Below, piece by piece: positions 1 through 34,437 of a stretch of 34,437 bases of DNA; position 1 is the stretch's first letter, and each line of letters opens with the position of its first letter. The notes under the pieces are model-generated. The model did not search any database. It saw nothing but the letters and a program-made list of their open reading frames with translations, and was not told the DNA's origin. Source of the DNA: a virus; IMG/VR virus record IMGVR_UViG_3300036851_000363, positions 1 through 34,437 of that record. The stretch is one strand, 5' to 3'. The translations under genes were made by a program, and so were the position numbers.

Positions 1-202
1 TGAGCCCTGCGTTCAGGATCTTCCGAGCAAGCCCGAATTGGTCAGACACGAGAACGGTTTCACCGTGGCGATTCTGCTTCCACTCGGTACGTGACACGTC
101 CTCGCGCTCTCTCCATGTGAGCGTGCGTAGGCGGAAGACGGTTCCGCTCTCGTCGTCCTTAAGTGTGTAGTCGAATTCGCCTAGCGCAGGTGCTACGGGC
201 AT
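1..202 (-). CDS. Putative tail assembly protein, 5' part only (runs off left edge)
   Basis: This partial ORF starts with ATG at 202 and stays open to the window edge (about 67 codons). It overlaps the last 10 nt of the gene before it. The visible N-terminus is a short beta-rich segment (FDYTLKD, GTVFRLRTLTWRER) ending in a charged stretch. Its position right after the tail tube and a small coiled-coil protein is where tail assembly chaperones (gpG/gpT type) usually sit before the tape measure gene. That role is inferred from position only; no family was recognised. The 3' end and any programmed frameshift lie outside the window. Confidence 0.6.
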   Translation of the reverse strand, partial: MPVAPALGEFDYTLKDDESGTVFRLRTLTWREREDVSRTEWKQNRHGETVLVSDQFGLARKILNAGL

Positions 203-408
203 TGAAGACCTGTTCTGAGGGCCTCTCGGTATGGCACAGAACGATTGAGCTTGTCAGCGACAAGAGTGCGGATTGTCTTGGCATGTCTCACAAGCATAGC
301 TTTCTCGTCTTCGACATTGATGATTTTTGTTCCAATAGCGATACGAATCTCTGCCACCTCTGCGCGCAGCTTCTTAACTTCAAGCGTGAGAGCTTCTACG
401 TCCGTCAT
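193..408 (-). CDS. Small coiled-coil protein after the tail tube gene
   Basis: 71 aa. The ATG overlaps the tail tube stop codon as ATGA, so it is probably translationally coupled to it. The N-terminal 25 residues (EALTLEVKKLRAEVAEIRIAIGTK) form a clear heptad-type amphipathic helix, suggesting a homo-oligomer or an assembly partner. No family was recognised. By location it belongs to the tail morphogenesis module. Confidence 0.7.
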   Translation of the reverse strand: MTDVEALTLEVKKLRAEVAEIRIAIGTKIINVEDEKAMLVRHAKTIRTLVADKLNRSVPYREALRTGLQCP

Positions 409-1589
409 CTGAAGTACACCTGGTAGTCCTGATCGACTAACACCGACCGATTCACAAAGAGCGTCAACCCCGCCGCTTGCCGTCCCGCTCTCACGCTCTC
501 AGAGTGCTCGCGGATCTGGCACTTCGTAGCCGCGATCTCGATCAGATTGGGCGTCGTCCCAACGATGGCGGAGAACGTGACCTCCGTGCCAGCGCCAAGA
601 AGCCCGTAATCGTCGAGGACGCTCGTCTTCTGGCGGAGTGGGTCAATCACGATTTTAGGCTCGCGCCTGGATATACGTGCCGCGATATAGCCGCTCGTCC
701 CGCCGCTCGTCGTCGGGTCGGGGTCAACCTCTATGACGTTTCCGAAGTCGAGCGAGATCGATGAGGGGATTCCTGCGATACCGTTAATCTGAACAACGGA
801 GTTGACGAACTTAGGCGCGCTTGAGGATTCGTAAGTGACACCCGTGAAGAAGGCGCCGGCACCAATAAAGTCCACAGGCCCTTGGAACTCAGCGGAAAAC
901 CTCATCGCGTCGAGCGCGGCCATGGTGATTTGGCCCGTGCCGGCGGCCCCGCGGAGTCGATAGAGCTGGTCCTCGTTGGCCGTACCCTGATCATTCTTTG
1001 CTGCTCGCTGGAGCGTCAGAGTCTTGAGGCCGCTCGAGCGCGGGCGGTACTTGACGGAGTGAGCCGTTGTCGTGCTCGAGGAAGTAGCGGATCCGGCGCC
1101 CACGGTGATCGTGTCGCCGCTTGCGATATCCCCACCGGAAGCCACGACGTAGCGGAGAACCCCAGCGCCGTTACGGTCCTGCTCGATCGTGCCAGTCTTC
1201 CCACCCGTCGCCGAGTAGGAGGCACCGGCAAGAAAGATGCCGCCCCCGCCTGTAATCGTGCCGATCGTTATCTGGCGGACTTGCTCCTCGATCAGCCCGC
1301 ACCCCTGAAGATAAGCGCCGATCTTTGGAGCCGTGCCGAGCACACCGCTCGTCTTACACTGAAATCCAACACCGATCGTTGCGAGCTTCCCCGCGACGAA
1401 GTCGGCTGCTTGCGCCAAGTCCTCCGCCACCTCGTCATTGGTGAAGCGCGGGTAATTCGTTCCGAACGTGAACTCGGAGCGGAATGGCTTGAGCGCCACG
1501 TCCGCCGCGGCGAGAGTCTCAGCCGTACCGGAGGTCGCCTCGAGCTTCGCGGCCAGTTGCTGGTTCTGTTCTAAGAAGTTGTCAGCCAT
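405..1589 (-). CDS. Major tail tube protein
   Basis: 394 aa. It probably polymerises into the tail tube through which DNA is ejected. The N-terminus (residues about 30-60, LKPFRSEFTFGTNYPRFTNDEVAEDL) and the Gly/Ser/Thr-rich beta body fit large tail tube proteins of siphoviruses. It follows the tail terminator-like gene and precedes small tail assembly genes, as expected. At about 390 residues it is longer than the 150-250 aa minimal tubes, so an extra surface domain is possible in the central Gly/Thr-rich region (about residues 115-180). The assignment rests on composition and gene order, not on a diagnostic motif. Confidence 0.75.
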   Translation of the reverse strand: MADNFLEQNQQLAAKLEATSGTAETLAAADVALKPFRSEFTFGTNYPRFTNDEVAEDLAQAADFVAGKLATIGVGFQCKTSGVLGTAPKIGAYLQGCGLIEEQVRQITIGTITGGGGIFLAGASYSATGGKTGTIEQDRNGAGVLRYVVASGGDIASGDTITVGAGSATSSSTTTAHSVKYRPRSSGLKTLTLQRAAKNDQGTANEDQLYRLRGAAGTGQITMAALDAMRFSAEFQGPVDFIGAGAFFTGVTYESSSAPKFVNSVVQINGIAGIPSSISLDFGNVIEVDPDPTTSGGTSGYIAARISRREPKIVIDPLRQKTSVLDDYGLLGAGTEVTFSAIVGTTPNLIEIAATKCQIREHSESVRAGRQAAGLTLFVNRSVLVDQDYQVYFR

Positions 1590-1595
1590 TGGCCA

Positions 1596-2066
1596 TTACC
1601 CCGAGGTCGGGTCTCCTATCTTTTCGTTATACGTAATAGAGAAACTTAGCTGCGGCCCAGGTAAGAGCACCTGCGACTCCGGATCTGTTATGTCCACGGT
1701 CCACTCGTGAAGGCGGCTGTTCCCGGTCCAGTCCGTAGCGAATAGAGCACGCACCATGTCCTGGATCGCCTTCCCTACGTCCTCGCAGTTCGTCTTGTCC
1801 GCGAGCTTGAAGAGAATCTGGAAAGTCTGCTGGCGCGCGAAAGTGGCTACGTCGTCACCCCCGGCGGGAGTGTTCGCGCCGCGGAGAATGATGATCTTCG
1901 GCGTATCGCCGATCGCGTTGACGGAAAGCTGCTCGCCGTCTTGCTCGAGGATCTGACGTTCCACGCCGACGAGCGTGTTCCCGTAGTTATAGGTGGAGTC
2001 GCCCTTGATCGTTTCGAGGCGGGTCTTGACTGCCTGGAAGAGAAGCTCCAGTTGAGAGGTAGCCAT
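1596..2066 (-). CDS. Tail terminator-like protein (gpU/Gp17 type)
   Basis: 156 aa. Proteins of this size and place cap the tail tube and join it to the head. The N-terminal helix (LELLFQAVKTRLETI) followed by a beta-rich body, with a conserved-looking stretch QQTFQILFKLADKTNCEDVGKAIQDMVRALFATD, resembles the minor tail U/terminator fold. The start codon overlaps the upstream stop by one base (TGATG). It sits between the tail completion protein and the tail tube, which fits the role. Confidence 0.7.
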   Translation of the reverse strand: MATSQLELLFQAVKTRLETIKGDSTYNYGNTLVGVERQILEQDGEQLSVNAIGDTPKIIILRGANTPAGGDDVATFARQQTFQILFKLADKTNCEDVGKAIQDMVRALFATDWTGNSRLHEWTVDITDPESQVLLPGPQLSFSITYNEKIGDPTSG

Positions 2067-2761
2067 CAGGCGGCCTCCCTCTGGCCGCCCGAGCCGGCCT
2101 TCCTTCGCGTCGCGGCGAGCGCGAAGCGGATCCCCTGGTTAAAGAGTTTGATCGCCGTGGGCCGGAACTCTTTCCAGAGCGCGAAGAAGCCGAGAATGGG
2201 CTTATTGACGACCTTCTTTTCCAGGTGAAAGAGAAATTTTAGCCCACCGCGCGTGCCACGTTTTTGAACAAGGAAGCGATTCTTGCCTTTCTTTCTCGAC
2301 TCTATGACAAACACGTCGAGAGATTTCACCCTCCGCCCCTTTTTGCGTAGGACCTCGCCCCTATTTCTCGCCCGAATAACGTCCCTTGTTTGCCGCAAGA
2401 GCCGTTTGGCGGTTTTCTGCTCCGCCTTGGAAAGTGAGGAGAATGGAACGGCAAGGGCGCCAGCCTTCGAGCGCGTCGTGCCTCCCCTCTCATGGAGGAG
2501 CGCCACCCCAGAGCGCGTGCCTATACTCACCCTTAAGCGATCGAGCTTCGTCCCCGTCACATCCACGCGGAACTGGCGCGGGAGTCCGCGATTCGTGGCG
2601 CGAACCCCCGGTGGCCCGCGCATGCGGCGCGCGCGGTGGAAGCCGAGATAGCGAAACCCGATCCGGTTCGCCACCCCCACCATGGCACGGTCAAGCTCCT
2701 GCGGCGCCGCCTTGAGGACTCGCAGAAGCCTTGCCGAATCGATCTTTACGTCGAGCGCCAT
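2066..2761 (-). CDS. Tail completion / neck protein (HK97 gp10 or gpZ-like)
   Basis: 231 aa, strongly basic (Arg/Lys-rich). Starts with ATG immediately after the TAG of the preceding gene. The N-terminus (VKIDSARLLRVLKAAPQELDRAMVGVANRIGFRYLGFH) is the helical opening common to HK97-gp10-type and gpZ-like minor tail proteins, which bind the tail end at the head-tail junction. Length is longer than typical gp10 (about 130 aa) and closer to gpZ (about 190 aa). Family call is by pattern and gene order. Confidence 0.7.
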   Translation of the reverse strand: MALDVKIDSARLLRVLKAAPQELDRAMVGVANRIGFRYLGFHRARRMRGPPGVRATNRGLPRQFRVDVTGTKLDRLRVSIGTRSGVALLHERGGTTRSKAGALAVPFSSLSKAEQKTAKRLLRQTRDVIRARNRGEVLRKKGRRVKSLDVFVIESRKKGKNRFLVQKRGTRGGLKFLFHLEKKVVNKPILGFFALWKEFRPTAIKLFNQGIRFALAATRRKAGSGGQREAA

Positions 2762-3094
2762 CTACTTGACACACCTGAGCTGATAGAGCCCGGAGCCTCT
2801 CGTGAGGACCTCGGACACCCGGTAGACTGGATTCGTTCCTCCCGCTGCGGGCTTGTCGGCCAAGAGCCTGAACTCGTCCTGGCCGATGGTTACTTTCACA
2901 ACGTCCGTTCGCGAAACCACGAGCTCGATCGTGTTCGCGAGCACCTGCCCAATTGCATCGACAGGGTTCCGCATGACCATGGCCTTTAGTGGGGACCATA
3001 GAGCCCGCCCGGCCGCGCGGTACTCTATGGCCTCACCGAGGGCATGGTTGGCGATGAATGTGGCGTTTGCTTTCTGGAGATCGGCGAAAGCCAC
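2762..3094 (-). CDS. Head-tail connector / stopper-like protein
   Basis: 110 aa with a GTG start at 3094. Mainly beta (VSRTDVVKVTIGQDEFRLLADKP, then VYRVSEVLTRGSGLYQLRCVK), the shape of small head-tail joining proteins such as lambda gpFII or HK97 gp9 stoppers. It lies after the capsid decoration genes and before the tail completion gene, exactly where a stopper is expected. There is no diagnostic motif, so moderate confidence. Confidence 0.65.
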   Translation of the reverse strand: MAFADLQKANATFIANHALGEAIEYRAAGRALWSPLKAMVMRNPVDAIGQVLANTIELVVSRTDVVKVTIGQDEFRLLADKPAAGGTNPVYRVSEVLTRGSGLYQLRCVK

Positions 3095-3104
3095 TGGCGC
3101 TCAC

Positions 3105-3407
3105 CTACTTGTGCTTGTGGGGCTCGTGCGAGTGATGCGCGGCTTTGGCTTCCTTCTCTGCTTTCTCCCTGGCCTCTCTGGCAGCGTCGTCGGCCGTCTT
3201 GTCCGCTTTCGCGAAGACCTCGTAGCACTTCGCCACGTCCTTCTCGAGGTGGCGCGCCGCTTCGAGCTCGCGCTTGGCACGCGAGAGAGCATCCGGGTCT
3301 TCATCCGGCGGGCCGGAGGCTTCTAGGTTGGCGTATACAGTCTCCGCCTGCCTAACAAGGACAGCGATGGCGCTTCCAACGGCATCGAGTTCCGGTTTTG
3401 CGTTCAT
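3105..3407 (-). CDS. Small helical, His/Lys-tailed head-region protein
   Basis: 100 aa. Preceded by a good ribosome binding site (AAAGGAC, 8 nt before ATG). Almost entirely helical and charged (LSRAKRELEAARHLEKDVAKCYEVFAKADKTADDAAREAREKAEKEAKAA), ending in a His-rich tail (HHSHEPHKHK). The tail could bind metal, but this is not shown. Located between decoration proteins and connector, the position of lambda gpFI-like packaging accessory proteins. Function unknown. Confidence 0.7.
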   Translation of the reverse strand: MNAKPELDAVGSAIAVLVRQAETVYANLEASGPPDEDPDALSRAKRELEAARHLEKDVAKCYEVFAKADKTADDAAREAREKAEKEAKAAHHSHEPHKHK

Positions 3408-3421
3408 GTGAGGTTGTCCTT

Positions 3422-3787
3422 TCAGACCATGTTGAGGTAAACGTCCGCCGTTGTGTCGCCGCTAAGCTTGGTTTTCGCCGCACGACCGGCCTTGTTGTGG
3501 GTTGACGCGGTTGTCGTGAGGCGATTGTTGCCGCTGTCGAAGTAGAGCACTGTGCCAGGATCGGCCGTATCCGTGCTCAGAGCCGCGTATCGCACAACGA
3601 CTCCACCAAGCAGGCATGAAACACCGTCCGCGCTGGATGCTGCATCCGCCGTCAGCAGCGCCACCGGCACCCCTGCCCCTGCGGTTAACGGAAACGAGAT
3701 CAGATCCCCGCTCAGCTTGGCCGAGGCAATGTTCTTCGTTGTCCCGTAAACCGGTGCTCCGAATTCCCGAACTACGTTCTTGGCCAT
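3422..3787 (-). CDS. Capsid decoration-like protein, DUF2190 family (copy 2)
   Basis: 121 aa. Opening MAKNVVREFGAPVYGTT, then SGDLISFPLTAG, VALLTADAA, GGVVVRYAALSTDTADPGTVLYFD and ending DTTADVYLNMV. This is the pattern of DUF2190 proteins, small beta-barrel head decoration or fibre-base proteins encoded beside capsid genes. It is a close paralogue of the gene just upstream and shares about three quarters of its residues by eye. A strong AAAGGAGCT ribosome binding site precedes the ATG. Confidence 0.85.
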   Translation of the reverse strand: MAKNVVREFGAPVYGTTKNIASAKLSGDLISFPLTAGAGVPVALLTADAASSADGVSCLLGGVVVRYAALSTDTADPGTVLYFDSGNNRLTTTASTHNKAGRAAKTKLSGDTTADVYLNMV

Positions 3788-3801
3788 GTCGTCCAGCTCC
3801 T

Positions 3802-4173
3802 TTATGGCATGTTGAGATAAACGTCGGCGGTCGTATCGCCGTTGAGTTTTGTCTTCGCCGCTCGCCCAGCCTTGTTGTGGGTGGATGTCCCGCTGTCCGT
3901 CGTCAGGCGGTTGTTCGTGACATCGAAGAAAAGAATTGTCCCAGGATCCGCCGTGTCCGTAGATAGCGCGGCGTACCTAACCACTACACCGCCCAGAATA
4001 CACTCAACATTGTCTTCGCTGGACGCGGCATCGGCCGTAAGCAGCGCCACAGGAACATTGAACCCAGCAGTGAGCGGGAAGGAGATCAGGTCTCCGCTCA
4101 ACTTCGCGGAGGCAATGTTCTTCGTCGTACCGTAGGCGGGCGCACCCGCCTCTCTGACTACATTTTTTGCCAT
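3802..4173 (-). CDS. Capsid decoration-like protein, DUF2190 family (copy 1)
   Basis: 123 aa. Same architecture as the adjacent downstream copy. It shares MAKNVVRE, TKNIASAKLSGDLISFPLTAG, LGGVVVRYAALSTDTADPGT and the AKTKL.GDTTADVYLNM ending. Differences cluster in surface-type loops (FNV versus AGV, SEDNVECI versus SADGVSCL, and a three-residue insertion before STHNKAG). It is preceded by AAAGGAGCT and by two hairpins that separate it from the capsid gene. Likely trimers on the capsid surface, inferred from the family. Confidence 0.85.
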   Translation of the reverse strand: MAKNVVREAGAPAYGTTKNIASAKLSGDLISFPLTAGFNVPVALLTADAASSEDNVECILGGVVVRYAALSTDTADPGTILFFDVTNNRLTTDSGTSTHNKAGRAAKTKLNGDTTADVYLNMP

Positions 4174-4205
4174 TCAGAAGCTCCTTTGGACACGGGAGGC
4201 CGTAT

Positions 4206-4253
4206 CCGGTTGTGAGCTCTCGAACCGGAGCCGGCTGCTAAGGGTCAGCCGGC
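4206..4253 (-). promoter_or_regulatory. Two adjacent hairpins between capsid and decoration genes
   Basis: In the 107-bp gap after the capsid gene there is a perfect 8-bp inverted repeat (GCCGGCTG/CAGCCGGC, 8-nt loop, 4230-4253). Two bases away is a 6-bp one (CCGGTT/AACCGG, 11-nt loop, 4206-4228). Neither is followed by a T-run on the minus strand. They therefore look like mRNA-stabilising or attenuating hairpins rather than a full terminator. They could set the ratio of capsid to decoration protein. Confidence 0.6.
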
Positions 4254-4280
4254 CCCAGCTCGGAGGCTCTCTCTTCACTG

Positions 4281-6428
4281 CTACGCGCCCTTGGTTCTTG
4301 CCCACCCACGGTGCTCGATGAACTTCACCCCAAAGTCGAGGAAGACCGCCCACTGAGTACCGAGGACGTTGTCACCTTGGATTGTCATCATGGTCGGCAT
4401 CTCGTTGCCGTTCAGGAACGCGACCTCGGCACCTTCCGTCACGTCCGGCGAGGCGACGAGGTACCAGGCCGTGCTTCCGTTCGTGGCAGCGTCAAGACGC
4501 GGTTCGACGATCAGCGTGAGCATGTTCGTGAACGGGTTCCGCGTGATGTCGTTCGACTTCGCCGGATCGGCAATCGAGCCCACCGTCTGGGCCGCTAGGA
4601 TCTCGAGCGCCGCTGGAACGAGAAGGAACCTCGGCTGTACATTGAGAATTGGCGCCGTCTCGCCGGTAGTCACGAGGCCCTTCTGGAGTCTCATGAGCTT
4701 CATGAGAGCTCCAAGCCCAGTCACCTCGGGTGTTCCCGTGGAAGCGATGTAGTTCGACCCGCTCGTGTGCGTTGTCGCAAAGAGAGCGACGGAGTCCTCG
4801 GCCATCGTAGGACCGACGCCGGAGGCGGAAATCAGCAGGTTGTAGAATGTGTCGGTGACGGTTCGCGCCGCCTGGTTTCCCATTCCGGTCGGGATGCGGT
4901 CGAACGCGGAGAGGTCATCATTGATGATCGCTTGGCGGCCGATGCCGAAGCGCTTCGTGTACGTGCCAATCGAGAAACTCTCATTTACGTCCACCGTGGA
5001 GCCTTCGGCCATGGGTACTAAATCTGGCGTTAAAACCAAATTCCCCATGTCGCCGAACTTGGGCCTGTTAAGCGGCTTGAAGTCGGCGGCGTTCCCGATC
5101 CTGACGAGTGGCCGCCACGTGCTCGGAGCTTCTTGGTACGCTGCGAGAAGCCGCTTGTTAGCCGCGTCCTTCAGAATCGCCGGAAAGTCGGAAGTCGAAT
5201 GCGAGAACGCACGCGACATGAGATCCTCGCGCGTGCCGCGATCGGAAAGACCGCAGGAGCGGAGAGTCGTCCGCATGAGATCGAAGAGCGAGTATCCGCA
5301 CACGTCGCGCGCCTGCTGATGCCTCGACTCCCAAGCTGAAGGAAGCTCACCCTTCTCCTGGCGAAGGCGGTTACAACGGAGGAGAAGACTGTCCGCCGCG
5401 GCGCGCCGGAACTTCGGCCTTGCGTCCTCTCCATACTCGATGCCGCTTGAGACCACAGGCGTCTGTGGCCGGTCGCGCTTGAGCTGCTCAAGGATTTCGC
5501 CTCTTGCCTGCTCGACAGTGTAATTCTCGCGAATCATGACTACGATCTGATCGCGGTACTGTGGCCACTGGCCGATCATCTCTGCCATTTCGGTGGCACG
5601 CTCGCGCTCGCGAGTCTCCGCCGCATGCGCAAGCCGCACACTTGATTCGGTCGGAGGCGGCGGGGGATTTGTCGGCTCATCACCATTTGGCTTCGGAGCC
5701 GGCTTCGGGTCCTCCGTCGCCATGCGTAGCATGAAGGCTTGCGCCTCTTCGTCGGTGGCGTTGGGGTCAAGCCCGCGCTTTACCAAGGCCTCTCTCAGCT
5801 TGGGATCCATCCTGAACTCCTTCACTTCTTTGGGCTCACGCCCGGTTGCGGTACGGTTCACTCCCACAGCGGCATCGGCCGGGATGGGCGTGAGCGAGAA
5901 TTCCAAAATTCGCCACTTAGTTGCCACGTCCATGGGACCCTTGAAGTTGCGCCCGCCTGGACTCGTCCACTCGTCTCCGTCATCGAGTTGACGCCAGCTT
6001 TCCACTCGGAAACCAACAGATGCCCCGCGCAAGCTGCCGCTACGAACCTTCTCGGCGATCCGCTGCGATTCGAGATCCTTGTCGAACACGATCGAGGCGC
6101 GGATCTTTCGCTCCTCTTCGTCAAGGCGAACGTTCTCAGGTCGCCCGACGATCTGGTCCGGGTCGTGGTTAAAGAGGATCGCGCCGACCTCGCGGAGCGG
6201 TTTGAAGTCAACCGCGCCCTTCTCGTGAAGAAGGATCTGAGGATTGCCGCTCCAGAAGCTACGAATCTTGTCGGTCTCTGATGAGATCGAGACCTCGATC
6301 CGGTCTTCCTTCATGTCATCGGCGCTGAGCGTGATCGTGCGCCGGATCATTTGATCCTCAGCGCGTTCCTTCGGGTCGGCTGTCGCCATCGAACGATTAA
6401 GCAACTTCTTCCTGAGTCGTTTCTTCAT
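4281..6428 (-). CDS. Prohead protease / major capsid protein fusion
   Basis: 715 aa. Residues about 40-200 form an HK97-type prohead serine protease (family S78): the LFNHD motif gives likely catalytic His88 and SLRGASVGF gives likely Ser137. A Pro-rich linker follows (around residue 250), then a helical scaffold-like region. The C-terminal ~330 residues match Mu gpT-like major capsid proteins (LVLTPDLVPMAEGSTVDVNESFSIGTYTKRFGIGRQAIINDDLSAFDR). Such one-gene fusions are known in tailed phages. The protease would cut itself and the scaffold away during maturation. The ATG at 6428 has a GAGGAG site and overlaps the portal gene by 32 nt. Confidence 0.93.
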   Translation of the reverse strand: MKKRLRKKLLNRSMATADPKERAEDQMIRRTITLSADDMKEDRIEVSISSETDKIRSFWSGNPQILLHEKGAVDFKPLREVGAILFNHDPDQIVGRPENVRLDEEERKIRASIVFDKDLESQRIAEKVRSGSLRGASVGFRVESWRQLDDGDEWTSPGGRNFKGPMDVATKWRILEFSLTPIPADAAVGVNRTATGREPKEVKEFRMDPKLREALVKRGLDPNATDEEAQAFMLRMATEDPKPAPKPNGDEPTNPPPPPTESSVRLAHAAETRERERATEMAEMIGQWPQYRDQIVVMIRENYTVEQARGEILEQLKRDRPQTPVVSSGIEYGEDARPKFRRAAADSLLLRCNRLRQEKGELPSAWESRHQQARDVCGYSLFDLMRTTLRSCGLSDRGTREDLMSRAFSHSTSDFPAILKDAANKRLLAAYQEAPSTWRPLVRIGNAADFKPLNRPKFGDMGNLVLTPDLVPMAEGSTVDVNESFSIGTYTKRFGIGRQAIINDDLSAFDRIPTGMGNQAARTVTDTFYNLLISASGVGPTMAEDSVALFATTHTSGSNYIASTGTPEVTGLGALMKLMRLQKGLVTTGETAPILNVQPRFLLVPAALEILAAQTVGSIADPAKSNDITRNPFTNMLTLIVEPRLDAATNGSTAWYLVASPDVTEGAEVAFLNGNEMPTMMTIQGDNVLGTQWAVFLDFGVKFIEHRGWARTKGA

Positions 6429-7929
6429 CGGGCTGCTCCTCTGGAGCCTCCACTGCTTTGGGTTCCGGCTTCGGCTGTGCTTTCGCTTCGGCCTTCGCGA
6501 CCATGTCGGGGAAGATTTCGAGCGTGAGCTTCTTCGCCGTGGCTTCCTTCTTGAACGCCTCGATATCCGTCAGCACCTGGAACCAATCGCGTCCGTGCTT
6601 AGCGGCCGCTTCCTGCGGCGTCATGAGGCCGGCCTTGATCGCCTCGATTTCTCCTGCCACGTCCTTCGAAGGATCGATCCAGTCCCAGCCGTCCGTAATC
6701 CAATCAGCCGCGCACATATCGAGGCGGCCGTAAGGAACGCGCCACATGCCCATGAGCGAGCCCATGCGGATGAACTCGGTCCAGATCGGACAGTTGAGCT
6801 GCCGGTTCAGGTCCTCTTGCTGAGGCTGCCAGTGCCGGCGGTCCTGGTTCTCGCCTTGGCGCGCCGAGAGGTACGTCACCTGCGACAGGTCGCGCGAGAT
6901 CAGCTCATACGCGGCATCCATGCCTCGCCCGCACTGGCGAAGCAGGATCTGCATGAGCTTGTCCACCTGCGCGGGCTGGACGGATGAGTTGACCCCCTTG
7001 ATGTCCTCCCCGGGATCGCCGTGGAAGATCATGCCGCCCTCGACGTAATCGAGGGTGTTCCCTTGCTCATCCGTCTGCGGGGCGTTCCCGTCAGGTGAAG
7101 GAAACTGGAGCCCCTGCTGACGCGTTATCATGAGCGCGAAGGCAGACGCCACGCGCTCTTTCGTGAGGACGAAGTCGAGGTACTGAGCGATCGCCTCGAA
7201 GGTACCCGCGCATGTGAGGAAGCGCGTCATGCCGCGTATCTGGCCAGGCTCGAGAGGGTCGAAGATGTGGAGGATTTGATCGGCGGGGTAGCGAACCGGG
7301 TTCGCCTCGACAAGCGCCTGGTCGCTCGCGTTTTCTGGATAGACCCAGTACGCAGCCGGCCGGCCATCCGCGCCGAACTCGATCCCCTGAACGACGTTCG
7401 GCGCCCGGCGGCGGAAGTTGTCGTTCGTCGCGAGCCGCTCGCTACGGATCAGTTCAAGGGACAGGGGAATCTCGCGGCCGTCATCCACCGTAACTTTCCG
7501 AACGAGGATCTCGCCCGAGACGAGCTTCTCCTGCTGCACCATTCGCTGTTTCGTGTAGTAGTTCTCGGCCTCGGCCCAGCGCTTCCAGGCCTCGTCCACG
7601 CGGTCGTTAAAGTCGGTGAGCGGCTCATAGAGGCGCGGCTTCATGACGCGCGATTGCGGGCGAATGCCGCAGCCGATCAGGTTCGCAACGATCGAGTTGA
7701 CCACCCCGCGCGCGTACGGGTTGTGGCGGTAGAGCTCACGCGCTTGAGAGCGGGTGATGGCCAGGTCCCGCTTGGCCTTCTGATTGATCGTCTCTTGCGC
7801 CTTGGCTCGCCAGCCGGAGGTGCGATCCGATGGGCCGGCAGGGAAAGAGCGCTTGATAAGCTCGAGGCGAGCGCGAGCCATTGCACGTTTCAGCGCCCAG
7901 GTGGGAGCTATGCGGGAGAGAAGGCTCAT
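6397..7929 (-). CDS. Portal protein, lambda (gpB) family
   Basis: 510 aa, the usual length for lambda-type portals. The N-terminus has the family pattern (WRAKAQETINQKAKRDLAITRSQARELYRHNPYARGVVNSIVANLIGCGIRP). The middle shows EKLVSGEILVRK, the region around DQILHIFDPLEPGQIRGMTRF, and the SARQGENQDRRHWQPQQEDL segment that ends the portal core. It forms the dodecameric DNA channel at one capsid vertex and docks the terminase. The Pro/Glu-rich C-terminus (about 480-510) is likely disordered. The ATG overlaps the stop of the gpW-like gene (ATGA). Confidence 0.95.
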   Translation of the reverse strand: MSLLSRIAPTWALKRAMARARLELIKRSFPAGPSDRTSGWRAKAQETINQKAKRDLAITRSQARELYRHNPYARGVVNSIVANLIGCGIRPQSRVMKPRLYEPLTDFNDRVDEAWKRWAEAENYYTKQRMVQQEKLVSGEILVRKVTVDDGREIPLSLELIRSERLATNDNFRRRAPNVVQGIEFGADGRPAAYWVYPENASDQALVEANPVRYPADQILHIFDPLEPGQIRGMTRFLTCAGTFEAIAQYLDFVLTKERVASAFALMITRQQGLQFPSPDGNAPQTDEQGNTLDYVEGGMIFHGDPGEDIKGVNSSVQPAQVDKLMQILLRQCGRGMDAAYELISRDLSQVTYLSARQGENQDRRHWQPQQEDLNRQLNCPIWTEFIRMGSLMGMWRVPYGRLDMCAADWITDGWDWIDPSKDVAGEIEAIKAGLMTPQEAAAKHGRDWFQVLTDIEAFKKEATAKKLTLEIFPDMVAKAEAKAQPKPEPKAVEAPEEQPDEETTQEEVA

Positions 7930-8153
7930 CCGCCTGGCCTCAAGTTCGCGAGGTGAAGGCGCGAGCCGCCGTTCGCCGCGATCGTCTCGTCAGACGCCTT
8001 CTTCTTCATGTCCGCCTCGAGCTTGAAGAGCGTCTCGAGCGAGCACATGGAGAGGCTCGTCCCACCGATCGAGTAGCTTTCGACCTCGCCCCCGTTCAGG
8101 CGCGCAGTGATAGCGGCTTGTATCTTCGCGAGGGTATCGGCATAGAAGCCCAT
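7926..8153 (-). CDS. Head completion protein, gpW-like
   Basis: 75 aa. Pattern: an N-terminal helix (ADTLAKIQAAITARLNGGE), a small beta hairpin (VESYSIGGTSLSMC), then a helix (SLETLFKLEADMKKKASDE). This matches gpW-like head-tail joining proteins, which bind the portal after packaging. It lies directly before the portal gene, the same place as W in lambda, and their reading frames overlap by 4 nt. Confidence 0.8.
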   Translation of the reverse strand: MGFYADTLAKIQAAITARLNGGEVESYSIGGTSLSMCSLETLFKLEADMKKKASDETIAANGGSRLHLANLRPGG

Positions 8154-8196
8154 GGCGCGAAGTGTTGCGCCTACAGAACCGCCCCGAAATAGCCTT

Positions 8197-8238
8197 AGTG
8201 CATTACTGCACTATTCTTGCAAAGTGCATTACTGCACT
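8197..8238. repeat. Two copies of a 16-bp dyad, 26 bp apart
   Basis: The sequence AGTGCATTACTGCACT occurs perfectly at 8197-8212 and 8223-8238. Each copy is itself an inverted repeat (AGTGCA/TGCACT, 4-nt centre). The start-to-start spacing is 26 bp. The pair fills most of the short gap between the zinc-ribbon gene and the gpW-like gene. The second copy contains the TAA stop of the zinc-ribbon gene. They could be twin operator sites for a dimeric regulator or two RNA hairpins. Confidence 0.85.
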
Positions 8239-8495
8239 GTGGCTTCCCAGGTCTGGAATTCACGGGCGCAGAAGAGGCACTGCCTCACTCGCATCTTGTT
8301 CCTGTAGGTTCTCTTCACTGGGTGGTTGCCAACCTTGTGGCACCACTTGCAGGCTATGCCTACGTGAGCAAGCTGCTTCTCCGGCGGCTTCTCTTCGATC
8401 TCGACTTCCTCTTTCTTCTTCTCCTCGAGCACTGTATCGGGCATAGGGTCTCCTCTGTTCTCGGGGTGGGCCATTCGGTTGTGGGGGTGCTTCAT
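8229..8495 (-). CDS. Small zinc-ribbon protein
   Basis: 88 aa. Four cysteines in two CxxC pairs (C49/C52 and C73/C76) make a probable zinc ribbon, preceded by a highly acidic/basic helix (LEEKKKEEVEIEEKPPEK). The ATG at 8495 gives an ATGA overlap and has GGAGAG upstream. An alternative internal ATG at 8444 also has a good AGAGGAGA site, so the first 17 residues may be absent. It could bind nucleic acid. Function unknown. Confidence 0.75.
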   Translation of the reverse strand: MKHPHNRMAHPENRGDPMPDTVLEEKKKEEVEIEEKPPEKQLAHVGIACKWCHKVGNHPVKRTYRNKMRVRQCLFCAREFQTWEATVQ

Positions 8496-8683
8496 GGGCT
8501 CTCCTGCGCATCCTCACCTATAAGCAGAAGCGCCGATCGCAGCACACGGATTGCGTGCCTCTTCTCAAGCTCGGACACAACAAGCAAGACAGTCTCTACT
8601 TTGCGGGACGCATCGATGTCCTTCAGTCTTTGCTTGGAACAGGTCGGTTCTTCCAAGGTTTCGTTCATGTGCTCCATCCTCAC
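8492..8683 (-). CDS. Small helical protein of unknown function
   Basis: 63 aa from a GTG at 8683 that overlaps the preceding stop (GTGA); an ATG at 8668 is possible instead. The body is a single amphipathic helical unit (SRKVETVLLVVSELEKRHAIRVLRSALLLIG). No domain was recognised. It belongs to the run of small genes between the terminase and the gpW-like gene. Confidence 0.65.
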   Translation of the reverse strand: MRMEHMNETLEEPTCSKQRLKDIDASRKVETVLLVVSELEKRHAIRVLRSALLLIGEDAQESP

Positions 8684-8892
8684 GACTTCCACTCCGGCGG
8701 CGACTCGCCGCGCTTCCACCATTCGGAACGCTCGCTGCTTGTAGCAATGCGCTTCATGTCCTCCAAGAAGCACTTTGCGCACAGGCACCTTCCGCCAATC
8801 ACGAGCCACTCTGGGTTAGGCCCGCCGCACTCGTCGCAGGTCGTTTCGGGATCAAGGAAGCGTTCGCGTGCTCTGGCGTCTATGTCGTTCAT
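8680..8892 (-). CDS. Small zinc-finger-like protein
   Basis: 70 aa with C19/C22 (TTCDECGG) and C36-C38/C41 (RCLCAKC), a likely treble-clef or zinc-ribbon metal site, followed by a helix and a Trp/Arg-rich tail. No family was recognised. Such small Cys-rich proteins often bind DNA or a protein partner, which here is only a possibility. Confidence 0.75.
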   Translation of the reverse strand: MNDIDARARERFLDPETTCDECGGPNPEWLVIGGRCLCAKCFLEDMKRIATSSERSEWWKRGESPPEWKS

Positions 8893-8896
8893 GCGA

Positions 8897-9070
8897 TCAC
8901 TCTGGGAGCTTCTCAGGCTTGGGCTCGGGTGCCAGCGCAGGCTCCGCCACTGGCTCCGGCGGCTTCAAGCTCTCCTGCGCCTTCCGCACCTCTCTCGTGA
9001 GCGCACGGATCTCCTTTCTGAGCTGTTGAATCTCTTTCATCAAGGCTTTCTCTGACGCGCTCTGTCGCAT
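8897..9070 (-). CDS. Small coiled-coil protein with Pro-rich tail
   Basis: 57 aa from ATG 9070, chosen because GAGGAGG lies 5 nt upstream; an earlier ATG at 9103 lacks this. Residues about 6-36 form a continuous coiled coil (SEKALMKEIQQLRKEIRALTREVRKAQESL), then a Pro/Glu/Ala tail. It overlaps the end of the preceding gene by 31 nt. Function unknown. Confidence 0.7.
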   Translation of the reverse strand: MRQSASEKALMKEIQQLRKEIRALTREVRKAQESLKPPEPVAEPALAPEPKPEKLPE

Positions 9071-9297
9071 GTGGCCTCCTCTTCTTCGCGTTCTATTTTC
9101 CAAAGCTCGTGTTGGATCTTCATGAGCTCCATCGTCTCCTCGTCAGTCAGAAGCCAGAATTCAAGATCAGGGATCTTGTCGATAATGGCCTTCCTGCGTT
9201 GGATCAGTACGTTATACTGACTAGCTACCAGGCAATGGCAACCAAGGACTCCATTGGGAATATCTTCTCCCCAGAAAGTGCAGTTACCTTCACTCAA
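9040..9297 (-). CDS. Small protein of unknown function after terminase
   Basis: 85 aa. The start is TTG at 9297, overlapping the terminase stop as TTGA. The N-terminus has Cys6, Cys20 and Cys22-type residues (GNCTFWG...GCHCLVAS). A helical part follows (LLTDEETMELMKIQHELWKIEREEEEA). No family was recognised. The TTG/TGA overlap shows that this phage uses TTG starts in coupled genes. Confidence 0.65.
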   Translation of the reverse strand: MSEGNCTFWGEDIPNGVLGCHCLVASQYNVLIQRRKAIIDKIPDLEFWLLTDEETMELMKIQHELWKIEREEEEATCDRARQRKP

Positions 9298-11201
9298 GTA
9301 AAAAACCTCGTCCTCACCTGCTGAAATCGCGGCTTTTTGCGCACGTTAGGAGCGATTGCAGCGCCCTTGGGCTCGATTAGAGTCTCGTTAGCCTCACTTC
9401 CACGCACTGCGGGGGCAATGTAGCGGTGCTCAACGTCGAGGATGTCAGCGGCCACGAGCGAATAGATGCATGCGTCCAACATGTGATTTGGCGCCCCCGC
9501 GGGGATCCTCCTCCAAGGGAAGAGCACGCGCCCCGTTTTCTTGTCTTGCTCCCTCACACGCTGCTCGCTGATGACGTGCTCGTAGAACTCCTCGTCGAGC
9601 CCGCCGATGGTTTCGCCGAGCTCGTTCACGACACCCGGAAGGTGCCACGCGCCGGGGTCCTCGTCCCGCTGGCGGATCAATCGGTGGAGCTTCGCCTTGT
9701 AGTACCCGGTATCGATCATGACGAGCGGAGAAACCGTCCCATCCGCGTGCTGGTGCTTCGACACGGTGAACGCTCGCTGCGGTGCTGCGGCGCCCTTCAC
9801 GGCCTGGCAGCCCGTCCGTCTGCAGAACTCGAACACTTCATCCGTCCTGTACCCCATGTCGATCAAGACGCACTTGACCGCGACGGGATCGGGCCCGGCC
9901 AGGTAACGCGAGTGGAAGAGCACCTGATTGAGAGCCTCCCAGCCTTCGACCCGGCCCGCGCGAATGACCCAGCTCTCGCCGAGAGCGCCCCATGCCTGGA
10001 TCACGTACCATAGGTGATCGAGCTGGACGTCAACCCCGGCCGTAAGGACGTGCGCCTCGGGCGGCACGGTGCCGATCTCGTAGCCGCCGACCCGAGCGCG
10101 GACGTGCGCGGCCGTCACCTCGTCAACCTTGTCCTCCCAGATCTCCGCCAACCAACTGTTGCGGAAATTCATGAGCTTCGCGGGGAACTTCTCGGAGCGA
10201 AGGAACTCCGCCGCAATGTGGCTCCACGTCAACCACGGCGAGTAGAGGGCCGACAGGTGGTAGCCGGACCTTCTCCGTGGCGGAATCTTCCCCTCCACCT
10301 TTTCGTCAACGATCTCGCAGCCTTCGGGCACCCAGAGGCCTTTCTTCAGCATGGGCGCCTTGTGGCGATCAAGGATCTTCCCCTGGCACCCAGCGCACTC
10401 GTACCAAGCCGGCTTCTCGTCGAGGATCTTCTCGGGGTCGCGCATGTCGGCAGGCCATTTGATCCCCGGCGTGCCAGGGTCCTTGAGCCCGAGCACGAGC
10501 TGCTGGAAGTGGCCGCAATGGGGGCAAGGCACCTCGTAGCGGCGGCGGTCCGACTCCTGGTACTCGCGCCAGATATAGCCCCGCTCCGTCGTGGGGGTCG
10601 AAGTCTTGAGGATCTTCCGGTGGACGAAGGTCCTCGTGCGCTCCCGAGCGAGTGCGATGGGGTCGGCCTCCTTCCCGCTAAACGGCGGGTACTTGTCCGT
10701 CTCGTCGAGAACGAGGATGCCGATAGCCCGCGAGGCGAGCGCCGCGGGGGAGTTTGCGCCGGCGAACGTGACGACGGCACCGTTGAGTCTCAGCGCCTCG
10801 CGGGTCATGTCGTGCGAGGCGCCCGTAAGGTGGCGCGCGAGCGCAGGCGACTCGCGAATGATCCGCTGGTAACGGTCCGTGTTGATCGAAACAGCGTCGT
10901 CCTCCCGCGGCATGACGTGGAGCGCGGGCCATGGGTCCTGGTCCACGAAGTAGAGTACCGCGAGGATAGCGGCGAGGGTCTTCCCTACTTGCGTCGAGAA
11001 ACAGAGCGTGATTTCCTCGACTTCTGGGTCCGTGACGGTGCGGAGGATTTCTCTGAGGTATGGCGTGCGGTCCAAGGACAGCGGGCCAGGCTCTGAGGAC
11101 ACGGAGCGCGGTAGGATCACGGCGCTCTCCGCCCAGTCGTCGATGGTGATCTCGGGCGGCGGGAGGATTGCGGCGGATTCGTAGTCGAGGAGGATGGTCA
11201 A
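9294..11201 (-). CDS. terL: Terminase large subunit, GpA family
   Basis: 635 aa from a TTG at 11201, coupled to the upstream small membrane gene (TTGA); an in-frame ATG at 11270 would add 23 residues but has no clear ribosome binding site. It packages DNA: an N-terminal ATPase, then a C-terminal nuclease. Walker A variant FSTQVGKT (about residues 68-75), Walker B ILVLDETDK (about 164-171), a CPHC...YECAGC zinc pair, and the nuclease acidic start TAGVDVQLDHLWYVIQAWG are all visible. Pattern and length match lambda GpA-type terminases, whose genomes usually have cos ends; that cos inference is not proven here. Confidence 0.95.
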   Translation of the reverse strand: MTILLDYESAAILPPPEITIDDWAESAVILPRSVSSEPGPLSLDRTPYLREILRTVTDPEVEEITLCFSTQVGKTLAAILAVLYFVDQDPWPALHVMPREDDAVSINTDRYQRIIRESPALARHLTGASHDMTREALRLNGAVVTFAGANSPAALASRAIGILVLDETDKYPPFSGKEADPIALARERTRTFVHRKILKTSTPTTERGYIWREYQESDRRRYEVPCPHCGHFQQLVLGLKDPGTPGIKWPADMRDPEKILDEKPAWYECAGCQGKILDRHKAPMLKKGLWVPEGCEIVDEKVEGKIPPRRRSGYHLSALYSPWLTWSHIAAEFLRSEKFPAKLMNFRNSWLAEIWEDKVDEVTAAHVRARVGGYEIGTVPPEAHVLTAGVDVQLDHLWYVIQAWGALGESWVIRAGRVEGWEALNQVLFHSRYLAGPDPVAVKCVLIDMGYRTDEVFEFCRRTGCQAVKGAAAPQRAFTVSKHQHADGTVSPLVMIDTGYYKAKLHRLIRQRDEDPGAWHLPGVVNELGETIGGLDEEFYEHVISEQRVREQDKKTGRVLFPWRRIPAGAPNHMLDACIYSLVAADILDVEHRYIAPAVRGSEANETLIEPKGAAIAPNVRKKPRFQQVRTRFFT

Positions 11202-11362
11202 TGCGCCCCCGTCGAACTTGTCCCCTTGCCAGGAGACATGAAATCCATGAGCGCCAGGAGCGCTATCCATGGAGCCGAAACCATCACCATGAAGCCCACG
11301 GAGATCATGGCTCCAACGATTGCTTTTGCGAGTATGTGCTGAAATGGCGTCAAGTCGTTCAC
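11198..11362 (-). CDS. Small membrane protein between terminase subunits
   Basis: 54 aa from a GTG at 11362 that overlaps the small terminase stop (GTGA) and ends overlapping the proposed large terminase TTG (TTGA). Residues about 11-40 are a long hydrophobic segment (AKAIVGAMISVGFMVMVSAPWIALLALM), one or two membrane passes. The perfect stop/start chaining on both sides supports it. It could be holin-like, but nothing else shows this. If the large terminase starts at 11270 instead, the two genes overlap by 73 nt. Confidence 0.6.
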   Translation of the reverse strand: MNDLTPFQHILAKAIVGAMISVGFMVMVSAPWIALLALMDFMSPGKGTSSTGAH

Positions 11363-11850
11363 AGCTTCGCCAACCTCGTCAACTGCTCCCGCGCCACTGC
11401 TCGGATAATCACCTTCATCTCCTTGGCCGTGAGCCCCTCGAGCCGCGGAGGAAGATACTGCTCGAGCGCAAGGAACCCGCGGCGGAAGACGGAAATGAGC
11501 GCGAGGCGGTGCTCTTTCACGTCCGCGTGAGGGACGTACTCGCCGCGCTCGATCGCTAGCTGGAGCTCCGCAAGGGCCGCCTTGGCCTCCTTTTCATCAG
11601 CTTGGGCCTTAAGGAGACGTTCGGCGTCAGAGCCTTCCGAGGGCTCACGGCGATCACGCCTGGCTTTCGGTTCCCTGACGTTCCGTGAGGCCCACTCGAG
11701 CATGGCCTCCGGATCCCAGCCTTGAGCCGTCTTCCCAGGACAGCCACGCGATAGCCAATCGTCGATCGTAACTGGCGATCTACCAAGGAGTTTCGACAAC
11801 GCCCCCTTGGTACGCGCATACTGCTTCTCTGCCAGAGCCGCCTCGCTCAT
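11359..11850 (-). CDS. terS: Terminase small subunit, Nu1-like
   Basis: 163 aa. The N-terminal helix-turn-helix (residues about 10-40, YARTKGALSKLLGRSPVTIDDWLSRGCPG) followed by a wing-like WDPEAMLEWA resembles the gpNu1 DNA-binding domain that recognises the packaging site. A long coiled-coil oligomerisation segment follows (ERLLKAQADEKEAKAALAELQLAIERGEYV) and then a C-terminal domain that would contact the large subunit. It lies directly upstream of the large terminase in the same transcript. Confidence 0.85.
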   Translation of the reverse strand: MSEAALAEKQYARTKGALSKLLGRSPVTIDDWLSRGCPGKTAQGWDPEAMLEWASRNVREPKARRDRREPSEGSDAERLLKAQADEKEAKAALAELQLAIERGEYVPHADVKEHRLALISVFRRGFLALEQYLPPRLEGLTAKEMKVIIRAVAREQLTRLAKL

Positions 11851-12008
11851 GTCATAAGTACCTTAGTCATCATAGCTTGTGCATGCAGAGATTTTCTTCG
11901 AAAGCGCGCAGCCTCCGGCACTTCTTCTGCCGGTGGCTGGACTAGGACCCCCATTATTTCAATCCATATCAGACTGTAGAAGTGGCCTGTAATGGTGCGC
12001 GTGGTGGT
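11851..12008 (-). other. 158-bp gap before the terminase genes, with one hairpin
   Basis: No ORF is supported here. A 6-bp inverted repeat CCGGCA/TGCCGG with a 7-nt loop lies at 11915-11933 without a T-run. The gap is richer in AT than its surroundings and precedes the small terminase, so it is a candidate for a late promoter and/or cos/pac binding sites, but no clear -35/-10 pair is visible. Confidence 0.4.
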
Positions 12009-12332
12009 TCATGCCAATGATTGATGAACCTCTCGATCTACTATCAAACTCTTATGTAACACCCCACCTGTGGTTACGAACATCTGTAGGTAACCTGTAC
12101 CGGCAATGTCGAAGTCCGTACCTACACACTGATACGTGAACTTACCTGGGTTAGTAATTTGGTCTGGGTCCTGAGCCGCAGATAGGCTCTTCACTATGCC
12201 AGGTATCCCAGCTATGGCATCTATCCTTAGCTTGAGAGATAGCGTTGCACCTGTGAGGGCAAGTGGTACGCCGTTGTCCTTGACCACGCCAGTGATCAAG
12301 TGGTGTGAGCCTACACGGAAGGGTTCACTCAT
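12009..12332 (-). CDS. Small beta-sandwich virion-type protein
   Basis: 107 aa. An alternating beta pattern (HHLITGVVKDNGVPLALTGATLSLKLR ... GKFTYQCVGTDFDIAGTGYLQMFVTTGG) resembles Ig-like or BppU N-terminal-like baseplate/fibre domains. Overlaps the preceding gene by 8 nt. It probably belongs to the tail-fibre group, but the family call is tentative. Confidence 0.65.
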   Translation of the reverse strand: MSEPFRVGSHHLITGVVKDNGVPLALTGATLSLKLRIDAIAGIPGIVKSLSAAQDPDQITNPGKFTYQCVGTDFDIAGTGYLQMFVTTGGVLHKSLIVDREVHQSLA

Positions 12333-12795
12333 CGGGAAGCCTCAAGACGTGGCCGGGTTTCGGAGCGCGCGCGACGATGGTCGGAGGAAACGGGGTCGCG
12401 ATGACCCGTTGCCGCCCGTCCGGGAGCGGCTCGTACTTGATCGTGCCAGCGGGGTATCCCTGATCCTGGGGGAGCGTGCCGACCGCAGGGGCCATCCCGT
12501 TTCGCTTCAGGGCCTTCGCGTAGATGACCTTCGAGAAGAGCCACGCGAGGGAGAGCATGAGGAGCCGGTTACACGTCGGGCAGCGCGCCACGTACTCCTG
12601 GTTATTCGTGATTTTCATGACGCCAATCTTCCGGAGGTCGTGCCCGCACTTCCCGGCCTCGCGGGTCCCGAGCTTGTCCGGACCGGGGCCGCCTTCGCAA
12701 CCCCAATATCCTTTCTCACCCCCGGGAACGAGGGTGAGGAGATCCCCGAGGGTTTGGATCTCCTCGGGGTTCCTCGCGATGGACGGAGCCTTCAT
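12325..12795 (-). CDS. Cys-rich protein of unknown function
   Basis: 156 aa. Cysteines at 33, 50, 72 and 75 (WGC, GKCGHD, ARCPTCN) could form one zinc site. A hydrophobic stretch follows (LLMLSLAWLFSKVIYAKAL, about 78-97). The C-terminal half is Pro-rich. ATGA overlap with the preceding gene. No family was recognised; the location is between tail-decoration genes and the packaging genes. Confidence 0.7.
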   Translation of the reverse strand: MKAPSIARNPEEIQTLGDLLTLVPGGEKGYWGCEGGPGPDKLGTREAGKCGHDLRKIGVMKITNNQEYVARCPTCNRLLMLSLAWLFSKVIYAKALKRNGMAPAVGTLPQDQGYPAGTIKYEPLPDGRQRVIATPFPPTIVARAPKPGHVLRLPDE

Positions 12796-13244
12796 TCTCT
12801 GACCTCAAAGACCCCTGGAGCGACCCCCTTCGCCCCTGCAACGCCCGGCGTCGCGACCACGGGCCCGCTACCAGGGATCGCGGGCTTCGCCTTCGTCACG
12901 CGCGGCTTCTGGTCCTCCATCCAGTCGAAGGTCGGCGGAGTCTTCCCGAGCCACCAGTGAAGATCGGGATCGCGCGAGGTCCTCTGGTCGGGGAGCTTCT
13001 CGTATCCCATCTCACGGAGATAGGGAAGGATCTGGCGGCCCTTCCGGATCGGCGTCTTCTTCTCGATCGACTCCATGTGCGCCTTGAGGTAATCCTCGGG
13101 CAGAATCCTCCCCTCCGGCTTCCGCACCGTCGCGAGGAACTCGTCCCCGTACCAGAGATTCAGGACGCGCTCTTCCGTCGTACTCATACGGAGGGCGCTC
13201 TGGGCATCCACCTGCTTCTTGAAGGCCTCGAAGTCGAAATCCAT
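12792..13244 (-). CDS. Protein of unknown function, acidic N-terminus and Pro/Gly/Val tail
   Basis: 150 aa from ATG 13244, chosen for its GGAAGGAAG site; a GTG at 13292 overlapping the upstream stop (GTGA) would add 16 residues. Helical N-terminal part (FDFEAFKKQVDAQSALRMSTTEERVLNLWYGDEFLATV), a central DPDLHWWLGKTPPTFDWMEDQ segment and a low-complexity tail (GSGPVVATPGVAGAKGVAPGV). No domain was recognised. Confidence 0.7.
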   Translation of the reverse strand: MDFDFEAFKKQVDAQSALRMSTTEERVLNLWYGDEFLATVRKPEGRILPEDYLKAHMESIEKKTPIRKGRQILPYLREMGYEKLPDQRTSRDPDLHWWLGKTPPTFDWMEDQKPRVTKAKPAIPGSGPVVATPGVAGAKGVAPGVFEVRE

Positions 13245-13288
13245 TTCTGCTTCCTTCCTTTCCGTGTTGTTGTGGAATCCACGCCCGC

Positions 13289-13756
13289 TCACGCGGCGAC
13301 GTAGAAGATCCCGTCCGCATGAAACTGGACCACGAAATCGTTCCCGTTCGGATCGACGTCGGGGAATTCCAGGTTCGCCACCATGGGCGAGCCCGCGTCG
13401 TTCGTGATCTCCTTGAAGACGGTGAGTTGCGCCGCAACGGCCGTGGGGTTGTAAGCCGACCAGGTCGGATCCGCGGCATCGAAGATGGCGCGGTTCGTGC
13501 CGGTGTTGTAGGTCGTCGTCTTCGACGCGAGCGTGAGACGCCCGGCTCCAGCGAAACCTCCGGCGTACCCCGTTCCCGTCGCCTCGAAGTCTGTGAAGTC
13601 ATCGACTCCGGCGTCGTCGAGGAAGACGTCGTCGATGTTCGGGACGTGACCGGTGCCAGAGAGCCCGACCTTGATCGTGTCCCCGTCGAGGTCGATCGCC
13701 TCGGCGCTCCGCTGCATTAATTTCAATTGGAGCGCGCCATAGATGTGACTGGGCAT
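13289..13756 (-). CDS. Phage virion-associated protein (tail/fibre group)
   Basis: 155 aa with AAAGGAGA before the ATG. Opens MPSHIYGALQLKLMQRSAEAIDLDGDTIKVGLSGTGH and continues as a beta-rich body with TAVAAQLTVFKEITNDAGSPMVANLEFPDVDPNGNDFVVQFHADGIFYV. This matches a type of small phage structural protein found next to fibre genes; the exact role is unknown. It directly follows the giant repeat protein. Confidence 0.75.
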   Translation of the reverse strand: MPSHIYGALQLKLMQRSAEAIDLDGDTIKVGLSGTGHVPNIDDVFLDDAGVDDFTDFEATGTGYAGGFAGAGRLTLASKTTTYNTGTNRAIFDAADPTWSAYNPTAVAAQLTVFKEITNDAGSPMVANLEFPDVDPNGNDFVVQFHADGIFYVAA

Positions 13757-13768
13757 TCTGTCTCCTTT

Positions 13769-16700
13769 TCAGTTCTCGAAGTCCAACGACACGTTTCGTG
13801 CGAGTGCGGGGTCGAGGGCGACCTTCCGCGTTAACTCCGGGTTTTCTGTAATCGTCCGAGCGAGGAAAGGGCTGAAGGCTACGGTGCGGCCAAGTTCGAT
13901 GTTCTGGATGATCGTTCGCGCGAGGTCGAAGTCGATGATCACGAGCTCGCGGAGGAGACCGCTCGGGATCGTTGTCGGGTCGAGCCCCACAGCGACCACG
14001 ATGGCGACCGAGCTAATCGCGTAGATCCGGACGAGCGGATCATTCGCATCGCTCGTCGCGATCCCGGGAGAGGGGAAGACCTGGAGGAGGGAACTCGGTT
14101 CCGGTGCCGTGGCCTGGGCGCTCGCCGCGATCGGGAGAACGACGATCCTGCCGGTGACCGAGGGCACGCTCGCCGCAGCATTCGCCGACCCGGGCGCTCC
14201 GGAGACTCGCGCCGTGGGCACCGGGGAGATGGCGCTTGCCGCGGCCGCTTGGGGCATTGCCGTCTCGGTCGCGGTCGTCGTCACGTCGTTTGCGATGGCC
14301 GATGCCGAGGCGGCGCTCGGGCTCGCGACTATGCGCGCGGTCGGGTCCCCAGCGGTGCCAGCGGCGACCGCCGGAGCCACCAGGGCGACGATCCTGGCCG
14401 CGACGTCGTTCGCGGTGGCGAGGGCCTCGGCCGGCGTTGGGTTCGCCCTGATCCGGACCGTTGGGTCTGGGACGGTGAATAGGGCCGGGGCGGCTCCGGG
14501 GAGCGCTCGGGCGGAGGCCGTGGGGTCTGTGGAGGAGGCGGCTGCCGAGGCCCCGGTGGGCGCCGTTTGGATCTTGGGGGCGGGGTCGGGGGCCGTTCCG
14601 GTTCCAGAGGCCGGGGAGACTGGCGCGAGAACCTTCGCCGCGGGTTCTGGGGCCGTCGCCGAGCTCGTGGCAGGCACTGGCGTGGCGACGATCGCCGCGG
14701 AGGGGTCGGGAACTATCGCGCTTCCGATGCCGGCCGCCGGGGAGACCGTCGAGGCCGTGAGCGTGCTCACGTCCGGCGCCACCGCGGAGACGGAGCCCGG
14801 CGCGGGCGTCGCGACGATCTTCGAGGAGGGATCCGGCGCCGTCCCCGCAGCGGAGGCCGGGGATGGAGTTTCGGCCACCCGCGCGACCGGATCCGTGGAT
14901 GTGCCGACGCCTGCACCTGTGGCCGGGCTCGCGATGGTCCTCCCGGCTGGGTCCGGAGAGGTGGCCGAGCCCGAGGCCGGAGCCGACGAGGCGGCGACCC
15001 GCGCGGAGGGATCCGGGGCAACCGCGCTCGCTGGGGCGGCATCCGGGGAAACATTGCTCGTGCCAGAGGCCGGGAATGAAGAGGACTCCGCGAGACCACG
15101 AGACCAGAACTTCCTCGTCCCCGTGTCGTTCCCAGCTTTCTTCGCCCCCCTGAAGGCGAGACCCTTAAACCAGAATTGCTGCGTTCCTTGTGCCGGGGAG
15201 GTTCCATCGGTCGCGAATGGATCCGGGGCGGTTGCGACGGCAGAGGCGGGGCTCGGGAGCGCTCGCGCCTGGACGGATGGGTCGGGCGAGCTCGCGAGCG
15301 CCTCCGCGGCCGCCGGCGTTACGGTCTCGATCGCGACGGGGTCCGGAGCCGTGCCTGCGGCGGAAGCGGGGGGCGGGAAGGCAATCACGCGTGCGGATGG
15401 ATCTTGGGCCGTGGCAGCCGCGCTGCCGGCGATCGGGGTGGCGATCACGCGCCCCGTCGGGCCCGGCGCGGTGCCCATGGCGGCCGCCGGGTCCGGGAGC
15501 GCCAGGACCTTCGCCGTAGGCTCCGAAGCGGCTGCGGTAGCTGGAGCGGCCGCCGGCAGGGCCGTCTCCGTTGCCGCGACGACCGGATCGAGGGCCGTCC
15601 CAAGGGCGATCCCGGGGAAGGGGCTGGCAACGACCTGGCCGGTGGAGTCGGGGGCCGTGGCAAGCCCCGTGGCCGCAGCCGTGGGGGCTTGCACACGCAC
15701 CGTTGGATCTGGGGAGGTTGCCGGCGCGGAGGCCGGAGCCGGGGTCGCCTGGGCCTTCGCGGTGGGGTCCGGCGCCGTTGCGCTCGAGGGCGCCGCGGCC
15801 GGCGTGGCGGTCTGACGGACGCTGGTCGTCGGATCAGGCGCGATCGCCGCGGCTGCCCCCGCGGCCGGGGTGGCGATCACCCTGGCAAACGGCTCCGGTG
15901 CCACGGCGCTCGAGGCGGCGGCGGCGATCGCGGCGCGGACGGCAGCGACCGGGTCGGCTCCCGCGGCCGTTGCGGCAGCCGCGGCGGAGATCGCCTGCAC
16001 GCGGACGAGCGGGCTTGGGGCCGTGGCGAGAGCCGTTGCGAGAGGATCCACCGCGCGGACCCGGGCTAACGGATCGGGCGCCGTCGCTGTTGCCGGGGCA
16101 GCGGCTGGGGTCGCCGTCTCCCCGGCCGCCGCCGAGCCGAACGCGAAGTAGAGTATCTCTCTCGACGTACCGTCTACGGTCGTGTTATTGATCGTGAACC
16201 CGTCCGAATCCATCGAGACGAAGTCGGCCGCCGCATCTACGGTCGGGGTACCCTCCGTCATGAGCTTCAGGCATTTCGTCCTATCGAGATCCGCATCGGC
16301 AGAGGTGAAATTCTGAGCGTCTAGGTCCCCAGACCATATCGATGCTCTCTGTGTGGAACTAACTGCCGCCCCGATGGTCAACCGCGAAAAGGATCGGGAT
16401 ATTGTGGACGATGCAAGGTTGGTGCTCTTAAATAGAACCAGCTTTGGCGTAAATCCTACGCCTGTAATCGCTTGGTTGCCTGTGGCCGTGGCCTGGTTAA
16501 AGGCGCCAACGTCGAACTGCCCGCCCTTAATAGCAATGTACCCCACGAGAACTGCAGTCGTACCTACCACGGACCAGTTAAGCGTGAACCCATTCGCATC
16601 AAACGAGACGAAGTCCGCCACGCGAGGTATTGTACCGGTTCCGCTAAGGTTGTTGAAAGCCGAATCTGTTGTCTGGTACGAATATGTATCTGATGTTCCC

Positions 16701-17314
16701 TGAGCATCTTCGCGAAAGAGAGTGCTGCTATTTCTCTTCGTCGTGCTCTTTATGAAGTGTAGGCCAAAAGGCGAGTTCGTCGCGTTGCCAACCGTTGTAG
16801 GGAACGCGGTCGAGACGCAATCGAACAGAATCAGCCCGTCGGGTTGAAAGCCAGGGTCCGTTACTGCAGAGTTGCCAGTTACTGTTGGTGTCGAGAACTC
16901 TCCGACCTTGGCATTTGTGATATCGCTACCGCCGAGCGCGATGTAGTTGACTATGCGGGCCGTGGCGTCAACGGTCGTCCAGTTGACCGTAAAGCCCCCA
17001 GAATCCATGGACACGAAGTCAGCCTCTGCCGCAAGTACGGGCGTCCCAGCCGTGAGGAAGCTAATGCACTTCGTGTTCTCGTAACGGCGATCGCAGAGTG
17101 AAGTCCCTGCGTTGTCAGTCGAGTACACTGCAACACTGCCACGCTGCGTTGAAGAGCTCGCGGCTCCGAAGGACTTCGATGCATTGACCTGGTTACCATC
17201 TGCAGTGAGGTAGTTACCAAAGAAGATCACGAGCTTCGGCTGAAAACCAACGCCAGTTATCGCCTGGTTTCCCGTGCTTCCTGGTTGAGCGAAACTACCT
17301 ATGAAGGCATCCAA
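13769..17314 (-). CDS. Giant repeat-containing tail/fibre-type protein
   Basis: 1181 aa in four parts. (1) Residues 1-395: three tandem ~130-aa domains with GVGFxPKLVxF, DFVSMDSxGFTxNxTTVD and a closing beta strand. (2) About 400-1120: some 33 copies of a 20-residue Ala/Pro-rich repeat, consensus ATPAPASAxATAPDPTARVI. They are interrupted near residue 730 by a ~45-aa insert containing two GTxxFWxxGLA motifs. (3) A short hydrophobic link. (4) The last ~55 residues: a 10-residue repeat (DLARTIIQNI, ELGRTVAFSP, FLARTITENP, ELTRKVALDP, ALARNVSLDF). Probably an extended virion fibre with three N-terminal heads. No enzyme motif was seen. Placed with the beta-helix proteins. Confidence 0.85.
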   Translation of the reverse strand: MDAFIGSFAQPGSTGNQAITGVGFQPKLVIFFGNYLTADGNQVNASKSFGAASSSTQRGSVAVYSTDNAGTSLCDRRYENTKCISFLTAGTPVLAAEADFVSMDSGGFTVNWTTVDATARIVNYIALGGSDITNAKVGEFSTPTVTGNSAVTDPGFQPDGLILFDCVSTAFPTTVGNATNSPFGLHFIKSTTKRNSSTLFREDAQGTSDTYSYQTTDSAFNNLSGTGTIPRVADFVSFDANGFTLNWSVVGTTAVLVGYIAIKGGQFDVGAFNQATATGNQAITGVGFTPKLVLFKSTNLASSTISRSFSRLTIGAAVSSTQRASIWSGDLDAQNFTSADADLDRTKCLKLMTEGTPTVDAAADFVSMDSDGFTINNTTVDGTSREILYFAFGSAAAGETATPAAAPATATAPDPLARVRAVDPLATALATAPSPLVRVQAISAAAAATAAGADPVAAVRAAIAAAASSAVAPEPFARVIATPAAGAAAAIAPDPTTSVRQTATPAAAPSSATAPDPTAKAQATPAPASAPATSPDPTVRVQAPTAAATGLATAPDSTGQVVASPFPGIALGTALDPVVAATETALPAAAPATAAASEPTAKVLALPDPAAAMGTAPGPTGRVIATPIAGSAAATAQDPSARVIAFPPPASAAGTAPDPVAIETVTPAAAEALASSPDPSVQARALPSPASAVATAPDPFATDGTSPAQGTQQFWFKGLAFRGAKKAGNDTGTRKFWSRGLAESSSFPASGTSNVSPDAAPASAVAPDPSARVAASSAPASGSATSPDPAGRTIASPATGAGVGTSTDPVARVAETPSPASAAGTAPDPSSKIVATPAPGSVSAVAPDVSTLTASTVSPAAGIGSAIVPDPSAAIVATPVPATSSATAPEPAAKVLAPVSPASGTGTAPDPAPKIQTAPTGASAAASSTDPTASARALPGAAPALFTVPDPTVRIRANPTPAEALATANDVAARIVALVAPAVAAGTAGDPTARIVASPSAASASAIANDVTTTATETAMPQAAAASAISPVPTARVSGAPGSANAAASVPSVTGRIVVLPIAASAQATAPEPSSLLQVFPSPGIATSDANDPLVRIYAISSVAIVVAVGLDPTTIPSGLLRELVIIDFDLARTIIQNIELGRTVAFSPFLARTITENPELTRKVALDPALARNVSLDFEN
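13950..16115 (-). repeat. Coding tandem repeat, 60-bp unit, about 33 copies
   Basis: Degenerate 60-bp (20-codon) repeats within the giant fibre gene. The conserved core is AxAPDPTARVx-A-P. Copies differ enough that the array is old or under diversification, and they are very GC-rich. The repeats also create a long open frame on the opposite strand (14109-15815), which is an artefact. Confidence 0.9.
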
Positions 17315-17325
17315 CTCAGAAACCT

Positions 17326-19917
17326 CTAAGTAAATGCCCAGTCATCGATGTTCACGGTTGCGCCGTTTACATTGCTCGAATCTACAACGAACTCAAAGAC
17401 ACCGTCATCGGTAGCTGTTGGAGTGGAAACGCCAGCCGCGTTCAACTGTTGCCACAACGTATCGTCCACTGCCTCAACTCCGATCAAGGTATCTGCAGTA
17501 ACCCCCATAGCGGGATTCTTCTTGAGCATGATTCGCGGCCGAGTAGCCTGTGTGCCGTTGGCCCCCGACTTCTTCACCCAGACCTTGGGTATGGTGGACT
17601 GGCCGTTTTGAATTGCGATGGCAACGGGGCTCGACTCGAGGCGCGTCGTCGAATTCGGCGTGAGCTTCTCCGTGGGCTGCGCACCTCCGCTTCTTGGTGT
17701 CGTTACGCTATCGAGCTCGACTATGCCATAGGGGAAGTGAGTCTTGTGCTGCCCGTTCGTCTGGTCCGCGCGCTGCATTCGGATCCACGAACCGGCAATC
17801 ATGCTTGCCGCACCTGCGACTTCCGTTGTGGACCTGAAGGCGCAGTTCTCGAAAAGCGCTTGGACGAACGACGAAGCCGCGACTTCGATATCGGCAACGC
17901 TGTGGGTAGTCTTCCCGCCCGAGGGAGGGCTCGTGCCGAAGGTGGTGTTCAGGAAGCACAGCCCCGCCCGCGCCCCGTCCGCAATCGAGATACCAGCCTC
18001 GTGGCCCGTGCCGCTCCCGGTCTTGTTGTCCCCGTCGATGGCTCCATTCTCGACAAGGAAGCCGCCGACCGAGCACCCCGTGCCGTACATCTTGATATTG
18101 TCGTAGCAGCCGAAGAGTATCAGCCCCTTACCGCCGGCGAGGCCTGTGCCGTTGAAGGTGATCCCCATGAGGGAACCGCCAGGTTGCAGGATGCATATCC
18201 CGCCCTGGCTCGTAGCGTCCGCAGAGCTAGCCCGGTAAATCGTCGTATTAGTGAAGGTGAGGTTCTTCACCTGGCTCTGGAAAATGACCCCAGCGCGCCG
18301 AGAGTTGTGGATCACGAGCCCCGTCACAGTCCAGGCTGTTGGGTTATTCGCGCGCGTTACCGCGAGCCCGTAGTAGCCGCCTACGATTGTGTTCGAATCG
18401 AAAGTTACCAAGTCCCCAAGGATCACGTTGTGAATGGCGGACGAGGAGATGCGCTGCAGGAAGACGTTGCCCGTAATCGTGATCGTCCCTACGCCCGTCG
18501 TCTGCGGTATGGTGAGCCCGTTCCCGCTACCTGCCGGAGCCGCGGTCCGCCCAACGAAGTTGAAGGTTACGCAGTTCGTGACGGAGACGTTCGCGACGGT
18601 CGCTCCAGAGAGGAAGAGCCCGTTACTTGAGAACCCGTAGAAGGAGCAGCGATCGAATGTGGCCGAGCCCGTCGTCGTCTCGATCTCGATCCCGCGCTTC
18701 CCGACGACGGTAGTCCCGAGATCCGCAAAAGATGCCCACGAGGCGTTGAAGACGGCTGTAGGATAGAGCCGGATATATCCCACGACCCCCGTTGTCGGGG
18801 TGACGTGGGTCCCCTGCTGCGTAGCACGAACGCGGACGTTACGGGTGAGGAGGACAACCTCTCCCTTGACATCGTCAGTGCCCTGGTGGGCGAAGCTCGT
18901 AGCGCCCACGGGGAGCGTGCTCGCCCCGGCGGCCCCGGTCAGTGTCCTCGCTTCGCATTGCTGGTCCGTGTCCACGCGGACCGTAGCCGCGATAGCAATC
19001 AGGTCGCCCGAGGCCCAGCCGGTATTGTCGGCCACGTCGAGGCTCGTGGATCCGGCCGCCTCGTCCGCGGTGAGCTTCGTTCTATCGAAGGTCTTTGTCG
19101 CGCCGTAGGCATTCCACGTGCCGCGACACTCGATCCCGGCCGTCCCGTCCGCCCCGCCCGACGTAGAGCCTATCTGAATCTCGCAACTCGAGGTCGATGG
19201 CATCCTCGTCCCGCTCGTCCCCATGTTGAGGGTGCCGCCCTCGGAGATCGTGAGCACCCCCACGGTCCTCAGAATGTAATTCGTGGATGCCGCCGTGAGG
19301 GACTCGAGCGTCCCGCCGCTTCCAATGTCGATCGGTCCGTAGTCCACCCCAGCCGTCGTATCGATGAAGGCCTTCCTGGTGTTCTGAGTACCTGCACCAG
19401 TCTTCTCCCCGACAACCCAGAATCGATCGGCGGCGGCAAGGGACCCAGGAGATGTGATGAGACGGAGCAGCCGATTCCAGTTGTTCGCTGTGCCGTTGCG
19501 TACCATCGTTACCTGGGAGCTCGCCGAGGTGGAGAGGCCGATGGCGTAGCTGTTTCCGGATGTGAGTGGTCCTATGGTTCCCGAGAATTTTGCGAAGATC
19601 CAGCCACCATTCAGCGGCAAGTCTGCAACGTTTAAGGTGACAACGCTGCCTGCCACATCGGAGGCAGGACCATTGGTCTTTCGGACAACGAGTCTGAAGG
19701 TGCCGGATGGCGATGCGGACCTTGATAAGACTTGAACGAGCACTCCGTCGTAGGTCCCTGAGTCGCCCGTCCACGTTGACGAGTAGAGGACAGTCGTGGT
19801 GAGGAGCGTCGAGAGCACGCCGGCGATCTGAGGCTGACCCGTGACGACGCCGCAACTGTACCATGACCCTATGGCCGAGAAGTTCACGGCATCCGAGCGT
19901 AGGATCAGGTTCGCCAT
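17326..19917 (-). CDS. Right-handed beta-helix tail spike-like protein (863 aa)
   Basis: 863 aa. The N-terminal ~200 residues are a beta-rich attachment-type region. The middle (about 330-720) has the short repeated turns of a right-handed parallel beta helix (GIEIETTTGSATFDRCSFYGFSSNGLFLSG, SVTNCVTFNFVG, ITGNVFLQRISSSAIHNV, ITFNGTGLAGGKGLILFGC). Such folds in phages bind or cut surface polysaccharide. No catalytic residues could be assigned. The C-terminus has a small beta domain. It precedes the giant repeat protein by 11 bp. Confidence 0.8.
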   Translation of the reverse strand: MANLILRSDAVNFSAIGSWYSCGVVTGQPQIAGVLSTLLTTTVLYSSTWTGDSGTYDGVLVQVLSRSASPSGTFRLVVRKTNGPASDVAGSVVTLNVADLPLNGGWIFAKFSGTIGPLTSGNSYAIGLSTSASSQVTMVRNGTANNWNRLLRLITSPGSLAAADRFWVVGEKTGAGTQNTRKAFIDTTAGVDYGPIDIGSGGTLESLTAASTNYILRTVGVLTISEGGTLNMGTSGTRMPSTSSCEIQIGSTSGGADGTAGIECRGTWNAYGATKTFDRTKLTADEAAGSTSLDVADNTGWASGDLIAIAATVRVDTDQQCEARTLTGAAGASTLPVGATSFAHQGTDDVKGEVVLLTRNVRVRATQQGTHVTPTTGVVGYIRLYPTAVFNASWASFADLGTTVVGKRGIEIETTTGSATFDRCSFYGFSSNGLFLSGATVANVSVTNCVTFNFVGRTAAPAGSGNGLTIPQTTGVGTITITGNVFLQRISSSAIHNVILGDLVTFDSNTIVGGYYGLAVTRANNPTAWTVTGLVIHNSRRAGVIFQSQVKNLTFTNTTIYRASSADATSQGGICILQPGGSLMGITFNGTGLAGGKGLILFGCYDNIKMYGTGCSVGGFLVENGAIDGDNKTGSGTGHEAGISIADGARAGLCFLNTTFGTSPPSGGKTTHSVADIEVAASSFVQALFENCAFRSTTEVAGAASMIAGSWIRMQRADQTNGQHKTHFPYGIVELDSVTTPRSGGAQPTEKLTPNSTTRLESSPVAIAIQNGQSTIPKVWVKKSGANGTQATRPRIMLKKNPAMGVTADTLIGVEAVDDTLWQQLNAAGVSTPTATDDGVFEFVVDSSNVNGATVNIDDWAFT

Positions 19918-19924
19918 TTACGCC

Positions 19925-21688
19925 TCAACAAAGCATTTCCTCGCCAACAGCAGCGGCAGGAGTCCCCGCTCGGAGATAGGCTAAAAAGCCCTCGACAATC
20001 GCCGGTAGGTGGATCTCTGAGGCCGTAGGGATTTGTGCCTTCGGAACGAGCACGAATGAGCCGCCGCCATAGTTGGTAGCACTGATGAGGATCGCAAAGC
20101 TGACCCTCCAGTGATCGCCGGTATCCTCTACCCCTGTAATCTTGATACGCAGGTTGCCGCTGATCGGCTCCCTGCGCTGGAGCGCCCCAATATCAATTGC
20201 CTGCGGGAGCCCGCCGAACGGGAAGGTCTGCGGCCAGCCCTTGCCTTTCATTGCTATACCGACGCGCCAATCACGCCCTGTCTCATTCGTGATGCGCCCG
20301 CGAAACTCAGGATCTGCTATAACGTCGTTTGCGCCAGCGGATATGTTCGTCAAGTCCCTATCGCTACGATAGGCATTATAGTCCGCCATGGAGACTGCAA
20401 TGTCGGAGCCTGCCAAAGTCTGGATATCTGGGTTCATGTCATAGAAGATGTTATTTCGTATGATGCCGTTCCTTAACACTGCAATGTTCGTCTCCACGTT
20501 AATACCTATGGCACCCTCTTCGAAGACGTTATTCTCAATCAATGCCCAGCGAGGCGTAGCTGCAGTCTTGAATTCGATGTGCTCTGCAAAGTTGAAGAAG
20601 CAGCAAGAACGAACCATCAGGTTCGGAGAGCCAGTGATCTCGATGCCGGTATGCGCCGTAGATGTGACGTGCGATAAATGCGAATTCTCGATGAGAAGAA
20701 TCGTTGGGGACCCAGCGCACAGTATCGCCGCATCGGAGCAATCACGAATACTGAGAGTATGGAAGTGCAACCTTCCCGTGACACTGGAAATAATCGAAAT
20801 GCCATAGGTCATAACTTCGCCGGTAGTGTTGAAGTCACAATCCGAAATAACGATGTCCGTCGCGTTGCTCGTCTCTAATACGATACCTGCAAGACAGTTG
20901 GAGAAGGCCAGGCCGCTAATCGACTGAAGTGCGCTCGATAGCTTGAAGATGTCATTAGTCGCGTTGCCTTTGATAAGCGGCTTCCCGCCACCAGAACCGC
21001 GTATCGTAATCCGGCCGCTCGTAAAATCTCCAGCCCCAGCGAGATTTCTCACGGCCGTTGTCGTGTAGAACTTGTCCTCGACGTAGGCGAAGTCGATGAT
21101 CCAGCCTGGCTTCACGTCCGACCAGAGCTGTGCCGAGTTGTCGATGTCGAGCAGGTACCCGCCGACGGCCCAAGCGACAGACGTGTTGACGATGAGCGAG
21201 TCCTCGATCGTTACCTGCCGAGGGTCTTTGACGGCGGCGCTAGTGACCGTCGTCCCGGCATTGTCCTTGAGGGTGATCTGCGCCCCGGAATCGACGGTGA
21301 GGATTTCCGAGTAGAGATCGACTCCGCCCGAGCCAGCACCGATGACGCGGACAACGTCGTCCGTTGCCATGCCGGTCGTGGACGGCATCGAAGTCACCTG
21401 GGGGAGCCCACTCGTCATATTCCCCTGAGAGACTTGATCGGTGTCCTTGACCGCCGTAATCTTTGACCAGCGCCTGCCCGTTGCCTGCTCGATCTTAAGG
21501 CAGTGGAGCCCGGTGGTATCCACCCCGGAAAAGTCCGGGGAAGTCGCATCGAAGAACCCTACTCGCGTACCGCCGGTGGATACCCGGTTCCGCGCGATCG
21601 TCCCGAACTGCGCCGTCTCCGGCCCGGCGCCGGAGGCTTCGGTGTCGGAGCCCAAGAGGATGTTGAACTTGATGGTCGGTGTAGGCAT
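19925..21688 (-). CDS. Right-handed beta-helix tail spike-like protein (587 aa)
   Basis: 587 aa. The opening MPTPTIKFNILLGSDTEASGAGPETAQFG is typical of a virion adhesin. Residues about 230-450 show beta-helix rungs (ISGLAFSNCLAGIVLETSNATDIVISDCDFNTT, IRDCSDAAILCAGSPTILLIENSHLSHV, LIENNVFEEGAIGINVETNIAVLRNGIIRNNIF). The C-terminal part (RIKITGVEDTGDHWRVSFAIL) is a beta domain. Probably a receptor-binding or depolymerising spike. Catalysis is not shown. Confidence 0.8.
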   Translation of the reverse strand: MPTPTIKFNILLGSDTEASGAGPETAQFGTIARNRVSTGGTRVGFFDATSPDFSGVDTTGLHCLKIEQATGRRWSKITAVKDTDQVSQGNMTSGLPQVTSMPSTTGMATDDVVRVIGAGSGGVDLYSEILTVDSGAQITLKDNAGTTVTSAAVKDPRQVTIEDSLIVNTSVAWAVGGYLLDIDNSAQLWSDVKPGWIIDFAYVEDKFYTTTAVRNLAGAGDFTSGRITIRGSGGGKPLIKGNATNDIFKLSSALQSISGLAFSNCLAGIVLETSNATDIVISDCDFNTTGEVMTYGISIISSVTGRLHFHTLSIRDCSDAAILCAGSPTILLIENSHLSHVTSTAHTGIEITGSPNLMVRSCCFFNFAEHIEFKTAATPRWALIENNVFEEGAIGINVETNIAVLRNGIIRNNIFYDMNPDIQTLAGSDIAVSMADYNAYRSDRDLTNISAGANDVIADPEFRGRITNETGRDWRVGIAMKGKGWPQTFPFGGLPQAIDIGALQRREPISGNLRIKITGVEDTGDHWRVSFAILISATNYGGGSFVLVPKAQIPTASEIHLPAIVEGFLAYLRAGTPAAAVGEEMLC

Positions 21689-21691
21689 CGC

Positions 21692-22297
21692 TCAGCAAAG
21701 TACCTCGTGAAGCACCTCGGCGCGCATCTGCCCGTTACGGACAATGCGAATGTTCCCGCCGTAGTAGAAGGCGTCGTCCGCAGTCGCCGCGGACTTACAA
21801 CGAACGCGCAGGATCTTGAGCCCCACGCCCATCGGGCTCGTTGCCGGCGTGAAGGTCTGGGTCTGGTTCTTGTTGTCTCCGACCCCAGAAGTCGAGAGCA
21901 CCCCGATCTGCGCCACGTCAGTCTCGTTCCAGAGCTGCCAATCCAGCTGCCCCGCGGAGAGCTGGTTATAGCGGAGGTTGAGTTCGAGTCCCGTAATCCC
22001 AAAGGTCTCGAGCCGCACGTAGCCGAGCGACTTCGTGGCCTGGATCGTGTCGTAGGCGGTACCGATGTTCGTGAGTTGCAAGCCGCCAGGGAGGACGTAC
22101 AGCTCAGGCAGCGGAAAGAACTTAGCCTTGAGGTTGTCGAGGTCCGTCTCCTCGGAGACTGAGAGGGCGAAGGCGGCAATGATCTCGGCGCGGGTCATCT
22201 TCCCCCGATCCCATTCTCCGAGGCAGGCCATGAATTGGTGGACGGGGATCTTGATGGTGGTCTCGTCTGCCGGCACCAATCGATCCCAAAGACTCAT
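21692..22297 (-). CDS. Tail-associated protein upstream of the spikes
   Basis: 201 aa. N-terminal helical part (IKIPVHQFMACLGEWDRGKMTRAEIIAAFALSVSEETDLDNLKAKFFPLPE), then a beta domain (LGYVRLETFGITGLELNLRYN, TFTPATSPMGVGLKILRVRCKS). ATGA overlap with the nuclease gene before it. The helical part resembles short segments that recur before phage fibre domains; its role as an adaptor to the spike genes is inferred. Confidence 0.7.
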   Translation of the reverse strand: MSLWDRLVPADETTIKIPVHQFMACLGEWDRGKMTRAEIIAAFALSVSEETDLDNLKAKFFPLPELYVLPGGLQLTNIGTAYDTIQATKSLGYVRLETFGITGLELNLRYNQLSAGQLDWQLWNETDVAQIGVLSTSGVGDNKNQTQTFTPATSPMGVGLKILRVRCKSAATADDAFYYGGNIRIVRNGQMRAEVLHEVLC

Positions 22298-22698
22298 GCC
22301 TCGAGCTCCGGCTTGACGTTCGGATCGAGCGTCGCGTGCCCAGCTTGAACGAGGGCAAGGCCCACGTCTTTCCCGTCAGCGAATACGCGAACGAGCCAGC
22401 GCCCGTATTTGTCCCCGGCGTAGGTCCAGAGCTTCACGATCTTGCCCACGGGAAGGAGCTGTTCAAGGAAGGCTTTCGCCTCGAGTCCGCGGGCTTTCTC
22501 AGCCCCGACCACCTCGGGCGCGTTCACGCCGTAGAGGCGGAATGGAGCCGTGTAGGTTTGATAGAAACCTACGTCCACCTGGAACCAGATGGTGTCCCCG
22601 TCCGTCACGCGCAAAACGGCCGCCCGGTCGTATCTGTACCGGGCAGTCGTGAGGGTTACACCCCTCGGCTCGTCCGCGTCATCGTAGAGGAGCGGCAT
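22294..22698 (-). CDS. Staphylococcal nuclease-like (SNase/TNase) protein
   Basis: 134 aa. The OB-fold nuclease pattern is clear: TDGDTIWF (Asp35), FRLYGVNAPE (Arg54, Asn59, Glu62), AKAFLEQLLPVGKIV, KYGRWLVRVF (Arg100), VGLALVQAGHA. Catalytic Arg/Glu/Arg of the family (Arg35, Glu43, Arg87 in the S. aureus enzyme) are kept. The metal-ligand Asp40 is Asn here, as in some phage relatives. No signal peptide, so probably cytoplasmic or packed in virions. It is the first gene after the terminator and palindrome. Confidence 0.88.
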   Translation of the reverse strand: MPLLYDDADEPRGVTLTTARYRYDRAAVLRVTDGDTIWFQVDVGFYQTYTAPFRLYGVNAPEVVGAEKARGLEAKAFLEQLLPVGKIVKLWTYAGDKYGRWLVRVFADGKDVGLALVQAGHATLDPNVKPELEA

Positions 22699-22741
22699 GG
22701 CTGGAGTGTGACCAGCCGTGCGGAGTTAGCAACGGTCAGGA

Positions 22742-22761
22742 GTATAGGTATATACCTATAC
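22742..22761. promoter_or_regulatory. Perfect 20-bp palindrome upstream of the nuclease/tail block
   Basis: GTATAGGTATATACCTATAC reads the same on both strands. It is the most AT-rich element in this region and sits 44 bp before the nuclease ATG, just after a terminator. It contains TATA-type -10 hexamers on the minus strand (TATACT overlaps its edge), so it is a candidate operator overlapping a late promoter. A matching -35 box is not obvious. Confidence 0.7.
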
Positions 22762-22776
22762 CGTGCTCGCTCGCTT

Positions 22777-22838
22777 AAAAAAGGGCTGGGGTCAGTCCTG
22801 CCAGAAAGAGCCTCGACTCTCCGTGACAGGACTGACCC
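22777..22838 (-). terminator. Rho-independent-type terminator on the minus strand
   Basis: A perfect 12-bp stem (GGGTCAGTCCTG / CAGGACTGACCC) encloses 26 nt that can form its own small hairpin (AGAG/CTCT). On the minus strand it is followed by CAGCCC and six T. It would end the transcript carrying the patatin, metacaspase and lyase genes. The rest of the 22699-22951 gap holds no supported gene. Confidence 0.75.
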
Positions 22839-22951
22839 GATTTCGGCTCGTCGGTCGACCTCTTTAGTGGTCTCCCAGGTGCCAGTGGCGACCTGTGGCC
22901 AGTCCTTCCCGCCGGCTATCACCGTACACGGCCAAGCCCTTGTTCTTCATT

Positions 22952-23128
22952 CTACCCCGCCGGCTCCACGCTCTTGAACCTTTTCCCGCACTTCGGGCAG
23001 ACGTGCCGCCGCTGCCGCTTCCGCGTGCTCACGGTAAGGGACGGCGTCCCGCAACGCGGGCAAGGGGGCTTGTCGCGGGGCGGGGGCTTCCAGATGACGG
23101 GGAAGTCTTCGTCGGGAGTGCTCTTCAC
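22952..23128 (-). CDS. Small zinc-ribbon protein
   Basis: 58 aa from a GTG at 23128 overlapping the previous stop (GTGA). Two CxxC pairs, C23/C26 (PPCPRCG) and C44/C47 (HVCPKCGKRF), separated by a basic stretch (STRKRQRRH), form a classic zinc ribbon that could bind nucleic acid. Stop is TAG. It is the last gene before the terminator. Confidence 0.8.
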   Translation of the reverse strand: MKSTPDEDFPVIWKPPPRDKPPCPRCGTPSLTVSTRKRQRRHVCPKCGKRFKSVEPAG

Positions 23129-23298
23129 TTCACCTCTCGAGGAGTCACAAGCTCCATGGCCAGCGGCATGAGCATGCAGAGCCCGATACGGATCATGAAG
23201 AGACCGATACAGTCCCAGAACGGAAGCTCGAGGTAGACGCTCGGGAGAAAGGAGAGGAAGCCGATGAGCCAGCCCATGATGGGGATGGCGTAGATCAT
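23125..23298 (-). CDS. Small membrane protein, holin-like in size
   Basis: 57 aa with ATGA overlap to the lyase gene. Residues 1-20 (MIYAIPIMGWLIGFLSFLPS) and about 28-50 (FWDCIGLFMIRIGLCMLMPLAMEL) are two hydrophobic segments separated by a short polar turn, with a charged tail (TPREVK). Two membrane passes in about 60 residues fit a pinholin or small holin, but no sequence signature confirms it. Confidence 0.7.
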   Translation of the reverse strand: MIYAIPIMGWLIGFLSFLPSVYLELPFWDCIGLFMIRIGLCMLMPLAMELVTPREVK

Positions 23299-24275
23299 GG
23301 CCCCATGTCCGCGATCCGCGCCGTCTCGCCGCCGATCTTCAAGTGGGAGAAGTGGATCTCCGTGCTGTTGCCGTTAGGGACCGACACGTTCCCGCTCGAG
23401 TCCGGCCTCGCGCCAGGGCGGTAGCAGCCGAAGCTCGGCTTGATCTGGTCCGTTCCGCCGTAGCAGTTGGGGAAGGGATCGGCGTGCGCCATCGATTGCT
23501 GCGTGCCGTTCACCCACCAACGAAGACTCCCTTGGCCGCCTTTCGAGACAGGTCGATTGTCAAAGAGGGACCTCATCACGAGCTGGTACCACTTTCCCTT
23601 CTCGATCGGCATGACCCAGATGTCCTCGCGAGTCTCGCCGGGGTTGTCCGTGACTGGGGCTTCGCTCCAGAGTCGAACGAGCTTCAGATTACCGCCACGG
23701 AGTTCGAGGGAGAGAGGTGGATTCATCTTGAGGGTCTGATACCACTGGAAAAGGACGGACTTCGCATCGGCCAAGACGTGCGTTTCTGGGATGCGGATCC
23801 CGAATCCCCACCACATCACCTTGCGGGTCGGGTAGCGCATCGCGGTCTTCGAGCTGGGGTCGGTACCCCAGATCGAAATCTCGCTCCGGTAGCACTCAGG
23901 CGTCCCGGCCACGAACACCACCTTGAGGATGCCGTCCGCGACCGTGAAGCTCTTCGCGTCGTCGGGCGATTCCAAGATGTAGCGGCCGAACTTCTCCTCG
24001 GGTCTCGTCAGGAAAGGGTCGCTCCAGATGAGGTTTTCTGGCGCAGGCGGCGGTGGCACTGGCACCGGCGTCACCCCGCCCTCGAGCACTCGGATCCTCT
24101 CCTCGAGAATCCGGATCTGGGCCTCGAGCCTGGCTTTCTCTTCGCCGGCTGCTCTGACGAGCTCAGCAACACGCTGCGCGAGGAGTTGCTCGAGCGTCGC
24201 CAGCTCCTCGGCGAGGAGGACGGCGGACTTGGGGCGCGCCGCGATGGCGGCGAGTTGTTCTTCGATGGTGGGCAT
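23295..24275 (-). CDS. Coiled-coil protein with polysaccharide lyase-like domain
   Basis: 326 aa with AAAGGAAG before the ATG. Residues about 3-65 form a long coiled coil (likely trimer stem), then a Pro-rich linker (TPVPVPPPPAPE). Residues about 82-326 are a jelly-roll domain of the heparin lyase I/glucuronan lyase-like type (polysaccharide lyase, Pfam PF14099): VLFQWYQTLKMNPPLSLELRGGNLKLV, GKWYQLVMRSLFDNR, GSLRWWVNGTQQ, KPSFGCYRPG, EIHFSHLKIGGE. It probably digests capsule or exopolysaccharide as a virion depolymerase. The substrate is unknown. It sits apart from the other spikes, beyond the terminator. Confidence 0.8.
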   Translation of the reverse strand: MPTIEEQLAAIAARPKSAVLLAEELATLEQLLAQRVAELVRAAGEEKARLEAQIRILEERIRVLEGGVTPVPVPPPPAPENLIWSDPFLTRPEEKFGRYILESPDDAKSFTVADGILKVVFVAGTPECYRSEISIWGTDPSSKTAMRYPTRKVMWWGFGIRIPETHVLADAKSVLFQWYQTLKMNPPLSLELRGGNLKLVRLWSEAPVTDNPGETREDIWVMPIEKGKWYQLVMRSLFDNRPVSKGGQGSLRWWVNGTQQSMAHADPFPNCYGGTDQIKPSFGCYRPGARPDSSGNVSVPNGNSTEIHFSHLKIGGETARIADMGP

Positions 24276-24292
24276 GGGTCACTTCCTTTCGG

Positions 24293-24601
24293 TTAAATGA
24301 ACTCTGCTTCCGGTCTCTCCGGTGCACTCTTCAGCAGCTCGCGGCCAAGCTGCACCCATTCCGTCCACTGCTCCTTGCCTTGGGTCAGGGGTATCTTGTC
24401 AGCGACCCGTGCCAGCACTTCGAACTCGTCCATCTCGACGGAATTCATGTCCTCGTCTAAGTACCTCAAGAAATAAAACAGGATTCCAGGCAACTTGGAC
24501 AACGAGTACGTTTTGGGTCCAACATGCCTCACCAACTCGTACAGCGTCCTTTGCCCGTCGCCTCCTTGGTCTTCGTATGTGAAGCGCACGAACGCCGCCA
24601 T
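24293..24601 (-). CDS. Protein of unknown function
   Basis: 102 aa. The ATG overlaps the previous stop by one base (TGATG). Mixed alpha/beta (AFVRFTYEDQGGDGQRTLYELVRHVGPKTYSL, then helices LPGILFYFLRYLDEDMNSVEMDEFEVLARVAD and WTEWVQLGRELLKSAP). No domain was recognised. It is co-transcribed with the lipoprotein and metacaspase genes. Confidence 0.7.
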   Translation of the reverse strand: MAAFVRFTYEDQGGDGQRTLYELVRHVGPKTYSLSKLPGILFYFLRYLDEDMNSVEMDEFEVLARVADKIPLTQGKEQWTEWVQLGRELLKSAPERPEAEFI

Positions 24602-24948
24602 CACGCTGGCCCCCCTAAACTCGGCAACCCCAGCGCGCCCTTCAAGACCACGAACAGCCCCCGCGCTAACCCCGCGATCAAGGCGTCGAAGAACTTCCCC
24701 GTAGCTGTCTGAGACTTCAAAGCGTACCTCTTGCCCAGCGACTTCCCCGCCTCCTTGAGCCACTCGAGATCCTCCGCCGCGTTCGGGTCGCCCGCGAGCT
24801 GCCGCTCCGTGAAGAAGCTGTAATCCACAGCCATGGCCTCGAGCTTCCGCCGCACGTCCGGGATGTCCTGGAGATGCGGAAGGAAGGAAGCGTTCAGCGC
24901 CTCGAGAAACGCGGATCTCGCCATCTCCTTCACGTCAACGGGCGGCAT
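24601..24948 (-). CDS. Helical protein of unknown function
   Basis: 115 aa; overlaps the lipoprotein gene by 14 nt. All-helical with a C-terminal hydrophobic stretch (KFFDALIAGLARGLFVVLKGALGLPSLGG) that could associate with the membrane. The middle (DIPDVRRKLEAMAVDYSFFTERQLAGDPNAAEDLEWLKEAGKSL) is a helical bundle. It could be part of a lysis or envelope group with its neighbours; function is not known. Confidence 0.7.
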   Translation of the reverse strand: MPPVDVKEMARSAFLEALNASFLPHLQDIPDVRRKLEAMAVDYSFFTERQLAGDPNAAEDLEWLKEAGKSLGKRYALKSQTATGKFFDALIAGLARGLFVVLKGALGLPSLGGPA

Positions 24949-25162
24949 GGTCTTTCACCTCCATCAAGAGCGCTTCGAACTCGTCGATGCTTGCGAGACG
25001 GTTCGCCTTCGAACGCTCATCGAGCCGCGGGTCGTCAGTGATCCCCTTTCGTGCCACGGGCCCAATCAGCCGCCAATGGGATTGGAGTTGCTCCGCGGCG
25101 CCTTGCGGCACGGAGCAGCACCCGGAGACCATCAGCACCGCCGCGAGAATCAGTTTACGCAT
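24935..25162 (-). CDS. Small lipoprotein (spanin-like size and layout)
   Basis: 75 aa from ATG 25160-25162. Signal peptide MRKLILAAVLMVSGCC with lipobox V-S-G-C puts a lipid-anchored Cys at residue 15. The mature ~60 residues are helical and charged (QLQSHWRLIGPVARKGITDDPRLDERSKANRLASIDEFEALLMEV). Phage lipoproteins of this size can be outer spanin subunits, but those are usually Pro-rich, so the call is open. Directly follows the metacaspase with about 32 bp between. Confidence 0.75.
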   Translation of the reverse strand: MRKLILAAVLMVSGCCSVPQGAAEQLQSHWRLIGPVARKGITDDPRLDERSKANRLASIDEFEALLMEVKDHAAR

Positions 25163-25194
25163 CACTTCGCTTTCTCCCACGTGCCCGGGGTTGG

Positions 25195-26004
25195 TTAGCG
25201 TCCTTCCTCGAGAATCCCGTGCTTCGCCATGTAGCGTGGTCCGTAAATTGCCGGAGTTTGGGGGTAAGAGGCGCTTGGGAGCTTGGTCCGAATCTTCCGC
25301 ATCCAATCCTGGTAGTTGCCAGGCGTGTGGAGTTCGGCGAGCGAATCTAGAGCGGCGCGCGTGAAGGCTCCATTCGCTCTGTCTCCGAACCAGGCATCGT
25401 AGGCAAACTCGAGGTCGCCGCAGCCAGCGAGGAGGAGCGAGGCCGTCCGCCCTGGCGGTTGCGCCGCTCGCCGCGTGCTGCCCGAAATCCCGCGCACGTC
25501 CATGATCTCGCTCTCAGGGAGAAACGCGGCGGGCGGGAGGAAGCGCACCTTGGCAGCGTTCGCGGGTGGAGAAAGCTCGCGCGAGAATCGGGAGACTGTC
25601 CCGCTGTGGCAGCTATCGGACAGCATCACTACCCTCGCGCCGCGCTCACGCTCCGCGAAGATTTTCGCGAGGTCGTCATCGGTGATGTAGTTCCCTTCTT
25701 CTATGTCCCATGGAATGAGCACCTCATCGCGGCCGTCTGGCTCGTCGCCGCTCTCGTCGGGGACCCATGAGCCGTGGGAGGAAATCGAGAAGACGGCGAG
25801 ATCCCCGTACCTGAGACTCTCCACCAGTACCGTGAGATGCTTCAGGATAGCGCTCTTCGTGGCGTCCCGCTCGAGGAGCTTCGTCACTGCGAAGCCGCGT
25901 TGCGTCAGGGCGTCCTCGATGTCGTTTGCATCATTCAGGCACCCAGCTAACGCGCTTTGGGTCCCTGCGTAGTTCAGGCCCACGCATAATCCAAACTTGC
26001 TCAT
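25195..26004 (-). CDS. Metacaspase / caspase-like cysteine protease (peptidase C14)
   Basis: 269 aa from ATG 26004, chosen for its GGAAGGG site and because the fold begins there. It is a complete p20-type caspase fold. Residues 3-38 give the first strand and helix (FGLCVGLNYAG...LAGCLNDANDIEDALTQRGF). FSISSHGS carries catalytic His77. DEVLIPWD (93-100) is the usual metacaspase loop. VVMLSDSCHSG carries catalytic Cys132 with the S1-pocket Asp130. LLLAGCGDLEFAYD and GAFTRAAL complete the core. Metacaspases of this type usually cut after Arg/Lys. There is no signal peptide or recruitment domain, so it is a cytoplasmic, minimal enzyme. It starts 10 bp after the patatin gene and must share its transcript. 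Confidence 0.95.
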   Translation of the reverse strand: MSKFGLCVGLNYAGTQSALAGCLNDANDIEDALTQRGFAVTKLLERDATKSAILKHLTVLVESLRYGDLAVFSISSHGSWVPDESGDEPDGRDEVLIPWDIEEGNYITDDDLAKIFAERERGARVVMLSDSCHSGTVSRFSRELSPPANAAKVRFLPPAAFLPESEIMDVRGISGSTRRAAQPPGRTASLLLAGCGDLEFAYDAWFGDRANGAFTRAALDSLAELHTPGNYQDWMRKIRTKLPSASYPQTPAIYGPRYMAKHGILEEGR

Positions 26005-26014
26005 ACCCTTCCTT

Positions 26015-27082
26015 TCATTGCTCGAAAACCCTTGTCGCATCCGCCACGCCTGGAGGCCGATCCTCCCACCTACCTTCCGACACGAATCGTCTGCCGGCCT
26101 CGAATACCCGCCGCATCTCGACAGGAACAAACTCCTGCGCTCCGAAGTCAAGCGGCACGTAGTCAGGTATTCTTGCAAGCCTCCATTCCACACCCAGATC
26201 CTTCGCCGTCGCGTAACTTTGCCAGAGCGTTCCAACGGCACTCGCGTTCGCCAGCACCTCGACGCTCCTAAGCGCTATGGCGAGAAGGTTCGGCTGGACG
26301 CAGTCCTCACCTACCGAGATTTGGCCGTTTAGAATCACGCTTACCATGATAGGACGCGATGATTTGGAATGCGGCGACCTGAGACCCAGAAAAACATCAC
26401 GGAGTAAAAGCTGCTCCCTCACTCCACCGTCGCAATGGTGAACCCCGCCGATGTAGACCGCAGGATGCAATCCCGGCACGGAGGACGACGCCAGCAACAC
26501 GGCGCGGTAGGTTTCGTAATCCTTCGCCTTCGCAAGCGCCACCATGTCCCACGCTCGCATCCGTCCAGCGTCCAGCGAGACGGTTCCAACGAACAGCGCG
26601 CGGCCACCGCTCTCCGCCGCGACTCTGTCGATGAGCGCGTCCGGCACCTCCCGCGCGATGAGTTCGCGAAGCGGCTCCAAGGTGGTGAGGCTGTCTGAGA
26701 ACGGAACAGCGAGGATGGAGCGCGTGCGGAAGATGTCCGAGTTCGTCACGGTGATATACGTCTTGGCGAGAACCGCGTCGTCTTCAGGCTGGCCCAAGAA
26801 TGCATGGCTTGCGAGTAGCGCGCCAGTAGAGACACCCGTCACCACGCCATAGCGGGGCCTCTTCCCGGAGTCACGTAGCCCCGTGAGGATGCCGGCAGTG
26901 AAAGCCCCACGGCTCCCGCCGCCAGAGATGACCAATACATCCACGCTTGCCGCGTTCTCGAGCCGTGCCAGCGCTGCGCGCACTGTGGAGGCTTCGCCCC
27001 GTGCGGCGGCCTTCGGCGGCGGGCACTCGCGTTGAGCGCAGCCGAGAAACGGCAGCCAGGCGCAGAGCCAGGCGAGCTTCAT
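26015..27082 (-). CDS. Lipoprotein patatin-like phospholipase
   Basis: 355 aa from ATG 27082 (ATGA overlap with the gene before). The N-terminus MKLAWLCAWLPFLGC is a lipoprotein signal, with Cys15 as the likely lipidation site, followed by a linker. The patatin fold follows: oxyanion hole SGGGSRG (residues 53-59), nucleophile elbow GVSTG with Ser85, and the DGG of the catalytic Asp at 218-220. Patatins are Ser-Asp lipid acyl hydrolases. VVTGVSTGALLASHAFLG is typical of bacterial patatin-family lipoproteins. It would sit on an envelope membrane and attack phospholipid. Immediately precedes the metacaspase gene. Confidence 0.94.
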   Translation of the reverse strand: MKLAWLCAWLPFLGCAQRECPPPKAAARGEASTVRAALARLENAASVDVLVISGGGSRGAFTAGILTGLRDSGKRPRYGVVTGVSTGALLASHAFLGQPEDDAVLAKTYITVTNSDIFRTRSILAVPFSDSLTTLEPLRELIAREVPDALIDRVAAESGGRALFVGTVSLDAGRMRAWDMVALAKAKDYETYRAVLLASSSVPGLHPAVYIGGVHHCDGGVREQLLLRDVFLGLRSPHSKSSRPIMVSVILNGQISVGEDCVQPNLLAIALRSVEVLANASAVGTLWQSYATAKDLGVEWRLARIPDYVPLDFGAQEFVPVEMRRVFEAGRRFVSEGRWEDRPPGVADATRVFEQ

Positions 27083-27264
27083 GCGCCCTCTTCCCTCTTG
27101 TCCATCCGCATCGTGTTCCCTGTCTCCAGGTTTTCCCACTCAAGGTGGCTGCGCTTTTGAGTCTCTGGATTCAAGACGAACTCAACCATTTCCAGCCGGT
27201 CAAAATGGAACACCTCTCCGGTGTCGAGGTCCCGGACTATGTGGAGCTTGGGGAGGTCGGTCAT
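27079..27264 (-). CDS. Small protein of unknown function
   Basis: 61 aa from an ATG overlapping the previous stop (ATGA). Beta-rich (KLHIVRDLDTGEVFHFDRLEMVEFVLNPETQKRSHLEWENLETGNTMRM). No domain was recognised. It is the gene directly before the patatin and coupled to it, so it may be made together with it. Confidence 0.7.
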   Translation of the reverse strand: MTDLPKLHIVRDLDTGEVFHFDRLEMVEFVLNPETQKRSHLEWENLETGNTMRMDKREEGA

Positions 27265-27521
27265 GGGCTCTCCAATAAACGGCGACGGCCAGGCCGGGAG
27301 AGTGTTCGCGCCAATGGCCTTTGGCAGGTGCCGCCGCCATTTCGTGCTAACTTCCTCAGCCGCGGGTTTGACCGCGGGCTCAGTGCTTTCGCGCACGCGT
27401 TCAGAACCGCGATATTCCACTTGTCCATGCGCTTCTTGATCTCACCGAGCGTGATGAGCGTATCGAGCCACCGCGCCACCTGCGCCATGGTCTCGGCCTG
27501 CTTCGCTTCGAGGGGGGTCAT
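27261..27521 (-). CDS. Small protein of unknown function (MTPLEA start)
   Basis: 86 aa from an ATGA-overlap start. Residues 3-47 are helical (LEAKQAETMAQVARWLDTLITLGEIKKRMDKWNIAVLNACAKAL). The last 35 residues are Arg/Pro/Gly-rich and unlike a folded domain, so the true gene may be shorter or the end altered. Similar opening to three other small genes in this part. Confidence 0.6.
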   Translation of the reverse strand: MTPLEAKQAETMAQVARWLDTLITLGEIKKRMDKWNIAVLNACAKALSPRSNPRLRKLARNGGGTCQRPLARTLSRPGRRRLLESP

Positions 27522-27727
27522 GGCTTCCTCAACCCCCACACTTGCTTGATCGCCGTTCCCGCCGCTTTCAGCTCGACTTCGAGCGCTGGGTCCGGGATGA
27601 GCTCCCCGCGCTGCTTTCGCTTGACGGTCGCCTTCCACTCTTCCAGCTTCTCCACGGCCGAGGCGATGGCTTCATTCCAGCCTTCCGCCATTGCGCGCTC
27701 TCTCTCCTGGGCTTCGCGTGGGGTCAT
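27518..27727 (-). CDS. Small helical protein (MTPREA start)
   Basis: 69 aa from an ATGA-overlap start. Two helices (REAQERERAMAEGWNEAIASAVEKLEEWKATVKRKQRGE and LEVELKAAGTAIKQVWGL). No domain was recognised. Confidence 0.65.
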   Translation of the reverse strand: MTPREAQERERAMAEGWNEAIASAVEKLEEWKATVKRKQRGELIPDPALEVELKAAGTAIKQVWGLRKP

Positions 27728-27954
27728 GGCATGCCTCCGCCGATTGCGATTCCCAGCCGCAATGCCTCGAGCCACACGAGCGCCCAGAGCGGCCACCTGA
27801 GCACCAGCGCAGCGTGCTTGAAGCTCTCCCACGCCAGCTTCTTTCGGTATAGCGGCAGGAATGCGTCCTTCTCGGCTGCAGTCATCCGCGACCAACCGGC
27901 CTCGTCGAGGTCCGCCATCAGTTCTTTGAACTCCTTGATACCGTGGTCGCTCAT
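27724..27954 (-). CDS. Small protein with C-terminal hydrophobic segment
   Basis: 76 aa from an ATG overlapping the upstream stop (ATGA). Residues 1-45 are polar and helical. Residues about 48-73 (AALVLRWPLWALVWLEALRLGIAIGG) are hydrophobic enough for a membrane anchor. It could pair with the next-upstream membrane protein. Function unknown. Confidence 0.65.
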   Translation of the reverse strand: MSDHGIKEFKELMADLDEAGWSRMTAAEKDAFLPLYRKKLAWESFKHAALVLRWPLWALVWLEALRLGIAIGGGMP

Positions 27955-28256
27955 GGCGGCGGCTCCCCACGTTTCCATCCCTCCCCATCCATGTCCGCCT
28001 GGAGCTTCAGCTCGTCCGCAACCGCAAGCGCCCTGTTGGCGACATCCTTCCAGCCGTTCGCTATCGACTGCCACTCGACGGCTCGCGCAAGGATCTTCTG
28101 GGCGAGTTCGGCCGTCTGCATCGCTACCGACCGCCACGCTTCCGCCTCCGCCCGCGCGCGGCGTGCCGCGAGCCAGGGGGTAAGGATCAAAGCGACCAGC
28201 CGCGCGATGGGTCGCGGCGCGCCGGCCGTTCCTCTCCACCTTCTAAGAGCTCCCAC
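27951..28256 (-). CDS. Membrane-anchored helical protein
   Basis: 101 aa from a GTG at 28256 with GAAGGAG upstream. A short hydrophobic segment (ARLVALILTPWLAA, about 18-31) is followed by a long amphipathic helix (RARAEAEAWRSVAMQTAELAQKILARAVEWQSIANGWKDVANRALAVADELKLQADMD). This layout, membrane anchor then coiled coil, resembles inner spanin (Rz-like) subunits. That is suggestive only. Confidence 0.6.
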   Translation of the reverse strand: MGALRRWRGTAGAPRPIARLVALILTPWLAARRARAEAEAWRSVAMQTAELAQKILARAVEWQSIANGWKDVANRALAVADELKLQADMDGEGWKRGEPPP

Positions 28257-28316
28257 CGTTCACTCCTTCAAACCGCCCCGGGCAACCCAGCGCCACCCGG
28301 GGCATCGACCGATCAC

Positions 28317-28592
28317 TCACACCGTCCACCCGCCTCGTTTTCTTTGTTCGCGCATCCACCGCTCTTTCTCCCGCCGCTCCACAGCCATGCGCCCAAGCGC
28401 AACGTCGATCATGGCTTTCAGTGCGGCGGCCTCGCTCGCGTCGACGACCATACGAGTTGCGCCGCGCGTTGGCTCTGACGGACCTTGCGACCATATCGAG
28501 GTGAGGCTGAGCGGACCGCGTCGCGAGTTTCATCTCGTGGTCTCACCAGGGCCATTGATGTGCTCGCGGACGGTGAGTGTGAACTCGCTCAT
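28317..28592 (-). pseudogene. Possible small gene interrupted by an in-frame TGA
   Basis: An ATG at 28592 (ATGA overlap with the preceding gene) opens a frame of 20 codons ending at TGA (28530-28532). The same frame then continues for 70 codons to 28317. The second part reads like coding sequence, especially RMVVDASEAAALKAMIDVALGRMAVERREKERWMREQ (from ATG 28451). The overlapping Arg-rich frame (28243-28533) looks non-coding. Either a nonsense mutation or two tiny genes. TGA is a normal stop elsewhere in this genome. Confidence 0.45.
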
Positions 28593-29731
28593 CCCTCCCC
28601 CTCCGGCAGGCACTCGCGGAGCTGCTTTTCGATGTCATCGAGCGAGTAATGGTCGATGATGTTGAAAGGCGAGTTGCCTTCCTCGTCCCGATACTCGCGG
28701 ACAGCCACGATCATTCCCTTCGCCAACCGGATCGCGGCCTGCGCGGCGGCGAGCTTGGTGCGTGTAACGTTCAGGTGCTGCTCGAAGAAGTCGCGCTCGC
28801 TGATAGCCGCAGCGTGCGCCGCCCGCGCCTCGTCGCGCTCGCGGCGGAGGGTGTCGTGCGACTTAAGCGTGTCCTCGGCGAGCGAGGGGGAAGAAAGCGG
28901 CGGCTGGCCAGAACCGACACTGGCTGTGAGCTGACCCTGGCTTAACTTCGGCAGCTTCATCGCTTCTACGCCGCCGTCGGCTCCACTCCACTGCTCGAGA
29001 GGTTCCCCGCGTTTCGGGGCGTCAGGGTGCGGGTCCTTCCCCGCCGCAGCCGCCGCATCATTCAACTCGCGGCCCCCGCCTCCGGGGGACGCCCCGGCAG
29101 GCTCGGGCTTACCTCCCGAGCCAGTTCGTATGGCGGAGGCCGCTTCATTTTTATCTTTGGAGCCCGGGGCCGGACTCGAACCGGCGTCTCCAGCTTTGCA
29201 GGCTGGCCCCTCGCCACTCGGGCACCCGGGCGGGGTTGGGAGAAGGTAAACAGGTGCAGGTTGCATCCTTGCCAGCTCGATATTCCGAGCGAACAATTCC
29301 GCCGCACGGTCCCGCATGACCATGGCAATGAACGCCCACTTGTGCGCGGGCTCAAGCCCGTGATGGTCGGCCACGAGAATCGCGGCGCGCAGCATGGCGT
29401 CGTCTCGATTGGCGAGGGCATAGAGCCGTTCCTCGATGGCCTTGAGCGTCCCTGGATCAAAGGGCGGGGTGGCGTGAGCTACCTCGTGCGGCGTGACGCG
29501 CCCGCAGAGCGTGCAATGCCAGCCGTCCGAGAACGGATGCACCGTGTCCTTCCCGCAGTAGCCGCAGCGCGGCTCGGCCTTCGATGGGGCGGGGGTGGCG
29601 GCTTTCTTCCGCGCGTCTAACTCCTTCACGCAGTCATCGAGGAGCCCGAAGGCACCTCTCGCGTTGTCCTGGGTCAGCGCGAAGTGCGCGAGCCGGATGA
29701 TTTGCTCGGCGTCCATCTCAACCTTGCTCAC
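28589..29731 (-). CDS. Long ORF with N-terminal zinc ribbon, spanning the tRNA-Cys gene
   Basis: 380 codons from a GTG overlapping the previous stop (GTGA). Residues 1-50 are helical. C56/C59 and C73/C76 (CGYC, CTLC) form a zinc ribbon, and a helical part follows to about residue 155. Residues about 167-192 are only the translation of a tRNA. A low-complexity stretch follows. Residues from an internal ATG at 28960 form a coiled coil (DTLKSHDTLRRERDEARAAHAAAISERDFFEQHLNVTRTKLAAAQAAIRL) plus a folded end (FNIIDHYSLDDIEKQLRECLPEGEG). The frame may therefore be two genes joined by chance across the tRNA. Confidence 0.6.
   Translation of the reverse strand: MSKVEMDAEQIIRLAHFALTQDNARGAFGLLDDCVKELDARKKAATPAPSKAEPRCGYCGKDTVHPFSDGWHCTLCGRVTPHEVAHATPPFDPGTLKAIEERLYALANRDDAMLRAAILVADHHGLEPAHKWAFIAMVMRDRAAELFARNIELARMQPAPVYLLPTPPGCPSGEGPACKAGDAGSSPAPGSKDKNEAASAIRTGSGGKPEPAGASPGGGGRELNDAAAAAGKDPHPDAPKRGEPLEQWSGADGGVEAMKLPKLSQGQLTASVGSGQPPLSSPSLAEDTLKSHDTLRRERDEARAAHAAAISERDFFEQHLNVTRTKLAAAQAAIRLAKGMIVAVREYRDEEGNSPFNIIDHYSLDDIEKQLRECLPEGEG
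29158..29231 (-). tRNA. tRNA-Cys (anticodon GCA), CCA encoded
   Basis: Full cloverleaf can be drawn on the minus strand: acceptor GCCCGGG/CCCGGGC (7 bp), D arm CCC/GGG, anticodon stem CCAGC/GCTGG with loop CTGCAAA (anticodon GCA), variable AGAC, T stem GCCGG/CCGGC with loop TTCGAGT, discriminator T and CCA. Total 74 nt, no mismatches in the stems. It is a functional-looking phage-borne tRNA lying inside an open reading frame on the same strand. Confidence 0.96.
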
Positions 29732-30144
29732 CTCTCCTCCGATCCTGCCGGCGCGGGCTGGGCGGCAGCTTTGAGCACCACGTAGTACGGCATGCCGCCG
29801 GGGAAGATGCTTCGCATCTCGGGCATGAGTTCCTTTACAAGGCCCGCTCCTATCCCGAGGAGGAAGAGTTGCTCCATGGTCTGGTGTAGGTCGGTCCACT
29901 GGTTACCGTGGCGGTCCTGGCATGCGTTGAGGAAAGACCAGCCACCGCCCTTCGTTTCGTGGAACTGGTCTGGCAGCTCGCCGAGCATCTCCACAATATC
30001 GCCCTTGTGATCGGTGATGCGGCCAGGGTGAAAGCCGACGTTCGTCACGATCCCCTTCGCGGGAATATGTCCAGACGTGTCCTCGTCGTCTCTGAAGAGG
30101 CAGTCAAAGAAAACAGTGCTAACACGCTCTGATGTGAGAGCCAT
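29728..30144 (-). CDS. Conserved phage-type protein of unknown function
   Basis: 138 aa; start overlaps the previous stop by one base with GGAGAGG upstream. Well-ordered alpha/beta sequence (ALTSERVSTVFFDCLFRDDE, GIVTNVGFHPGRITDHKGDIVEMLGELPDQFHETKGGGWSFLNACQDRHGNQWTDLHQTMEQLFLLGIGAGLVKELMP). This looks like a conserved family seen in phages, whose function I do not know. No catalytic motif was identified. Confidence 0.8.
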   Translation of the reverse strand: MALTSERVSTVFFDCLFRDDEDTSGHIPAKGIVTNVGFHPGRITDHKGDIVEMLGELPDQFHETKGGGWSFLNACQDRHGNQWTDLHQTMEQLFLLGIGAGLVKELMPEMRSIFPGGMPYYVVLKAAAQPAPAGSEER

Positions 30145-30428
30145 CACCTCTCCTCCCCCGCGCGCTCGCCCGAAGGGGCGGGGGCGGGCTTCCAGTCCGC
30201 GAGCGTGACCATTTCGTGAAACGTGCAAGGCTCGTAGGGGCACACGTAGGACGGATTCACCGTGCCGTCGTCAGCGACCGTATGTCGGAAGAGTTGCCCG
30301 GTCCCGCCGCAGAGCGGGCAGCTCGCCACAACCCCGTAACGATCCGGAGCGACATCGACGAGGCTCCACGTCCCAGCCTCGTCCCAGGCAGTGTCCTTCG
30401 CGCGTCGGAGTATCGTGCGCTCGCTCAC
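30144..30428 (-). CDS. Small zinc-ribbon protein
   Basis: 94 aa from a GTG overlapping the previous stop (GTGA). C37/C40 (SCPLCGGTGQL) and C63/C68 (VCPYEPCTF) suggest a zinc site. The Pro/Ala-rich tail is disordered. Function unknown. Confidence 0.75.
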   Translation of the reverse strand: MSERTILRRAKDTAWDEAGTWSLVDVAPDRYGVVASCPLCGGTGQLFRHTVADDGTVNPSYVCPYEPCTFHEMVTLADWKPAPAPSGERAGEER

Positions 30429-30892
30429 GTCCCCTCCCCACGCCCCGGCAGCTTCGCGAGGAGGTTGCGGAGGCTGTCTTGTATAGCGCACGCTTTCTCT
30501 CGGCGGATGTCTGACTCCTTCCAGCGCGTGCGACTGTCGGAGTCGTCATCCATGCCGCAGGCTTCGCCAAGGGTGAAGAGTCCCAGCTTGCTACGGCTCC
30601 CCAACACGCTCTCCAGCACCGTCCGGCACTCGGCGAGGAGCGCGACCTGGTCCTCATGGAGCGCCTTCCCCAGGTCGTGGTAGAGACTCCGTGCCCGTTC
30701 CTCACTCAGGATGATTCCCATCTTCGAGTGCACCCCGAGACAGATCGGCCCATCAATGAGACGGCGTGCCTTGGGATATTCGGCAGCTTCGCGATCGGAG
30801 CACGACTCGCACTCGTAGCCGTCCAGGCCGTACCAGGATTTCTTGTCGGCGGGAATCTCCTGCTTGCACTTGTGGCATACGCGCTCACCCAT
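30425..30892 (-). CDS. Zinc-ribbon N-terminus with helical domain, unknown function
   Basis: 155 aa; ATG overlaps the previous stop by 8 nt. C6/C9 (VCHKCKQEIP) and C28/C31 (ECESCSD) make an N-terminal zinc ribbon. Helical segments follow (SEERARSLYHDLGKALHEDQVALLAECRTVLESVLGS; REKACAIQDSLRNLLAKL). No family was recognised. Confidence 0.75.
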   Translation of the reverse strand: MGERVCHKCKQEIPADKKSWYGLDGYECESCSDREAAEYPKARRLIDGPICLGVHSKMGIILSEERARSLYHDLGKALHEDQVALLAECRTVLESVLGSRSKLGLFTLGEACGMDDDSDSRTRWKESDIRREKACAIQDSLRNLLAKLPGRGEGT

Positions 30893-31310
30893 CGCTCGCC
30901 CCCTTCGGCCCGAGGACGGCGCGCGCGATGTGCTGCGCCTCGGACATCATGCGCTCGCAGTCCGCAGGCGAAGCGTAGGAAAGGTCAGTGATGGCCTCCA
31001 GGGCCTCACGGAGCCGCTTCCTTTCCCCCAGGGAGTTGATCGTCCCAGCCGCCGTGACGTGGATGTAGTGCGCGATGCACTTCGCCACGTCGAGTGCCGT
31101 GAGGTCCTCCCACTTCCGCTCCGGCTGATCGTCCGTCGCTTCGCAGCTCGAACCGCTCGGGTCAAGGACTTGCTTCACTTGCTCGGCTTCGGCCGCAAGA
31201 GCGCGGTAGCAGGCCAGTAACCGCAGGGAATCCTTCGACGCCTCATCGCCCTGGTGCGCGGCGGCCTCGTACTCCGCGAGCCAGGTGGCACTCAACTTCT
31301 CAGCGTTCAT
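30885..31310 (-). CDS. Helical protein of unknown function
   Basis: 141 aa from ATG 31308-31310; the frame is open further upstream but in an Arg-rich, non-coding style. Helical throughout (LSATWLAEYEAAAHQGDEASKDSLRLLACYRALAAEAEQVKQVLD; LDVAKCIAHYIHVTAAGTINSLGERKRLREALEAITDLSY). No domain was recognised. Confidence 0.7.
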   Translation of the reverse strand: MNAEKLSATWLAEYEAAAHQGDEASKDSLRLLACYRALAAEAEQVKQVLDPSGSSCEATDDQPERKWEDLTALDVAKCIAHYIHVTAAGTINSLGERKRLREALEAITDLSYASPADCERMMSEAQHIARAVLGPKGASDG

Positions 31311-31788
31311 CGCGGCCTGCCTCCTCTCGGCCTTCTTTGTAGCCGTCTTCCTTGCCCTGCTCGAAAGCTGCTCTGGCGTCGTCATCATTCTCCTTTTCGA
31401 GGTCACGGATTCGTTCCTTGAGCAGGCGGATCTCCTCGTCCTTCGCGCACTCCTTTGCCCACGCCTCGCATTCCTCCTCGGTCCCGATCTGGAGCGGCGG
31501 CCTTTCGGAAATGCGATGGGCGGGGGCGACCTTCCCGCCGAGCGCGGCGTTGATTTCGTCGAAGAGCTTGGCACGCTCAATCGGCCCGAGCGTAAGGACG
31601 CTACCCATGTACTTCCGCGCCTCCACGAGCAGCCGTTCGATTTCCGGCGCCGCTTTGACCCGGCGGCGGATCTCGGGCCAGAGATCAAGGAATTCGTCCG
31701 ATGCTGGCGTCGTCGCGGTGTTGAGGAGCACGGCCTTACGAGCTTCCTCCAACGCACGAATCACCTTCTCCTCCAGCCGAGCGGTCAT
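31300..31788 (-). CDS. Coiled-coil protein of unknown function
   Basis: 162 aa from an ATG overlapping the previous stop (ATGA). N-terminal helices (TARLEEKVIRALEEARKAVLLN) and a long charged C-terminal coiled coil (AWAKECAKDEEIRLLKERIRDLEKENDDDARAAFEQGKEDGYKEGREEAG). It resembles small phage early proteins in layout; function unknown. Confidence 0.7.
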   Translation of the reverse strand: MTARLEEKVIRALEEARKAVLLNTATTPASDEFLDLWPEIRRRVKAAPEIERLLVEARKYMGSVLTLGPIERAKLFDEINAALGGKVAPAHRISERPPLQIGTEEECEAWAKECAKDEEIRLLKERIRDLEKENDDDARAAFEQGKEDGYKEGREEAGRDER

Positions 31789-31991
31789 GGCGCAATACCC
31801 TCCTCCCAGGAGTAAGTGTTCGGCCCGTCCTCTCCAGCCTTCTGGTCTCGCACCCACTCCTCATAGTCGTCCCCGGTAAGCGCACGCACCATCTGGTCGA
31901 TGACCCAAGCCCTATGATGGTCACCCTCGATGCCGCCGTAGCAGTGGGCGATCTCCAGCGCATCCTCGATTCGTTTCTCTGGTGCGGTCAC
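31785..31991 (-). CDS. Conserved small phage protein
   Basis: 68 aa from a GTG overlapping the previous stop (GTGA). The sequence IEGDHHRAWVIDQMVRALTGDDYEEWVRDQ...GPNTYSWEEGIAP matches in style a small protein often seen in phages (the DGDHHK-AWVIDQMVR-LTG pattern). That recognition is from memory. Its biochemical role is unknown. Confidence 0.78.
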   Translation of the reverse strand: MTAPEKRIEDALEIAHCYGGIEGDHHRAWVIDQMVRALTGDDYEEWVRDQKAGEDGPNTYSWEEGIAP

Positions 31992-32203
31992 CGCGCCCCC
32001 TCCCTTGCCCGCTCGTGCTCCCGGCGGAGCTTGATCGCCCGGCGTTTCGCGTCGTAGGCGGATGCTGCCTGGACCTCGTGCTCTTCCGGCCTCTCCATCC
32101 CAGGCACGGCTTGGTAGTAGCGATAACAGAGGTAAGCGCAGAGCACTCCATCGCTGTAGAAGGTCACTACCCGGTACGTTTTCATTCGGCCATGCGGGCT
32201 CAT
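31988..32203 (-). CDS. Small protein of unknown function
   Basis: 71 aa from an ATG overlapping the previous stop (ATGA); an earlier ATG at 32224 is possible. N-terminal beta strands ([26 protein letters not shown]) followed by a basic helix ([21 protein letters not shown]). No domain was recognised. Confidence 0.65.
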
Positions 32204-32487
32204 GACGACAGCCTCCTTCCCCATACTCGCTCGATTCCGACCCGCCTTCTCGCTTCCCCACCGTATCGCTCAAGCGCGTGCTGGACGTAGACCTCGGCCG
32301 TTGGGTAGGCCAGCTCGGTTGCGGCGAAGGCGAGCCGTGGCGTCTCCATCATGGCGAGCAGGTCGATGGGCTCCGCGCAGTCCCCGTCGAAGTGTCGATA
32401 GAGCTTCTCGGCCCGCTCGCCCGGCGAGATGTTGTACCCGTAGAGGGAAAGCGCGATGGCGACTTCGATGGGGCTGTAGTCGCTCAC
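32200..32487 (-). CDS. Small helical protein of unknown function
   Basis: 95 aa from a GTG at 32487 with AAGGGGGG upstream. Helical ([78 protein letters not shown]). No domain was recognised. The GTG overlaps the end of an interrupted frame upstream. Confidence 0.7.
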
Positions 32488-32672
32488 GAGACCCCCCTTG
32501 TCGCCGCGCGCATTGCCGCGCGCACGACGGCCGGCGTGGCGGAGCGGAGGGCGCCGTTGTATCCAGGTGCAGCCCCACCCATTACCATGAGGCGCTTGCT
32601 GGGCCCCGACGGAATCTCCCATGCCTCGATTAGGCGCTTCGGAACGACCTTACAGGCCGCGAGTTGCGCGGG
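32484..32672 (-). pseudogene. Open frame without a start, likely frameshifted small gene
   Basis: This 62-codon frame follows directly after an in-frame TGA and has no ATG/GTG/TTG in its first 28 codons, yet it reads like protein ([53 protein letters not shown]) and ends exactly on the next start codon (GTGA). A GTG at about 32680 with GGGGAAGG upstream starts MADPRNSR in another frame; a -1 shift would join the two. Either an indel (real or a sequencing error) or programmed frameshifting. Confidence 0.45.
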
Positions 32673-32819
32673 TCAGCCACCACCTTCCCCGTCGGCGTAG
32701 AGGCCGGAATCCGCCCCGCAGCAAATCGGCGTCTTCTGCTCCAGGTGGTACTTGAGCCGCTTTAGGTCCGCGCGCGGCAGGGCACGGAAGGCGCGGGTGA
32801 GGGTGGCGAGGGGGGTCAT
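32673..32819 (-). CDS. Small protein (MTPLA start)
   Basis: 48 aa from an ATG overlapping the previous stop (ATGA). Basic helical part (LTRAFRALPRADLKRLKYHLEQKT), then PICCGADSGLYADGEGGG. It is short and ends in the same frame as the orphan frame that follows. It may be a complete minigene. Confidence 0.5.
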   Translation of the reverse strand: MTPLATLTRAFRALPRADLKRLKYHLEQKTPICCGADSGLYADGEGGG

Positions 32820-33175
32820 TCGATTGGCTCCAAGTCTTCAGGCCGGTAGATGTCCGGCTCGTCGTCAAGAAACTTGAATGGCGCTAGGACGGCGTGAACC
32901 GTCGTTGACTGCGACCCTGCTTGCAACTCGATCGTGAGCCGTGGAGCACAGGCAGCGAGCGGCAGGAGTTCGTTGCGGAGGTCAGCAAGGGTCCTGTGCT
33001 TACCCGTGTACTCCGCGAGGAGGAGAAGCACTTGGCCCACGAGCGCATTCTCTGGAGCCTGCGGCCGAATTTCCCAGGTGTTCTCGGCAAACCACTGATG
33101 GAGCTGATCCAAAGTGGTCCGGCTCTCCAGATAGTCCCGGAGCTTGTAGCGGATCTCCATCTCAAGAGGGGTCAT
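32816..33175 (-). CDS. Protein of unknown function (MTPLE start)
   Basis: 119 aa from an ATGA-overlap start. N-terminal helices with aromatic residues (EMEIRYKLRDYLESRTTLDQLHQWFAENTWEI), a second helix pair (LVGQVLLLLAEYTGKHRTLADLRNELLPLA) and beta strands (LTIELQAGSQSTTVHAVL). Resembles other small early phage proteins, but no named family. Confidence 0.72.
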   Translation of the reverse strand: MTPLEMEIRYKLRDYLESRTTLDQLHQWFAENTWEIRPQAPENALVGQVLLLLAEYTGKHRTLADLRNELLPLAACAPRLTIELQAGSQSTTVHAVLAPFKFLDDEPDIYRPEDLEPIE

Positions 33176-33267
33176 GGCTCCATCTCCCGAAACACCGCGT
33201 ACCCCGCGATCGCCGCGAGGAGGAGGATGACGAGGACGCCGATGAGGAAGCGGGTCAGGTCGGCCAT
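33172..33267 (-). CDS. 31-aa single-pass membrane peptide
   Basis: Too short for usual gene finders, but both ends fit: ATG overlaps the DUF1064 gene stop by one base (TGATG), and its TGA overlaps the next ATG (ATGA). Residues 5-25 (TRFLIGVLVILLLAAIAGYAV) are one clear membrane segment with a short charged tail (FREMEP). Function unknown. Confidence 0.65.
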   Translation of the reverse strand: MADLTRFLIGVLVILLLAAIAGYAVFREMEP

Positions 33268-33650
33268 CAGTCCACCTCCACCAACATCACGTCCACGCCG
33301 TAGAGTTGCTTCACCTGCTCGCGGTCCCTGCGGAACCTGTCGAGCGAGCCCCGCGGGCCCCCGCGCCCCTTCACGTCTTCGATCATGATGGCTCCTGAGT
33401 CCCGGACGACGAGGAAGTCGGCGCGGTAGACTACTCCGGCCAGGTCGAATATGGGTTGGCGGATGAACCACCGGATGACGCCGCGAGCCTTTGCCGCCTT
33501 GAGCTCGCGATAACGCTTCAGCTCCGCCTTCGAGCTGAAGGTGATTCCGTCCTCGGTCCGGTCCGTCGCCTTCGAGCGCCGGTACCAGCCGGTCCGGCGC
33601 TTCGGCTTGAGCTTGGCGAGGTCCTTGGCTTTGACGAGAGTCTGTGTCAC
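33267..33650 (-). CDS. DUF1064 family nuclease-like protein
   Basis: 127 aa, usual length for the family. Core motifs: GITFSSKAELKRYRELK (Glu43), RQPIFDLAGVVYRADFLVV (Asp78), IMIEDVKGRGG (Asp92, Lys94, a D...DxK site), VKQLYGVDVMLVEVD. This is a PD-(D/E)xK-type fold related to T7-endonuclease-I-like resolvases. DUF1064 proteins are phage replication or recombination genes. The ATG overlaps the upstream stop by 4 nt. Confidence 0.88.
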   Translation of the reverse strand: MTQTLVKAKDLAKLKPKRRTGWYRRSKATDRTEDGITFSSKAELKRYRELKAAKARGVIRWFIRQPIFDLAGVVYRADFLVVRDSGAIMIEDVKGRGGPRGSLDRFRRDREQVKQLYGVDVMLVEVD

Positions 33651-34437
33651 GACGCGGTCTCCGTTTCGGGTGGATGGCTTTCAGTCGCGGGGGCATTCGG
33701 GATCTCCTTCCAGGCCTTGGCCTGCCTCCACTCCGCGCGGCGTTCCTCCTCGGTCATCGGAGCCTCCTGCGCGACCTCCCGCTCATACTCCCGCTCGCGG
33801 CGGCGCCGCTCCTCGTTCTGCTGGCGAATAAGCTCCTCGTACTCGTCAGATGGCTTCTTCGTCGGCCCCTCGGCGAGCATTGTGCGGAGGCTTACCCCCT
33901 GGCGGACGAGGGTCTTCAGGTACGCGGTCCGGTCCTTGGCCTCGGGGAAGTACTCCGGCCGCCGGTGGAGCTCCTCGAGGGCGGCGAGGTCCTCGGGCCC
34001 GAAGCCCCCCTGAACGAGCGCCAGCGCCTCGCGAGCGCCGAAGCCCCAGGTCCCCCGGAGCGCCCCGAGGACTCCCCCGCCTTGGGGGTCGGGTCCGGAA
34101 TCCCCTTCCGAAAAAACCACCCCGCCGCCCCCTCCGGTGGAGGGGGTAGGGGGTGGTTCTTCTGGCGATGGCGGTGGCGATGGCGGTGGTATGCTACCAG
34201 TAGGCTTGGTGGCCAGCTTGGTGGCCAGCTTGGTGGCCAGCTTGGTGGCATGCTGTGTGGCATGCTTCGAGTCTCCAATGCGCAGTCGTGCCGTAACTTG
34301 GCCTCCCTTACGGCCTCCCTCGACCCGACGCCTGAGAGCCTCGAGTTCCTGGCGGTAAAACTCCTCGCATTGATCGTTAAAGATGGCCCCATTTTTTTCA
34401 GTAAAGAACTGGTTAATCCCGGGCAGTCCAGGCCGAC
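33647..34437 (-). CDS. DUF1376-like replication-associated protein, 5' end beyond the right edge
   Basis: About 263 codons are visible; the frame is open at 34437. A GTG at 34120 is not the real start, because coding-like sequence continues upstream. The first visible part (PGINQFFTEKNGAIFNDQCEEFYRQELEALRRRVEGGRKGGQ) matches the end of the DUF1376/YdaU-type N-terminal domain of phage replication proteins. A linker follows with ATKL repeats, a Pro-rich tract and GGGGG. Then comes a C-terminal helical domain (AREALALVQGGFGPEDLAALEELHRRP) and a charged tail (RQQNEERRRREREYEREV). Probably initiates or helps replication. It is followed by DUF1064, as in other phages. Confidence 0.78.
   Translation of the reverse strand, partial: RPGLPGINQFFTEKNGAIFNDQCEEFYRQELEALRRRVEGGRKGGQVTARLRIGDSKHATQHATKLATKLATKLATKPTGSIPPPSPPPSPEEPPPTPSTGGGGGVVFSEGDSGPDPQGGGVLGALRGTWGFGAREALALVQGGFGPEDLAALEELHRRPEYFPEAKDRTAYLKTLVRQGVSLRTMLAEGPTKKPSDEYEELIRQQNEERRRREREYEREVAQEAPMTEEERRAEWRQAKAWKEIPNAPATESHPPETETAS
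34164..34250. repeat. Two sets of 12-bp tandem repeats inside the replication gene
   Basis: GGCGATGGCGGT occurs twice in a row (34164-34187), and GCTTGGTGGCCA occurs three times plus a partial fourth (34204-34250). They lie in the linker-coding part of the replication gene. That is where lambda keeps its origin iterons, in the middle of gene O. An origin role is a hypothesis. Confidence 0.8.

Follow-up and report, generated by a model that had tools for sequence, protein, structure and literature searches.

A patatin-like phospholipase gene and a metacaspase gene form a conserved phage module with a possible role in lysis

The patatin-like phospholipase gene and the metacaspase gene that lie side by side on the virus record IMGVR_UViG_3300036851_000363 are supported as a real conserved phage module: their pairing is more than chance, because the two genes also adjoin each other in G003, a phage whose terminase is unrelated, and stand one gene apart in a sister phage (G001). 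From its anatomy, we tentatively read the pair as a late, envelope-directed lysis module, with a probability of roughly 40%. The IMG/VR record, classed as linear, was analysed over its whole length of 34,437 bases; this stretch is hereafter called the window (G000 when compared with related contigs).

The window comes from a phage, since it is an IMG/VR virus record encoding a lambda-type TerL, a TerS, a portal and a fused head protease/major capsid protein. Almost all its convincing genes are carried by the minus strand. In the order of transcription, small genes without assigned function (34.4 to 27.1 kb) precede the patatin and the metacaspase; then come a small lipoprotein, a 115-aa protein, a polysaccharide-lyase-like protein, large tail-fibre-like proteins, the terminase and the head genes. 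As genes extend past the contig ends and no tape-measure gene was recognised in the contig, part of the genome is probably missing. The features surrounding the pair are collected in Table 1.

Table 1. Features of the window at and around the patatin-metacaspase pair
Feature	Position	Strand	Evidence or remark
ORF upstream of the patatin, without family match	27079..27420	-	stop overlaps the patatin ATG
Patatin-like phospholipase (PF01734), 355 aa, probable lipoprotein	26015..27082	-	Pfam and motif alignment
Patatin-metacaspase intergenic gap, 10 nt	26005..26014	-	sequence
Metacaspase (PF00656, C14), 269 aa	25195..26004	-	Pfam, alignment, AlphaFold model, Foldseek
Small lipoprotein, 75 aa, lipobox VSGC, downstream of the metacaspase	24935..25162	-	kept in G001 and G002
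115-aa protein, hydrophobic C-terminus, without family match	24601..24948	-	kept in G001 and G002
Polysaccharide-lyase-like protein (PF14099)	23295..24275	-	Pfam; homologues in G001 and G002
57-aa protein, two hydrophobic segments, holin-like by anatomy only	23125..23298	-	no PHROG match

Some features of this genome deserve mention on their own. The G001 homologue of the polysaccharide-lyase-like protein is only ~30% identical, against ~95% for genes nearby; relatives of this protein and of the 115-aa protein were searched in annotated phages and none was found. A 1181-aa protein (13769-17314), made mostly of Ala/Pro/Thr/Ser-rich repeats, has a repeat-rich relative in G003, and the stretch around it is GC-rich (75% at 14-16 kb). 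Two adjacent and near-identical small genes (3422-3787 and 3802-4173) share as best match one single stretch of G001, and a tRNA-Cys (GCA) is predicted at 29158-29231, overlapping a 436-aa ORF.

The patatin ORF (27082-26015, minus strand) begins MKLAWLCAWLPFLGC, and its ATG overlaps the TGA of the preceding ORF in an ATGA at 27082-27079, which suggests translational coupling. Only 10 nt separate the patatin stop from the metacaspase start, within the Shine-Dalgarno-like stretch AAGGAAGG, a gap that leaves a terminator no space. The initial annotation had placed the end of the patatin 10 bp before the metacaspase start, both genes being on the minus strand in a chain of coupled genes: the coordinates (27082-26015 and 26004-25195) agree, and the start/stop overlap is the upstream junction of this chain. 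It had also reported that the catalytic residues are kept, Ser85 and Asp218 in the lipase, His77 and Cys132 in the protease; the alignments show their conservation in the phage copies.

The first protein of the pair is, judged from its sequence, a member of the patatin-like phospholipase family with intact catalytic motifs and a predicted activity. It matches PF01734 in Pfam (E=9.4e-22, 78.6 bits for a cut-off of 27.7); the oxyanion GGG54-56, the nucleophile motif GV-S85-TG and the D218-GG are conserved in 3/3 phage patatins (window, G001 and G003), and no PHROGs model was matched. A structure model built from these three sequences was poor (pLDDT 52) and was left unused. The N-terminus carries a putative lipobox, FLG-C15 in the window, FVG-C in G001 and FMG-C in G003, with an atypical Phe at -3; its Cys is invariant in these copies and shared by two bacterial relatives, and the protein is probably a lipoprotein. 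The gene is under purifying selection (dN/dS versus G001 of 0.15-0.21 overall, and 0.11 outside the patch described hereafter). At 26333-26419 (codons about 222-250) a short stretch is sharply divergent from G001, the rest of the gene being closely similar, which suggests a replaced patch.

With this patatin, tblastn against the phage collection gave one weak match only, in an unannotated 636-kb phage. The two bacterial relatives, on plasmids of Sphingomonas sp. NIC1 and Mesorhizobium sp. B1-1-8, are 36-39% identical over most of the protein and share the lipobox Cys, but they lie beside efflux/TolC/RND genes, with no metacaspase annotated within 4 kb. Because both are lipoprotein-type and stand beside efflux operons, the phage patatin looks like a captured envelope enzyme.

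The second protein is a C14 metacaspase, as indicated by its alignment and its modelled caspase fold with a His-Cys dyad; its protease activity is predicted. It matches PF00656 in Pfam (E=2e-22, 80.5 bits for a cut-off of 21.4), the PHROGs matches being sub-threshold only. The catalytic His77 and Cys132 are found in 36/36 viral sequences of the tree alignment; among the bacterial sequences of the same alignment Cys132 is kept in 80/80 and His77 in 78/80. The acidic signature of metacaspases (D83, D87-E88, D90, D93-E94), which is linked to Arg/Lys specificity, is invariant in 38 sequences. The AlphaFold model (pLDDT 88.6) found its best Foldseek matches among solved structures in Arabidopsis metacaspases (metacaspase 9) and Geobacter GSU0716. 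Compared by structure with predicted viral proteins, its significant named matches are in viruses of eukaryotes, mostly giant viruses, and not in phages. Bacterial C14 metacaspases or orthocaspases (e.g. GSU0716, PDB 3bij) have the same fold and catalytic dyad, and the nearest are up to ~50% identical to the phage copies; the four copies of this phage group (G000-G003) nevertheless form a clade of their own (support 0.88). The metacaspase is under purifying selection as well (dN/dS 0.07-0.45 across comparisons, with dS saturated), and no signal peptide was seen in the window protein.

The initial annotation had advised searching phage genome collections for linked patatin and C14 genes. This linkage is found: in 3/3 IMG/VR records with this patatin (window, G001 and G003, of which the window and G001 are not independent) a metacaspase adjoins the patatin or is one gene off. 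Scans of the viral collection that used the single patatin, the three phage copies, or these together with bacterial relatives found only G001 and G003; the profile search replaced a motif scan for patatins that was too narrow, two known bacterial relatives having escaped it. G001 is a sister phage, with ~95% identity to the window in many structural proteins; its patatin, 92-93% identical to that of the window, is followed by a DNA methyltransferase and then by a metacaspase only 47% identical. This methyltransferase (L002 8971-9633, TDPPYG motif) has a 4-bp overlap with each neighbour, patatin and metacaspase, and a search of bacterial genomes with it gave nothing useful. G003 is a phage with a different TerL, in which patatin (51%) and metacaspase (49%) are adjacent; besides the pair, it has in common with the window only three late genes and a repeat-rich tail protein. 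The genome position of the pair also differs: in G003 it lies between a homologue of the window gene 12325-12795 and the terminase genes. In G002 the metacaspase, 59% identical to that of the window, is at the contig edge, and any patatin beside it would lie beyond the contig.

The linkage is one-way: the patatin is accompanied by a metacaspase, but the metacaspase is nearly always without patatin. Viral contigs encoding related metacaspases number at least 46 and differ in size; G001 and G003 apart, none of them (44 records) shows a patatin, and pairing as a rule for phage metacaspases was rejected. The bacterial side gives no pair either: up to 10 kb on each side of the 80 nearest bacterial metacaspase loci no patatin of this type was seen (as a control, the profile finds the bacterial relatives), and genomes scanned with the alignment of the three phage patatins yielded no match. 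On these two results a bacterial origin as a ready-made pair was rejected. Two further records found through TerL (14 kb and 48.7 kb) show neither gene, so that some members of the phage group may lack the module.

The two genes have differing histories. In the metacaspase tree the window is sister to G002, and G001 to G003 (65% identity between the latter two); this conflicts with the patatins, those of the window and G001 being 93% identical. In the two sister phages the same patatin is therefore accompanied by different metacaspase alleles, and their DNA ceases to be similar at the patatin 3' end. Something retains a metacaspase beside the patatin, though no particular one. Different alleles beside so similar a patatin also argue against a tightly co-adapted protease-substrate pair.

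How such a pair could act at lysis may be sketched as follows. The two genes would form a small module expressed with the late genes, whose products would attack the host envelope at the end of infection. The patatin, exported and anchored as a lipoprotein, would hydrolyse phospholipids and so weaken the outer membrane, as proposed for the patatin of phage WO. The metacaspase, made in the cytoplasm, would cut proteins of the host or of the phage as the cell is shut down and lysed; once a holin-type permeabilisation had occurred, proteins of the periplasm or envelope could come within its reach too. Holin-like and spanin-like parts would be supplied by the small membrane proteins and the small lipoprotein encoded beside the pair.

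The neighbourhood is consistent with this sketch to some extent. A small lipoprotein follows the metacaspase in the window, G001 and G002 (by anatomy only, that of the window is outer-spanin-like), and small membrane proteins follow it in G001 and G003: in G001, both a 75-aa TM protein and the small lipoprotein come after it; in G003, the order is patatin, metacaspase, a protein with N-terminal hydrophobic segments and a charged C-terminus, a TerS-like ORF and TerL. Lambda, too, has its lysis genes immediately upstream of those for the terminase. In the window, the nearest small protein with two TM segments is 1.9 kb downstream of the pair. Besides, in two unrelated phages a metacaspase stands directly before an endolysin (L010, phrog_1224, 3.6e-79; L035, phrog_1493, 4.9e-18), and in L069 an M15-motif endolysin candidate is two genes beyond it; around the other phage metacaspases, recognised lysis genes are a minority of the neighbours. 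No endolysin or holin family appeared among the best 25 families listed per scan in the four related contigs, which are incomplete and in which a strongly diverged endolysin would escape; an ordinary endolysin may lie in their missing sequence. To our knowledge, no lysis pathway includes a metacaspase.

Other readings of the pair have to be weighed. It could be an accessory ("moron") pair acting against competing phages or altering the host, which kills or excludes on superinfection like bacterial defence patatin and caspase effectors. The enzyme superfamilies are indeed the same (PADLOC defence-effector models are matched at this level, phospholipase effector with E 3e-14 and caspase with E 1e-5), the position of the module varies among the phage genomes, with a methyltransferase within it in G001, and a metacaspase allele that differs between sister phages is what one expects of arms-race genes. 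We nevertheless hold this reading unlikely: the curated CBASS lipase model gives 36 bits, far under its cut-off of 200, no nucleotidyltransferase (CD-NTase) or other sensor gene was matched beside the pair, no integrase is among the families listed for the window, and the phage patatin has a predicted lipoprotein anchor, whereas CBASS CapV patatins are cytoplasmic. With no sensor gene seen and such scores, CBASS or another defence system as such was rejected. Host takeover or counter-defence, with a metacaspase destroying host proteins (e.g. those of defence) and a patatin remodelling membrane lipids with no direct role in lysis, strikes us as rather improbable too. It would suit a metacaspase that has no signal peptide, that diverges fast between phages and whose many viral relatives, besides being mostly without patatin, are usually away from recognised lysis genes; it leaves unexplained why a predicted lipoprotein lipase is always beside the metacaspase in the patatin-bearing records, and why the pair of G003 lies upstream of the terminase with small membrane proteins.

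That the two genes share only a history, as functionally unrelated late genes adjacent by chance in a donor and then moved together, is quite unlikely in our opinion. The many viral metacaspases without patatin, the methyltransferase that splits the two genes in G001 and the discordant gene histories would all agree with it; but the swap has left beyond the patatin a metacaspase belonging to the same clade, and the two genes stay together in another phage background, at another genome position. Even less probable is a lipase activated by the protease, a two-step device recalling gasdermins and proposed in the initial annotation, in which the metacaspase would cleave the patatin, for example in the Arg/Lys-containing linker after the lipid anchor, and activate or free it. 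Metacaspases cut after Arg/Lys, the two genes are adjacent and Arg18 of this linker is common to the three phage patatins. However, the two bacterial relatives lack Arg18, and a longer cleavage motif is not apparent; the compartments are predicted to differ before lysis, the patatin having an export/lipoprotein-type signal and the metacaspase none; and the sister phages have metacaspases ~47% identical beside nearly unchanged patatins. We would be surprised to find here a caspase-family protease that processes or releases a membrane-anchored phospholipase, as a viral counterpart of the caspase-gasdermin pair, and so triggers lysis. Among the roles listed in the initial annotation, the lysis cassette is the best supported, by the anatomy of the neighbours and by the phage WO precedent, and the cascade from protease to lipase is unsupported.

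This precedent is a putative patatin-based lytic cassette of phage WO of Wolbachia, described in the cited passages with a holin-like protein and without the canonical endolysin-holin-spanin system (PMC9203015, PMC3173496). What the window may have in common with it is a patatin encoded near late structural genes, a candidate holin-like small protein in the neighbourhood and no canonical endolysin recognised in the incomplete contig; as these passages present it, the WO cassette differs by an ankyrin-repeat protein and has no metacaspase (PMC9203015, PMC3173496), and no ankyrin family was found among the window neighbours of the pair. LysB-type enzymes offer another comparison: these lipolytic phage enzymes break an outer envelope layer at lysis, and the patatin would work alike, but LysB, in the passages cited, is a different enzyme whose target is the mycolic-acid layer of mycobacteria (PMC6116114). 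In the open-access literature (subscription papers and preprints being outside the search) we found no description of phage metacaspases or of a phage patatin-metacaspase pair. The claim that no phage module of this kind had been described therefore holds for the pairing within that literature; it has to be narrowed, as a patatin-based putative lytic cassette is published for WO and related metacaspases are common in phage contigs without patatin. Phage patatins as possible lysis enzymes were already proposed; it is their pairing with a metacaspase that is without found precedent.

It is chiefly from cellular death and defence that caspase-family proteases and patatins are known. A pair of them conserved in different phages would add an alternative route of lysis or envelope attack to the canonical one with holin, endolysin and spanin, and the numerous phage contigs with a metacaspase point to an unstudied class of phage proteases.
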